IMG/VR virus record: IMGVR_UViG_3300050821_024080
Coordinates: 1 to 48,104 of that record
Reading direction: 5' to 3' (one strand)
Source of the DNA: a virus
Length of the DNA: 48,104 nt
Shown: positions 1-48,104 of the stretch, one piece after another
How the letters are laid out: each line of letters begins with the position of its first letter
Position numbering within the stretch: the stretch's first letter is position 1
Made by a program: the position numbers and the translations under genes
Notes under the pieces: generated by a model
Seen by the model: only the letters and a program-made list of their open reading frames with translations
Told to the model about the DNA's origin: nothing
The model's database searches: none

Positions 1-774
1 CTAGGCTGCCCGAGCGTGAGCCTGGTAAGGCGCAGGGTCGGGCAAATCGTTCTCGGCGAACGCTCGCAGGCGCAGCAGGCAGGAATCGCAGTGCCCGCAT
101 GCCTCGCCGGCGGGTGCCGGGTCATAGCAGGACCGCGTCAGCGAGTAGTCGACGCCCAGAGCAAGGCCACGGCGAATCGTCTCGGCCTTGGTGATCTCGA
201 TAAGCGGCGTGTGTATGCTGAGCCGATTGCCCTCCACGCCACGCTTGGTGGCGAGATTGGCCATAGCCTCAAACGCGTGGATGTACTCAGGACGACAGTC
301 TGGATAGCCACTGTAGTCGAGCGCGTTGACCCCGATGACGATGTCGTTGGCCTCCAGCACCTCGGCGTAGGCGAGTGCATAGGCCAGGAAGATCGTGTTT
401 CGGGCCGGCACATAGGTAATCGGGATGTCTTGTGCAACATCTACAACGGAATCGTGCTTTGGTACCGCTATGTCCGACGTCAGCGCAGATCCGCCGAAGG
501 TCCGCAGGTCGATCTCGACGACGACGTGGCGCGCTACCCCAGCCGCCTCGGCCACAGCGCGGGCGGCGTCCAACTCGACGGCGTGACGCTGGCCGTAACG
601 AAACGAGATGGCATAAGGCTCATAGGCCTCGCTTTGGGCCATCGCGAGCGCCGTAGCCGAGTCCAGTCCTCCTGACAGAAGAACCACGGCCTTGCGGCCA
701 ACGCTGGGCTTAGGCGATGCGGTCAGATCCGGGACGTTCATGGGATGCATGATGGCGCGCTCGTCGGACGGCAC
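1..774 (-). CDS. queC: 7-cyano-7-deazaguanine synthase (QueC)
   Basis: QueC converts 7-carboxy-7-deazaguanine to preQ0 with ATP and ammonia in the cytoplasmic queuosine/7-deazaguanine pathway. The 257-residue product carries the PP-loop [10 protein letters not shown] near residues 34-43, the [10 protein letters not shown] motif and a C-terminal zinc site with four cysteines (SCYDP, then CGHCDSC). These are the family hallmarks and the length is normal. The stop codon is the first three bases of the window, so the gene is complete. The start is uncertain: Met1, Met9 and Met12 are all possible, and the family core begins near residue 27. No other que genes are in view. It is an ordinary chromosomal gene outside the prophage. 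The 221 bases between it and the next tRNA show no gene. Confidence 0.95.
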
Positions 775-995
775 TTGGCGCGCTCACAACAGCCCCGCTG
801 AGGCCCATTGTCTGCAACGCGTAACCCAACATGAGGGCCCCAGCACCACTCGAGCCTACGCAAAGCGATACCAAAGCGGATGCGGCCCCAACCATGATCG
901 AGGGCCATGAGAATGGACACCGTCGAGCGCATTGCGAGATGCCGTTCGACCACCGTCAAGAACGTGCCTAGGAATCTGCTGCAAATCAAGTCCGA

Positions 996-1068
996 TGGAG
1001 CTAGCCGGACTCGAACCGGCGACCTCCTGGGTGCGATCCAGGCGCTCTCCCAACTGAGCTATAGCCCC
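996..1068 (-). tRNA. tRNA-Ala(CGC)
   Basis: Read on the minus strand, this is a full cloverleaf with acceptor GGGGCTA/TAGCTCC, a D-arm GCTCAG...GAGC, an anticodon stem CCTGG/CCAGG with loop ATCGCAC (anticodon CGC), and a T-arm GCCGG-TTCGAGT-CCGGC. The discriminator base is A and CCA is not encoded. It decodes the alanine codon GCG. It is close in sequence to the tRNA-Ala(TGC) used as the phage attachment site but has not been disrupted. The interval 1069-1256 on its other side shows no gene. Confidence 0.95.
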
Positions 1069-1256
1069 GCATCATGCTCCACGCGTGCGCGCAAGCGACG
1101 GTCTGGGAAGTGTAGTGGGCAGAGCCTGCCGCAGACGAACATGGTTCAAACTCGCAGGCGACGTCCTCGGCCGGTCCTACACATAGGCCGAACTGAGCAC
1201 GAAGATGACCCATCTGGCCAAGCGCGCGGGCACGCGCAGTATGGTTTGCTGGCGCA

Positions 1257-1844
1257 ATGGGATTGCTCGATGACGCCATACGCGAGCACTTGGAGCTCAA
1301 GCGTCTCCAGGGAGCCGACCCGGGTGTGGTAGCTCGGGAGGAGCATGACGCCCTGGGACCGGTGCCTCGCCGCGGCGAGTCCGCCTACGAAGACGAAGTC
1401 GATGACGGTTCAGGCCTGGCGACAACTCACGACGATGAGGCTCCCCCCGCCCCCGATGTCGCTCCGACAGCTGATTCAGTCGATTCTGGGTCCATCGGTC
1501 AGGAGACCGTTGAGATCAACATGGAGGCCGAGCTCGCGTCCGAGGGCGACTTCGACCCGTCGCCCACGGCGGATCGGGATACTCGTGTAAGGCCTGTGGC
1601 GCACCCCGCGAGCACTCGTGCCATCAGCGACGAGTCGCTCGAATGGGAGGTGCCAGCAGATGAGACGGAGAAGCCTGCTTTAGCTGATGACGAGCAGGGC
1701 TCTGATGTCAGTGAGACGTCCGACCAAGCCGAGCCGGTCGAGGACGTGCTCGAGGAGACCCCGGACTTTCTCCGTGAGACTCCAGAGCAAGAGCGCCTTT
1801 GGTTCGAGCAGCGCCCACCGCGCGACTTCGACTTCAACGAGTAG
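1257..1844 (+). CDS. Acidic, low-complexity conserved protein
   Basis: This 195-residue protein has a conserved-looking amino end (MGLLDDAIREHLELKRL, a predicted amphipathic helix) and a conserved-looking tail (DFLRETPEQERLWFEQRP). A long Asp/Glu/Ser-rich linker joins them and is probably disordered. The short-motif ends around an acidic linker suggest a scaffold or adaptor that binds other proteins, but no enzyme domain is visible. I associate this architecture with Solirubrobacterales/Thermoleophilia genomes; that is recollection, not a search result. The ATG at 1257 opens directly on the conserved helix and has no strong ribosome binding site. The gene is chromosomal and stands alone between two tRNA loci. 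Its function is unknown. Confidence 0.7.
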   Translation: MGLLDDAIREHLELKRLQGADPGVVAREEHDALGPVPRRGESAYEDEVDDGSGLATTHDDEAPPAPDVAPTADSVDSGSIGQETVEINMEAELASEGDFDPSPTADRDTRVRPVAHPASTRAISDESLEWEVPADETEKPALADDEQGSDVSETSDQAEPVEDVLEETPDFLRETPEQERLWFEQRPPRDFDFNE

Positions 1845-1908
1845 AGCGATCTAGTCTCGCGAGTTCCGCACAGCCTGAGCGAGAATGGTTGCTCTATTAT
1901 TCGGGCGC

Positions 1909-1945
1909 GGGGTCATAGCTCAGCTGGGAGCGCCTGCTTGGCAAT
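1909..1945 (+). pseudogene. Truncated tRNA-Ala(GGC), 5' half only
   Basis: The sequence starts like a tRNA-Ala (GGGGTCATAGCTCAGCTGGGAG) and runs to the anticodon loop CTTGGCAA, then departs. No 3' half, T-arm or acceptor partner follows. Two bases are also missing after the D-loop, where the intact neighbour reads GGGAGAGCGCC. The break lies in the anticodon loop, the same point at which the prophage repeat begins in tRNA-Ala(TGC). A deleted or decayed integrated element is the likely cause; that is an inference. Confidence 0.8.
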
Positions 1946-1969
1946 TGACAGTCTCTCTACGATCTCGAA

Positions 1970-2965
1970 GTGACCTCAGGCCTCGCATACGGCTCGGCTG
2001 AGCTAGCGGATTTGCGCAGCTTCGCGCGGCCGGCCTCAGGAGCCGGACGCCTGAAGGCGGTTTCGCTCGCGCTCGCCCGCCGCCCAAGCCGGACGCGGAC
2101 GCTCCTATCGCTGCGAGAGCTCCCGATCGTCGAACTGCGCCTGTCGGCTGCGGAGCATGACCGTTGGCTGCATGCCCGGTGGCCCGCCGGCGGCGAGTCG
2201 CTATTCGACGGTCACTGGGCACAAGCCGTCATCCAGACCTCGGGCAAGGAACACGAGTACCTCGTCGGGCGACACCGCCAGGCGGTACGCACGAACATCC
2301 GCCGCGCCCGAGAGCTGGGCATTACCGCCACGCGGCTCGGTGGATATGACGAGTTCGCCGCTGCCTCCGCGCCGGTGTACCGCAGTCGCAGCGGCGGCGA
2401 CGCGGTTCTTGCGGCGACGCGGAAGCCGCCGCCATCGCACGAGTTTGCCTGGTACTCCGCATCCACAGTCGCTCATGAGGTACCCATCACTGTCGCTGCA
2501 GTAGCGTTGTTTGGCGACTTCGCCGTGCTCGCGGTGATGGTGGGAAACCAGGACTATGCACGCATCGGTTACGCCCGCTATCTCTTGCACACCTTCGTCC
2601 TCGGCGATCTCGCGGCGCACGGGATCCGACACCTCATCGTCGGCTCGGTGCTGCGCGAGTCGAACGGCAATCAGTACTTCCAGAGGCTGCTCGGCTATCG
2701 CATATGCAACGTGCAACCGATCCTGCTCCCTTCGGCCGGCGGCCGGAAGGGGAATGCCGCCGCCGCGATGCGCCGGCTACTGATGACCGGGGCGGCGGTC
2801 GAGCGGCCTACCACTCCCTGCACAAACGACGCCCAGAGGGCCACGTCACCGGCGTCCGCGCGTATAGGCCACCCTGAATGGCCGGCAACTGACGGTAACG
2901 GCTATCCAAGTACCCCTAAGGTCGCGGTGACGACAGGCGCCGGGGAACGGAAATCCGCCCCGTAG
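1970..2965 (+). CDS. Putative GNAT/FemAB-like acyltransferase-fold protein
   Basis: This 331-residue protein opens with GTG; the frame is closed by a stop at 1946-1948, so no earlier start exists. The C-terminal half resembles the acetyl-CoA binding half of GNAT or FemAB-type transferases: a strand (VAAVALFGDFAVLAVMVG), then GYARYLLHTFVLGDLAAHG as a pantetheine-side helix, a strand HLIVGSV, and NQYFQRLLGYR near residues 235-245. The last 60 residues are low-complexity. It begins only 25 bases after the tRNA-Ala(GGC) remnant and may be cargo left by a lost element. No substrate can be assigned. The family call is tentative. Confidence 0.55.
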   Translation: MTSGLAYGSAELADLRSFARPASGAGRLKAVSLALARRPSRTRTLLSLRELPIVELRLSAAEHDRWLHARWPAGGESLFDGHWAQAVIQTSGKEHEYLVGRHRQAVRTNIRRARELGITATRLGGYDEFAAASAPVYRSRSGGDAVLAATRKPPPSHEFAWYSASTVAHEVPITVAAVALFGDFAVLAVMVGNQDYARIGYARYLLHTFVLGDLAAHGIRHLIVGSVLRESNGNQYFQRLLGYRICNVQPILLPSAGGRKGNAAAAMRRLLMTGAAVERPTTPCTNDAQRATSPASARIGHPEWPATDGNGYPSTPKVAVTTGAGERKSAP

Positions 2966-2985
2966 CGCGTATATTGGGGGGTCCA

Positions 2986-3058
2986 GGGGCCATAGCTCAG
3001 CTGGGAGAGCGCCTGCTTTGCAAGCAGGAGGTCGCCGGTTCGATCCCGGCTGGCTCCA
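2986..3058 (+). tRNA. tRNA-Ala(TGC), prophage attachment gene
   Basis: This is a complete cloverleaf: acceptor GGGGCCA/TGGCTCC, D-arm GCTCAGCTGGGAGAGC, anticodon stem CCTGC/GCAGG with loop TTTGCAA (anticodon TGC), T-arm GCCGG-TTCGATC-CCGGC and discriminator A. It reads GCA-family alanine codons. Its 3' half from base 3017 is repeated perfectly at 44512, so the prophage restores the gene when it integrates. No CCA is encoded. Confidence 0.97.
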
Positions 3059-3059
3059 T
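3017..3059 (+). repeat. attL (43-bp core repeat)
   Basis: The core runs from the anticodon loop (TTTGCAAGCAGG) through the T-arm to one base past the tRNA end (GGCTCCAT). It is identical to 44512-44554, while the flanks differ on both sides (CCTGC before attL and CGAAT before attR; TTGAAG after attL and GTAACC after attR). Crossover in the anticodon-loop part of a tRNA is usual for tyrosine integrases. Confidence 0.95.
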
Positions 3060-3121
3060 TTGAAGAAACGCCTGGTAATCAGCGTGTTTTGGATGTCCGG
3101 CTCGGCGACCGAAGGGCCTCG

Positions 3122-3143
3122 GGACTAAGTAGGGACGAAGTAG
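3122..3143 (+). repeat. Candidate integrase arm-type sites, left arm
   Basis: Two 11-mers stand in tandem, GGACTAAGTAG and GGACGAAGTAG, 63 bases inside attL. A matching tandem pair lies on the other arm at 44387-44408, next to the integrase gene, and a partial one at 7483-7504. Tyrosine integrases bind short direct repeats on both phage arms. The function here is inferred from placement and repetition. Confidence 0.65.
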
Positions 3144-3165
3144 CCCGCCGTGAGGGGCGGAGAGC

Positions 3166-3438
3166 GTGAGCGCGCCCGTGCTGCCACGCGCGATGTCGCG
3201 GCCGCCAGTCCGGGATGCCGGCCGCGTCAGCGACCAGGACCGGCAGACCGCCGAGACGGCTCTCCTTATAACCGGCGGCGCCGGCTACATCGTCCTCCAT
3301 CGACGCGGCACGACCAAGCCCGGCAAGCGCGCTGCGAGGGTCGCCAAGGCCTGGAATCGAATGGTGTCCGAAGCAGAGGCGCGACACGAGTCGTTCTGGG
3401 CCAAGCACGACCGGCGTGAGGGGACGCGATCATGCTGA
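3166..3438 (+). CDS. Small phage protein, unknown function
   Basis: This 90-residue reading frame is the first gene inside attL. I chose the GTG at 3166 because GGGGCGGAGA sits just upstream and because the end overlaps the next gene by seven bases (ATGCTGA), as in a coupled operon. The second half is basic, with AARVAKAWNRM and EARHESFWAKHDRR, and could form a helix that binds nucleic acid. No family is recognised. A competing frame at 3150 and a minus-strand frame give compositionally poor proteins. Being the first of a row of overlapping small genes, it is probably expressed with the early or nuclease module. Confidence 0.5.
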   Translation: MSAPVLPRAMSRPPVRDAGRVSDQDRQTAETALLITGGAGYIVLHRRGTTKPGKRAARVAKAWNRMVSEAEARHESFWAKHDRREGTRSC

Positions 3439-3710
3439 TTTACCGGCGCCAGGACGTGCAGCTATTCGGGTTCGGCCCTGACCAGCGGTCACGCCAGCAA
3501 GCTCTCGGTGTTGCGCTTCGAGTCCGTGGCCGCGGTCGTTGGCGCCATCTCTCGGTGCATGTCTACTGGCCGCGCCGTGACCTCCATCGTAGCCGCGGCA
3601 CTGTGAGCTTCGAGGCGGCAACGTGGCTCACGGGTCCTGGTACCACGGGCGAGCGCCTGACTTTCAAGACGTTCATTCGGATCAAGCTCGGGCTCGGAGG
3701 GCGGCGGTGA
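3432..3710 (+). CDS. Small phage protein, unknown function
   Basis: This 92-residue protein starts at an ATG overlapping the stop of the gene before and ends in a GTGA overlap with the gene after, which is good evidence for translation in series. The amino half is Arg-rich (RRQDVQLFGFGPDQRSRQ and RVRGRGRWRHLSVHVYW) and the tail ends IRIKLGLGGRR. The alternating hydrophobic and basic pattern suggests a small beta protein with a basic surface. No known family is recognised. Confidence 0.5.
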   Translation: MLIYRRQDVQLFGFGPDQRSRQQALGVALRVRGRGRWRHLSVHVYWPRRDLHRSRGTVSFEAATWLTGPGTTGERLTFKTFIRIKLGLGGRR

Positions 3711-4033
3711 GCACGCTCAGTAGCCCGGCGATGGTTCAGCGGCGTCTCGAAGAGATCGACTGCGACTTGGGGGAGCGCCAGAACGCGCTCGAGGAGGCAG
3801 CCCTTGAGTGGTTCCGATCCAAGCGTGACCGTGAGAAGGCGCGCGCGGAGTCCTTCCTAACCGCAGAGGGCACCGTCGACGAGCTCAACGCGATCGCCGA
3901 CAGGGCGACTGCCGATCTTGGCCGCGAACACGAGGCCCAATACGAGTCTCAACGTGCCGTGGTGCGCGTTCTAGACACGCGCGCCGCGATCGGTATGGCG
4001 ATCCTCAAGTCCCAAGGGCGCGTGGGTTCGTGA
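3707..4033 (+). CDS. Alpha-helical actinophage-type protein
   Basis: I place the start at the GTG at 3707, overlapping the preceding stop (GTGA). A longer reading to 3623 lies inside the upstream gene. The 108-residue product is almost wholly helical and charged: a first helix with RRLEEIDCDLGERQNALEEA, then WFRSKRDREKARAE, then AYLT-like and RAVVRVLDTRAAIGMAILK segments. Proteins of this shape sit in the recombination and nuclease modules of many actinophages, but their role is unknown to me. Neighbours are overlapping small genes and, further on, an ASCH protein and a resolvase. Confidence 0.65.
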   Translation: MSTLSSPAMVQRRLEEIDCDLGERQNALEEAALEWFRSKRDREKARAESFLTAEGTVDELNAIADRATADLGREHEAQYESQRAVVRVLDTRAAIGMAILKSQGRVGS

Positions 4034-4278
4034 GCACGACGGGCGATGTCATCTCTCTCGCCGATGCTCGCGCCGCGCGGCGTCCAGTAGACGCGTACGA
4101 GAACGATCCGGATGTGAAGGGAACGCCAGCCGGGATCATCGACAACGCGCTGATCGACGTTGAATGGTCGATCGAGGAGGTCCAGAAGGCTCTCACGGCT
4201 GGTGACTGGCCGACTGTCACGCGGCACCTGAACGCTGCGACGAACCTACTGAAGGCTGCAATGGAGGCGGTGCCATGA
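4030..4278 (+). CDS. Small helical phage protein, unknown function
   Basis: The GTG at 4030 overlaps the upstream stop and the end overlaps the next start (ATGA), placing it firmly in the operon. The 82-residue product begins MSTTGDVISLADARAARRPV, a common type of extended amino end. It continues as two helices (IIDNALIDVEWSIEEVQKAL and TVTRHLNAATNLLKAAMEAV). No motif for catalysis or metal binding is visible. A small helical protein-binding role would fit, without direct support. Confidence 0.6.
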   Translation: MSTTGDVISLADARAARRPVDAYENDPDVKGTPAGIIDNALIDVEWSIEEVQKALTAGDWPTVTRHLNAATNLLKAAMEAVP

Positions 4279-4967
4279 TCGAAGATCCCGAGATCGTCAA
4301 GCTGATCTTGCAAGGGCGCGTGACACAGCTACGACGACCAGCGCCGCCGCGCGGCAAGCGTCATTCCCTCAAGCCGGGGCGAGTACATCCGATCCATCGA
4401 GCGCACGGCGAGAAGGCCGCAACGCGCATCATCATCCGCACCGTACGCCCTGAGCGCCTCGGCGCCGCCGGGCCGGAGGACGCGAGACGCGAGGGTTGCA
4501 GAACCATCGCCGAGCTGTTTGAGCGGTGGAGAGCCAAGTACGGGACGCTCGATCTAGACGCCGACGTGCTTGTGATCTCGTTCATCAAGGGCGAACGCGA
4601 GAAAGAGCGATATCTCCGCGCGACACCCCCACGGTTCGACCCTACCGCCGAGAATCGCCCCGAAACGGACGAGGATCGCGGCTACACGACAAACCCCAGC
4701 AGAGGCATTCCTGGCCGCTCGGTCGATGACGCAACACTCGCCAGGTTTGCGAGGGAGGCGGCCGTCAAGAGAAGGGCGCACGCGGCTGCCGAGCAGCTTG
4801 ACCGCAGCCACATGTCACCGGCCGAACGGTTGCGGCTCGTGAATGAGGAAAGCAAACGCTTGGGTATCGACATCAGCTCGGAGACGCGGATGATCGGTCA
4901 GCGCGTGGGTCGCGCAGAGCACGCGGTCGATACTGCCGACGGTCTTCCATCCGGAACGCACGTATAA
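4275..4967 (+). CDS. ASCH-domain-like phage protein
   Basis: This 230-residue protein starts at an ATGA overlap. Residues about 40-110 match the ASCH pattern: a basic segment with EKAATRIIIRTVRPERLG, then EDARREGCRTIAELFERW, then a final strand DVLVISFIKGE. ASCH domains are PUA-like beta barrels thought to bind RNA or modified nucleotides, and they are frequent in phages. The C-terminal 120 residues are charged and helical (FAREAAVKRRAHAAAEQL). The stop codon TAA lies inside a TATAAT hexamer bracketed by a 9-bp inverted repeat. The gene closes the first overlapping operon of the prophage. The substrate is unknown. Confidence 0.6.
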   Translation: MIEDPEIVKLILQGRVTQLRRPAPPRGKRHSLKPGRVHPIHRAHGEKAATRIIIRTVRPERLGAAGPEDARREGCRTIAELFERWRAKYGTLDLDADVLVISFIKGEREKERYLRATPPRFDPTAENRPETDEDRGYTTNPSRGIPGRSVDDATLARFAREAAVKRRAHAAAEQLDRSHMSPAERLRLVNEESKRLGIDISSETRMIGQRVGRAEHAVDTADGLPSGTHV

Positions 4968-4982
4968 TTGGTTGTGCGTTCC
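4953..4982 (+). promoter_or_regulatory. Inverted repeat enclosing a TATAAT box
   Basis: GGAACGCAC (4953-4961) and GTGCGTTCC (4974-4982) form a perfect 9-bp inverted repeat around a 12-base centre that contains a consensus -10 hexamer TATAAT at 4963-4968. No convincing -35 box is seen 16-18 bases upstream. It could be a repressed promoter for the small gene at 5090, or a hairpin ending the upstream operon. A second short hairpin (GCCCG-CATA-CGGGC) follows at 4991-5004. Confidence 0.45.
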
Positions 4983-5089
4983 AGCCTTGCGCCCGCATAC
5001 GGGCGGCGGAAGTGGGCGGTAGTCGAAGTACGCAGTTCGACAGCGAGAGCGCTGATTGCTTCTCCTCTCGTTTTCGCAGGAGGCCGACC

Positions 5090-5251
5090 TTGTCGAAAGA
5101 TACTCCGGCGCCGGCTTCGTCCGGTGTCGCTTCACTGTGCGCCCGGCTTGAGCGTGTCCAGCACGAGCGAGTGGCCCAGAACAGCATTCGGGTCATCGTC
5201 GCTCAGATCGAGCGCGCCGAGCGCAAGTGTCTCGGTGTCCGTCTTGCTTAG
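5090..5251 (+). CDS. Small phage protein with TTG start
   Basis: The frame has no ATG in a sensible place, but a strong ribosome binding site AGGAGG at 5078-5083 sits six bases before a TTG at 5090. The resulting 53-residue product starts MSKDTPAPASSG and ends in a helix (CARLERVQHERVAQNSIRVI, then VAQIERAERK). An overlapping frame from 4968 lacks a ribosome binding site and has shadow-like composition. It may be transcribed from the TATAAT element just upstream. No function can be assigned. Confidence 0.55.
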   Translation: MSKDTPAPASSGVASLCARLERVQHERVAQNSIRVIVAQIERAERKCLGVRLA

Positions 5252-5380
5252 GCAGCGTGAGCACGCTTGCCATAAATCGCCCCTAACGCTCAGCCCAGGT
5301 TTTGCTCTAGCGCTAGCGATATGGCGTATTTCGCCGCTAACGCAAATGCCTCGCCTGAACAAGCCCAGCGTGGGGTAATT

Positions 5381-5807
5381 ATGTCCAGCACAGACCACAT
5401 CGTTCGTCTCACTGTCCCCGGTGCACCGGTGCCGATGGAGCGCACGCCGTGGCAGATCAGGCGTCTGGTACACGCCAGCGAAGTCTGTGGAGTACCGCGA
5501 ACGGATCCAGGCAGCGTGGGTGCAGGCAGGTAGACAGTCCTTCGGCGATCAACCGCTCTCGGTCAATGCGCAGGTCTACATCGCCCACCCTCCAAGCCAC
5601 TACACGGCTGCCGGCCAGCTGAAGGCCAAGCACGCGGACGCGATCCCGCCTGGCGACACCGACAACTACGCGAAGGCGATCGCCGACGCGCTCAACCAGC
5701 TCGCCTACAAGGACGACACGCAGATCACCTGTTGGGCGGCGATAAGCAAGCACTGGACTACCCCTCGCAACGAGCACACGATCATCCAACTCTGGAGCCA
5801 CACGTGA
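5381..5807 (+). pseudogene. rusA: RusA-like Holliday junction resolvase, frameshifted
   Basis: RusA is a small dimeric endonuclease that cuts four-way DNA junctions. The amino end (RLTVPGAPVPMERT) is in one frame and the rest (RGRSGVWYTPAKSVEYRERI) in the next. The two would join by removing one base near 5447. The joined protein would be about 141 residues, normal for the family, and would keep the PVPxxR start and the acidic metal site GDTDNYAKAIADALN with KDD after it. I set the start at the ATG at 5381; an upstream ATG at 5321 is also in frame. A recent inactivating mutation, a sequencing error or programmed +1 frameshifting are all possible. Confidence 0.75.
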
Positions 5808-5989
5808 TCGACGGCATCAGCACCCAACTTGCTCGCACAATCCGCCTCCAAGAACGTCTGCTCGGCCAAGTCTGTGACGGCGATCTCACCCACAAAGCCC
5901 GGCAAGAAGCCGAAGTCCTCTACCACCAAACCGATGAGATTCGACAAGACCTGCAATCGCTCTATGGCCAAGTACAGGCGCGCACATAA
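5804..5989 (+). CDS. Small helical phage protein
   Basis: The GTG at 5804 overlaps the stop of the resolvase frame (GTGA), so the two are translationally coupled. The 61-residue product is one long charged helix or coiled coil (STQLARTIRLQERLLGQV, then ARQEAEVLYHQTDEIRQDLQ). No transmembrane segment or metal site is seen. The stop is followed at once by an A-run and hairpin that would end transcription on the opposite strand. Function unknown. Confidence 0.55.
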   Translation: MIDGISTQLARTIRLQERLLGQVCDGDLTHKARQEAEVLYHQTDEIRQDLQSLYGQVQART

Positions 5990-6029
5990 AAAAGCCCCGC
6001 GAGAGCAGTCTAAACACTGGTCGGCGGGG
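5988..6029 (-). terminator. Minus-strand intrinsic terminator within a plus-strand operon
   Basis: On the plus strand AAAAAA (5988-5993) is followed by GCCCCGC (5994-6000) and GCGGGG (6024-6029). Read on the minus strand this is a GC-rich hairpin followed by a T-run. It would stop antisense transcription, or act in the leader of the gene at 6050. A similar element stands at 37228-37271. Confidence 0.45.
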
Positions 6030-6049
6030 AGTGCGAGGCTCCGTACCAG

Positions 6050-6304
6050 ATGATCCGCTCCACACCAAACGGACTCGTCGACGAAGGTCCTTCTCGTTGC
6101 CGACCAGATGAACGCACTCCGGGCATCGTCGTGGAGAACGTCTCGCGCATCGAAAGTTTGCCGCGCGAAAGACGCTACAGGTGCCGTACACATGACTGTC
6201 CTCACCGCGTCTACATGCAAGACAGCCGCTGTCCGGAGTGCATTAGGGCCAACAAGCGTGAGGCTAGGCGCAACCACACAGCTGGATTGTCCTCTGAAGC
6301 CTGA
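6050..6304 (+). CDS. Zinc-ribbon phage protein
   Basis: This 84-residue protein has the zinc-binding pattern CRTHDCPHR, then DSRCPEC, near residues 45-67, flanked by basic stretches (RERRYR and RANKREARRNH). Small zinc ribbons of this type in phages often contact DNA or support a resolvase or HNH nuclease, but no nuclease residues are present. The ATG at 6050 follows a hairpin region and has a poor ribosome binding site, so a start inside the frame (GTG near 6128) cannot be excluded. Its end overlaps the start of the next gene. Confidence 0.55.
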   Translation: MIRSTPNGLVDEGPSRCRPDERTPGIVVENVSRIESLPRERRYRCRTHDCPHRVYMQDSRCPECIRANKREARRNHTAGLSSEA

Positions 6305-6734
6305 CGCGCCACCGTTCTCTCCCCGCGAGTGGCAGGGAGTCCAGCTGCTCGCTGAGGGGTCGACCGTGAAGGAGATAGCACTCCTCCTTGATGTCGAGCA
6401 CACCACAGTCCGCAAACTCTTCGCCGCGGCCCGAGAACGAGTCGATGTCAAGACGGACGAGCATCTCGTCGCTGAATGCTATGAGCAGGGTTGGCTCAAG
6501 ACGCGTGAGCACCAGGCAGAGATCGACGAATGGCCGAAGATCACACCGGCCCAGAAGTGTTATCTGGACGCGTTCGACCGGATGCTGTTAGCCCGAGCCG
6601 GCAGCGAAACAGAGCGGCGCAGTCGTTTGGAGATGCGTTACATGCTCGGCGCTATGTGCATCGAGAAAGGGGTCGGGATGCCCGCGTCTACGGGCGCGCC
6701 CGAACCTGAGCCCTGGCTCGCTCTCGCTGCTTAG
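6258..6734 (+). CDS. LuxR-type HTH protein, possible late regulator
   Basis: Codons from about 6300 encode a clear GerE/LuxR-like helix-turn-helix: FSPREWQGVQLLAEG, then TVKEIALLLDVEHTTVRKLF. A helical C-terminal part follows (ITPAQKCYLDAFDRMLLARA). The longer frame to 6108 overlaps the zinc-ribbon gene and looks like a shadow there, so I place the start at the GTG at 6258, with CTG codons at 6282 and 6294 as alternatives. It lies at the end of the small-gene module, before the tRNAs and the terminase. It could activate late transcription or act as a packaging-related HTH protein; neither is shown. The DNA-binding call is good, the role is open. Confidence 0.6.
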   Translation: MRLGATTQLDCPLKPDAPPFSPREWQGVQLLAEGSTVKEIALLLDVEHTTVRKLFAAARERVDVKTDEHLVAECYEQGWLKTREHQAEIDEWPKITPAQKCYLDAFDRMLLARAGSETERRSRLEMRYMLGAMCIEKGVGMPASTGAPEPEPWLALAA

Positions 6735-6744
6735 CCAATCCTGT

Positions 6745-6834
6745 TGGGCCGTGTGGCCGGAGCGCGTTGATAGCGGATCGTATGCCGCCGAGCTAACCGA
6801 ACTGTCACAACCCTCCCAGAAAGGGTCGGCCCAG
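6745..6834 (+). tRNA. tRNA-like structure, perhaps decayed tRNA-Tyr(GTA)
   Basis: A 7-bp acceptor-like stem TGGGCCG/CGGCCCA closes a 90-base region, and a T-arm-like hairpin ACCCT-CCCAGAA-AGGGT abuts its 3' side exactly as in a tRNA. An anticodon-arm-like hairpin GCGG-ATCGTATG-CCGC contains GTA. The length fits a class II tRNA (Tyr, Ser or Leu). However, the D-stem is mispaired, the anticodon loop seems one base off and the T-loop lacks TTC. It may be a degenerate tRNA, or simply a hairpin plus the T-run (GCCTTTTT) that follows. It directly precedes a better tRNA. Confidence 0.35.
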
Positions 6835-6861
6835 CCTTTTTACCTCGTCAACCAAGCTCGC

Positions 6862-6932
6862 AGCGGTGTAGTGGAACGGCACCACGTCGGCCCCATAAGC
6901 CGGAGGACTCAGTTCGACTCTGAGCACCGCAA
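6862..6932 (+). tRNA. Phage tRNA with CAT anticodon (Met or Ile2)
   Basis: The fold is complete: acceptor positions 2-7 GCGGTG pair with CACCGC, U8 and A9 are followed by D-stem GTGG/CCAC, anticodon stem TCGGC/GCCGG has loop CCCATAA, and T-arm is CTCAG-TTCGACT-CTGAG. The anticodon is CAT. Position 1-72 is A opposite A, a mispair, as in initiator tRNAs, but the three G-C pairs of initiator anticodon stems are absent. Position 33 is C instead of the nearly universal U. It might be elongator Met, lysidine-modified Ile, or an unusual initiator-like tRNA. Confidence 0.8.
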
Positions 6933-6986
6933 TCCCGAACGACAGCTGATGAGCGCACAGCCAAAAGAGCGCGCTACGCTTGCTGC

Positions 6987-7193
6987 ATGAGCCTTGAGTG
7001 GCATCTTCTCGTCAATTCCCAAGGCAAAAGCGCCAGCGAGCTACAAAAGGTCGCCCAAGCCATTCGTGCCCTGCCAGCAGAAGGCGACGGAATGACCGTA
7101 GGCGACATAGCCAACGCTGTCCACACGGACACGGGAATGGTCGTAGCCGCCCTGGAAGAGATCGCCGAACAAGACGAACAAAACCTCTCGTAA
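6987..7193 (+). CDS. Small winged-helix-like protein
   Basis: This 68-residue protein starts at an ATG at 6987, 54 bases after the tRNA. Its sequence fits a compact winged helix: a first helix SELQKVAQAIRALPAEG, then TVGDIANAVHTDTGMVVAAL as a helix-turn-helix, then EEIAEQDEQNLS. The ribosome binding site is weak. It is the last gene before a 627-base gap and the late operon, so a regulatory role is plausible, but this is an inference from shape and place only. Confidence 0.6.
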   Translation: MSLEWHLLVNSQGKSASELQKVAQAIRALPAEGDGMTVGDIANAVHTDTGMVVAALEEIAEQDEQNLS

Positions 7194-7820
7194 GCAAAAC
7201 CAAAGCCCCCGAAAACGCCCTCACCACATTTCCCGGTGTAGCGACTGATCGGTGTTGGTTCGCGTACCCGAGTAAACGATGCGAACCGCCCAGGCGTGCT
7301 TTGCCGCTGGTTTGCCGAGTGAGAGCTGGTGAACGGCCAGCAGCCGGAATCAACCGCTACGAAAAACGGCTCAGCTAACTGTCAAGCAGGAGTCGTACAC
7401 GTTGCCGTGCGACGCAATCCGGTCGGAAACGCCTGCACACAAGCGGTATTGCTGGACATCGTGGCGTTGACGTACGTCGTTGGGACTAAGTAGGCACAAA
7501 GTGCGTTGCCCTAGCACCGTGCGTGACACGTACACGATCACAAGCAACCAAGCCAACGACGGTCAGTCGCAAGCACCACTGTCGCGATGTGACGTGACAT
7601 ACATGCTTCGACGTGACATGACAGGGGGTGCGCGCGCAAAGGGTGGATGAGCGCTCCCATTTGAGCCTCCCTCTCACAGGTTTTTGTGGTCTCGCGGGTT
7701 TTGGTTGGGTTGTCCTCGTTTTGTGGGCTGAGAAGTGGTTTTCGTGTCTTGTGGGTGGAGTTCCTGGGTCGCCCGGGGTTCGAGTCTCTCGCGGGCTTTG
7801 CGACTGGAAAGGAGGTTTCG
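7194..7820 (+). other. Non-coding region upstream of the late operon; candidate packaging/promoter region
   Basis: No convincing gene is present in 627 bases. It holds an inverted repeat GGTTCGC/GCGAACC at 7257-7263 and 7281-7287. It also holds a partial integrase-arm-like repeat at 7483-7504, and a doubled ACGTGACAT near 7596 and 7612 with a related GTGACACG near 7525. From about 7680 to 7810 the strand is extremely rich in G and T and poor in A. It ends in a strong ribosome binding site for the gene at 7821. A pac/cos site and the late promoter are expected close to terL, so this is the best candidate region. Confidence 0.5.
7483..7504 (+). repeat. Third copy of the integrase-arm-like repeat
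   Basis: GGACTAAGTAG at 7483-7493 is identical to the first unit of the repeats at 3122 and 44387. The adjoining unit GCACAAAGTGC is degenerate. It lies 4.4 kb inside the prophage, which is unusual for an arm site. Confidence 0.6.
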
Positions 7821-8051
7821 ATGTCTCTGTTCGATGTGTTGGTGACGCAGGGTGACGCTGACTGGAATGTCGGGGCGGTGTCGTCGTCGGTTCCGAAGTC
7901 GGGTGTGTTGGTGGAGGGTGTGGAAGCTGCTGATGTGGGTTCTGCGGCGAAGGCTGTGTCGGTTGCGGTGGGTTTGGATATCAATGAGGCGTGGCGGGTG
8001 TGGCCGGCTGGGGAAGAGACGTTGGTTGGTTCGCCGTCTACGGCGTCGTAG
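7821..8051 (+). CDS. Small protein directly upstream of terL
   Basis: The ATG at 7821 follows AAAGGAGG at an ideal distance, so I reject longer frames from 7686. The 76-residue product (MSLFDVLVTQGDADWNVGAV, ending GEETLVGSPSTAS) has the alternating small-residue pattern of a beta-rich protein and no helix-turn-helix, so it does not look like a small terminase. Its codons favour G and T in third position, unlike the C-rich usage of terL only a few bases on. The stop is directly followed by the terL ATG. Its place suggests a packaging or head role; function unknown. Confidence 0.65.
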   Translation: MSLFDVLVTQGDADWNVGAVSSSVPKSGVLVEGVEAADVGSAAKAVSVAVGLDINEAWRVWPAGEETLVGSPSTAS

Positions 8052-9578
8052 ATGCTTCGTATCGACCGGGATGCGATCGGTCGTCTTCCGGTCGAGCAGC
8101 AGGAGCAGGCTCGTGAACTGTTGGCAACGTATGAGGCGGCGCTCAGAGCGAACCCGCTGTTGGGCTACGACCCTCACGACAAGCAGATCCCGTTCCACCA
8201 GTCGCGGGAACCGTTGAAGGCGTTCCTGGGTGGGAACCGGTCTGGGAAGACGACTGCGGGGATCTGTGACGACCTGATCCAGGCCGTGGACCGGGACTGT
8301 CTACCCGAGCATCTCCTGCCGTTCAAGAAGTGGGATCCACCGTTTCACTGCCGGATCATCGCGCCGGATTTCACGTCGACGATGGAGGGCGTCATCTTCC
8401 CGAAGCTCCGGGAATGGACACCTAAGAGCCAGCTTGTTGGTGGGTCGTTCGATCGGGCGTTCGATAAGGCGAACCGGGTGTTGCGATTCGTGAATGGCAC
8501 CACCTTCGACTTTTTGACGTTCGAGCAGGACCTCGACAAGTTCGGTGGTGCCGCGAAGCACCGGATCCACTATGACGAGGAGCCACCGAAAGACATCCGC
8601 AACGAGTCGCTAATGCGCCTCATCGACTACGGCGGCGACGAGCTGTTCACGATGACGCCACTCCAGGGCATGTCGTGGATGTACGACGAGATCTGGGAGC
8701 CATGGACCAAGAGCCAGCTCGAGGACGGCACCGTCGTCCTGGTCGACATGGATGACAACCCGCATCTGGACGAGAAGACCAAGAAGCGCGTCCTCAAAGG
8801 GTTGAGCGAGGAGGAGCGCCAGGCCCGGAAGTCCGGCCGGTTCGTGCATTTCGCCGGCATGATCTACGACGACTTCTCCCGCAATTTTCATGTGGTTCCC
8901 GAAGTCGCGCCCCCCGAATCGGTACCTGAGGGTGCGCAAGTCTATGTAGGGATCGATCCTGGGATGCGATTCATGGCCGCCGTCGTCTGGTGTTATCTGA
9001 CACCCGACGACACGATGGTGGTGTTTGACGAGCTCGCGCTCGAAGGACACATCGTCGAACAGGTCGCGTCGGCGATCAAGCTCATCAACCAGAAGCACTC
9101 CAGGATCATCAACGGCGTCTCTGTGCCGTTGACACCATCGTGGTACGTGATCGACCCTGCCGCGCGGAACGTGAACCATCAGACGGGGCGGTCAGACCAG
9201 ATGGAGTACACCGACCACGGCATCGTCACCATCCTCGGCCAAAACAGTGTGACCGCGGGGATCAACCGTGTAAAGGAGCGGCTACAGACCCGGCGCCTGT
9301 TGGTGACGGCGAACTGTACGAACACGATCGACGAGTTCCGCAAGTACCGGTGGGCCAAGGCCACACGCACCGAAGCGGACCCCAAGGAGAAGCCCGTCAA
9401 GAAGGACGATCACCTCCTCGACGCGTTGCGCTACGTCGTAATGAGCCGCCCCTATGCCGCACACACTCGCGAGGACAGTGAGCCGCTCACACCCCTTGAG
9501 CGGGCCGCCAGACGCGACCAGCAGGGCCGCAAACGTCGCGGCATACCTAAGACCCCTATGGGAGGAATTTTCGCCTGA
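8052..9578 (+). CDS. terL: Terminase large subunit (TerL)
   Basis: TerL is the ATPase-nuclease motor that cuts phage DNA and pumps it through the portal. The 508-residue protein has Walker A GGNRSGKTT (residues 60-68), Walker B with catalytic acids RIHYDEEP (171-178), and an RNase H-like nuclease half with YVGIDPGMRF (D302), VVFDEL, WYVIDPAARNVN and KKDDHLLDALRYVV. The length is normal. The ATG at 8052 abuts the previous stop, and the end overlaps the next start (TGATG). It opens the packaging and head operon. No recognisable small subunit lies directly upstream. Confidence 0.95.
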   Translation: MLRIDRDAIGRLPVEQQEQARELLATYEAALRANPLLGYDPHDKQIPFHQSREPLKAFLGGNRSGKTTAGICDDLIQAVDRDCLPEHLLPFKKWDPPFHCRIIAPDFTSTMEGVIFPKLREWTPKSQLVGGSFDRAFDKANRVLRFVNGTTFDFLTFEQDLDKFGGAAKHRIHYDEEPPKDIRNESLMRLIDYGGDELFTMTPLQGMSWMYDEIWEPWTKSQLEDGTVVLVDMDDNPHLDEKTKKRVLKGLSEEERQARKSGRFVHFAGMIYDDFSRNFHVVPEVAPPESVPEGAQVYVGIDPGMRFMAAVVWCYLTPDDTMVVFDELALEGHIVEQVASAIKLINQKHSRIINGVSVPLTPSWYVIDPAARNVNHQTGRSDQMEYTDHGIVTILGQNSVTAGINRVKERLQTRRLLVTANCTNTIDEFRKYRWAKATRTEADPKEKPVKKDDHLLDALRYVVMSRPYAAHTREDSEPLTPLERAARRDQQGRKRRGIPKTPMGGIFA

Positions 9579-9982
9579 TGACCGTCCAGCTAGCCAACGA
9601 TATTCGCCCAGCAGAGCTACCCACCTACTGCTCCGCATGTGGCTGTCAAGACAAATCGAAGCGACACGTCGACTTCGATGCCGAGTGTGATCGCGGATAC
9701 GGCGCCGACAAGGCCGTGCCGATCTCAATGGACGATCTCATTATCTGCGAAACCTGTCTCCGATCCGCAGCTGTCCTCGTGGACATGATCGACGCCACAG
9801 AGCCAGTGGAGAAAATCGCGGTACTCGAAAGGCGGCTCGCTGAGGAGCAGAAACGCGCCGACCAGGCCGCCGCTTATGCAGACCGCATGGAGCAAGCCAT
9901 AGCCGCCCGACCCGAGCCCGTAAAGGTCTCCAGACCCCGCGGCCGTCCACCCAAGGCCCAAAAGGAGACTGTACCCGTATGA
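9578..9982 (+). CDS. Zinc-binding protein with AT-hook-like tail
   Basis: This 134-residue protein starts at the TGATG overlap with terL. Near the amino end it has a four-cysteine arrangement (CSACGCQD at about 18-25, then CETCL near 58). A coiled-coil helix follows (LERRLAEEQKRADQAAAYADR), and the tail SRPRGRPPKAQK resembles an AT-hook, a short minor-groove binding motif. A DNA-contacting accessory role in packaging would suit the neighbours terL and portal. I do not recognise the family, and the motif calls are visual. Confidence 0.6.
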   Translation: MTVQLANDIRPAELPTYCSACGCQDKSKRHVDFDAECDRGYGADKAVPISMDDLIICETCLRSAAVLVDMIDATEPVEKIAVLERRLAEEQKRADQAAAYADRMEQAIAARPEPVKVSRPRGRPPKAQKETVPV

Positions 9983-10302
9983 GCGGCATAACCCACCTAC
10001 GCAACGGCCTCCAAACCGTCGCCGCTGCCGGCACACCCGTCCGGCTCGAAGACGAAGCAGGTAACCCGCCAGGAGCTGTTGTCGGGGTGATACTCCAGGC
10101 GCTGGAAACGAACACCGGCACCATCGTCTTCGGTGGTAAAACCGTCGTGGCGAAAGCCGGAACACACGCCGCGCCGGAACGAAAGGGCATCGCTCTCACA
10201 CCAGGAGCAAGCGCGACCCTCGACATCAACGACCTCGCGGCGATCTGGATCGACGCCACCGTCAGCGGCGACGGTGTGAGCTGGGCGCTCCTCGCCGCAT
10301 GA
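9979..10302 (+). CDS. Small beta-rich virion protein (decoration or fibre-base type)
   Basis: The 107-residue product opens with an ATGA overlap and closes with another. Its repeated strand pattern (GVILQALETNTGTIVFGG, TVVAKAGTHA, GIALTPGASATLDI, AAIWIDATVSGDGVSWALLA) is typical of small jelly-roll or Ig-like virion proteins that accompany fibre genes in phages. No catalytic residues are evident. It precedes the glycoside hydrolase, so it may help attach that protein to the particle. Its function is inferred only from pattern and context. Confidence 0.6.
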   Translation: MSGITHLRNGLQTVAAAGTPVRLEDEAGNPPGAVVGVILQALETNTGTIVFGGKTVVAKAGTHAAPERKGIALTPGASATLDINDLAAIWIDATVSGDGVSWALLAA

Positions 10303-12215
10303 GTCCCCACGCCTCCATAGACCAGGTCACGGCCAGCGAGGTCGAAGAGAGCGCAGCTATCGCAAAGGCAAACGCGCTCGTCGCCGCCACTACTTGCACC
10401 GTGACGACCACAGCAAACAGTGCAGTTGTGGCCGGCACCAGCACGAACTGGACGAACGCTCTCGTCGGACAGTGGATGCACATCCCTGGGGCAGCTAAAG
10501 AAGAAGAGGATCTACTCGCCGAAATCGTATCCGTCAAAAGTACGACCGAACTGACCCTCGCCGCCGAAGCCAAGACCGTAACAACCACAGTCACAGCCAC
10601 TATCGGCCCCGACCAGTCCCTGGCCTTGATCGAAGGCTGCGAACTCGCCAAGAACTCAAAGCAACGCTTCTACGTGCGCGGCCTAATGCTGATGGTCGCC
10701 AAAGCCGTGAATACCTTCGGCGTGCTGGAGGCTCATCCCGAAGCGTCAACGATCGGGTTTGCTGTTAGCGGCCTGCGTTACGCCCGTGAAGGCGGCATCC
10801 TGAAATATCGGGTTCGCAGCAAAACGAGCGGGTCACGGGTAGGTACCCAACCGTTTATGTCGTCCCATCTCAGCATCAACGATCTCACGAGTCTCAGTAA
10901 TTCGACCAGTGGCGAAGACGCGTACGGCAAATATTTCCTGACGAATGTCGAAGCTACGCAGTGTGTGACTAACAAGGTCACCCCGATCACCGCCGGAGTG
11001 GTGTACGACTGCACGCTGCTCTTGGGTGGGACACTTCCGCAGGAAATCTTCGTCGAATTTTACAACGCGTCTAACGCATTCGTATCAAACCATCAAGTGC
11101 TGCCGTTTGGGGGCTCCTATTCGGCTGAATCGCTCGCCAACTCGCCGGTGAGCGGTGAACCTGTCGAGATTCCCCTCCAGTTCACAGTGCCCGCAGAAGT
11201 CACACAGTTCGCGATCACCATCAAGGGGTACACGGGCCGTGCGTTGAAGCTCTACGAAATCAACTTTGCTGCCGATTCGGTTGTGCCGCGTAAGCGTGTG
11301 AGGGACATCCCGATCCCTTATCGCGGGTTCTCTTTCCAACAGTTCAACCAGCTGTCGTGGATGTTCGCGAGTGTGATGACCCCCGGGCGCGCCTACAAGC
11401 GACTGTCCTTCATCGACTCAACTTTTCACCCTGATGGGTTGCGAATCTTCTTTGGGATCGACGCGGCCTGCTTTTTCTCGGCAGCGTCCGCTGAAGAAGA
11501 ACGCAAAGGCAAGCCCACCGGTTTCATTCCGGCAGCGCTCGAACGCGCCGAGCAGGTCCTAGCACTCACACAGGCGATGGGTCTCACAGTTGTGCCGGTG
11601 TTGATCTGCCCGGTGCGTGGTGGCAGCGGCGACGAACAGATAGTGACGAACCGCGAAATCCTGACCAGCGCTGAAGTCCGCGCCGCCTACATTGAACGGC
11701 TCAAGGAATTCGTAGCCCGGTTCGAGCACTATCCCCACATCGCCGGGTGGGACGTCGTCAACGAGGCATCCTACGAGCTAGCCGCGAATCGCTCAGGTAC
11801 GAAAACCTTCACTCAACAACAGATCGCAGAAACTCTGACAGAACTCTACACAGCGCTGCGCACAGTTACCGCCAAGCCGCTGATCCTGTCCTGTCCCGAC
11901 GGTGGGTCAGCCCGACACTTGCGCTACCTCCTCTCACAGGACCTCTACGACATCGTTGACCACCACAGCTACGGCGACACGGCAACATGGGACATCCTGA
12001 CGATGCAGCACCCGTTGATCTCGCTTGAGGTTGGCCCCGCCCCAGGTGAAACCGAAGATCAAAAGTTCGTACAGGGCGTCGCACCGATCCTGACCTCCGG
12101 GGCCGCCGTCGTCTCGGCTGCGTGGATGTGGCTCGAAGGTTGGCTCACGGAAACCGGCAAAGACGCCGCGCTGACTGCGAACAAGCATTACATCAGCCTC
12201 GCCAAGCGCTACTAG
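10299..12215 (+). CDS. Virion-associated glycoside hydrolase (GH5-like) with carbohydrate-binding-like domains
   Basis: The 638-residue protein has three parts. Residues about 1-105 form a Thr/Ala-rich beta domain. Residues 110-335 have a jelly-roll pattern ending TIKGYTGRALKLYEINF, as in carbohydrate-binding modules. Residues 345-638 are a TIM-barrel hydrolase like family GH5: the beta-4 motif IAGWDVVNEASY supplies N488 and the probable acid/base E489, and beta-7 LISLEVGP the probable nucleophile E577; VDHHSYGD precedes it. Such enzymes cut beta-1,4-glucans, mannans or similar cell-surface polysaccharide. It overlaps the preceding gene (ATGA) and lies between terL and portal. Depolymerase activity during adsorption is likely; the substrate is unknown. 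Confidence 0.75.
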   Translation: MSPHASIDQVTASEVEESAAIAKANALVAATTCTVTTTANSAVVAGTSTNWTNALVGQWMHIPGAAKEEEDLLAEIVSVKSTTELTLAAEAKTVTTTVTATIGPDQSLALIEGCELAKNSKQRFYVRGLMLMVAKAVNTFGVLEAHPEASTIGFAVSGLRYAREGGILKYRVRSKTSGSRVGTQPFMSSHLSINDLTSLSNSTSGEDAYGKYFLTNVEATQCVTNKVTPITAGVVYDCTLLLGGTLPQEIFVEFYNASNAFVSNHQVLPFGGSYSAESLANSPVSGEPVEIPLQFTVPAEVTQFAITIKGYTGRALKLYEINFAADSVVPRKRVRDIPIPYRGFSFQQFNQLSWMFASVMTPGRAYKRLSFIDSTFHPDGLRIFFGIDAACFFSAASAEEERKGKPTGFIPAALERAEQVLALTQAMGLTVVPVLICPVRGGSGDEQIVTNREILTSAEVRAAYIERLKEFVARFEHYPHIAGWDVVNEASYELAANRSGTKTFTQQQIAETLTELYTALRTVTAKPLILSCPDGGSARHLRYLLSQDLYDIVDHHSYGDTATWDILTMQHPLISLEVGPAPGETEDQKFVQGVAPILTSGAAVVSAAWMWLEGWLTETGKDAALTANKHYISLAKRY

Positions 12216-12251
12216 GCGGTTCTCCCTCTCTCCCCGTCGAAAGGGGATCAC

Positions 12252-12644
12252 ATGCTGTACCTCGCTGTAGCCCTTGCGGGCCTCGCACTACTACTCGTTC
12301 TTTTGCGCGAGCGTGACACACGCCAACTAGAGCGCATACTCGCCGACGTCGCACAGGAACGCCGCAGCCTGCTCGACGAACATCGCACCCAAATCCAAGG
12401 CCTCCTAAACGGGCACGCTGAGGAGTCCAAACAGGCATGGGAAGCACTCGAGCGCGCTCTCGCAGCCGCTGCTGAGGAGCGCCAAACCCTTCTCAACCGG
12501 ATACAGCACCCCGAACGACCCATCGTTCCCATCGTCGAGCGAGAGTCGATAGAGCCACCCAAAGACAGCGCCGAGCTTGCGTATGTAGGCGGAATCGTCC
12601 CTGAGGGTGTCATTGTAGGAACGGAGCCCGATGGCGGCGACTGA
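12252..12644 (+). CDS. Membrane-anchored coiled-coil protein
   Basis: The 130-residue product begins with one hydrophobic segment (MLYLAVALAGLALLLVLL). A long charged coiled coil follows (RQLERILADVAQERRSLLDE through EEERQTLLNRI), then a short Pro/Glu tail. The AAAGGGG before the ATG at 12252 is a fair ribosome binding site. The end overlaps the portal gene by 14 bases. The layout resembles small single-pass proteins sometimes encoded next to portal genes, but a virion role is unproven. It might help anchor assembly at the membrane or be a host-directed membrane factor. Confidence 0.65.
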   Translation: MLYLAVALAGLALLLVLLRERDTRQLERILADVAQERRSLLDEHRTQIQGLLNGHAEESKQAWEALERALAAAAEERQTLLNRIQHPERPIVPIVERESIEPPKDSAELAYVGGIVPEGVIVGTEPDGGD

Positions 12645-14730
12645 ACCAACTGCCGTCCCCGACCAGGGCGTTGGAGAGCTAGAGAAGCTACTCACCCAAG
12701 CCAAAAACGCACGCGCTGGCTTCGAGCCCGTCTGGTATCTGAACGTCTCGTATTACATGGGTCGCCAGTGGGTGTTCTGGAACCGCGGACGCCTCGACCG
12801 GCCAGTACTTGAGCCGTGGCGCGTCACGCTTACGGACAACCGGATCATCGGGATCGTCCGCACCGAGCTAGCGAAGATGACCAAGCAGAAGCCAGCATGG
12901 CAAGTCGTCCCCGTAACCGCCGAAGACGCCGATCTTGAGGCAAGCAGGGTCGGCGAACAAATCCTCGGCTACCTCTGGCGACACCTGCACATGAGAACCC
13001 GACTCATGGACGCGCTCCTTTGGTCCCGCGTAACCGGCGCCGGGTTCTGGAAGGTGTTCTGGGACAGCGCCAAGGGCCAACAGGTCACGATCGCCTGCAA
13101 CGAAGACGGCGACCCCGTAATGCACGCCGAAACCGGGGCGCCGATGCGCGTCGACGACTTTCCCGACGGTCTCCCCGAAGGCTGTAAGCCGAAGACGATC
13201 GCCACGGGCGACGTGAACATCGAAGCGGTCAACCCGTTCGAACTCTATTTCGACCCAGTGGCCCTCGATATCGAGGACGCAGAATGGTGTATCCAGGTCG
13301 CTGTCAAGACATCTGAGTGGGTCAAGGCCCACTTCGACGTCGAACTCCAACCAGACACCGATATCGCACCCGGAACAGCAGAGGGCAAGATTTTCTCCAC
13401 CGGCAGCAGCAGCGCCAACGGTGGCCGTGGCGTCAAGGTCTGCGAGTACTGGGCCAAGCCCTCCAGCAAGCATCCAAACGGACGGCGGGTGGTGTGGGCG
13501 AAAAGCAAAATCCTCGTCCAGGAAAACAATCCGTACGGTGATCTGCCGTACATGATGTTCAAGGGCATCCCAGTCCCCGGCCGCCTATATCCAACGTGCA
13601 TCGTTGAGCAGTTGCGGGAGCCCCAAACCGAGCTGAACAAGATCCGCTCCCAGGTAACAGACAGCGCGCAACGCACCGGCAACCCCGCACTCTTGGCAGC
13701 GAAGCAGGCGAACGTCGAGTACGAGGGTGTACCCGGCGAGAGGATCGACTACGACGACACCGTCCCCAACGCCATCCCGTCTTACTTGCAGCCTCCGTCG
13801 ATGCCCGCCTATGTGTTGCAGCAGCAGGAACGCATCGAACAGGCCATGCAAGACATCTCCGGCCAACACGAGGTCTCCTCCGCTCAGGTACCGGCAGGAG
13901 TAACAGCTGCATCCGCGATCAATCTCTTGCAGGAGGCCGACGACACCAGGCTGGGGCCTGCGATCTATGACATGGAGGAAACGCTCGGCATCGCAGGATC
14001 ACGCCTCCTGAAGCTCGTCGCACAGTATTGGACGGACGAGCGGACCGTCATGATCGCCGGCGAGGACCAGGCTTGGAACACGATGCTTTTCCGTGGCGCG
14101 ATGTTGAAGGAGAACACACACGCCGAAGTCCAAATGGGCAGCGCGTTCCCCCGGTCAAAGGCCGCGAAGCAAGCCGCGATCCAAGACACCTTGAGTCTTG
14201 CCCTCCAATACTCCAAAGATGCACTCAACCCGCGCGATCTCGCAAAGGTACTCCGCGACCTTGAGGCCGGTGGCCTCGAGAAGCTATTCGGTGATCTCAC
14301 TATCGACGTGGCTCAGGTGAACCGTGAGAACCAGCAGATGGCGCAAGGCCAAAAACTCACGATCAACAGTTACGACAACAACCAAGCCCACATAGACGGC
14401 CACACCGAATACCAAAAGAGCGCCGCCTACCAGCAACTCACCCCCGAAGCCCAACAGGGCATCGAAGCGCACGTCGGCGAACACCGCGTCCAACTCATGC
14501 GGTCAATGGGACCACAGGCACCACAAGTAACCCCTGCGGAGAGCTTGAACTACAAGGATGCACCGCCCGATATTCAACGCCAGATCGAGGAGCAAGCGGG
14601 CCTCACGCCGTCGACCGAAGAGGCGCCAGAACCGGCAGCCGAACCGCCAACGCCTGGCGCCCCGCAGCAGGACGAACCAGAATCAAACAGTGGGCCTCCA
14701 GAAGCCCAACCAACACCACAAGCAAGCTAG
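12631..14730 (+). CDS. Portal protein
   Basis: The portal is a dodecameric ring at one capsid vertex through which DNA passes. The 699-residue product is the size of podovirus portals and has their layout. An amino-terminal helical clip (FEPVWYLNVSYYMGRQWVFW) is followed by conserved core segments (IVRTELAKMTKQKPAWQVVP, and later YGDLPYMMFKGIPVPGRLYP), then a long C-terminal helical stem (QQERIEQAMQDISGQHEVS and IAGSRLLKLVAQYW). A disordered Pro/Glu/Gln tail of about 70 residues ends it. GGAACGGAG precedes the ATG at 12631, and TerL lies upstream with scaffold and capsid downstream. The fold is assigned from pattern, size and order. Confidence 0.88.
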   Translation: MAATEPTAVPDQGVGELEKLLTQAKNARAGFEPVWYLNVSYYMGRQWVFWNRGRLDRPVLEPWRVTLTDNRIIGIVRTELAKMTKQKPAWQVVPVTAEDADLEASRVGEQILGYLWRHLHMRTRLMDALLWSRVTGAGFWKVFWDSAKGQQVTIACNEDGDPVMHAETGAPMRVDDFPDGLPEGCKPKTIATGDVNIEAVNPFELYFDPVALDIEDAEWCIQVAVKTSEWVKAHFDVELQPDTDIAPGTAEGKIFSTGSSSANGGRGVKVCEYWAKPSSKHPNGRRVVWAKSKILVQENNPYGDLPYMMFKGIPVPGRLYPTCIVEQLREPQTELNKIRSQVTDSAQRTGNPALLAAKQANVEYEGVPGERIDYDDTVPNAIPSYLQPPSMPAYVLQQQERIEQAMQDISGQHEVSSAQVPAGVTAASAINLLQEADDTRLGPAIYDMEETLGIAGSRLLKLVAQYWTDERTVMIAGEDQAWNTMLFRGAMLKENTHAEVQMGSAFPRSKAAKQAAIQDTLSLALQYSKDALNPRDLAKVLRDLEAGGLEKLFGDLTIDVAQVNRENQQMAQGQKLTINSYDNNQAHIDGHTEYQKSAAYQQLTPEAQQGIEAHVGEHRVQLMRSMGPQAPQVTPAESLNYKDAPPDIQRQIEEQAGLTPSTEEAPEPAAEPPTPGAPQQDEPESNSGPPEAQPTPQAS

Positions 14731-14740
14731 GAGAACCCAC

Positions 14741-15472
14741 ATGGAACCAACGCCGCAGATCGATCCGACGACAGGCCAACCGGCCGTCGAACCCACTAAG
14801 CCGCCTACAGCTTCGGGAACACCTTCTCCTGGGCCTGTGACCACCGAGGCAGCCGACCAGATCATCCACGCTGCTCTCGATGCAGCCTCGGAGTCCCAGT
14901 CGCCCGTCGCGCCGGTACCATCGGAGGCATCGCCAGAGCAGCAGACAGCCCCGGAGACACCCTCATCCGAGCAGCCACCGAATACGCCTGTCGAGCAGCA
15001 GCCCGCGAGCTCTCCGACAGAGCCATCTACGGCTTCTCCGTCCGTGGCGTCAACGGAGAGCGGATCGACCCCCGACATCTCCTCCCAGCCGGCCATCCAG
15101 CCCACGGCTACCAGCGGGGCCGGTTCGGAGCCCTCCAACGAGACTCCCATCCCCTCGGCAGACGAGCCAGAGGCAACGGACTCGGCTAGCTCGAGCGCAG
15201 CAGCTGAGACTCTCCCGGTCTCGCCAGTACCAGCAGCGGTCATCGAAGGCATCGTCTACCGGGGGCGCACCGACGACGACGTCCTCACCGGCACGTTCTG
15301 CCGTGTGATCGCGGGTGAGCACCAGGGCCGCTACGGGGTGTTCACAAACACGGCAACGATCACCCTCGACGGATGGCCAGCCACGGTCATCGTCCGTACG
15401 CGCGATGATCGGGACGAGAATCTGACCGTCAACTACGCGGATATTCGTCCCGCAGCGGCTGGGGGTCGATGA
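14741..15472 (+). CDS. Disordered protein with SH3/KOW-like C-terminal domain
   Basis: I use the ATG at 14741, ten bases after the portal stop with TAGGAGAA before it; an upstream extension would lie in the portal gene. The first 155 of 243 residues are Pro, Ser, Thr, Glu and Ala repeats without structure. The final 75 residues form a compact beta domain (DVLTGTFCRVIAGEHQGRYG, then ATITLDGWPATVIVRTRDD, then NLTVNYADIRPA) in the manner of KOW/SH3 barrels. Such long flexible arms with a small head are seen in capsid-associated or decoration proteins. The head domain may bind nucleic acid or capsid. Role unknown. Confidence 0.65.
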   Translation: MEPTPQIDPTTGQPAVEPTKPPTASGTPSPGPVTTEAADQIIHAALDAASESQSPVAPVPSEASPEQQTAPETPSSEQPPNTPVEQQPASSPTEPSTASPSVASTESGSTPDISSQPAIQPTATSGAGSEPSNETPIPSADEPEATDSASSSAAAETLPVSPVPAAVIEGIVYRGRTDDDVLTGTFCRVIAGEHQGRYGVFTNTATITLDGWPATVIVRTRDDRDENLTVNYADIRPAAAGGR

Positions 15473-15681
15473 TGGCCCTCGACATCGCCCTACTGCGCAA
15501 GCTCGCGGCCGCTAACGCCGCCAAGGGCAAGCAGCCAGCTAAGGGCGGCGGCAAGGAACCCGTGGCACCACAACCGCCGGAGCCCGAACCGGGCGAGAAG
15601 GAACCGTCCAAGGCGGGACCGGCGATGAGTCCGATCGCGATGGCTGCGATGAAGGCCAAGGAAAAGTTCGCAGCCAAATAG
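15469..15681 (+). CDS. Small Lys/Pro/Ala-rich protein
   Basis: This 70-residue product starts at ATGATG overlapping the previous stop; either ATG could be used. It has a short helix (ALDIALLRKLAAANAAKG), a Pro/Glu/Lys spacer, and a second helix (MSPIAMAAMKAKEKFAAK). Basic helices at both ends suggest binding to DNA or to the inner capsid. It sits between portal-side genes and the scaffold. No family is recognised. Confidence 0.6.
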   Translation: MMALDIALLRKLAAANAAKGKQPAKGGGKEPVAPQPPEPEPGEKEPSKAGPAMSPIAMAAMKAKEKFAAK

Positions 15682-15689
15682 AGAACTTC

Positions 15690-15774
15690 GACCCCTCGTG
15701 GGTCTAAGCATCTGCGACACGTTTCACGTTTTACACCGTCGCGGGTGAACATCCCCGCTCACCCGAAGGTGAGC
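15690..15774 (+). other. Two hairpins in the gap before the scaffold gene
   Basis: The 191-base gap before the scaffold holds GACCC/GGGTC (15690-15704) and a strong GCTCACC-CGAA-GGTGAGC hairpin (15757-15774). Neither is followed by a T-run. They may mark an RNA processing site or partial attenuator that raises capsid-gene expression. A good ribosome binding site (AAGGAG) stands just before 15873. Confidence 0.45.
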
Positions 15775-15872
15775 CCAAGTAGCGCCAGGGGCACCAAGCC
15801 CACTCCACCCGCCAGGGCAACTCTGTACAGCGGGCGTGGTGAGGGCTGCCACAGCGCAGAAGGAGTAACACA

Positions 15873-16766
15873 ATGGACGAGCCCGTACAGCCCAAGCGGA
15901 TGACCGCTGCGCTATATAGGGAGCTGCTCGCAGAAGGGCGTGCACCCCGTATAGCCGGAGCGGAGGAACCCGAGGGCCAGGGCGGCGAGCCCACAGGGAC
16001 ACCAACACCGTTGGAGTCCTACCTTCAGTCCGTCCCGGAGGATCAGCGAGCGATCGTTGAGCCTCATCTTCGGGAGCACGAGAAGAACGTAAATGGTCGC
16101 CTGCAGGAGGCGGCCGAGTTCCGCAAGACATGGGAGCCATTCAGTCAAGTCGAGGCTCTCAAGTCCTACCAGCCCGAGCAGCTTTCAGAGCTCTTGGCGT
16201 GGCACCAGCAGATCGTGTCCAGTCCGGACGCGTTCCAACAGTGGCTCGCACAAGCAGCAAGGGAGGCCGGGCTAACACCCGCAGAGGAGAAGGAGCTGTC
16301 CGACCTTGAGGAGGACGGCGAGCTGACGCGGGAGCAGGTCCAGCAGCTCATCCAAGAACAGGCCCAACGGCAGGTCGCACCGCTCCAGGAGCGTTTGGAG
16401 CAGTTCGAGTCAGCGCAGTTGCGGTCCGTGGAGGAATCTGCGATCAGTCAAGCCTTCGACCAGATCGAGGCAGCCGAGAAAGTCTCGTTGACCGATGAGC
16501 AGAAGGAGACAATCTGCCAACTTGGCATGGCCTTCGTGGCCGATGACAACGGCAAAGAACTCCCAATGGGCGACGCGAGCTGGATCAAAGCGGGATTCGA
16601 CCGTTACCGACAGATCGTCAGCGAGGCTCAAACAGCCTTCGTCGGCGAGAAGGTCCGCCAACCAAACCCACCGCTAACACCGGGGGGAGCACCGGCGGCC
16701 AGCGCACCCAAGACGTTCGACGAGGCTTCCAAGATGGCACTGGGACGGCTGCGTTCACAGTCCTAA
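15873..16766 (+). CDS. Capsid scaffolding protein
   Basis: Scaffolding proteins guide procapsid assembly and leave before or during packaging. The 297-residue product is acidic and largely helical, with a long Glu/Gln-rich coiled coil (TREQVQQLIQEQAQRQVAPL, QERLEQFESAQLRSVEESAI) between a flexible amino end and a Pro/Ala linker. It ends in a helix FDEASKMALGRLRSQ, where scaffold proteins usually contact the coat. It lies directly upstream of the major capsid gene, the normal place. AAGGAG precedes the ATG. No protease motif is present, so capsid maturation by cleavage is not suggested here. Confidence 0.8.
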   Translation: MDEPVQPKRMTAALYRELLAEGRAPRIAGAEEPEGQGGEPTGTPTPLESYLQSVPEDQRAIVEPHLREHEKNVNGRLQEAAEFRKTWEPFSQVEALKSYQPEQLSELLAWHQQIVSSPDAFQQWLAQAAREAGLTPAEEKELSDLEEDGELTREQVQQLIQEQAQRQVAPLQERLEQFESAQLRSVEESAISQAFDQIEAAEKVSLTDEQKETICQLGMAFVADDNGKELPMGDASWIKAGFDRYRQIVSEAQTAFVGEKVRQPNPPLTPGGAPAASAPKTFDEASKMALGRLRSQS

Positions 16767-16790
16767 TCCCTGAAAGGAGCACTGGGCTCT

Positions 16791-18038
16791 ATGAGTACCC
16801 AGACACTCGCAACAGCAGACGCCGTCCTGAAGGACTTCTACGAGGGTCCGATCCAGGAGCAGCTGAACCAGCAGACCTACTTGATCGACCAGATCGAGAA
16901 GGACACCGAGCAGACCGTCGTCGAAGGACGCCGTGTCATCGTGCCGCTACACAAGGCCCGCAACCGGGGACGCAAATCCACCGGTGACGGCGCAACCCTG
17001 CCGACGGCGGGGAAGCAGGGTTACGCGGACGCGATCCTCAACATGCGATACCACTACCAGGGCATCGAGTTGACAGACGCGTCCGTCAAGGCCACCAAAG
17101 GCGCTGAGGGAGCGTTTGTCAAACTGCTTCAGGCAGAGACCGAAGGCGTCGCGAAGGACATGCGCAAGGACATGCAACGCCAAGCGTTTGGTGAAGGCAA
17201 CGGTCTACTCGGCACCTGCGGTGTGACCGCGGGGTCGAAAACGGTCGTGATGGCGACCGCATTCGACTGCCAGTACATCCAGATCGAAGACACCGTCGAC
17301 ATCATCGTGAAGGGCAGCGGTGCGACAAGCACGGGTGCTGTGGCGACAGAAGTGACAGAACGGAATGTTGCGGCGAAAACCATCACTGTCGCGGCGACCA
17401 TCACGACGGATGAAACGTTCGGCGTGTACGTCTCCGGGAACCGAAACAACGAGATGGACGGCCTGCGGAACATCAGTGCTAAAGGCCGCACCCTCCACTC
17501 GATCGACTCGACCGCAGCGGGCAACAAGTACTGGGATGGCAACACCCTCGCCGCCGGCGAATCGCTGGCAAAACTGTCAGTCGCTGGAGAGGACCTGTTC
17601 ATCCAGCTGTTCGACAAGATCGCCGAGAACGGTCAAGGCGAGGTAGAAGCCTGCCTCACCACCCGCGGTATCCGGCGTCGGCTGGCGAACCAGTACCAGA
17701 CGCAGAAGCGGATGAACGACGCAAAGGCCGTCGAAATCCACGGTGGCTACACCGCCATCATGGTCGACGAGGTTCCCGTCCTGAAGGACGACGACTGCCC
17801 GAAGACGTTCGCGTTCGGGTTCCGCAACAAGGCGCTCCGTTGGTTCGAGCTGGACGCCCCCGGATTCCTCAGGGACCCCGACGGAAACGGCAGCATCTTC
17901 CAGCTCAAGAACGCCGGGAGCGGCCAGTCGAGTTCGATCTGGCAGGCCTGGTACAAGTGGTACGCCGCGCTCGGCACGGTCGCCGCTAACCAGACCGGTC
18001 GCCTCGAATTCTGTTCAGACGACAACCCGAAGGAATAA
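16791..18038 (+). CDS. Major capsid protein, HK97-fold type
   Basis: The 415-residue product is the expected size and lies between the scaffold gene and a terminator. It starts with an extended arm (TADAVLKDFYEGPIQEQLNQ), then a loop region (VIVPLHKARNRGRKSTGDGA), a long spine helix (AFVKLLQAETEGVAKDMRKD), an inserted beta domain at about 140-215, and a closing domain (IWQAWYKWYAALGTVAANQT) resembling podovirus coats. The assignment rests on layout and order. GAAAGGAG lies 13 bases upstream of the ATG, slightly far. A strong terminator follows, so its transcript is probably the most abundant of the late operon. Confidence 0.85.
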   Translation: MSTQTLATADAVLKDFYEGPIQEQLNQQTYLIDQIEKDTEQTVVEGRRVIVPLHKARNRGRKSTGDGATLPTAGKQGYADAILNMRYHYQGIELTDASVKATKGAEGAFVKLLQAETEGVAKDMRKDMQRQAFGEGNGLLGTCGVTAGSKTVVMATAFDCQYIQIEDTVDIIVKGSGATSTGAVATEVTERNVAAKTITVAATITTDETFGVYVSGNRNNEMDGLRNISAKGRTLHSIDSTAAGNKYWDGNTLAAGESLAKLSVAGEDLFIQLFDKIAENGQGEVEACLTTRGIRRRLANQYQTQKRMNDAKAVEIHGGYTAIMVDEVPVLKDDDCPKTFAFGFRNKALRWFELDAPGFLRDPDGNGSIFQLKNAGSGQSSSIWQAWYKWYAALGTVAANQTGRLEFCSDDNPKE

Positions 18039-18047
18039 CACCCCCTC

Positions 18048-18090
18048 ACAGCGCCCCTGAGCCTCGTGCTTGGGGGCGCTGTCCCTCTTT
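18048..18090 (+). terminator. Terminator after the major capsid gene
   Basis: ACAGCGCCCC (18048-18057) pairs perfectly with GGGGCGCTGT (18073-18082) around a 15-base loop, followed by CCCTCTTT. It lies ten bases after the capsid stop. A partial terminator would keep capsid transcripts high relative to downstream tail genes. The next gene has its own good ribosome binding site (TAGGAG). Confidence 0.8.
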
Positions 18091-18112
18091 CTATAGCTAG
18101 GAGTGCACTCTT

Positions 18113-18445
18113 ATGGCTCTCACGTACGGCGAACCTGTAAGGATCGCGATGGGGAACCGCTGGTTCACCATGACCGATGTCACCCTCGACACGAAATACC
18201 CAACCGGCGGCTACGAACTCAACGCCGGGAAGCTCGGCCTCACCGACGAACAACTCGACCGCGCATTCTCGGACGTAGCCATCCCTACCGGGGGCGCCAC
18301 AGGCTACCCCACCAAAATCACCACCAAAGGCCAGAAGCTTCAGCTCTACGCCCAGCACAAAGCCGAAGGCGAACCCCTCATCGAGGTCGCCAGCGAAACC
18401 GATGTCCACACTGTGGTCGTGAAAGTCACGGCGATCGGCCGCTGA
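18113..18445 (+). CDS. Small virion protein, possible decoration or connector
   Basis: The 110-residue product begins at an ATG at 18113 after TAGGAG. A different frame from 18103 is a shadow in this stretch. It is beta-rich (VRIAMGNRWFTMTDVTLDTK, then KITTKGQKLQLYAQHKAEGE) and ends with a strand VHTVVVKVTAIGR. Its position right after the capsid gene and before connector-like genes suggests head decoration or completion. The end overlaps the next start (TGATG). Function is inferred from location only. Confidence 0.6.
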   Translation: MALTYGEPVRIAMGNRWFTMTDVTLDTKYPTGGYELNAGKLGLTDEQLDRAFSDVAIPTGGATGYPTKITTKGQKLQLYAQHKAEGEPLIEVASETDVHTVVVKVTAIGR

Positions 18446-18864
18446 TGCAACGCGCATCCCTCACCCAAGTCCGAGCCGGCCGCAACGGCAAGCTGATTGA
18501 GATCGACGCCGATGTCATGGACATCTGCAACCGCATCCGCGAGATCGATTCGTCGCTCGGCGTGGACTGGAACGAGGACGGCAACTACTTCCGGGTGTAC
18601 CAGCTCGTGCAAGGAGGCGAGAAGCACGTCGTCACCACCACGCGCGAGCTGACCCCGGAAGTAGTTGAGGAAGTCCGTCGCATCGCGAACCCCGGTTACA
18701 ACCTAGCGAGCGAACTCGAGCGGCTAGACGACCAAGCCGACAGGGACAACCAGCACGCGTTCCAAGAGAAGGTCGGGGAGGGCGCCGAACGATTGCGGCA
18801 CGCGATGCGGAAAGACCTCCAACTCCAAGACCGGATCTATCTGCCGCGGAGTGTAGATGCTTGA
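18445..18864 (+). CDS. Connector-region protein, unknown function
   Basis: I place the start at the ATG at 18445, fused to the previous stop (TGATG). The 139-residue product has an amino beta part (KLIEIDADVMDICNRIREID) and a long charged helix in the second half (LASELERLDDQADRDNQHAF, QEKVGEGAERLRHAMRKDL). Its end overlaps the head-tail connector gene by eight bases. Proteins of this size and place in short-tailed phages are often small virion or assembly factors. No motif allows a firmer call. Confidence 0.6.
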   Translation: MQRASLTQVRAGRNGKLIEIDADVMDICNRIREIDSSLGVDWNEDGNYFRVYQLVQGGEKHVVTTTRELTPEVVEEVRRIANPGYNLASELERLDDQADRDNQHAFQEKVGEGAERLRHAMRKDLQLQDRIYLPRSVDA

Positions 18865-19498
18865 AACGTTCTCAGACATCGTTGAAGCCGTCCTCCAATA
18901 CGGCTTCAACGACGGTCCCCAGGTCAACCGGACCCGCATCAAGAACTGGGTCAACGAAGCACAGGTAGACCTAGCACGCCAGGTAGACGCACCCGAGTTC
19001 CAGGAAACACAGACGATCGTGATGGTCCTCGGCCAGTACCAGTACACATTGCCAGCAGACTTTCTGCGTGTCCAGGACATCGTGTACGAACTCCTATCGA
19101 GCCGTCTCAAACCTGTGGACCAGCAACAGTTCGACCTAACTGCACCCGCGCTCGTCCAGGGTCCCCCGGAGATTTACACGCTGTACCAGAGCCAGTTGTG
19201 GGTTTATCCCGGCCCGAACAGCACCGACCCCCTGTTGATGCGCTATCTGCAGCGGCCACCAACCCTAGTCAACGATGGGGATGTGCCGGTCTTGAACCAG
19301 GACTATCTACAGCTCATGGTTATGGCGTCACTTGCCGAAGCGTTCGCGGCAGAAGACGACATCGAAGCTTCACAGTTCTGGCAAGGCAAGTACGAAAAGG
19401 CCCGCGACGCATACGCATCAGACGTCCAAGACCGCATGGACGACCGGCCCCGGCTGATAAGCGGCACATGGGGCGGCAGCAGCGCACTAGGTAGGTAG
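18857..19498 (+). CDS. Head-tail connector / tail adaptor (gp11- or gp6-like)
   Basis: The 213-residue product fits the helical-bundle adaptor that docks below the portal in podoviruses. It opens with a helical pattern (RIKNWVNEAQVDLARQVDAP), has the QYQYTLPADFLRVQDI turn typical of the family, a beta hairpin YTLYQSQLWVYPGPN, and a final helix EAFAAEDDIEASQFWQGKYE. Length matches tail tubular protein A of T7-type phages. It lies between the capsid and the large nozzle-like gene, the standard order. I am fairly sure of the role and less sure of the subfamily. Confidence 0.78.
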   Translation: MLETFSDIVEAVLQYGFNDGPQVNRTRIKNWVNEAQVDLARQVDAPEFQETQTIVMVLGQYQYTLPADFLRVQDIVYELLSSRLKPVDQQQFDLTAPALVQGPPEIYTLYQSQLWVYPGPNSTDPLLMRYLQRPPTLVNDGDVPVLNQDYLQLMVMASLAEAFAAEDDIEASQFWQGKYEKARDAYASDVQDRMDDRPRLISGTWGGSSALGR

Positions 19499-19500
19499 TT

Positions 19501-21135
19501 ATGCGGGGCACGCCTTTCATGAGCGAGGGTTTCGTCGGCGGCCTGAACACCATCGATAGTCCCTACACGCTCGAAGAAGACGAGTCGCGAGACTGCCTGA
19601 ACGTCGTCGCTACTACCAGGGGGGCGATCCGCAAGCGCACCGGGTCGACGCTCCTCACCGGAGCGCCACCAGCTGTCGAATTGCATTCCCTGTTCCCGGC
19701 CACCATGGGCGGCACTAAGTGGCTGATCGCTGCAGGGGGAGGAAAGCTCTACTCGATCGCATCAGGCGGCGCGGTCACGCAGATCGGGACAGGATTCAAC
19801 ACGACCGCACGATGGACGATGGTCCAAGCGCCCACAAGCGTGGCGGTAGCCGGCCAAGGCCCCGTCTACATGGTCAACGGGGTTGACGCACCCCAATACT
19901 GGACCGGTGCTGGCGAAGTGAAAGCATGGACCGGCAAGAACGACGAAGAACACTACTCGACATCGCCGCACGTCCCAAACGGCCAGTGGATGATCTTCGC
20001 CGGAAACCGTATCTGGATGACCGGAGTCGCCGGTGACCCCTCAGCTGTCTGGTTTAGCGACATTGTGAGCACGGGAGAAACGGGTGGGCAGGGCGACCCG
20101 AGCTCATGGCCCAAGACGAATGTAGTCAGATTCGACAGCGCAGACGGGTACCCAATCACAGGAATCGGCACCGTCGGACCGTACCTAGTCGTATTCAAGG
20201 AGAACAAGACATGGATCGTTAACGATCTACAGACAGGAGCAAACCGCCGGCTCACAGACAATGTCGGGTGCGTCTCCCATCGGAGCATCGTAGAGACAGC
20301 GATGGGCACATTCTTCTTGACAGCCGACCAGGGCGTCTATCTGACTGACGGGTCTCATTTGCATGAGATGAGTTACAAGGTGCGTCCCACCGTCCTCGCG
20401 ATCAACCCGACGGAGCGCCAAAATGCCGCAGGTGAATATTTCAACAATCACTATTACTTGTCATACGCGGCAGGTTCAAGTCCCACAAACAACAGGACGC
20501 TCGACTACGATGTGCAGCTAAAGTCGTGGTGGCTACACGACCTTGCAGCTAACGAGTGGGCGATATGGGAGCCCGGTGGCGAAACCAACCTGTACGCGAC
20601 TCCGGCGGCAGTCTCAAAGGGGATTGTACGAGCATTCGTCCCAAACATTTATACGGACGCTGGTGTCAACTATGCGGGAGCTAACGGGCTGGCTGCCTAC
20701 TGGTTCGGCCCGTGGCAGGTGTTCTTCATGTTCATCAACCGCCACCGGATCAAGACTCCGCACCTAAAGAAGAGGATACGCCAAATCCATTTCGATGGAT
20801 CCGGCGAAATCATCCCAATCGTAGCCCGCGACTTCTCCAACGCCGCTGTCCATGAACCGGGAGTAGTAGCGAATGAACCTGAGACTGACCAAACGCTTCC
20901 CGTCAACTTTAGTCAAGGTGAAGAGATTTTCGGTAACGAAGACGTAGAACAAAAGTTTGGTGGGGAAACCCTTGAAGGGCAAGAGATGATCTTTGGGGGA
21001 GCGTCTGCGACGCGGGACGCCCGCCTCTACAGTCTCGGCGTAGGTAGGGCGTGGAGTGTCGGGTTTGGCAACAACACGAGTGCTCCGTTTGAGGTCGATT
21101 CATTTACCCATATGATCCAATTTCGTAAGAGCTGA
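19501..21135 (+). CDS. Beta-propeller tail nozzle / DNA-stabilisation protein
   Basis: The 544-residue product has propeller-like repeats: GGLNTIDSPYTLEEDES near the start, RGAIRKRTGSTLL, TKWLIAAGGGKLYSIAS, NRIWMTGVAGDPSAVWFSDI, YLVVFKENKTWIVNDLQ, GTFFLTADQGVYLTDGS. This pattern is that of tail nozzle proteins such as T7 gp12 or P22 gp10. They close the tail and hold DNA after packaging. The ATG at 19501 has GGTAGG before it; a second ATG at 19519 is in frame. It follows the adaptor gene and precedes fibre-like genes. Confident on fold class, moderate on naming. Confidence 0.78.
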   Translation: MRGTPFMSEGFVGGLNTIDSPYTLEEDESRDCLNVVATTRGAIRKRTGSTLLTGAPPAVELHSLFPATMGGTKWLIAAGGGKLYSIASGGAVTQIGTGFNTTARWTMVQAPTSVAVAGQGPVYMVNGVDAPQYWTGAGEVKAWTGKNDEEHYSTSPHVPNGQWMIFAGNRIWMTGVAGDPSAVWFSDIVSTGETGGQGDPSSWPKTNVVRFDSADGYPITGIGTVGPYLVVFKENKTWIVNDLQTGANRRLTDNVGCVSHRSIVETAMGTFFLTADQGVYLTDGSHLHEMSYKVRPTVLAINPTERQNAAGEYFNNHYYLSYAAGSSPTNNRTLDYDVQLKSWWLHDLAANEWAIWEPGGETNLYATPAAVSKGIVRAFVPNIYTDAGVNYAGANGLAAYWFGPWQVFFMFINRHRIKTPHLKKRIRQIHFDGSGEIIPIVARDFSNAAVHEPGVVANEPETDQTLPVNFSQGEEIFGNEDVEQKFGGETLEGQEMIFGGASATRDARLYSLGVGRAWSVGFGNNTSAPFEVDSFTHMIQFRKS

Positions 21136-21141
21136 GGCGCA

Positions 21142-21708
21142 ATGACAGAACTCACATTTCTGACGCCTGAACTAAACCAGCCTGACAAGACCGAGGACCC
21201 TAAGATCGCCAATGCGTTGAACGCGGTACGTTCGTGGGCTAACGGGAAAATCGACGACACGAACGTCGCCGCAGCCAACAAGGACGGCCTGGCCACAAAG
21301 GCATCTCTCCGTACGTTGGGTACGGGTGCCCAACAGGCAGCAGCTGGCAACGATTCACGCTTCCTCAACGTTCACGCATGGACGAACGCTTCACTCGCAG
21401 GGACTTGGTTTACTTCACCGACTGGCGGTCAGGTTGCTGCCTACCGTCTGAGTTCGGATGGCAGTATGGGTGAACTGAAGGGGGAGATGCGCAATCAGGA
21501 TGGCGCACAGGGCCAAGGTGAGACCATGTTCACCCTACCGGCCGAATTGCATCCTGCGCATACTGTCCGAGTGGCGATCCCTTGGTGGAATGGTAGTAGC
21601 CGGGGTTGCGGCACGCTAGAAATTAGAACTAATGGTGAAGTTGTTCTCGAAGAAGGGTCTGCTTTTGGTCGCGCCACGCTCGACGGAATACGGTTCCCGC
21701 TCACATGA
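21142..21708 (+). CDS. Tail fibre-like protein
   Basis: The 188-residue product starts seven bases after the nozzle gene. Its amino part includes ALNAVRSWANGKIDDTN and the phrase GTGAQQAAAGNDSRF, widely found in collar or shaft regions of phage fibres. The rest is a beta domain (GTWFTSPTGGQVAAYRLSSD, then EMRNQDGAQGQGETMFTLP) ending in a receptor-binding-like tip. It overlaps the next gene (ATGA). It probably forms a short trimeric fibre on the tail. Receptor unknown. Confidence 0.7.
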   Translation: MTELTFLTPELNQPDKTEDPKIANALNAVRSWANGKIDDTNVAAANKDGLATKASLRTLGTGAQQAAAGNDSRFLNVHAWTNASLAGTWFTSPTGGQVAAYRLSSDGSMGELKGEMRNQDGAQGQGETMFTLPAELHPAHTVRVAIPWWNGSSRGCGTLEIRTNGEVVLEEGSAFGRATLDGIRFPLT

Positions 21709-21929
21709 GTTGGCTTCCCCACATACCCGTAGCTGACGAGGCTGAGGCTACCGAGAATTTCGAGGCTATCGCCAGCCAAATCGTCGTCGGTAAGGGTGCT
21801 CCAGAAGGTAAGGTTGGAGCACCAGTCGGTATGATCTACCTCCGCCTAGACGGAGGGACGAGCACGACGCTGTATGTTAAGGAGAAAGCAGCGACACCCA
21901 CGGACCCGACCGGATGGGTAGCGAAGTAA
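21705..21929 (+). CDS. Small fibre-associated protein
   Basis: This 74-residue product shows the phage-wide motif APVGMIYLRLDGGTSTTLYV, KEKAATPTDPTGWVAK: a short beta hairpin unit found in fibre or head-fibre proteins. It starts at an ATGA overlap and ends in a TAATG overlap with the next gene. A helical amino part (ADEAEATENFEAIASQIV) could form a trimer stalk. It likely attaches with the fibre-like protein upstream. Confidence 0.7.
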   Translation: MSWLPHIPVADEAEATENFEAIASQIVVGKGAPEGKVGAPVGMIYLRLDGGTSTTLYVKEKAATPTDPTGWVAK

Positions 21930-22507
21930 TGGGCGTACCAACCCCCACAGCAGCCCCGACACCGTTCCTTGAAGGTGATCCTCGCAACGGCAAGTATTTC
22001 GAAAACCTTGCCGCGCTCGAACACCAGTTGAGCAATAGTCTCGCGGGAGACAAGCAGGATCTCGAAGGTGCCCAGTCAGCTTACAACTACAGTACGGGCG
22101 AGCTCGAACGGCAACTCCCGGTGACGCTACAGAACACGAGGAGCACCGCGAACTCGCAGGGACTTCTCGAATCGGGTCAGCTTGCCCAACGAGCAGGGAC
22201 GGTCGAGTCGAAGTATGCAGCACAACGTGGCAGGTTGACGTCGAACCTGCAAGCGGAGGAAAACAAGGTTCACCAGGCAGAAGCGAGCGCAAACGAAAGC
22301 TTCCAACTCGGCCGTGGCAAGGCTGCACAGACCTCTCGCGAAGAAGGCTTGACGGGCCTGGAGAAGGAAAGCCCGAACGAAGCTGCCCCGGCCGCGGTGC
22401 CGACTGTTGCACCGGTGGCACCACAAGCGTTGAAGGTTGTCTCTCAGCGTGCCCAGCCGAACAGCAGGGCAGTGCGTAAGCAGGCAGCAAAGAAAGTGGT
22501 GGGCTAA
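21929..22507 (+). CDS. Internal virion-like helical protein (gp14-like by position)
   Basis: I choose the ATG at 21929 in the TAATG overlap rather than 21914. The 192-residue product is mainly helical and Gln/Ala/Ser-rich (YFENLAALEHQLSNSLAGDK, ATYNYS-like, ESKYAAQRGRLTSNLQAEEN). It ends with a Pro/Ala linker and a basic tail (SRAVRKQAAKKVVG). It begins a series of growing helical proteins after the tail genes, like the T7 core proteins gp14, gp15 and gp16 that form an ejection channel. That parallel is by order, size and composition only. Confidence 0.6.
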   Translation: MGVPTPTAAPTPFLEGDPRNGKYFENLAALEHQLSNSLAGDKQDLEGAQSAYNYSTGELERQLPVTLQNTRSTANSQGLLESGQLAQRAGTVESKYAAQRGRLTSNLQAEENKVHQAEASANESFQLGRGKAAQTSREEGLTGLEKESPNEAAPAAVPTVAPVAPQALKVVSQRAQPNSRAVRKQAAKKVVG

Positions 22508-22509
22508 AC

Positions 22510-22677
22510 ATGGACTCCACAAATCAAGGCATCGCCAGTGCGAACGTGACACCGGGCGGCACCACGGCCCAAGCGTTTGCTGTCAAGCGACTCGAACGTC
22601 AACAGCAACTACAGGCCGTTCAACGTCCAGGGCGCGTCCAACCGCCCGTCTCAATACGCGTGAAAAAGGGGGTGTAG
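22510..22677 (+). CDS. Small protein between internal virion genes
   Basis: An ATG at 22510, two bases after the previous stop, opens 55 codons ending one base before the GTG of the next gene. The product begins MDSTNQGIASANVTPGG and continues with a basic helix (FAVKRLERQQQLQAVQRPG) and RVKKGV. The tight packing against both neighbours supports it as a real gene. It shares the style of basic tails seen in the flanking proteins (RVVSQRPQP in the next). Function unknown. Confidence 0.6.
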   Translation: MDSTNQGIASANVTPGGTTAQAFAVKRLERQQQLQAVQRPGRVQPPVSIRVKKGV

Positions 22678-22678
22678 T

Positions 22679-24100
22679 GTGGCGACAGTAGCAATGACGG
22701 GTGGCACGCCAGCGCTCCGCCAGGCCGCTGCCCAACGTGCGGTAAAGGGACCAAGGGTGGTGTCTCAGCGTCCTCAGCCGGTGCGTGCCGCGTCAAACGG
22801 TCCTCCGAAGCTGCCGCGCTCGAGCGCGCCTGTCCATCAGGCCAAGGCTCCCACTAAACAAGCTCCCAAGACACCGGCAGCGGCTGGTGCGAGACCCGCG
22901 ACGGCGTTCAACCCTATGGATGGCTTCCTGAACAGTCAACAGCTCGGGAACCTCGCTAACCAGATCACGAAGCAAAACATGAGCACCCAACTCACCCCGT
23001 TGCGCCAGCAAGCCAACGAAATTGCCGGGACCGAGAACACGGTCGCCGGCCGATACGGCGGCTATAGCGAAGCGACCGACAAGCTCCTCCAGGGGACTGG
23101 CCAGGAATCGGAAAACACGGCGAAGACCTATGAGAACCAGGCCGCCGACGCGGTACTGAAAGCCGGTGAGGCAGTCAACCAGACCGGCCAGACCGCTACC
23201 GCTCAGAACGGTGGCTATCTCGACCCGCAGGTCCAAGCGGAGCTCAACGCCGAGGGGAAGCTCTCCGCAGGCGTTGGGGGTGCCCAGAACTCGTTTGCAC
23301 AGGCGTCTGGCCAGAACGAGCAGAACTTTATGGGGAACCTCCGAGCAGCAGCTACCCAGCGTGCATTGGAAGGCCAAAAGAGCATCGCGACCACGTACGG
23401 TGGCGATCTCGCGAAGAACTCGTCCGCCCAACAGGCTCTCATCGCGAAGCAGCCAGCCGACGCCAAGAGTCTCGCGACAGAACTTGGGCAGAAGCAGTTC
23501 ACCGACTACGCCACGATGCAGGGGTTGGGGATCAAGCAGACGACCGCACAACAGGCCGGTGAAAAGATCAAACTCACCGCCAAACAGAACACCGAACACG
23601 ATCGGCTCACCGAACGCGGACAAAACATCACAGCTACGAAGAATGCTGCCCAGACCAGGCTCGACGAACAGAAGCTCGCAGAGACGGAACGCCACAACCG
23701 GGCGAGTGAGAGCATCAGTGCCGAACGTGCCAGGACCGCTGCAAAGAAGGCTAACGGTGGACTCAGCACACCGCAACAGGACAAAGTGTCCGGTGAAATC
23801 GGTACCGCCTACAACATTGTTCAACAGCTGCGGACCGCGAATATCAGCCCGCAAGAAATCCGGAACACACTCACCACCGGTGGTCTCCGCCGCGTCGTCA
23901 AGACGACTTCGTCAACCGGCAAGGAAGGCACGAAAGAAGTCACATACAAATATCCCAAGGTCGGTAACCAGACTCTCGTCACTGCTGCCTTCGAACTTTG
24001 GGACTATCACAAGGTAAGCGCACAGACCGCCCAGGCGTTGAAGGGGATGGGGGTCGCGGTGCCGGGCGAGTGGACAAACGGGAGCTTCAAGGGCTTCTAA
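22679..24100 (+). CDS. Internal virion-like protein (gp15-like by position)
   Basis: The GTG at 22679 opens a 473-residue product with a basic, Pro/Ala-rich amino end (RVVSQRPQPVRAASNGPP). A long helical region rich in Gln, Ala and Asn follows (QITKQNMSTQLTPLRQQANE, AAATQRALEGQKSIATTYGG, RTAAKKANGG) and a small C-terminal domain (AFELWDYHKVSAQTAQALKG). It lacks enzyme motifs. Its size, helicity and place between a smaller and a much larger helical protein parallel the T7 ejection proteins. It probably travels inside the capsid and is ejected with the DNA. This is an inference. Confidence 0.62.
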   Translation: MATVAMTGGTPALRQAAAQRAVKGPRVVSQRPQPVRAASNGPPKLPRSSAPVHQAKAPTKQAPKTPAAAGARPATAFNPMDGFLNSQQLGNLANQITKQNMSTQLTPLRQQANEIAGTENTVAGRYGGYSEATDKLLQGTGQESENTAKTYENQAADAVLKAGEAVNQTGQTATAQNGGYLDPQVQAELNAEGKLSAGVGGAQNSFAQASGQNEQNFMGNLRAAATQRALEGQKSIATTYGGDLAKNSSAQQALIAKQPADAKSLATELGQKQFTDYATMQGLGIKQTTAQQAGEKIKLTAKQNTEHDRLTERGQNITATKNAAQTRLDEQKLAETERHNRASESISAERARTAAKKANGGLSTPQQDKVSGEIGTAYNIVQQLRTANISPQEIRNTLTTGGLRRVVKTTSSTGKEGTKEVTYKYPKVGNQTLVTAAFELWDYHKVSAQTAQALKGMGVAVPGEWTNGSFKGF

Positions 24101-24101
24101 A

Positions 24102-27100
24102 ATGGCCAACCCGCTTCTCACGCTCCCCGGTAATCCATTTGCGGGCGCTCAAAAGGAAGCTGCGAAGAAAGTCGCGCAAGCCAAGGCAAAACTCCCGGTG
24201 CCGTACAGTCAGACGAAGGCGGGACAGCGTGCTTTGAAGGGCGCTGAATCGTTGAACCGGACAGGCATAAAGATCGCCGAGGAAGGCGCCCAGAAGACCA
24301 GGGAAGCCGGTAACAAGCGTCTCGGGCTCCCGTTGACACATCAGCCAGCGCCGAACCAGAAAGCAACAGTCCTCTCTCCGAGGGAGCGCGTTGCGGCTTA
24401 CAAACCCGGTCAGGACGCGATCACGCTAGGACACCTTGCTGCGACGATCCTCTCGCCGGCCCCGCAGGGTGCCGCTGTCGCGTCTCCGTTCAATGTCGAG
24501 TCGTTCGCCAAGGGTCTCGCGACAGCTGCAAAGAACACGCCTGGCAGCGCACTCCGCACCGTCACCGGCACAGTACCTGGACTTGTTGCTACCGGGAAAG
24601 CTGCGGTACACGCGGCCGAGGGCAATCCTAAGGAACTTGAGGCGATGGGCAAGAGCCTTCTCCAGGTCGCCGAGCACCCGTGGACATCGTTCCAGAAGGA
24701 ACCCGTCCCGGTCGGGCTAATGGCCCTCGGCGCGGAGGGATCAGTCGGACGGTTGGCTGGCGCCGCGATGCGCTCGGGAGCATTGGGAGACAAGGTCGCC
24801 GAGGCCGCGTCAATGGACCGTGCACCGCTCCACCTCTACGGCACCAGCAGCTCAGCTGACCAGGTCGACGCCGGCCTACACGACGTAGCGATCCCACGCA
24901 AATACAGCCCTGACGTGATCCGCAAGGCCGGCCAGGTCGCCGCGGACACGTTCAAGGAAAAAATCCTCCACCAAGACCCGAACATGGCCACGGGAGAGCA
25001 GGCCAACCGGTACCTGTACGGCGGGAGCCTGGTCAGCCAGCACACGTTCAAGCGGGCGCAAGGCTTCTTCAAGCCAGGCCTCGTCGACGAGCAGGCCGCG
25101 AAGGGCGAGACACTCAGACGCCTCTATTCGGGGGCAGCTGCTCACACGATGCGCGAGCTCAAGCCCAAGACGGGTGCCGAGGCAGTCCCGCTTGCCGTAG
25201 AGGGGATCCTCCGCCGCCCAGAGACCGTCGTTGCGGATCTGACAAAGGAGCATCAGCGTCTTCAGGACACCGCACAGGGCCTCACAGGCAAGGAGTTGCG
25301 TCTCAACAAGGCCAACCAACGCCAGATCGATGGGCTTCTCGCTGACAAGAAATTTCTCGCGAACCCTCAACCCGCGTTCCAGGCAGCACGCGAATACGCT
25401 GACTGGTCGGCGCCGCTCGAGCAGCGACTCGTCCAGCTCGGTCATCTGGAGCCGGACCAGATCAACGCGAAGCTCGTCCCCTACGCCCTGTCACACATGG
25501 GCAAGGACGTGGCCTATAACGAGAATCCCGGCAAGCACCCGTTGGCCCTCGCCGAGAAATCTGCTGGCAAGCAGGTCAAGGCCGCCCAGAAGGCTCTCGA
25601 ACGGGCCCGCGGCGGCACCAACAAGACGGCTGTCGCTGAGGCACGTTCTCGGCTTGCTGATGCGCGAGGAGCACACCACACAGTCGCAAGCGACCTTCAG
25701 GGGTTGAAGGCGGCAGGGTTCATCAAGTCCAACGGCGACATGTACCCCAGGCTCGAGCAAGCAGGCCGCCCGCTCGCCCCCGATGCGATCCGCGCCCACA
25801 TGAAACAAGAGCTCGTCGATCGCGGCGTTGGCTTCCTGACGCACAAGCAGGATCAGACGTTCGGGAAGGCGCTCGAGTCTTATGCTGGCAAGCGTCCGGG
25901 GACAGAGGTCCGGTCAAGAACCGGCGTGTCATTCAAGAACGGCACCTACGACAGGTCCTACCAGGCGCTCAGCCGTCAGGCGTACCGGCATGCGAACGCG
26001 ATCGCTGGCCACGAGAACCGAGACGAGATGCTCCGCCGGTTCGGCATCGGCCGCTTCCACACGCTCCAGGACGCTGAACGTGCCCTCGACAATTTCGCTC
26101 ACACCCCCGAAGGCAAGCTGATTACCAAAGCAAACAGTCTTGGTGATCTCACTCCTCACCTGATCGGCCCCGACCGTGTGGTCGCTCAACGCAACGTCGA
26201 GACCCGCGCACTCGGGCCGATCCTCCGCGACTTCGGCCTGGCTGAGCACAAGGCGATCAACGAGACTGCAGACGCACCGAAGTACACGCTCCTACCGGAA
26301 ACGGTTTCAAAGAGGATCGGTGAGCACGACAAGCTCAACCAAGCCACTCAGGGCAAGCGTCTGTTGCAGTGGTACACAAACAAGTGGCGTTCAGCCGCTC
26401 TCTTCACGTCGCCGCGATGGTTGTTGGGCAACCCACAAGAGCATGCGATCCGTCTCGCTATGGCCAACGTCAACCCGGCTGCGATCTTCGGAGCCGGGAA
26501 GGCGGTCAGGCTAGGGAAAGACATCGTCGACCACTGGCACAGCATCGCTGCCGACCAATCTCGTACAGAGGCAGAGAGGTATGTAGCGCGCGCACACGCC
26601 GCCGCCTACTCCGCCGGCACCCATTACGGGTCGATCGCTGTCAATGCAGTCCACCGTGGCGCAGAGGACGCGCCGGCGGCCGACTTCGCCCAAGCGTTGA
26701 ACGAGACGGGGCCGGTGTCGAAGATCGTTGGTGTGTGGAGCAAGTGGAAGGGCGCAATCGGTCAGGGCATGGCGAAGGTCGAGCAGAACAGCAAGGCGGC
26801 CGCGCTTGGCAAGGCGGCGTTGAACGAAACCCACAAGTTCATGGGGGACTGGCAGAAGCTCATCGGCCGTCAAGACACGGCAGTGAAGAAGTTCGCCGAG
26901 GGCAAGCTCTCCCCGAACGAGGCGTCGAAGCTCGGGAACGACCAGATGGACATGATGGGCAACTGGTCCCAGCTCCCGCCGGCAGTCCGTAGCGCTGTGC
27001 AGACATGGAGCCCGTTCGGCCTGTGGTGGCTCACCAGCATGAAGTTCGTATTTCGCACCCTCCCACGGGATCATCCGATGAAGACAGCCGCCCTCGCGGC

Positions 27101-27683
27101 GATGGAGGCCGCGACACACACAGCCAGCAGCGAAGCCGAAACACCGTCCTATCTCCAGGGCGGAGTGAAAGCACACCTCCCGATCGTCGGGGACGTCACC
27201 CTGACCCCCGAGTATTACTCGCCATTCGGCGTCGGAGTCGACCCCGGCGTCACAGCCGCAGGCCAGGTGCTACCGCAGGTCACGGATCCGTATCTGACGA
27301 TGCGTGGTGTCGACCCGGTCACGAATGAAGCTCTCAAGAACTCGAGCAAAGAACCACTCGATCCAGGGCACCTCACCGCCCAGGCCCTGTACAGCACGCT
27401 CGAGGGACTCGTACCAGGCCTACGCCAAGGTGTCCAGCTGGCACAGGAGGGTGGTCGCCCCGAACCCGGCAGCTTCAACCCCCTAGCCGTGGAACCAGGG
27501 AGTCAGCGGGGGATCGAGCAGACACTCGCGAAGATCTTCAGTCCCGTCAAGTACACGGCCGGCAAGCGTGAATCTAAGAGTACCGGCAAGAAGATCAAGC
27601 CCGGTTTCGGTGTGCCTGCCGGTCTAGGAAAGGCAGCCGGACTAGGCCAGCCAGCAGGCTTCGGAAAGCCAGCAGGCCCGTGA
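24102..27683 (+). CDS. Large internal virion / ejection protein (gp16-like by position)
   Basis: At 1193 residues this is the largest product. It is helical throughout with amphipathic segments (WRSAALFTSPRWLLGNPQEH, TWSPFGLWWLTSMKFVFRTL) that could insert in membranes, and it holds no lytic domain that I recognise. The downstream gene supplies the hydrolase. The last 25 residues are four imperfect six-residue repeats of the form G-[FL]-G-x-[PA]-A. No tape-measure-like neighbours (tail tube, chaperone pair) are present, so I favour a core/ejection protein over a tape measure. The ATG is one base after the previous stop, and the end overlaps the next start (GTGA). Confidence 0.68.
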   Translation: MANPLLTLPGNPFAGAQKEAAKKVAQAKAKLPVPYSQTKAGQRALKGAESLNRTGIKIAEEGAQKTREAGNKRLGLPLTHQPAPNQKATVLSPRERVAAYKPGQDAITLGHLAATILSPAPQGAAVASPFNVESFAKGLATAAKNTPGSALRTVTGTVPGLVATGKAAVHAAEGNPKELEAMGKSLLQVAEHPWTSFQKEPVPVGLMALGAEGSVGRLAGAAMRSGALGDKVAEAASMDRAPLHLYGTSSSADQVDAGLHDVAIPRKYSPDVIRKAGQVAADTFKEKILHQDPNMATGEQANRYLYGGSLVSQHTFKRAQGFFKPGLVDEQAAKGETLRRLYSGAAAHTMRELKPKTGAEAVPLAVEGILRRPETVVADLTKEHQRLQDTAQGLTGKELRLNKANQRQIDGLLADKKFLANPQPAFQAAREYADWSAPLEQRLVQLGHLEPDQINAKLVPYALSHMGKDVAYNENPGKHPLALAEKSAGKQVKAAQKALERARGGTNKTAVAEARSRLADARGAHHTVASDLQGLKAAGFIKSNGDMYPRLEQAGRPLAPDAIRAHMKQELVDRGVGFLTHKQDQTFGKALESYAGKRPGTEVRSRTGVSFKNGTYDRSYQALSRQAYRHANAIAGHENRDEMLRRFGIGRFHTLQDAERALDNFAHTPEGKLITKANSLGDLTPHLIGPDRVVAQRNVETRALGPILRDFGLAEHKAINETADAPKYTLLPETVSKRIGEHDKLNQATQGKRLLQWYTNKWRSAALFTSPRWLLGNPQEHAIRLAMANVNPAAIFGAGKAVRLGKDIVDHWHSIAADQSRTEAERYVARAHAAAYSAGTHYGSIAVNAVHRGAEDAPAADFAQALNETGPVSKIVGVWSKWKGAIGQGMAKVEQNSKAAALGKAALNETHKFMGDWQKLIGRQDTAVKKFAEGKLSPNEASKLGNDQMDMMGNWSQLPPAVRSAVQTWSPFGLWWLTSMKFVFRTLPRDHPMKTAALAAMEAATHTASSEAETPSYLQGGVKAHLPIVGDVTLTPEYYSPFGVGVDPGVTAAGQVLPQVTDPYLTMRGVDPVTNEALKNSSKEPLDPGHLTAQALYSTLEGLVPGLRQGVQLAQEGGRPEPGSFNPLAVEPGSQRGIEQTLAKIFSPVKYTAGKRESKSTGKKIKPGFGVPAGLGKAAGLGQPAGFGKPAGP

Positions 27684-28750
27684 ACATTCCCGCGATCCCA
27701 ATGGGGACCGGCCAAGCAGTGACCGGCAAGGTGTCGTGGTTCGGTGGCCCAAACGACAGCACCGACAGCGGCCACACCGCCTCAGGGGCAACCACAGCGA
27801 CGCCGGGGATAGCGGTCTATAACCGTGCGACGCTAGGCGGCTATTGGAAGGTGACGGATACGAAAACGGGCCGGTCTGCGGTGTTGAAGCAGACGGATCT
27901 CGGACCAGCACCGTTCACCGGTAGGAAGATCGACGTGACGTATTCGGCGCTCAACCGGTTCGGGTACGGCGAACACAATTTCCCGACGGACAGCACATTC
28001 AAGGCCGAATACTTGGGGCACAACCCCGCCACCACCGCACCTGCTACCCCAACAGTGGCGTCGCCGGCGGCGAAGGTCCCGAGCATTCCCGGTGTTCAGC
28101 TCGACCAGGCGGCGTTCCAGCAGGCTCAACGCCAATCGCTCGTAGGGAAGCTCATCGCCTCCGGCAGTGGCGGAGAGGCGAACAATCCGCTATTCACGAG
28201 CGGCCTCGTTTCCACAAAGGCACCGGACCCAAGCGAATACACCAAGACCGCTCCTGCCGCACCGAAGGTCCCCTCGGCCGCTGCACCTTCGACAGGTGGC
28301 GGGAGTGGACCCGGTGCTGGTGCTGTTGCGTTCGCTACCGAACGTCTCGGCCACTACAAGGAGAGCGAAGGCCAAAACCTGGGGCCCGAACTCGACACGC
28401 TCGAGCAACGCTTCGGCGACAAGGGCGAGCCGTGGTGTGCGATGTTCGCAACAGTCTCCGCCTCTCATGGTGGAGCGTCGATGGCCGTCCGGACCGCGTC
28501 TGTCGCTGACATCAACAAGTGGGCATCCGAAGGCACACACGGCTATATGCACGGCCTGTTGCCAGCGTCGAAGGCGCGCCCGGGGGATTTGTTGACGTTC
28601 GGGGATCAGCACGTCGCCCTAGTCAAGGAAGTCACGCCGCAAGGGATCGTGACGATCGAGGGCAACGCAGACGGCAGCGGCGGAGTCACCCAGCTACACC
28701 ACACGTTCAATGAAGGGCAGATCGCTCGCCCCTACTACAAGGGCCGCTGA
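27680..28750 (+). CDS. Virion peptidoglycan hydrolase: DPBB and CHAP domains
   Basis: The GTG at 27680 overlaps the preceding stop. Residues about 16-100 resemble an RlpA-like double-psi beta barrel (GKVSWFGGPND, IAVYNRATLGGYWKVTDT, DLGPAPFTGRKIDVTYSA). A Pro/Ala linker leads to a C-terminal CHAP amidase/endopeptidase near 225-356, with C253 in GEPWCAMFATVSASHGG, H in DQHVALVKEV and EGNADG. CHAP enzymes cut peptide cross-links of peptidoglycan. Placed after the ejection proteins and before the lysis genes, it probably opens the wall during DNA entry. The combination with a DPBB module is less common. Confidence 0.82.
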   Translation: MNIPAIPMGTGQAVTGKVSWFGGPNDSTDSGHTASGATTATPGIAVYNRATLGGYWKVTDTKTGRSAVLKQTDLGPAPFTGRKIDVTYSALNRFGYGEHNFPTDSTFKAEYLGHNPATTAPATPTVASPAAKVPSIPGVQLDQAAFQQAQRQSLVGKLIASGSGGEANNPLFTSGLVSTKAPDPSEYTKTAPAAPKVPSAAAPSTGGGSGPGAGAVAFATERLGHYKESEGQNLGPELDTLEQRFGDKGEPWCAMFATVSASHGGASMAVRTASVADINKWASEGTHGYMHGLLPASKARPGDLLTFGDQHVALVKEVTPQGIVTIEGNADGSGGVTQLHHTFNEGQIARPYYKGR

Positions 28751-28751
28751 G

Positions 28752-29255
28752 ATGACACGGTTTCTGAGCGAGAAGGTCGACCTTGATGTCGAGAAGGCCG
28801 TCACCGCCATCGCCGCTTACCGGACACTTCCCGAAGCCGTCGACTATCTCGCCAGCGAGGGAATCACCACGACCGAGTCCAAGCTCAAAGTGTGGCGCGA
28901 CACGATGTACGCCGACCGTGTCCGCAAGCGTCGCGAACAGATCGCCCCACTGATCGAGGAGAAGCTCGCCTCAGACCTACTCGGGAACGCGACCCTCGCG
29001 TCGGATGTGACCGCGCTAGCGATCCAGAAGACACGAGAGATGCTCGAAGACGGCAAGATCGCCGATCCGTCCCGTGTGGCCCGAGACCTCTCCCAAGTCG
29101 GTACCCAGGCAGTAGACAAGCGTCTCGCGCTTCAAGGCCGACCCACCCAGATCACCGAGCATCGTGACGTTTCAGAGATTATTCGGGCGCTCGAAGGGAT
29201 GAAAGTCGTCGTGTCGTCTGTCGATTCGACCGCGATCGAGGAGACCGTTGGCTGA
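28752..29255 (+). CDS. HTH protein, possible small terminase subunit
   Basis: I use the ATG at 28752, one base after the hydrolase stop; the frame extends into that gene. The 167-residue product has an amino HTH-like unit (VEKAVTAIAAYRTLPEAVDY, LASEGITTTESKLKVWRDTM) followed by a helical oligomerisation-type region (IAPLIEEKLASDLLGNATLA, SDVTALAIQKTREMLEDGKI). Small terminases combine a DNA-binding HTH with a ring-forming helical core, and no other TerS candidate is clear in the prophage. In T7 the TerS gene also lies next to the lysis genes. The call is tentative; a transcription factor is the alternative. Confidence 0.5.
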   Translation: MTRFLSEKVDLDVEKAVTAIAAYRTLPEAVDYLASEGITTTESKLKVWRDTMYADRVRKRREQIAPLIEEKLASDLLGNATLASDVTALAIQKTREMLEDGKIADPSRVARDLSQVGTQAVDKRLALQGRPTQITEHRDVSEIIRALEGMKVVVSSVDSTAIEETVG

Positions 29256-29602
29256 TGGCCGATCCGCAGACGGCAGAGCAACGCGAGTCGAAGGCCGTCC
29301 AGTTGGCCGAAGCCCGTGGGCGTCGTCAACAGGAAGTCGACGGCCGCCTGGACGAGCATGATCGTCGGTTCGCTCGGATCAACGGTTCGATCGAGCGGTC
29401 TGCGCGAGCACAGGAGGGCACGAACCGCGAGCTTGGCGCTCTCAAGAAAGGCTTGGAGGACGTGGTCACCAAGCTCGAGACTGGCGAGGCTGTATCTGCT
29501 GCCCTAGCTAAAGCAGCGGTGTCTCGCCGCGAGTTCTGGCTAGGAGTTGCCACGATCGCCGCGGCGCTAGGCGGAGCCCTACTCGGAGGAGGACACGTCT
29601 AA
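29255..29602 (+). CDS. Coiled-coil protein with C-terminal membrane segment (XhlA-like)
   Basis: The 115-residue product starts at a TGATG overlap and ends in a TAATG overlap. Residues 5-85 form a charged coiled coil (QLAEARGRRQQEVDGRLDEH, ELGALKKGLEDVVTKLETGE), and the tail is one hydrophobic segment (FWLGVATIAAALGGALLGGG). This is the layout of XhlA-type haemolysin/holin accessory proteins in Gram-positive phages. It lies in the lysis region with two more membrane proteins and an endolysin. It probably supports membrane permeabilisation. Confidence 0.7.
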   Translation: MADPQTAEQRESKAVQLAEARGRRQQEVDGRLDEHDRRFARINGSIERSARAQEGTNRELGALKKGLEDVVTKLETGEAVSAALAKAAVSRREFWLGVATIAAALGGALLGGGHV

Positions 29603-29904
29603 TGAACCGTCACCTGTTCTACACGGTTGGGCTTGTGGTCCTGCTGCTCGCGCTTAGTGCAAATACCTGGTTGGGGCTCAACAACCGCTCGAAAGTCGAA
29701 ACGGTCGTAAGTCACTTGTCGCAAACGACAAAGGAAAGCGCTGTGCAGCGCGTCAAGACCGTCGAACAACGTTGTGGGCTAACACATCTCTTGATCGGTG
29801 TCCTCGAAAGGGACGATCCCAAGCGTCTACCCGCATTCAGGACGAGCTACGTGGAATGTGAGACGCAGCTCGTGAAGGTCCGCAAGATAGCCGCGCACGC
29901 CTGA
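29602..29904 (+). CDS. Single-pass membrane protein of the lysis cassette
   Basis: The 100-residue product has an amino membrane anchor (LFYTVGLVVLLLALSANTWL) and a charged helical outer part with two cysteines (EQRCGLTHLLIGVLERDD, YVECETQLVKVRKIAAHA). The ATG overlaps the previous stop (TAATG). Size and shape resemble inner-membrane spanin subunits or holin partners. A spanin is unexpected if the host has no outer membrane, so I leave the function open within lysis. Confidence 0.62.
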   Translation: MNRHLFYTVGLVVLLLALSANTWLGLNNRSKVETVVSHLSQTTKESAVQRVKTVEQRCGLTHLLIGVLERDDPKRLPAFRTSYVECETQLVKVRKIAAHA

Positions 29905-29969
29905 ACTTTCCGCGCCCGTTCTGGCGCTTCATAAGTCGTAACCGACCCTCTCGAAAGGAGGACCGTTCC

Positions 29970-30488
29970 ATGCCTGTCAACCGTCTGGTGGCACTCGCCA
30001 CCCCCCTCTTCGCTGCGCTGACCGCAGTCATCACCGCTCTCGTTCGCAAGCATTGCCCCGGTCTACCCGTCCCGTCCACCACCGAACTGACCGGACTCGA
30101 GCTAACAGGCGCCGCCGCCGCGTCCGCCGCCGCGCTGAAGTGGCTGCATGGCCACCAGAAGTGGGAGGCCCGCGTTGAAGACGCTGAGCACCTGGCAACC
30201 CATATCGCCGCACAGGCCCAGTCGATCGACCCGGCATACACCAAGCAGATCCACGACTACGTACAGGGCGAACTCGCGTCGCTCGAGGCGAAGCTGACTA
30301 CTGGCGTATCGGATGCTGAGGAGTTCGCAAACCAGCCCCCCGTGACGGCAGCGGAGTCGCCGCGTCCGGAAAGCGCCGCCAAGCCAGATGCACCGGCAAC
30401 GGTGCCAGTGCAGGCAGTCGTCCAACCGATGCCCGCAGCGCAGCCAGTCGCAGGTGCTCAGGCTGTCCCTGCGCCACAGGGAGCGTGA
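29970..30488 (+). CDS. Holin-like protein
   Basis: The 172-residue product follows an excellent ribosome binding site (GAAAGGAGG) at 29954-29962. It has an amino hydrophobic segment (LVALATPLFAALTAVITALV) and a second weaker one (TGLELTGAAAASAAALKWL). A charged helix (ARVEDAEHLATHIAAQAQSI) and a Pro/Ala/Val tail follow. It lies just before the endolysin, where the holin usually is. Holins form membrane lesions at a set time and let the endolysin out. It could instead be another lysis accessory. Confidence 0.65.
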   Translation: MPVNRLVALATPLFAALTAVITALVRKHCPGLPVPSTTELTGLELTGAAAASAAALKWLHGHQKWEARVEDAEHLATHIAAQAQSIDPAYTKQIHDYVQGELASLEAKLTTGVSDAEEFANQPPVTAAESPRPESAAKPDAPATVPVQAVVQPMPAAQPVAGAQAVPAPQGA

Positions 30489-30491
30489 GCG

Positions 30492-31178
30492 ATGCATATC
30501 AGCGAGAAAGGGCTACACCTCATAGAGCAGTTCGAGGGGTTCGTCAGCCGTCCCTATTGGGATGCGTACGGCAAAGTCTGGACGCGCGGCTATGGCGAAA
30601 CAGAAGGGATCCACGCCGGCTCGCCAGCTATCTCCCAGGCTGAGGCGCAGGCGAGGCTCAAGCAGCTCGTAGAGGAGCGGTATGAGCCAGCGCTACGTGA
30701 GATCCCAGGTCTCGACGAGAACCAGAACGCGTGGGATGGCATCTGCTCATTCGTCTGGAACGTCGGGACAGGTGCGATCGCAGCCAGCACAGCAGTGGGT
30801 GACGCGCTCCGCGCGCACGACCTCCACAGGGCGGCCGACGCGATGCTCCAGTGGGTCCACGCCGGAGGCGTCGTCCTACAGGGCCTTGTGACGCGTCGAC
30901 ATGCCGAGATCGCGCTGATGCTCACCAAAGAGACCAACCCACTGGCGGTGCTCGAGCCTCGCGAGCACGAGGAAGTCGACCGGTACGACACGCTCCTCAA
31001 ACACCCGCACCTCCACGAGCACGGGTTGAAGGTCGTGCGTGCTCGTTTGGTCACGCTCCGAAAGGCCATCTGGCGGGCGGCCGACGGGGACATCAAGGCT
31101 GGCAAGAACGCGAACGACGCGTGGAGCGTGCTTCATCGTCGCGAGCGGTATCAGATCCTGCTGTCCCGGACGCGATGA
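30492..31178 (+). CDS. Endolysin, GH24 lysozyme
   Basis: GH24 lysozymes cut the beta-1,4 bond between MurNAc and GlcNAc in peptidoglycan. The 228-residue product opens with the family start ISEKGLHLIEQFEGF (catalytic E15), PYWDAYGKVWTRGYG (D24 and T31), and later NAWDGICSFVWNVGTGAI and LVTRRHAEIALML. The lysozyme domain covers about 1-145. The C-terminal 80 residues are charged and helical and may bind the wall or act as a regulator. There is no signal peptide, so export depends on a holin; holin-like genes lie directly upstream. The end overlaps the next gene (ATGA). Confidence 0.92.
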   Translation: MHISEKGLHLIEQFEGFVSRPYWDAYGKVWTRGYGETEGIHAGSPAISQAEAQARLKQLVEERYEPALREIPGLDENQNAWDGICSFVWNVGTGAIAASTAVGDALRAHDLHRAADAMLQWVHAGGVVLQGLVTRRHAEIALMLTKETNPLAVLEPREHEEVDRYDTLLKHPHLHEHGLKVVRARLVTLRKAIWRAADGDIKAGKNANDAWSVLHRRERYQILLSRTR

Positions 31179-31420
31179 TCTCCGGACTCATCCATCCGCT
31201 GTGGCTGTACAGGATCATCGACTGGCCAATGAACACGGGCCCGAACGGGGGCTACAACTTCTGGTCTGGGATCGGTTCGGGCAGTCCGCTGCTCGGTGCA
31301 TTCGCGGCGTGGTGGCATCACAACAACTGCACCGAGCCGCGATGCTGGCGCAAGGGCCACAAGGATCCAGGGCACGGTCATCCGGTCTGCAGGAAGCACC
31401 AGGACAAGCTCCCGGCATAG
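31175..31420 (+). CDS. Small His/Cys-rich membrane-associated phage protein
   Basis: The ATG at 31175 overlaps the endolysin stop, so I reject the long upstream extension. The 81-residue product has an amino hydrophobic stretch (LIHPLWLYRIIDWPM), a Gly/Ser turn (FWSGIGSGSPLLGAFAAWW) and a metal-site-like tail HHNNCTEPRCWRKGH with VCRKHQDKL. Proteins with this Cys/His tail are common beside lysin genes in actinophages; their job is unknown. Metal binding is likely from the residue pattern. Confidence 0.72.
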   Translation: MISGLIHPLWLYRIIDWPMNTGPNGGYNFWSGIGSGSPLLGAFAAWWHHNNCTEPRCWRKGHKDPGHGHPVCRKHQDKLPA

Positions 31421-31465
31421 CTCGCCCGTCCCGGTGGGACGGAAGACGCCACCGCTGAGCGTGGC

Positions 31466-31633
31466 GTGACCCTGGCCGCGTTGCACGCGAGCCTCAACGA
31501 GATAAGAGGCCAATTGGTATCCGTCATCTACGCCTGGCGTTGGCCGCGACTGCGACTGCGCTCACCCTCGTTCCGCCGGCCCTGGGCCGGCCTGGGATTC
31601 GCCATGACAAGAGCCCGTACACCGGCTATGTAG
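31466..31633 (+). CDS. Possible small membrane-associated protein
   Basis: A GTG at 31466 opens 55 codons (MTLAALHASLNEIRGQLVSV, then IYAWRWPRL...). The amino part resembles a short amphipathic membrane helix. It overlaps the next frame by almost 100 bases and has no clear ribosome binding site. It may be real, or a leader for the following secreted protein. Low confidence. Confidence 0.3.
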   Translation: MTLAALHASLNEIRGQLVSVIYAWRWPRLRLRSPSFRRPWAGLGFAMTRARTPAM

Positions 31634-31941
31634 TCGAAGGACGCACCAGCACGTTCGGCTACCTCACCGGTGACAGCGAAGGCCCCACGGCTTACCGGTG
31701 CAGCCCAGAAGGTTGCGCAACTCGAAGGCCCTGCATCGCGATCCGCAACGATCTCACGCTCGGCCACTATTTCGAGGTCACGATCCTCGGCCACCATGCC
31801 CGGCTGATCCAGTGCGACTGGGGGCCAGCCGAATGGACAGGCCGCGCGATCGACGTCACTGGCCTCGGAGACCAGGCACTCGACTTCTCGCCGGGCGGCT
31901 TCCCTACGGGCGCCTGGGGAGTCGCGCGCGAGCTTAGGTAG
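31540..31941 (+). CDS. Secreted DPBB (RlpA-like) protein
   Basis: The frame encodes a signal-like hydrophobic stretch (LRLALAATATALTLVPPALG), then a double-psi beta barrel: TSTFGYLTGDSEGPTAYRC, CIAIRNDLTLGHYFEVTILG, IQCDWGPAEWTGRAIDVTGL. DPBB domains bind or cleave glycan. It has a possible Cys pair. The only standard start in frame is the TTG at 31540, which loses the basic residues of the signal. A stop at 31456 closes the frame upstream, and an ATT near 31513 would give a better signal peptide. It is the last gene of the rightward late operon and is followed by a terminator. Confidence 0.65.
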   Translation: MAATATALTLVPPALGRPGIRHDKSPYTGYVVEGRTSTFGYLTGDSEGPTAYRCSPEGCATRRPCIAIRNDLTLGHYFEVTILGHHARLIQCDWGPAEWTGRAIDVTGLGDQALDFSPGGFPTGAWGVARELR

Positions 31942-31970
31942 CCTCAAACATCGCCAGAGGACGGCACTTA

Positions 31971-32000
31971 CGCCCCTGACCCCTCCGTGGGTTGGGGGCG
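31971..32000 (+). terminator. Terminator of the late/lysis operon
   Basis: CGCCCC...GGGGCG with an inner GACCC/GGGTT forms a long GC-rich hairpin 30 bases after the last lysis-region stop. The T content after it is low (CTTCGTCGTT), so it may be only partly efficient. It begins a 405-base gap without genes. Confidence 0.6.
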
Positions 32001-32104
32001 CTTCGTCGTTCCGGGGGCGCCAAAGCCCTCATTCTGTCCGCCTGACGGTCCTATAGGCTTGCCGGAACGGCGTATTTATAGGCTTTCGCGAGGGGTCTGT
32101 AGCG

Positions 32105-32140
32105 TTTTGTTAGCGAGAATGTGGCGTTTTGTGCTCTTGA
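32105..32140 (+). promoter_or_regulatory. Operator-like repeats in the gene-free stretch 31942-32346
   Basis: TTTTGTGCTCTTGA at 32127-32140 shares its first ten bases with the palindromic TTTTGTGCTCAAAA at 36761 in the ci/cro gap. A weaker copy TTTTGTTAGC stands at 32105-32114. The same gap has a repeated TATAGGCTT (near 32053 and 32076) and lies upstream of the gene at 32347. This suggests repressor control of that operon; no clear promoter is seen. Confidence 0.5.
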
Positions 32141-32346
32141 AGGGCACTCTACCATAGAGACTAGAGCAAGATGCTATCTAGATCTGTATTCTGCGCGAGC
32201 ATCAGAGTGCCGGATAAGGAAGTTCGGTATGAGCGTTGCAGGAAGCTAGAGAGAGACTACGAACTGAGACGGGAGCCCGGGACTCGTGAGCGAGAGAGAA
32301 ATCGGCACGTGTCAGCGCGTTCGCGTACGCGACGGAAGGCTAGGCC

Positions 32347-32796
32347 ATGAGCGACGATAATCGATCAAGGGTGCCCACCGCAACTAGCGAGGAGAGCGCC
32401 GACTTGGGACGGGTATCGGTTTCCGCGCGGGGCGAGCAGTGCGTTCTGTCCGATGCGGCGGCATGGCTGGAGGACGGGGTCTTTGTTATCCGTAGCACCG
32501 AGTTCGATGTGATGGCCGAGGATGAGGATTTCAAAGAGGCCCTCGACCTGTTCGCGAACCGCATATTCGACTATGCCGATATGTTGGGGACACTCGTTTC
32601 TGATAATCGTGCGACTCCCGCCGAGCGCGAGACACTTGCTGACCTGTCCTCCCGAGTGATACCGTGGATGACCGCAGTCGAACGAGCAAGCAACAGACTT
32701 CATTTCCGTCTACCAAGACTTAGAAATACACGCACAGGACATTGGCAACACCGCGCGACTCAAGCAAGCGGCTCTTCGCGGCTGTCCGTGGCCTAG
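32347..32796 (+). CDS. Hypothetical phage protein of the regulatory region
   Basis: This 149-residue product follows GGAAGG and the ATG at 32347. The middle is an alpha/beta unit (VLSDAAAWLEDGVFVIRSTE, EALDLFANRIFDYADMLGTL) somewhat like small HicB-type or binding domains, followed by a helical part (ATPAERETLADLSSRVIPWM). The final 30 residues overlap the next gene and look less ordered. It is probably expressed in the lysogen or under repressor control because of its place. No family assigned. Confidence 0.5.
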   Translation: MSDDNRSRVPTATSEESADLGRVSVSARGEQCVLSDAAAWLEDGVFVIRSTEFDVMAEDEDFKEALDLFANRIFDYADMLGTLVSDNRATPAERETLADLSSRVIPWMTAVERASNRLHFRLPRLRNTRTGHWQHRATQASGSSRLSVA

Positions 32797-33086
32797 CAGG
32801 AGACCCCCTCAGAAAAGTCACGCACGGCGAGCTCTTCCGTATAGAGGTCATGTCGGTCGACGGTCACCAGTACGCAGCGACAGTCCAGGTAGATACGCAC
32901 CGAAAGGTACCGAGCAAGGCGGCGATGAACGATCTTGCTGACCGCTGGCGTCTTCCCAGGGACACGATCGAGAGCGTCCTCGAGAGTTGGACGGGCGATC
33001 AGCTCAAGGCCCACCTGTCGGCCCTTACCCACGAGGAGCTGTGCTGTCGCGATCCGGTCGTGACTGAGGACGCGGAAGCGTCGTGA
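32742..33086 (+). CDS. Hypothetical phage protein, partner of the preceding gene
   Basis: The frame opens with a TTG at 32742 inside the previous gene; 114 residues follow. There is a beta unit (GELFRIEVMSVDGHQYAATV, QVDTHRKVPSKAAMNDLADR) and a final helix-turn segment (RLPRDTIESVLESWTGDQLK). The overlapping pair of small genes in the regulatory region has the layout of toxin-antitoxin or control modules. The residues do not match one I know. The start may be downstream of the one given, because no ribosome binding site is evident. Confidence 0.5.
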   Translation: MATPRDSSKRLFAAVRGLAGDPLRKVTHGELFRIEVMSVDGHQYAATVQVDTHRKVPSKAAMNDLADRWRLPRDTIESVLESWTGDQLKAHLSALTHEELCCRDPVVTEDAEAS

Positions 33087-33198
33087 GCCGCTGACTGTAG
33101 GGGTAGACTCCCTCGCGGTAGAGGCTGCTCCCATACGCGGTGCCCAAGCGGACACTTGGCGTACCATCCCCTCCGTTTGCTTCGGCGGCGGAGATGCG

Positions 33199-33233
33199 AT
33201 AGCCCCTCGATCTTCGGGTCGGGGGGCTATTTG
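33199..33233 (+). terminator. Intrinsic terminator
   Basis: ATAGCCCC (33199-33206) pairs with GGGGCTAT (33223-33230) and TTGCG follows. It ends the 32347-33086 pair. The surrounding gene-free stretch 33087-33412 also holds a CTCCG/CGGAG hairpin near 33171 and a CCAAG/CTTGG repeat near 33144-33159, and nothing else clear. Confidence 0.7.
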
Positions 33234-33412
33234 CGTTAAGGGCCAGCTAGGAGGGGCCGGCGAGCACAGACATCTATGGGGATGAATGGAACTACCGGCC
33301 CCTCCGACCTGACAACCAGGATCCGGATGGGCGGCGGTGAGCATACAGGACTTTGGTCCCAGGCGTGTGGCCCCTGGACTCAGATCCCAGGACCAGGCAT
33401 GTTTCTCATCAA

Positions 33413-33646
33413 ATGCCACCGCTCGATAAGCCGGACCCCAAGCTCGCTGACGCGATCCGCACGTTAAGAGCCACCAAGGGTGCGACCCAGGAGGATGTCG
33501 CCCATGCCGCCGGACTGACCAGCAGCTCTTATTCGAGGATCGAGCGGGGCTTGACGAACCCGGCGTGGACGACGGTGCAGCGGATCGCCAGCGCGCTCGA
33601 CGTCACACAGGCAGAGTTGGCCGCCGCGGCAGAACGCCAAACTTGA
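33413..33646 (+). CDS. XRE-family HTH regulator
   Basis: I place the start at the ATG at 33413 (MPPLDKPDPKLADAIRTLR); the earlier part of the frame has no ribosome binding site. The 77-residue product is a single lambda-repressor-type HTH: RATKGATQEDVAHAAGLTSS, SYSRIERGLTNPAWTTVQRI, ASALDVTQAELAAAAER. Small proteins of this kind act as Cro-like or antitoxin-type regulators. It is one of three XRE proteins in the prophage, and the only one away from the ci/cro pair. Its target is unknown. Confidence 0.75.
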   Translation: MPPLDKPDPKLADAIRTLRATKGATQEDVAHAAGLTSSSYSRIERGLTNPAWTTVQRIASALDVTQAELAAAAERQT

Positions 33647-33679
33647 TTGGCGCCACGATCTCTTTCGACTACTACGCGA

Positions 33680-33988
33680 TCATCCGCGATGCAGCTGGCG
33701 CAGCGGGGTGAGAATGAGTCCGCTCGGCGCCTGCAGATCGTCATCGGTCGGTTCGGAGTCGACGAGGGGCATCAGCTTCTCGGCGCCCGCTTCCGCGCCG
33801 TCACGGTGTCCCCGCCGGTACGCCTCATTGACCGCTTTGTTGTGCAGCTCCCACAGCATGAACTCAGCTACGTAGACGACGACCAGCAAGGTCGCCTGCG
33901 CTTCGACCCCGGACACGATGTGTGGCACGGCCAGGATGGGAAGCACGAGCTGCACGAGCCCCACGAGGATTTGTTGATGTAGACGCAT
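33680..33988 (-). CDS. Membrane protein of the lysogenic region
   Basis: The 102-residue product has two hydrophobic segments (ILVGLVQLVLPILAVPHIV and ATLLVVVYVAEFMLWEL), then a charged tail with RRGHRDGAEAG. The opposite-strand frame is a shadow. It lies 97 bases after the sigma-like gene on the same strand, so both may be on one transcript. A short intervening frame (MTPELERWLEKHADLAVPS) is too small to call. A phage membrane protein made in the lysogen could block superinfection; that is only a suggestion. Confidence 0.55.
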   Translation of the reverse strand: MRLHQQILVGLVQLVLPILAVPHIVSGVEAQATLLVVVYVAEFMLWELHNKAVNEAYRRGHRDGAEAGAEKLMPLVDSEPTDDDLQAPSGLILTPLRQLHRG

Positions 33989-34085
33989 AAGTTCGGATGG
34001 TACAGCCGTTGACCGGTTTACGAGGGAACGGCCAGGTCAGCGTGCTTCTCCAGCCAGCGCTCAAGCTCGGGCGTCATCTCCCACG

Positions 34086-35099
34086 TCAGTCATTATTTCC
34101 CCCTTTGGCTGTCGCATGGGTGCATCCGAGCTGTTGGCACTGTTCGCGGGCAGTCTCCAAGATCACGCGTGGGCTGCTTGTCCCGAACCGGCGCTGTAGT
34201 GTCGGATGAGAGGGCATCTCGCCCGGCATTTGGGAACGCCATTCTTTGCAGGTGGGGATGCGCTGTTCGCGGTGATACCACGCGCATAAGGCGCGCACGA
34301 TTTCTTCGGTAGACCAAATGATGGGCCGGTCGTAGGTGGGGGTCAGGCCGGCAGCCAGGAGAGCCTTATTCCAGCTCCCATAGAGTTTGACCGCTGTTCC
34401 TTGGGACGGGAGCGAGTGATTCCGGTTACTGTCGCGGTTGCGCGGTACCTTCCCGTGCCGTGCGTAGTAGCGCTTGATTGCGTCCACGACCATCGCGTGC
34501 GACCATCCCTCCGTCGTCACTGACGCGCGGGAGTGCCGCTTCACAAGGGCATATCCGTAGCTGTGAGGGACGCCCGTTAATACCTCTATATCGACATACG
34601 TGTGGCCCGCCTTGCGTAGTTCGCGGACATGTTGTACCTGTTGGTCTGTGTACTTGGCGCATTGGTGATTAGCACCGCGTGGGGCGATTCGTGGGCTAAC
34701 GCCCTGACGGGCAGCGTTGAGGACTCGCCGCCCATACGGGTCAGCCTCAAGTTCCGCGAGCTGTAGGTCCTCCTCGCCAACCATCGCGTTCTGGTCGGCC
34801 AAGGCTTCGAGCGAGTCTCCACGTCCTTTGTGCTCACGATCCCCATCTACGATCGCGTCCAGGGAGACAATGCCCTGTCTCTGGCGCCGTTCTCGCGCTT
34901 TCAGCGCCTTGAAGCGCGCTGTACCCTTGAGGTAGCCGCCGATCGGTCCGTCCTCGAGCTGGTCGGCCTTCCCAGCGACCGTGATCCACGCGTCAGATAG
35001 GGCGTCCTCGGCTTCCTCCCGGGTGTAGCCCATGCGGCGAATGTCGGCCACTAACCCCTCGAACTGGCCTGGGGCCAGCGATAGATCCCGGATGCTCAT
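34086..35099 (-). CDS. Sigma-region-2-like protein fused to two homing-endonuclease-associated (HNH) repeats
   Basis: The 337-residue product starts at an ATG with AAGGAGG just upstream. Residues 12-80 resemble sigma-70 family region 2 (YTREEAEDALSDAWITVAGK, PIGGYLKGTARFKALKARER). Residues 149-190 are an HTH-like unit (YTDQQVQHVRELRKAGHTYV). Two copies of the HNH-associated helical repeat follow, at 199-252 and 262-318 (VVDAIKRYYARHGKVPRN with LYGSWNKALLAAGL; IVRALCAWYHREQRIPTC with RRFGTSSP). There is no nuclease motif. It may be a phage sigma-like regulator that uses the repeats to bind DNA. Operator-like DNA lies upstream at 35250. Confidence 0.65.
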   Translation of the reverse strand: MSIRDLSLAPGQFEGLVADIRRMGYTREEAEDALSDAWITVAGKADQLEDGPIGGYLKGTARFKALKARERRQRQGIVSLDAIVDGDREHKGRGDSLEALADQNAMVGEEDLQLAELEADPYGRRVLNAARQGVSPRIAPRGANHQCAKYTDQQVQHVRELRKAGHTYVDIEVLTGVPHSYGYALVKRHSRASVTTEGWSHAMVVDAIKRYYARHGKVPRNRDSNRNHSLPSQGTAVKLYGSWNKALLAAGLTPTYDRPIIWSTEEIVRALCAWYHREQRIPTCKEWRSQMPGEMPSHPTLQRRFGTSSPRVILETAREQCQQLGCTHATAKGGNND

Positions 35100-35249
35100 G
35101 CGTGCCTCCTTGATCGGTGGAGGACAAACGCTACGCCCGGCGGTGGACGCACGACCATGTAGCTGCTGACGCTCTTGATCGGCTCGGGCGGCTGTCCGTT
35201 ACGGTGATGTAGTCGGACACCCCACACAAAACGTGCATGTGAGCAGGGA

Positions 35250-35263
35250 TTTTGAGCGAATAC
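35250..35263. promoter_or_regulatory. Operator-like site upstream of the sigma-like gene
   Basis: TTTTGAGCGAATAC resembles ATTTGAGCGCATAA (36805) and the reverse complement of the site at 36761. It lies about 150 bases upstream of the minus-strand gene starting at 35099 in a 260-base gap. Repression by the CI-like protein is suggested. No promoter boxes are obvious. Confidence 0.5.
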
Positions 35264-35359
35264 GCCGTGCAAGAGGGGTCGCAAAAGCAATGATTTCTCT
35301 CTCAATTGCGGGATCTCCTCACCACGGCGGTCTGCTGGTGCGCTAGACCTTGATCCCAC

Positions 35360-35713
35360 ATGAGCGAACGAACCAACACCCCGGTGGACGCACCGAAAGC
35401 TCTACAAGCGCACGACGGCGGTCGTACCGACGAGGCGAAGCGATGGGACGCCGACGCTGAGGCCGAAGTCGGGGCGTTTATTGCCCGGTTCCTCGCTGAG
35501 CATCCGGCTCCTCCGGGGTCGGCTGTTGCTCACGACCTCCGGTTGTGGGGAGATGCTCTTGAGCGGCGCCCAAGCTCGCCAGGCGGCTCTGGCAGCGGCG
35601 CGTCACTTGCGCGCCGTGGCGTAGCGTCGCTCTGGGCCGTTTTGTCGTCCACTAGCTCTTCGACGAGCGAGCGTAGGAAGCTCTGGATAGCAGGGTCACG
35701 AAGTATCGCTTGA
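35360..35713 (+). CDS. Hypothetical small protein, convergent with the repressor gene
   Basis: The ATG at 35360 opens 117 residues. The first 65 look like a real protein (MSERTNTPVDAPKALQAHDG, and AEAEVGAFIARFLAEHP with LRLWGDALERRP). From 35530 the gene overlaps the 3' end of the repressor on the opposite strand for 184 bases, where the sequence is Ser/Arg-rich. Either both genes overlap tail to tail, or only the first part is functional. It has no ribosome binding site of note. Function unknown. Confidence 0.4.
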   Translation: MSERTNTPVDAPKALQAHDGGRTDEAKRWDADAEAEVGAFIARFLAEHPAPPGSAVAHDLRLWGDALERRPSSPGGSGSGASLARRGVASLWAVLSSTSSSTSERRKLWIAGSRSIA

Positions 35714-36702
35714 ACCTCTGCCACCTCGTCGGTACTAAGACGTTCACCGCCGAGATATCGCTGGAGCAACTCCCGATCGAGCTTCTCGGCCGGAAAAGAT
35801 GTGTTCCTAACAGGGGGCTCGTCCAGTTCAAACTCTTGCCCAATCGCAGTCGCGTCGTCTTTGCGGCGACGCTCCCAGTCTGGATCCACCCAGAGCTCGA
35901 GCATCTCTATTGCGTGTCTCTCGTTCTCGGCATCCGCGAGGATCTCCCAGGCCACTTGCCCGTCGAGAGCCATCGTCAACAAGCCAGGGTGTACAGCGGT
36001 TGGCGGGTCACTTGCGCGGGATTGCGTAGCTCGCTCCTCGTCGCGATAGAAACCAATGATCGGGACCTTCTTGCCGAGTTCTCGGCGCGCCTCGGGGTTG
36101 CGCAGAACCGCGTCGATCAGTTCCTCCATCTCGCCTGTTTCGAGATCTTCGCCTGATGCAAGTCTCTGCGCAGCAAGCTCGACGCGCTTCGGCTTGGGTC
36201 GATAGGTCGCAAGCAGACGCTCTAGGCGAGCGTTTAGCTCCACTTGACTATGCCGCAGTGCCCCTTCACGCTCTGACAAGTACGCTAGTCGCTCAAGGGC
36301 CTCATTGTGGCGGTCATGGAGAGCGGCGGCTTCAACGCGGGTCCTCTCCAGGTCAGCCTCCGTCATAGAGCGCGCGCGGCGCAGATCGTTCATGGCGACC
36401 TCAATGTCGGGGACCGCCTCCTCGAGGACTAGGGCGGCGCCAGTCCAGCCGCCGACGAGAAACCACTCAGGGGTGTCGGTAATGGCGGCGACTCGTGAAG
36501 CCCAGTCGTAGACAGAACCCTTGACCCCGAGATCGTCATTCTCAAGTCGCCTAATGGTGGCCGCACTGACGGAGACTTCCGGGAATGCCACCGCAAGGCT
36601 TGAGGCCAATTGCCCTTGGCTAAGGCCGGCGTAGGCGCGCGCTGTCCGTACGCGCTGACCAAAGCCGCGCCTCGCCGAACCGATCTCGGGCGCGCTATCC
36701 AC
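35530..36702 (-). CDS. CI-like immunity repressor (XRE HTH, 390 residues)
   Basis: This protein probably maintains lysogeny. Residues about 14-60 form an XRE HTH (FGQRVRTARAYAGLSQGQLA, VSVSAATIRRLENDD). A coiled coil follows at about 105-165 (ARSMTEADLERTRVEAAALH), then a mixed C-terminal region with EELIDAVLRNPEARRELGKK and LVEELVDDK. No S24 peptidase or HExxH site is visible, so a RecA-driven self-cleavage switch is not evident. The start is a GTG at 36702, with a -10 (TACGAT) and -35 (TTGTCA) on the minus strand close enough for a leaderless message. A Cro-like gene diverges from it. Confidence 0.78.
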   Translation of the reverse strand: MDSAPEIGSARRGFGQRVRTARAYAGLSQGQLASSLAVAFPEVSVSAATIRRLENDDLGVKGSVYDWASRVAAITDTPEWFLVGGWTGAALVLEEAVPDIEVAMNDLRRARSMTEADLERTRVEAAALHDRHNEALERLAYLSEREGALRHSQVELNARLERLLATYRPKPKRVELAAQRLASGEDLETGEMEELIDAVLRNPEARRELGKKVPIIGFYRDEERATQSRASDPPTAVHPGLLTMALDGQVAWEILADAENERHAIEMLELWVDPDWERRRKDDATAIGQEFELDEPPVRNTSFPAEKLDRELLQRYLGGERLSTDEVAEVQAILRDPAIQSFLRSLVEELVDDKTAQSDATPRRASDAPLPEPPGELGRRSRASPHNRRS

Positions 36703-36856
36703 AGGAAATATCGTAGCGAGTCAGACCAGATCGTGACAACTTCTCTCCAGGCCGCGTGCCTTTTGTGCTCAAAATGAGGCTAGTAGCGAGGCTATTTGCC
36801 AACAATTTGAGCGCATAACATTGCCGCACTCTAGTCTTTCTGCTATCTTCGCGGTC
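36703..36856. promoter_or_regulatory. Divergent ci/cro control region with two operators
   Basis: On the minus strand TTGTCA (36739-36734), 18 bases, TACGAT (36715-36710) forms a promoter whose start would fall at the ci GTG. On the plus strand TTGCCG (36821-36826), 17 bases, TATCTT (36844-36849) places transcription at the cro ATG. Between them are the palindrome TTTTGTGCTCAAAA (36761-36774) and the related ATTTGAGCGCATAA (36805-36818) in inverted orientation. This is a lambda-like switch layout. Confidence 0.7.
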
Positions 36857-37099
36857 ATGCCTGCCCTAGCCACCGTGCCTCCAACGCCGCTACTCCTCCG
36901 TGAGAAGCGTCGCGATCTGGGGCTGAATATTGCGGAGGCGGCAGAGGAGGCCGGCGTCTCTAGGGGCACTTGGGCTGCCTGTGAGGCCGGAGTCAGTACC
37001 CCCCACCCGAAAACGGCCAAGGCCATATGCGACCTGCTGGGTTTGGTGCCTTCGCAGGTTTGGCCAGTAGTCACCTCAGGCGAGGGAGGCCATCGCTAG
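36857..37099 (+). CDS. Cro-like XRE HTH regulator
   Basis: I start at the ATG at 36857 because the predicted -10 TATCTT ends seven bases before it, and the TTG at 36821 would lie inside the -35 box. The 80-residue product has a compact HTH: LLLREKRRDLGLNIAEAAEE, AGVSRGTWAACEAGVSTPHP, KTAKAICDLLGLVPSQVW. It is divergent from the CI-like gene and heads the rightward early operon, the usual place for Cro. It presumably binds the same operators and turns down ci. Confidence 0.75.
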   Translation: MPALATVPPTPLLLREKRRDLGLNIAEAAEEAGVSRGTWAACEAGVSTPHPKTAKAICDLLGLVPSQVWPVVTSGEGGHR

Positions 37100-37227
37100 A
37101 TGACCCGAATGTCCACCACCACCTTGAGACGGCGGCCCGGATGTCGCTGTCGCCCTATCAACGCCGAGTGCACGCGGATGACAGTGCCGAGGGGCGTCGG
37201 TCTGGATGTTTCGGATCGACTGGCGAC

Positions 37228-37271
37228 AAAAAAACGCCCCCGGCACCTGTTTGGCGACTGGACCGGGAGCG
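37228..37271 (-). terminator. Minus-strand intrinsic terminator in the early leader
   Basis: AAAAAAA (37228-37234), CGCCCCCGG (37235-37243) and CCGGGAGCG (37263-37271) form a GC-rich hairpin followed by a seven-base T-run when read on the minus strand. It lies between cro and the early gene at 37296, whose start has AAAGGGG before it. It would block antisense reading, or be an RNA element of the early leader. The rest of the gap 37100-37295 shows no convincing gene. Confidence 0.65.
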
Positions 37272-37295
37272 TAACCGGACAAAGGGGAACCCCCA

Positions 37296-38186
37296 ATGCC
37301 TGTACTTCAGGATACACCAACCAATGGCTGTCTACGAGCAGCGCCGACACCTAGCGGGCTAAAGCGCACGATCACGCTGCCAGCCGTCATCCGCAAGGGC
37401 CTGTACGAAGATACGTTGCTCGACCTGGGCGGCTTCGCCGAGGACTTGTCGAATCTCTGCGACTCGATCTACTCGCCCAAGCACGCCATCGAGCTTGCCG
37501 GGGCCATCGGCAATTTTGATTCGTTTCGGCGAGTCCTCGACGCACTTGATTGGAAACCGGACGGTGGAGAGATCGAGGTCGAAGTCACCGATGATCTACG
37601 CGACGCGATGCACAACAATTTGCGTCACGAGATTCAGTCCGTCGAAGGCGCGCAAGAGGATTTGGACAAAGTTCCTACGGAGCTTAGTCGCAAGCGTCAC
37701 CTTCACAAGAAACAGGCCATCCTTGTGCAAGTCAAGGAAGTGTGCGAGCAGATCGCTTTCCCGACTGTCGTGCTCGATGCGCAACAGCGTGAGCACCTGC
37801 ACGACTACCTGACGCGCCGGTACGTCATGGAGGGTGAATCTATGGAAAGGCAAGAGACGACGGTTGCCGAGGTAAACACCACCGGCACGCGCCTAGCGGT
37901 CCTCGCGGCACTCGTCGAGCTGGCCGAAGGGGTACGCAAGAGTCTCGCCGGCATCGACCTTGACTCGCTCGACTGGCTTCTCGCCGCGCTGGAAAAGGAA
38001 ACAGCCGAGGTACTTGACGATGACAGGGACCAAATAGAGAAGGTCAAGACCGGCAACGCCGACTATCGGGTTGAGGGCATGAGCGTCGAGGACATGCTTG
38101 CCCAATGCGAGGGAATTCTCGCCAAAGACGAAGGCGGTCTAGCGTTCGTTCGGTGGATGCGCGAGCAGGTCAAGGAGGCACGATGA
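37296..38186 (+). CDS. Early phage protein, unknown function
   Basis: The 296-residue product starts at the ATG at 37296, with AAAGGGG about nine bases before it. It is acidic and helical (DTLLDLGGFAEDLSNLCDSI, LRHEIQSVEGAQEDLDKVPT, RLAVLAALVELAEGVRKSLA) with no clear metal or nucleotide site. The end overlaps the next gene (ATGA). It opens the early operon after cro. A host-takeover or DNA-metabolism role is common for genes here; nothing specific is visible. Confidence 0.7.
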   Translation: MPVLQDTPTNGCLRAAPTPSGLKRTITLPAVIRKGLYEDTLLDLGGFAEDLSNLCDSIYSPKHAIELAGAIGNFDSFRRVLDALDWKPDGGEIEVEVTDDLRDAMHNNLRHEIQSVEGAQEDLDKVPTELSRKRHLHKKQAILVQVKEVCEQIAFPTVVLDAQQREHLHDYLTRRYVMEGESMERQETTVAEVNTTGTRLAVLAALVELAEGVRKSLAGIDLDSLDWLLAALEKETAEVLDDDRDQIEKVKTGNADYRVEGMSVEDMLAQCEGILAKDEGGLAFVRWMREQVKEAR

Positions 38187-39526
38187 CAACCCACGCGCCC
38201 ATAGTGATCGACCTAGACGAGAAGCCGTATCGCAGCATCCTGTTTGAAGGGCTGTTGCGCCAGTACGAGACGATGACCGAAGAGCAATCGTTCAAAGATG
38301 GTAAACCCGAGGCGCCGGCACTCTGGCGGATCATCGGTGCGCCCGACCGCAAGGAGATAATGGCGAAGTGGCAGGAGCACGTTCGCCGTGCGAGCCTCCT
38401 GTGTGCGGGCATGGAAGAGTTGGCAGACCCGGAGTGCGACACCTTCACATGGCTGTTCGGGAACGCCGAGCTGATAGAGACAGTTCGACAGGCGCGCGGT
38501 GGCATTACTGAGTGGGTTGGCGAAGCTCCGTTGGATCGGTGGAGCGAATTGGCGGATGTGCTTACAACAGCCGACGCGATGCTCGCGGAGTACGACAAAT
38601 TCGATCCTGCTACCGAAGGGCAGCCGGACCCCCCAATGGCTCCCGAGGATGAGACGTGGACGCCACCCGAGGACGAGCCTGAGCCTACCGTGACGGTCGA
38701 GCGGGAGACGATCGTCAAGGGGAACGGCGCTGTGAAGCTACCGCAAGAGGACATCGCCGCGATCACGCGCACGCTCGACTCGCACATGATCGGTGAATTC
38801 GCGTTTGGCAGCTCCGACAGTTACGAGCTAACGCGAATGCTCGGCATCGAGGACGGCACACACGAACCCGATGGTGCAAAGTTCCGCCAAGTCGGCGACA
38901 AGCTGGCGCTCATCGGTCGCGTATTCGAGACGATGGCAAACAGGGAATACCCGTTTGACGACGAGGCGCAAGCACTACTGGCCGTCCTTTTGAAAGAGGC
39001 CGAATATGACGCGGAGACAGCCGATAACGAGCAGGACAAGGCAATCAACACAGGCCGAGCCGAGATTATGAAGCTCGTCGTCGAAACGGTCACTCGCGTC
39101 GGCTCAGAAGCCACCGCCAAGGCACAACCCGAGCCCGAGCGATATCTGTCGGTCGAGTATCAAGCGGCGGTGCTCAGGACGCTCGAAAGCTACATGCTCG
39201 GATTGAATCTCGACGAAAACATGGAGGCAAACCTCGGCATTGACGAAAAACTGAATGCCGACGCGCTGGATTCCTACGGTGGACGCTTCTCTCTGTATGC
39301 CCGCGTGCTGCGCGCGCTCGAACGGCGCCAATACCCCGAGGACGAGCAGGCGCTCGCGCTCTTGGGTGAACTGGTTGACGACGCCGCCCACGATGTGCAG
39401 ACCGCAATGGACGCCACGGACAGTCTGTTGTGCTCGGCACGCCGCGAGTTTGTGTCGATCCTCTACACGGGAATTAGGGGAAAGCTGGGGCTACCAAAGG
39501 ACGGGGCGAGGGAGGGGCGCGCATGA
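38183..39526 (+). CDS. Early phage protein with internal duplication
   Basis: I use the ATG at 38183 with AAGGAGG before it. The 447-residue product has an amino helical domain, an acidic Pro-rich linker (PPMAPEDETWTPPEDEPEPT) and two related helical domains. The first, near 193-306, has TLDSHMIGEFAFG, LALIGRVFETMANREYP and EAQALLAVLLKEAEYDAETA. The second, near 329-436, has TLESYMLGLNLDEN, FSLYARVLRALERRQYP and EQALALLGELVDDAAHDVQT. No enzymatic motif is seen. The partner genes are early and replication-linked. Its function is unknown, but the repeated helical unit suggests binding two copies of a partner. Confidence 0.7.
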   Translation: MTTHAPIVIDLDEKPYRSILFEGLLRQYETMTEEQSFKDGKPEAPALWRIIGAPDRKEIMAKWQEHVRRASLLCAGMEELADPECDTFTWLFGNAELIETVRQARGGITEWVGEAPLDRWSELADVLTTADAMLAEYDKFDPATEGQPDPPMAPEDETWTPPEDEPEPTVTVERETIVKGNGAVKLPQEDIAAITRTLDSHMIGEFAFGSSDSYELTRMLGIEDGTHEPDGAKFRQVGDKLALIGRVFETMANREYPFDDEAQALLAVLLKEAEYDAETADNEQDKAINTGRAEIMKLVVETVTRVGSEATAKAQPEPERYLSVEYQAAVLRTLESYMLGLNLDENMEANLGIDEKLNADALDSYGGRFSLYARVLRALERRQYPEDEQALALLGELVDDAAHDVQTAMDATDSLLCSARREFVSILYTGIRGKLGLPKDGAREGRA

Positions 39527-39894
39527 GGGGGCGCCGCCAAAAGTTCGCGAGCCGGCGCCGCAAATTCAGGTGTAAGTGGTGCGGCGCCGAATCTGTCCCG
39601 AAAGAGGGCATGGAGTGGCGGGAAGTGCCGATCGGAGCGACGATCTATCTGCCGCCACCACCACCGGAGCCTTACCATCCCGACGCGGCGGTCAAGGCGT
39701 TTCTCGACGCCGAGGGGTCGGCGACCGTGCGGCGAGCTGTGCGCCACGCGAAAATCGAGACGGTGGAGCAGATCGAGGCGATGAGCGACGAGCAACTTCT
39801 CGCTCACGAGGGCATCGGTCAGTGCACGCTTGAGCTCCTACGCGAACTGGCAGATGCGCAAAACCTATGCCCTCCTGGGGCGGTGGTGAGATGA
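39523..39894 (+). CDS. Zinc-knuckle plus HhH/alpha-CTD-like protein
   Basis: The 123-residue product begins at an ATGA overlap. The amino end is basic and has a CKWCGAE pair of cysteines followed by KEGMEWREVP. Residues about 60-115 match a helix-hairpin-helix unit as in the RNA polymerase alpha C-terminal domain: VRHAKIETVEQIEAMSDEQL, LAHEGIGQCTLELLRELADA. Such domains bind DNA or polymerase-associated factors. A small protein with this shape could act on host transcription. That role is inferred from fold alone. Confidence 0.6.
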   Translation: MRGRRQKFASRRRKFRCKWCGAESVPKEGMEWREVPIGATIYLPPPPPEPYHPDAAVKAFLDAEGSATVRRAVRHAKIETVEQIEAMSDEQLLAHEGIGQCTLELLRELADAQNLCPPGAVVR

Positions 39895-40019
39895 CTGTCC
39901 TGCAAGGACTTGGACTGCTGTCTGCCAGCGCTGGCTTTATCTCTTCGCTCCTGCTGCTCGTTGGGGCGTTTGTTGGGGTCGTGCGCACGTTCCGTCCAGA
40001 CGCGAGGAGGGGATCATGA
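39891..40019 (+). CDS. 42-residue membrane protein
   Basis: An ATG at 39891 overlaps the upstream stop, and its own stop overlaps the next start at 40016 (ATGA at both ends). The product has one hydrophobic segment (GFISSLLLLVGAFVGVV) and a basic tail (RTFRPDARRGS). The perfect coupling at both ends makes a real gene likely. Function unknown; it sits unexpectedly among early genes. Confidence 0.6.
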   Translation: MTVLQGLGLLSASAGFISSLLLLVGAFVGVVRTFRPDARRGS

Positions 40020-40414
40020 GGTACGACATCGCCATCCCGGAGGTCGGCCTCGCGTTGGCAGAGATCGTCGCGCTCAAACTCCAGCGCGAGAGCCCGTCGG
40101 CGCCGGCGCTATCCGCTGCCGATGTGCTCTCGCGCGAGCGTCCGAATTCACTGCGGGCTCGAGCGCTCGAGCGGGCGCTCTGCGACCTTGCCAAAGCGCA
40201 CGGCTGGGTCGACCTGCCTCTCAGTCACCAAGAGCTGCTCGTCGCCGCCAAGGAACTAGCGCGCGTGACCTGCGAAGAACTTGCCGACGCACAGAGTCGC
40301 CTTGACGGCGCTGCAGAACTAGAGAGCAGGGCACTCCAGCGCCGCGCCGAAGGCGCCACATTGCTCCTGATGGAGTTCCGCGGCGATAATCCAGTCATCA
40401 GGCGGGCGGCATGA
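40016..40414 (+). CDS. Early phage protein, unknown function
   Basis: The ATG at 40016 follows GAGGAGGGG. The 132-residue product is helical: MRYDIAIPEVGLALAEIVAL, ARALERALCDLAKAHGWVDL, LVAAKELARVTCEELADAQS, then LLLMEFRGDNPVIRRA. There is no metal or nucleotide motif. It overlaps the next gene (ATGACG). It belongs to the row of coupled genes that leads to the replication initiator and helicase. Confidence 0.65.
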   Translation: MRYDIAIPEVGLALAEIVALKLQRESPSAPALSAADVLSRERPNSLRARALERALCDLAKAHGWVDLPLSHQELLVAAKELARVTCEELADAQSRLDGAAELESRALQRRAEGATLLLMEFRGDNPVIRRAA

Positions 40415-40617
40415 CGGGGGCGCCGTACGCGATACGACTGAGCACCATCGGCAGCCGCGACATGGAGGTTCGTGTCGAGGACAGTGCCCTCGCCGAGGCC
40501 AACGTCGGCGGCAAGACCGTCTGGTTCGATTTCCACGGCAAACTGTTGGCAGTCACGTTTACGCGTGGCGAGGCGGCATGGCTGGCGCGGCAGCTTGAGC
40601 ATTCGGAGATGGCGTAA
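40411..40617 (+). CDS. Small beta-rich early protein
   Basis: This 68-residue product starts at an ATGA overlap and its stop abuts the next ATG. It has alternating strands (MEVRVEDSALAEANVGGKTV, WFDFHGKLLAVTFTRGEAAW) and a short C-terminal helix (LARQLEHSEMA). It may be a small single-domain binding protein. No family is recognised. Confidence 0.62.
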   Translation: MTGAPYAIRLSTIGSRDMEVRVEDSALAEANVGGKTVWFDFHGKLLAVTFTRGEAAWLARQLEHSEMA

Positions 40618-41610
40618 ATGGCGTGGGGAAGGCTGGATGATCGTTACGACGATCATCCGAAGATCAGGGCCGCGCTGCGTCGTAACCCGCTTGCAGCAGC
40701 GCTACACGCACAGGCGATCGCGTATTGCGCCAGGCACGAGAGTGACGGCCTCGTCGACCCGTTGTGGATCGAGGAGCGGGCGCCCACGTTGGCGAAGCGG
40801 AGGAAGGTTCTAGAGGTGCTGGAGGAGCTGGTTCTCTTTGACCGTCTGGTGGCAGGTTCGAACGTTTTTTTGACGGATTCCAAACGTTTTTCGGTTGAAC
40901 TCGGCCCGTTTTCGATCGATCGCCATCTCGTTCACGACTTTCTTGACTTCCACCCGTCGAGCGCACAACTACAAGCCCGGCGTGAGAAGGATGCACGTCG
41001 AAAGGCTGAAGAACGGGGCGAAACAGAAGATGTCCAACATGGACAGGACACGGACACCAGAGGGACACCGCAGTCTGTCCATGATGTGTCCTCGCGGACC
41101 CTCACGCGTACGGGCGCGCCTGCGCCCGCGGGCCTGGGATGGGCTGGGTTAAAAGAAGAGAGAGATAACTCCCAAGGAAAAGACAAAGTTGACGCGGGCG
41201 CGCGCAGGAGCAAACCCGTCGATCCCGATTCGCTCCCAGCCGACTTTCCGACCAACCTCGTTGCCGTCGCCGACCAGGCGCTTGTCAGGCTGTTGCGTCT
41301 ACAGTCCGAACGTGGCGGCAATGTGCCGACTCGGCGAGGTGTTGGGCTGGCGATCGCCGCTTGGCCAGATCGCGACCATTTGCGTGTCGTAGGCGAGCTG
41401 GAGCATTGGGCGACGGCTGGTGCGGGTGCCCGCAGGGACATTCGCGATTGGGCGACGACGCTGCGCAACTTCTTGGAGAAAAACGTCCCGAGCGCGCCGT
41501 CTCGCGTCCCGAAACTTTCTGGTGCTGGTACAGATGCGCTGCGCAGTAGCCGAGAGGCCGAAGAGCAAATCGAGCGCCGCGTAGCGGCAGAAAACGAGAG
41601 TGCCGCATGA
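40618..41610 (+). CDS. Replication initiator / helicase-loader-like protein
   Basis: The 330-residue product lies directly before the replicative helicase, where phages place their initiator or loader. The amino half resembles the winged helix of phage replisome organisers (WGRLDDRYDDHPKIRAALRR, LHAQAIAYCARHESDGLVDP, LEELVLFDRLV). A charged linker with KDARRKAEERG follows, then a C-terminal helical domain (VAVADQALVRLLRLQSERGG, LEHWATAGAGARRDIRDWAT). It probably binds the phage origin, perhaps within its own gene as in related phages, and delivers the helicase. The end overlaps the helicase start. Confidence 0.75.
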   Translation: MAWGRLDDRYDDHPKIRAALRRNPLAAALHAQAIAYCARHESDGLVDPLWIEERAPTLAKRRKVLEVLEELVLFDRLVAGSNVFLTDSKRFSVELGPFSIDRHLVHDFLDFHPSSAQLQARREKDARRKAEERGETEDVQHGQDTDTRGTPQSVHDVSSRTLTRTGAPAPAGLGWAGLKEERDNSQGKDKVDAGARRSKPVDPDSLPADFPTNLVAVADQALVRLLRLQSERGGNVPTRRGVGLAIAAWPDRDHLRVVGELEHWATAGAGARRDIRDWATTLRNFLEKNVPSAPSRVPKLSGAGTDALRSSREAEEQIERRVAAENESAA

Positions 41611-42917
41611 ACACCTTCACACCCCCCCAGGACATCGAGGCGGAGGAAGCCGTGCTCGGCTCGGTGTTGTTGTCCAACGTGTCGCTGCCGAAGCTGATCG
41701 TCGATGTTGGGCTGACTGATTCGGCGTTTTACCGCGACGTTCACGGCCGAATCTGGAACGGAATGGTGGCGTTGGCGATGAGTGGCGACACTGTTGACGA
41801 GGTGACGTTGCGCGGCCAGCTCGAATCGGCTGGACTGGCGAAGGAGGAAGTGGCCAAGATCGACGTTCTGCCGGCTGCTGCCCGGAGCGCTGGTGCTGTC
41901 CTGACGTACGCTCGGCGTGTGATGGACCTCGCGGAGTGGCGGCAGATCCTGATGGCCAGCGTCGAGTTGCAAGTCGCTGTCGCCGAGCAGGACAGCGGTA
42001 GGCGCCACGAGGCTGAGCGCATGTTGACCAACGCGCGGCGCCGTCAAAGCGACACGTACACCCCGGAGGCACTTCGAGACGAGGTGTGGCGTCATTTGCA
42101 AGGTCACGCAGTGCCGAGCTGGGCGACGCCGTGGCCTTCTCTGAACGACGCGTTGGGCGGTGGACTGCGTGCCGGTGAGGTCACGCTGCTCGGCGGCTAC
42201 ACCAGCATGGGCAAGTCCGTCGTGACCGACCAGTTGTTGAGATGGTGCGCGGACAAGGGCGCGAAAACACACGCCTACATCAACGAGATGGCCCCGATAG
42301 TCAGGGCGCTGCGGGTGCTCTCGTCGACGAGTGGTGTTCCCCAGGCGAAGCTTGTCCAGCCCGCAAAGCTGGAAAGTGAGGACCACGCCAAGATCGCCAA
42401 GCATCTCGGGCATGGTCTTCCGTTCGGGATCACCCAGGTCGGTGATTGGTCTGCTGACGATATTGCTCGCGACATCCGGTTCCGGGGCTGGGACGTATGC
42501 GCCCTCGATCTTGTTCACAGGTTGGCTTTCAGCGACGAGCGGGACCTGGCACGGATCTCAACGACGCTGAACGCTGCCGCGCAGATGTCAGGCGCGCACC
42601 TGATCGCGGTCGTGCACCTGAACCAAGGCAGAGCGGTCGGGTCTCTCCTGCCACCACCGGTGCTGCGCGATATTCGAGGCAGCGGGATGCTCGCCAACGA
42701 CACCGACAACGTGTTGTTCATCCATCGCGACGAGGAGGAGGGAGACGCGGGAATCACCTTCAAGACGATGAACGCCGCGCTCTATCTGGCGAAGTGTCGA
42801 AACGGTCGACTGGAGAAGGTCGATCTCGAATTCGATCCGCGCCGCAGCCGCTTCCTGGAGCCCGCAGGCGACGTGCTGGACTTCGAGCGTCGCGCAGGGA
42901 GCGACAGGGGCGCCTAG
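41607..42917 (+). CDS. DnaB-type replicative helicase
   Basis: DnaB-family helicases form hexameric rings that unwind DNA at the fork. The 436-residue product has the amino domain start (TPPQDIEAEEAVLGSVLL and VDVGLTDSAFYRDVHGRIW) and a RecA-like core with Walker A GGYTSMGKS (196-204), an INEM segment where cellular DnaB has LEM, Walker B DVCALDLVHRL (D301), VVHLNQGR for motif 3 and RGSGMLANDTDNVLFI. Length and motifs are normal. It is the core of the replication module and is coupled to the initiator-like gene (ATGA). Two bases separate it from the excisionase-like gene. Confidence 0.93.
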   Translation: MNTFTPPQDIEAEEAVLGSVLLSNVSLPKLIVDVGLTDSAFYRDVHGRIWNGMVALAMSGDTVDEVTLRGQLESAGLAKEEVAKIDVLPAAARSAGAVLTYARRVMDLAEWRQILMASVELQVAVAEQDSGRRHEAERMLTNARRRQSDTYTPEALRDEVWRHLQGHAVPSWATPWPSLNDALGGGLRAGEVTLLGGYTSMGKSVVTDQLLRWCADKGAKTHAYINEMAPIVRALRVLSSTSGVPQAKLVQPAKLESEDHAKIAKHLGHGLPFGITQVGDWSADDIARDIRFRGWDVCALDLVHRLAFSDERDLARISTTLNAAAQMSGAHLIAVVHLNQGRAVGSLLPPPVLRDIRGSGMLANDTDNVLFIHRDEEEGDAGITFKTMNAALYLAKCRNGRLEKVDLEFDPRRSRFLEPAGDVLDFERRAGSDRGA

Positions 42918-42918
42918 C

Positions 42919-43224
42919 GTGATCGAGATCCCCGACAGCTTCTTGGACGTGATTGTGGAGCGTCTCGCCGCGCCTCTGGCAAAGCGGTTGGCAGGCGAGA
43001 TTCAGGCGACCCCACTCCCGACTTGGATGCGCCTTGACGAGGCCGTGGAGTACACGAGAATCCCGAAGGGCACGTTCGAGAAGCTGGCGGCCGAGGGCTT
43101 TTTCAAGGGATACGGCGGCAAGACCAAGGTCTACAATCGCGAGGAGCTGGACAAGGCCCTAAAGGGGTACGCTGCCACCTCACGAGCCGCAACCCGGCCC
43201 ATACCGCTGAGGAAGGCCAGCTAA
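42919..43224 (+). CDS. xis: Excisionase-like MerR/HTH_17 protein
   Basis: The GTG at 42919 opens 101 residues. The central part is a winged HTH of the excisionase type: MRLDEAVEYTRIPKGTFEKL, AAEGFFKGYGGKTKVYNREE, LDKALKGY. Excisionases bend DNA at the attachment site and direct the integrase to excision. It directly precedes the integrase gene, overlapping it by one base (TAATG), which is the usual arrangement. Regulation with int is expected. Confidence 0.8.
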   Translation: MIEIPDSFLDVIVERLAAPLAKRLAGEIQATPLPTWMRLDEAVEYTRIPKGTFEKLAAEGFFKGYGGKTKVYNREELDKALKGYAATSRAATRPIPLRKAS

Positions 43225-44378
43225 TGGCACGCACCGCAAAACCAAAGCGAGTAGAGCGCGGCCTCTACCTTGCCGGCAAGACTTATCTCGCGTGCGCCAC
43301 GCCGCCGGGTACCGAAAAAGCTCGGTGGAAGACGATCGGCGAGGTCGGTCTGATGGAGGCACGCAGGGAACGAGATGCCTGGGCCGTAGAGGTCCGCTCT
43401 GGCGGTATTCCCGCTGTCGGCGCTGGCAAGGAGACTGTCAAGCAGGTCGCCGACGCGTGGCTTGTCCACATCGAACGCCTGGTGGACATCGACGAGTTGC
43501 GGCCCCGCACGCTCGAGTCCTACCGCACCGGCGTGCGCTTGCATCTCTTGCCCGAACTTGGCGGCAAGCGCATCCGGTCGATCACGGCCGAGGATCTAGT
43601 CGAGTGGCATCGCAAACAGCGCGCGACCGGTGCATCAGACTGGTCAATCCGTGCCCGGTGGATGGCCGTCAGGGGCGTCTTTGGCTACGCGGCACGCCAC
43701 GACATCATTTCGGTCAGTCCGGCTGACAAGCTCCTTCCTCGCGAGCGTCCCGCAGCTGGCGAACCCCGCCAGCGTTTCCTTTCCCGTGAGGAGATGGACG
43801 GACTGCTCGAGCACGCGGGCGATACACACACAGCGATCGCTACTGCCCTGTTCACCGGCTTGCGGGCTATGGAACTGCTGGGACTCCAGTGGGGCGATGT
43901 CGACTTCAAGGGCGGCGAAATCCATGCGCGATTCCAGCTCAGCCGTAAGGGCATGCGTGTCCCTTTGAAGACGAAAGCAGCAAAGCGGGACATTGTGCTC
44001 ATGGAGGCCCTTGGCGCTCTGTTGCGGCGCCACCGTCTCGCAGAGCGATTCTCAGCCGAGACGGATTTCATCTTCCAGAGCACCACTCCACAACAGCCGA
44101 TGACCTACAAGGCCTTCCTCGAAGGCTTCCATGACGCGCGCGACGACGCTGGCCTGACAGACGTGACGCCCCACGCTCTCCGCCACACGTTCGCGTCGAT
44201 CCTGATCGCCCAAGGCCGTGATGTGTCGTTTGTCTCTCGCCAGCTTGGGCACACGAAGACGTCGACGACGTGGGACACGTACGTCCACCTCTTTGAAGCG
44301 CGGCGCCACGCTGATGACGCCCGCGATGCCCTGGACGCTGAGTACGGCGGAATGCTCGGAGGGGCGCACAAAGCATGA
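43224..44378 (+). CDS. int: Tyrosine integrase
   Basis: This enzyme recombines phage and bacterial attachment sites. The 384-residue product has an amino arm-binding region, a core-binding SAM-like domain (residues 70-165, QVADAWLVHIERLVDIDELR) and the catalytic domain with R214 (GLRAMELLGLQW), K249/K251 (LKTKAAKRD), H317 and R320 (HALRHTF), H343 (QLGHTKTSTTW) and Y353 (DTYVHL). All catalytic residues are in place. It ends 134 bases before attR, and arm-like repeats lie in between, which supports that it placed this prophage. It is transcribed toward attR. Confidence 0.95.
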   Translation: MARTAKPKRVERGLYLAGKTYLACATPPGTEKARWKTIGEVGLMEARRERDAWAVEVRSGGIPAVGAGKETVKQVADAWLVHIERLVDIDELRPRTLESYRTGVRLHLLPELGGKRIRSITAEDLVEWHRKQRATGASDWSIRARWMAVRGVFGYAARHDIISVSPADKLLPRERPAAGEPRQRFLSREEMDGLLEHAGDTHTAIATALFTGLRAMELLGLQWGDVDFKGGEIHARFQLSRKGMRVPLKTKAAKRDIVLMEALGALLRRHRLAERFSAETDFIFQSTTPQQPMTYKAFLEGFHDARDDAGLTDVTPHALRHTFASILIAQGRDVSFVSRQLGHTKTSTTWDTYVHLFEARRHADDARDALDAEYGGMLGGAHKA

Positions 44379-44386
44379 CGAGCTTG

Positions 44387-44408
44387 GGACTAAGTAGGAG
44401 CGAAGTAG
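44387..44408 (+). repeat. Candidate integrase arm-type sites, right arm
   Basis: GGACTAAGTAG and GAGCGAAGTAG stand in tandem nine bases after the integrase stop, matching 3122-3143. A separate eight-base repeat GCCAACTA occurs at 44427 and 44467, 40 bases apart, and might be a second set of protein sites (for example excisionase). Placement between int and attR supports the arm-site reading. Confidence 0.65.
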
Positions 44409-44431
44409 CTACAGAAAGCAACCAGGGCCAA

Positions 44432-46078
44432 CTAGGGGAATCGTGGGTCTAAAACCGCTTGATATAGCCAACTACGCCGGACGGGAGTCAACGGCAAGCG
44501 TTCCGGTCGAATTTGCAAGCAGGAGGTCGCCGGTTCGATCCCGGCTGGCTCCATGTAACCGTAGTCAATGCGAACCGCCGGGACACGGAAGGTCGGTTCG
44601 ATCTGATCGCGTGCATCCACGCGGATTCCGTCGATCATCGCTTGGAGCACGGCCTTGGTCCGCGTAGGCGTGCTGTCCCTCAGCGCCGCTTGAAGCGTGT
44701 TGCGTAGGGCGTCGAGTTCGGCGGTGTTCGCGCGCTCGGGCTGCTCGTCGTCCTCGACCGCAGCGAGGTCGGCGGCGCGGCCTTCTAGGGCTTTGGCCTG
44801 CTCGCCGAGGCTCGCTATGCGGGGGGCGCAGGTGTCCTCTGGCATGGTGCCGGCCTCGAACGCGCGGAAGTAGCGGTCCATCGCGGCGCGCGTCTTTGCG
44901 AGCTTGTCCTGTATGGCCGCTAGCTCGGACTGCTGCTCGTCGTCGCGCTGCGTCAGCCGCTCGTATGCCTGAGTGATCGCCTGGTCGATCAGGTCGTCGT
45001 CTCCGAGCACCTTCCACAGCCGGCGTGTGACGGCCTGCTCTAGCTGCTCGGCCGGGAGACGATCATTCGCACAATGCTTGGTGCCGTAGCGTGCCCGCGT
45101 AAAGCAGGTGTAGTACGTGTACCGCCCCGAGCGCCCATGCGCCGCTGTCCCTACATACGCTTGGCCGCAGCGCCCGCAACGTATCCGGCCGGTCAGCAGG
45201 TACTCGGCCGGGTTTGACGCTCGCCGCGAGCGGTCCTCGCAGCGCTCAGCGAGGATGGCCTGCGCACGGTCGAAAAGCTCTTGGGGGATCAGCGGCTCGT
45301 GCGCCGCCGGATACCAGTTGCCGCGATAGTAAATCTCGCCAAGGTACGCGCGGTTGCGTAGCACGGTGATGACGCTCGCTGAACTCCACAACCTACCGTT
45401 CTTGGTTCGGTAGCCCTGCTCATTCAGCCAGCCCGCGAGCGCCGATGATCCGGCCTGTCGATTCACGTAGTGGTCGAACATCACCGGGACAAGGGGCGCC
45501 TCCGTGGTGTTGTGCTCTAGGCTGTCCCGGTCGGCGGCGATGTTGAGCCCGAAGGGGCGCTGACCGCCGCACCATCCGCCGCGTGCTGCCTTGCGCTCAA
45601 GGCCGGCGGTGATTCGCTCCACGATCAGCGCGCGCTCGAACTCAGCGAACACCCCGAGCATCTGCACCATCATTCGGCCTGCCGGGGTGCCCGTGTCAAA
45701 TGGCTCGGTCGCCGACCGAAAGATCACACCGGCTTGGTCAAGCTCGTCGATGATTTGCGCGAGCCCGCGTATCGAGCGCGCGAGCCGATCGACGCGGTAG
45801 ACGAGCAGCACGTCAAAGCGCCCGCGCTTTGCGTCTCTGAGCATCCGCGTGAGTTCGGGCCGGTCTACCACCGTGCCGGTGAACTGCTCTTTGTAACGAC
45901 GCTGGATCCCCCACTCGGGCTGACTACTCACGAAGGACTCTAGGCGGACGCGCTGCGCCTCAAGCGAGTTGGGCTGGCGTTCCTCATCGGTGGAGATACG
46001 GGTGTATGTCGCCACGCGCACCGGCCCGGTACTCGCGGCCGGGTCAGGCACGATGGCGAGGGATGCACGTCTGCTCAT
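44432..46078 (-). CDS. Large serine recombinase (integrase) with phage-derived C-terminal tail
   Basis: Serine recombinases integrate elements through a phosphoserine link. The start at 46078 overlaps the preceding gene (ATGA). The 548-residue product has the catalytic S29 in RVATYTRISTDEER, VYRVDRLARS, FERALIVERI, a recombinase domain, a zinc ribbon (CGRCGQAY and YYTCFTRAR) and a coiled coil (AAIQDKLAKTRAAMDRYFRA). The end reads antisense through the tRNA half as YMEPAGIEPATSCLQ and continues into phage DNA for about 25 residues (IRPERLPLTPVRRSW). Before the phage came, the frame would have stopped six residues after SCLQ within the tRNA. The core is intact and may be active. Confidence 0.92.
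   Translation of the reverse strand: MSRRASLAIVPDPAASTGPVRVATYTRISTDEERQPNSLEAQRVRLESFVSSQPEWGIQRRYKEQFTGTVVDRPELTRMLRDAKRGRFDVLLVYRVDRLARSIRGLAQIIDELDQAGVIFRSATEPFDTGTPAGRMMVQMLGVFAEFERALIVERITAGLERKAARGGWCGGQRPFGLNIAADRDSLEHNTTEAPLVPVMFDHYVNRQAGSSALAGWLNEQGYRTKNGRLWSSASVITVLRNRAYLGEIYYRGNWYPAAHEPLIPQELFDRAQAILAERCEDRSRRASNPAEYLLTGRIRCGRCGQAYVGTAAHGRSGRYTYYTCFTRARYGTKHCANDRLPAEQLEQAVTRRLWKVLGDDDLIDQAITQAYERLTQRDDEQQSELAAIQDKLAKTRAAMDRYFRAFEAGTMPEDTCAPRIASLGEQAKALEGRAADLAAVEDDEQPERANTAELDALRNTLQAALRDSTPTRTKAVLQAMIDGIRVDARDQIEPTFRVPAVRIDYGYMEPAGIEPATSCLQIRPERLPLTPVRRSWLYQAVLDPRFP
44512..44554 (+). repeat. attR (43-bp core repeat)
   Basis: This is an exact copy of 3017-3059. It lies inside the 3' end of the serine recombinase gene on the opposite strand. 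There is no tRNA 5' half here, so it is the displaced half of tRNA-Ala(TGC). Confidence 0.95.
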
Positions 46079-46302
46079 GGCTGCTCCTTGACTCGGGAGC
46101 ATCCATCTAGATCACATCCCCGGCCGGTTCTCAAGCTGGAAGGCAGCCGCTCGGGACGGGCTTCAATCCACTCGACTAGAAGCTCGGCCAGCGCGCGCAC
46201 GAGCCCCTGTTCCTGCTCGCGGCTCATCGGCAGCGTGCGGCCCGGCAGCAGCCTTATCGGCGCCCCGCTGGCGGGTTGGGTCTGCGGCTGGGCGCCGCTC
46301 AT
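46075..46302 (-). CDS. Small protein coupled to the serine recombinase
   Basis: I use the ATG at 46302, overlapping the stop of the XF1762-like gene (ATGA). The stop overlaps the recombinase start. The 75-residue product has a Pro/Gln-rich amino end (MSGAQPQTQPASGAPIRLLP), then a helix (MSREQEQGLVRALAELLVEW) and a Cys pair near the end (CDLDGC). It could be a recombination directionality factor or other helper, as small genes next to serine integrases often are, but there is no motif to prove it. Confidence 0.6.
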   Translation of the reverse strand: MSGAQPQTQPASGAPIRLLPGRTLPMSREQEQGLVRALAELLVEWIEARPERLPSSLRTGRGCDLDGCSRVKEQP

Positions 46303-46793
46303 GTGAGTAGCTCCCAGCGCAGCTTCTTGCCGGTCGGGTGTGTGTCGGCGGCGGGCCGGCCGGGGCGGTTCCAGCGTCCGCCGCCTGCCTCGCCGACGAG
46401 CGTGAAGCCGCTCGCCTTGAGTGATGCGCCGCCCTCCTCGGGCAGGGTGTAGGTGATGACCTTGCGGTAGCCGAGCGCCTTGACTGCCCGCCACGCTGCC
46501 CGGTAGAGCATCGAGCAGGCGTTCGGCGCCCCATCGGTGCAGCAGCGACGGACTTCGGCGGTGAACCCGTCATCGAGCGCCCTGGCGATCGGCCGCCCGA
46601 TCACGGCCACGCCACGCAGCCGCTCGCCATCGGAAACGCCGACGACGCTGATGCAGCCAGGTACGGGCCGGTTGTGGCGGTGGTACTGCGCGATGTAGGC
46701 GTTTGCGACCTTGAGCGTCGTCGGGACGATCGTCAGTCGCAGAGACGAGCGCTCGTGCGCGTATCTGTTCCTTTGCTTGTCATGTTCTGTCAA
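46299..46793 (-). CDS. XF1762-like protein
   Basis: The 164-residue product matches the pattern of the XF1762 family found on mobile elements: LKVANAYIAQYHRHNRPVPG, VGVSDGERLRGVAVIGRPIA, EVRRCCTDGAPNACSMLYRA, LGYRKVITYTLPEEGGASLK, GFTLVGEA and GGRWNRPGR near the end. The fold is GNAT-like; the substrate is unknown. The frame begins with a TTG at 46793, and an ATG lies out of frame just before, so the start is uncertain. It is coupled at its end to the small gene. Confidence 0.78.
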   Translation of the reverse strand: MTEHDKQRNRYAHERSSLRLTIVPTTLKVANAYIAQYHRHNRPVPGCISVVGVSDGERLRGVAVIGRPIARALDDGFTAEVRRCCTDGAPNACSMLYRAAWRAVKALGYRKVITYTLPEEGGASLKASGFTLVGEAGGGRWNRPGRPAADTHPTGKKLRWELLT

Positions 46794-46828
46794 TTGTCAT
46801 GGTGCCGGCGGAAAGACCCTTACAACAG

Positions 46829-46871
46829 AAAAAAGGTCGTTTGGGGCGTCTGCGGGTACACGCGCCGCCCC
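46829..46871 (-). terminator. Possible terminator between element genes
   Basis: Read on the minus strand GGGGCG (46871-46866) pairs with CGCCCC (46848-46843), and a T-run of six follows eight bases later (46834-46829). The distance to the T-run is long for an efficient terminator. It lies in the 91-base gap after the replication-relaxation gene. Confidence 0.4.
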
Positions 46872-46884
46872 GTAAAGATTCGAG

Positions 46885-47688
46885 TTACACGCTCACGGCT
46901 GCGAGCCAGCGCCAACGTCTGCCGAGACAGTCCTCGACACGACGGCCCGGCTGGCGTGGCGCGGCGGGAAGCTGATCGAAGCGGCGTTGCTGCTCGCGGG
47001 CGGGTAGCAGTTCGTAGTGCTCGCCGTTGATGCTGCCCCATACCCACGGCGGGCCGAGTGGTGCGCAGCGCGCGAGGTTCGCCAAGCGGCGCCGGCCGTC
47101 GCAGACAAGCAGGACGTTCCCAAGCTCGCGCTGTGGGTCGGCGGCGAGCGCCTGCTTATAGGCGTCGAGCTTCGCCTTCACCCGCCGGGTGGGCTCAGTC
47201 GAACGGTCTACCTCCAGGTAGAAAGTGACCTCGCCGTCAGGTAGCAGGTAGCGGCCGTAACCGTCAGGGCGCACGCTCGCGCCCGTGCCCTGTTGTGCCT
47301 GCTGCTCGCCAAGCCAGCGATACAAACCCTCACCCGGCCCGGTGAGGCTGTGTTCGATCAGGGCGAGGAAAAACCGCGCGACCGCGCGGCGGTGCTCGAG
47401 GTCGGGAATCGAAAGGCCCGGCGGCCGACGTGCCGGCGCACCGATCGCCCGCCGACCGTTCGGTGAGAGGAACCACAGCGCCTCGGAGCGTCCGCCTCTG
47501 TGCGAGCGCGCCGGGTAAACACGCAGCAACAGGTCGTGTGCCTCCAGCTTGACGAGCCGTTCACGACAGGTACGAACACCCGAAAAGAAAAGGAGACGAA
47601 GCTCAGAGGTGGATAGGGGCTCGGATTGAGAGAGACGGTCAAGTAGCTCCCGGTCACGAATAGTCAAAGCAGCGAGAGCAAGTGTCAT
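46885..47688 (-). CDS. Replication-relaxation family protein
   Basis: The 267-residue product fits the plasmid/ICE replication-relaxation family. It has an amino winged HTH (LTIRDRELLDRLSQSEPLST, SELRLLFFSGVRTCRERLVK), a Gly/Arg turn with EALWFLSPNGRRAIG, a conserved LEHRRAVARFFLALIE helix and a nuclease-like unit (EVTFYLEVDRSTEPTRRVKA, KLDAYKQAL, NVLLVCDGRRRLANL). Family members work with relaxase or replication genes on conjugative elements. The ATG overlaps the stop of the partial gene upstream (ATGA), so they are one operon. Confidence 0.78.
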   Translation of the reverse strand: MTLALAALTIRDRELLDRLSQSEPLSTSELRLLFFSGVRTCRERLVKLEAHDLLLRVYPARSHRGGRSEALWFLSPNGRRAIGAPARRPPGLSIPDLEHRRAVARFFLALIEHSLTGPGEGLYRWLGEQQAQQGTGASVRPDGYGRYLLPDGEVTFYLEVDRSTEPTRRVKAKLDAYKQALAADPQRELGNVLLVCDGRRRLANLARCAPLGPPWVWGSINGEHYELLPAREQQRRFDQLPAAPRQPGRRVEDCLGRRWRWLAAVSV

Positions 47689-48104
47689 GGCCGCCCGCCA
47701 CCAGGGAACAGGTGTTCATTGTCGGGGTTTGCCTCCGCGCCGGGATCGCCGTGCTGGCGCGGGATACCGCGCGAAGGGGGTCCTCCCTCAGTGGGAGCCC
47801 CGAACGGAGGACCGAACGGCGGAATCTCAGCACTCCCCGAGTCGAAGTTGTCACTTGTTTGTTCGTCGGCGTGGGCGTGTCCTTGTGGCGGCTGCTCGAT
47901 ACGGCCGTAGCGCTCATGGATCGTCGCTTCCACCGCCCGGCGGTCGCTCGCATTGGCGCGGGCGCGACCACGGACCACGCTCGCGCTATCGCCCCGCGTG
48001 GACGGTGGCGGTGGCTCGGTGGTCGCGGTGGCGGCTGGTAGCTGGTGGTGTTCGTGAGCGACGCGGCAGGCGATCGTGTGCGCTGAGAGGTGCAGGAGGT
48101 CGTG
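47685..48104 (-). CDS. C-terminal part of a gene running off the window, possibly a TraG/TraD-like coupling ATPase
   Basis: The minus-strand frame is open from the window edge to its stop at 47685. The visible 139 residues begin HDLLHLSAHTIACRVAHEHH, which resembles the end of the last strand unit in TraG/VirD4-type coupling ATPases. A Pro/Gly/Ser-rich, charged, disordered tail follows. The stop overlaps the replication-relaxation start. Context supports a conjugation gene, but the ATPase domain itself lies outside the window, so the name is tentative. Confidence 0.45.
   Translation of the reverse strand, partial: HDLLHLSAHTIACRVAHEHHQLPAATATTEPPPPSTRGDSASVVRGRARANASDRRAVEATIHERYGRIEQPPQGHAHADEQTSDNFDSGSAEIPPFGPPFGAPTEGGPPSRGIPRQHGDPGAEANPDNEHLFPGGGRP

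Follow-up and report, generated by a model that had tools for sequence, protein, structure and literature searches.

A putative sigma-70 region 2 domain joined to PF18780 repeats in the repressor region of a temperate phage

The stretch of DNA analysed here (referred to below as 'the window'), 48,104 bases long, is a single virus record of IMG/VR. Its phage genes include those for a terminase, portal, scaffold, major head protein, helicase and integrase, and the head protein is ∼29% identical to those of Arthrobacter, Microbacterium and Cellulosimicrobium phages, from which we infer an actinobacterial host, with Actinomycetota as the likely host phylum. The phage is a soil-type, temperate one. 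Three tRNA genes are located upstream of the terminase (at 996-1068, 2986-3058 and 6862-6932; Ala-CGC on the minus strand, Ala-TGC and Met-CAT). Just beyond the phage tyrosine integrase (43224-44378) lies a large serine recombinase (44432-46102, minus strand), followed by a Replic_Relax protein (46885-47688, minus strand), and the region from 44432 to 47688 is probably a second mobile element that abuts the phage or is nested with it.

The gene that concerns us occupies positions 34086-35099 of the minus strand (a span that includes the stop codon), starts with ATG and encodes a protein of 337 residues that is unique within its own record; the plus strand holds no comparable frame. It is preceded by the ribosome binding site AAGGAGG (35105-35111, minus strand), five nucleotides before the ATG. 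Downstream on the same strand is an ORF of 102 residues (33680-33988) with a hydrophobic N-terminal half, which gave no match in family searches; its product is a probable membrane protein, and the ORF is a possible operon partner of the gene upstream. An 87-residue ORF at 35096-35359 was rejected as a gene, since it gave no family match and runs across both an operator-like site and the 5' end of the 337-residue frame. A search for defence families returned no match.

Upstream, on the same strand and across ∼430 bases that contain no convincing gene, is a putative immunity repressor with an XRE-type HTH (35530-36702, minus strand; sub-threshold HTH_31 match, E 9e-5, and matches to PHROG repressors), from which a Cro/C1-type HTH protein diverges (36821-37099, plus strand; HTH_31/HTH_3 and PHROG regulators). 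The operator-like sequence TTTGAGCRMAWA is present in three exact copies in the window, starting at 35251, 36762 and 36806. The first (TTTGAGCGAATA, 35251-35262, plus strand) is located ∼150 bp upstream of the 337-residue gene, while the other two (TTTGAGCACAAA, 36762-36773, minus strand, and TTTGAGCGCATA, 36806-36817, plus strand) form an inverted pair between the repressor and the cro-like gene and flank their promoters. The preliminary description of this locus had credited the gene with a strong ribosome binding site of its own and an operator-like site upstream, and both are found. In shuffled sequence, with one mismatch allowed, 0.66 matches to the motif were expected and three matches occurred in 1 of 100 shuffles; since the motif was drawn up after the sites had been seen, the common motif is suggestive of a tie between the gene and the immunity switch.

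The C-terminal half of the protein carries two HNH_repeats (Pfam PF18780; E 2e-12 and 47.7 bits against a curated cut-off of 26, over two stretches). Copy 1 (residues 199-252; 34344-34505, minus strand) accounts for the E of 2e-12 and is modelled mostly at pLDDT above 90. Copy 2 (residues 263-308; 34176-34313, minus strand) is degenerate, lacking the FGSWN core and scoring E 0.034 alone, and lines up in register with the second repeat of two-repeat proteins from elsewhere (L130, L114 and L085). Ahead of the repeats, residues 150-190 (34530-34652, minus strand; QHVRELRKAGHTYVDIEVLTGVPHSYGYALVKR) tentatively read as an HTH-like unit. Its top matches are non-significant (an HNH-endonuclease PHROG at E 0.045-0.21, and mycobacteriophage HTH proteins at E of at least 0.6), and with our own HTH profile it scored no better than shuffles. 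Tested as a diverged region 4 and as a known HTH, the unit gave no significant match in either case. Sigma70_r4 had no match at E up to 10, whether the search took the full-length protein or its middle part alone, and neither Pfam nor NCBIfam gave a nuclease domain. The earlier proposal that region 4 had been replaced by an HTH-like unit and two repeats, with no nuclease motif present, is thus sustained for the undetectable region 4, the two repeats and the lack of a nuclease, and not for the HTH-like unit.

The N-terminal part of the protein (residues 12-80; 34860-35066, minus strand) resembles region 2 of an ECF-type sigma-70 factor. The Pfam Sigma70_r2 match covers residues 21-74 (34878-35039, minus strand) at E 5e-4 and 20.2 bits, which falls below the curated cut-off of 24 bits; among the proteins of the 48 kb record this one is the sole match (E 4e-6). 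Of the two families that had been suggested for profile confirmation, therefore, HNH_repeat clears its cut-off and Sigma70_r2 does not. The NCBIfam matches are to five sigma-factor models, every one far below cut-off. An ECF profile was built from 18 matching ORFs, most of which came from sampled Chloroflexota-group genomes. It gave the protein 26.0 bits, whereas the top score among 5,000 shuffled versions of the N-terminus was 9.6, and ranked it first among 5,381 ORFs; the alignment runs from residue 20 to approximately 104 and is confined to region 2 and what comes directly after it.

Direct comparison with individual ECF sigma factors extends this likeness. A factor from a Planctomycetota-group genome (L181) shows 44% identity across residues 16-81, spanning regions 2.1-2.4, and two others are 41% (L175) and 34% (L060) identical to region 2; the likeness runs through regions 2.1-2.4 and into the 'VSLDA' segment that follows region 2.4 in full-length ECFs. 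Positions around regions 2.3-2.4 are changed in the phage protein, and the unusual stretch there is common to it and L181 (YLFKAAQLNALKRRARRQRLVSLDE against YLKGTARFKALKARERRQRQGIVSLDA; YL..A...ALK.R.RRQR in both). A further ECF (L179) has TARF in common with the phage protein, after a similar YLRK. In the core-binding helix the acidic positions are kept (E31-D32 and D36 in AEDALSD, compared with AEDxxQ[DE] in ECFs), whereas the conserved glutamine of region 2.2, which we take to be Q406 in sigma70 numbering, is Ser35. Beyond region 2, L181 continues into an apparently ordinary region 4, of which the phage protein shows no detectable counterpart. Because ECFs such as L181 match the same stretch, the N-terminus most likely descends from region 2 of a sigma factor, and the earlier assignment of residues 12-80 is upheld by the shuffle comparison and the 44% identity despite a Pfam score below cut-off.

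The predicted structure is compatible with this assignment at low confidence. An AlphaFold2 model of the full protein places helices at residues 12-22, 27-47 and 52-74, in sigma-2 order, although the underlying alignment covered the repeats only and held no sigma sequence. The pTM was 0.37, with pLDDT of about 55-85 in the sigma-2 domain; modelled alone and without an alignment, that domain gave nearly the same helices at a mean pLDDT of 64. Foldseek found no significant fold match to a sigma factor for either the full model or the domain. The top, non-significant match of the domain was the Mycobacterium tuberculosis SigE chain 9m9d_F, and SigE (9m9d) was also the best solved profile match. 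Against the PDB, the full model gave weak, non-significant DsrC-type matches to the repeats (2v4j_C and 2xsj_C, over residues 199-310); 2xsj_C is likewise listed as the closest structure to a published PF18780 model (PMC8078820). Against viral models the matches were to unnamed proteins and probably fall in the repeats.

PF18780 repeats have a wide distribution, across phages, archaea and bacteria, and are almost unstudied; in the literature searched, the family is named only in a structure-modelling survey. We assembled a census of 85 carriers, the majority found by scanning IMG/VR for the repeat core and the remainder in GTDB. At least 19 of the 85 have HNH nucleases, and many have no detected nuclease. 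Other partners include helicases, MucR (L086/L123), HTH_23, HTH_3, sigma-4-like HTHs and PD-(D/E)XK-like domains; tandem repeats are found in L130, L114 and L085, and HTH units accompany the repeats in L083, L117 and L128. Sigma70_r2 is absent from the 25 families with the most member matches across the scanned carriers. Given this diversity of partners, the repeats are a mobile module rather than a nuclease signature and, to judge by the partners alone, one that probably reads DNA. The suggestion that they were taken from homing endonucleases is accordingly unsupported in that wording, the module being widely shuffled and many of its carriers having no detected nuclease.

Several carriers deserve mention in their own right. 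Two IMG/VR proteins fuse a sigma-4-like HTH to an HNH_repeat (L093:863-1645, Sigma70_r4 E 7e-5; L104:1006-1842, Sigma70_r4 E 1.6e-7). In two Bacillota-group proteins (L184 and L185), several repeats are followed by an apparent XRE-type HTH, read by eye, and helicase-like proteins of Candidatus Saccharibacteria (L022 and L023) have several repeats at the C-terminus. Proteins from different phyla (L174, L182 and L024) combine two repeats with a common C-terminal domain (GLRHEPVNEQGVVFLFGMV...FPDCEAKR...) and seem to form a family, of nuclease type or DNA-modifying, that is so far undescribed.

No orthologue of the whole protein was found in phages (by tblastn), IMG/VR or GTDB, and hence none that carries an HNH domain; a plasmid search yielded only a haloarchaeal repeat protein. 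Nor did the architecture appear in the ∼1,540 genomes sampled from four phyla (350 Chloroflexota, 392 Planctomycetota, 398 Bacillota and 398 Pseudomonadota, none with an orthologue), a sample outside of which the likely host phylum, Actinomycetota, falls; the matches read out in these genomes were ECF-only or repeat-only. The IMG/VR repeat-core scan returned 83 stretches, none of them matching the sigma part, and pattern scans of IMG/VR with the sigma part, which catch close relatives only, gave no relative. Two close relatives by capsid (L002 and L003, 92-93%) are fragments that end short of the gene. No sigma-repeat fusion is described in the literature searched, which agrees with the earlier statement that the layout matches no described system. 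As a single instance with no orthologues, the protein could be a one-off fusion.

The combination of these domains suggested to us a phage transcription factor built on sigma-2, which would dock on polymerase and use the repeats in place of region 4 as its DNA anchor; we favour this reading tentatively, rating its chances slightly below even. By analogy with T4 gp55, the domain at residues 12-80 would dock on the beta-prime clamp helices of the host RNA polymerase and would probably contact the −10 region, while the two repeats, perhaps together with the middle HTH-like unit, would bind a DNA site as an upstream anchor, so that host polymerase might be steered to particular phage or host promoters. 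Expression would probably be coupled to the lysis-lysogeny switch, because the gene is located behind the repressor and has the operator-like motif in common with the repressor/cro region. A role as a sigma-like factor is plausible; what we infer is that the protein binds polymerase and that its repeats read DNA, as well as its choice of promoter and its timing. In its favour we count the likeness to sigma-2 well above shuffles, the acidic positions kept in the core-binding helix, the helix order of the models, the shared operator-like motif, the mostly DNA-acting partners of PF18780 (MucR, HTH_23, sigma-4-like HTHs) and the precedents for sigma-2-only initiation in T4 gp55 and the split SigO-RsoA. 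Against it stand the sub-cut-off Pfam score, the change of glutamine to Ser35, the altered regions 2.3-2.4, the pTM of 0.37 with no significant match to a sigma fold, the lack of orthologues in the collections and the tentative status of the middle HTH. If the proposal is correct, promoter recognition would be divisible between a sigma-2 half that docks on polymerase and a DNA reader that can be exchanged, a natural example of a region 4 swap that could serve as a template for programmable sigma factors, and the PF18780 repeats would gain a function.

The same domains could also make up a DNA-binding regulator, in which the repeats bind an operator and sigma-2 recruits or blocks polymerase without opening a promoter (as an activator or a roadblock repressor). 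The location of the gene in the repressor region is in keeping with this, as is the occurrence of the repeats alongside repressor-type domains (the MucR and apparent XRE HTH partners noted above), and the residues of regions 2.3-2.4 that melt and read the −10 element have diverged. However, L181, the closest relative and an apparently complete ECF sigma factor, has the same unusual 2.3-2.4 sequence, so that the divergence is compatible with initiation. We regard such a regulator as unlikely, but as an alternative to be taken seriously.

A somewhat smaller probability still, though again one to be taken seriously, attaches to a vestigial sigma-2 domain, with the repeats doing the work, as they do in other HTH-plus-repeat proteins of phages, and the N-terminus now serving only as a folding or dimer unit. 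Repeat 1 is the highest-scoring part of the protein, the change from glutamine to serine falls within the core-binding helix, and no orthologues turned up from which selection on that domain could be read; against decay, on the other hand, the acidic core-binding positions and the overall length of region 2 are kept, and the sigma part has a GC3 of 0.77, like the rest of the phage, and an intact frame. It is very improbable that the protein acts as a sigma mimic, binding a host anti-sigma factor and so freeing a host ECF sigma in the fashion of PhyR-NepR. PhyR does provide an earlier case of a sigma-like domain put to a use other than promoter binding (PMC8103513), but its structure is ECF-like (PMC8103513), whereas the phage protein has repeats of a DNA-binding type and no detectable region 4, and the neighbours searched include no anti-sigma or two-component part. 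Equally improbable is a spurious likeness, with residues 12-75 forming some other three-helix unit (such as a UBA-like one at 17-35), for although a UBA match (E 0.016) falls on the same helices and the single-sequence model has low confidence and matches no known fold significantly, the UBA match spans only 19 residues, whereas the sigma match covers at least 54 and continues into region 2.4 and VSLDA, scores 16 bits above all 5,000 shuffles, and is joined by tblastn matches to real ECFs in independent genomes.

That the sigma-2-based factor would represent a new class of sigma factor (with region 4 swapped for an HNH_repeat reader, a −10 contact by sigma-2 and control by the phage repressor) we consider rather doubtful. 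Because the protein is a single instance, the reach of the scans was limited and Actinomycetota lay outside the genome sample, we place it with the sigma-2-only factors, as a variation on that scheme, and do not assign it a category of its own.

Among known systems, the phage protein resembles the ECF (group IV) sigma factors L181, L179, L175 and L060 in its region 2 (∼30-44% identity) and in the VSLD that follows region 2.4, and differs from them in what comes next, which is region 4 in the ECFs and two PF18780 repeats, with no detectable region 4, in the phage protein. It has the same type of repeat as other phage PF18780 proteins (L130, L114, L085, L083 and L117), and the partners seen among the other carriers are HNH, PD-(D/E)XK-like, helicase, MucR and HTH domains. 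L093 and L104 likewise fuse a sigma-type piece to a PF18780 repeat, but that piece is a region-4-like HTH and not region 2. In SigO-RsoA (YvrI-YvrHa), the sigma-2 and sigma-4 functions do not sit together on one canonical chain (PMC8103513); unlike the phage protein, that system consists of two partner proteins, and no HNH_repeat is described in it. In T4 gp55, also a phage protein, only domain 2 is homologous to sigma and sigma-4 is missing (PMC7892883, PMC2988020), just as region 4 is undetectable here. It docks on the clamp helices, which acidic residues of its domain contact (PMC7892883), reads a −10-like element and opens promoters, with a separate tether activating further (PMC7892883, PMC2988020). 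That tether is a sliding-clamp-binding motif together with a partner, gp33, whereas our protein has HNH_repeats in cis; unlike gp55, it is ECF-like in region 2 and is encoded in the repressor region of a temperate phage.
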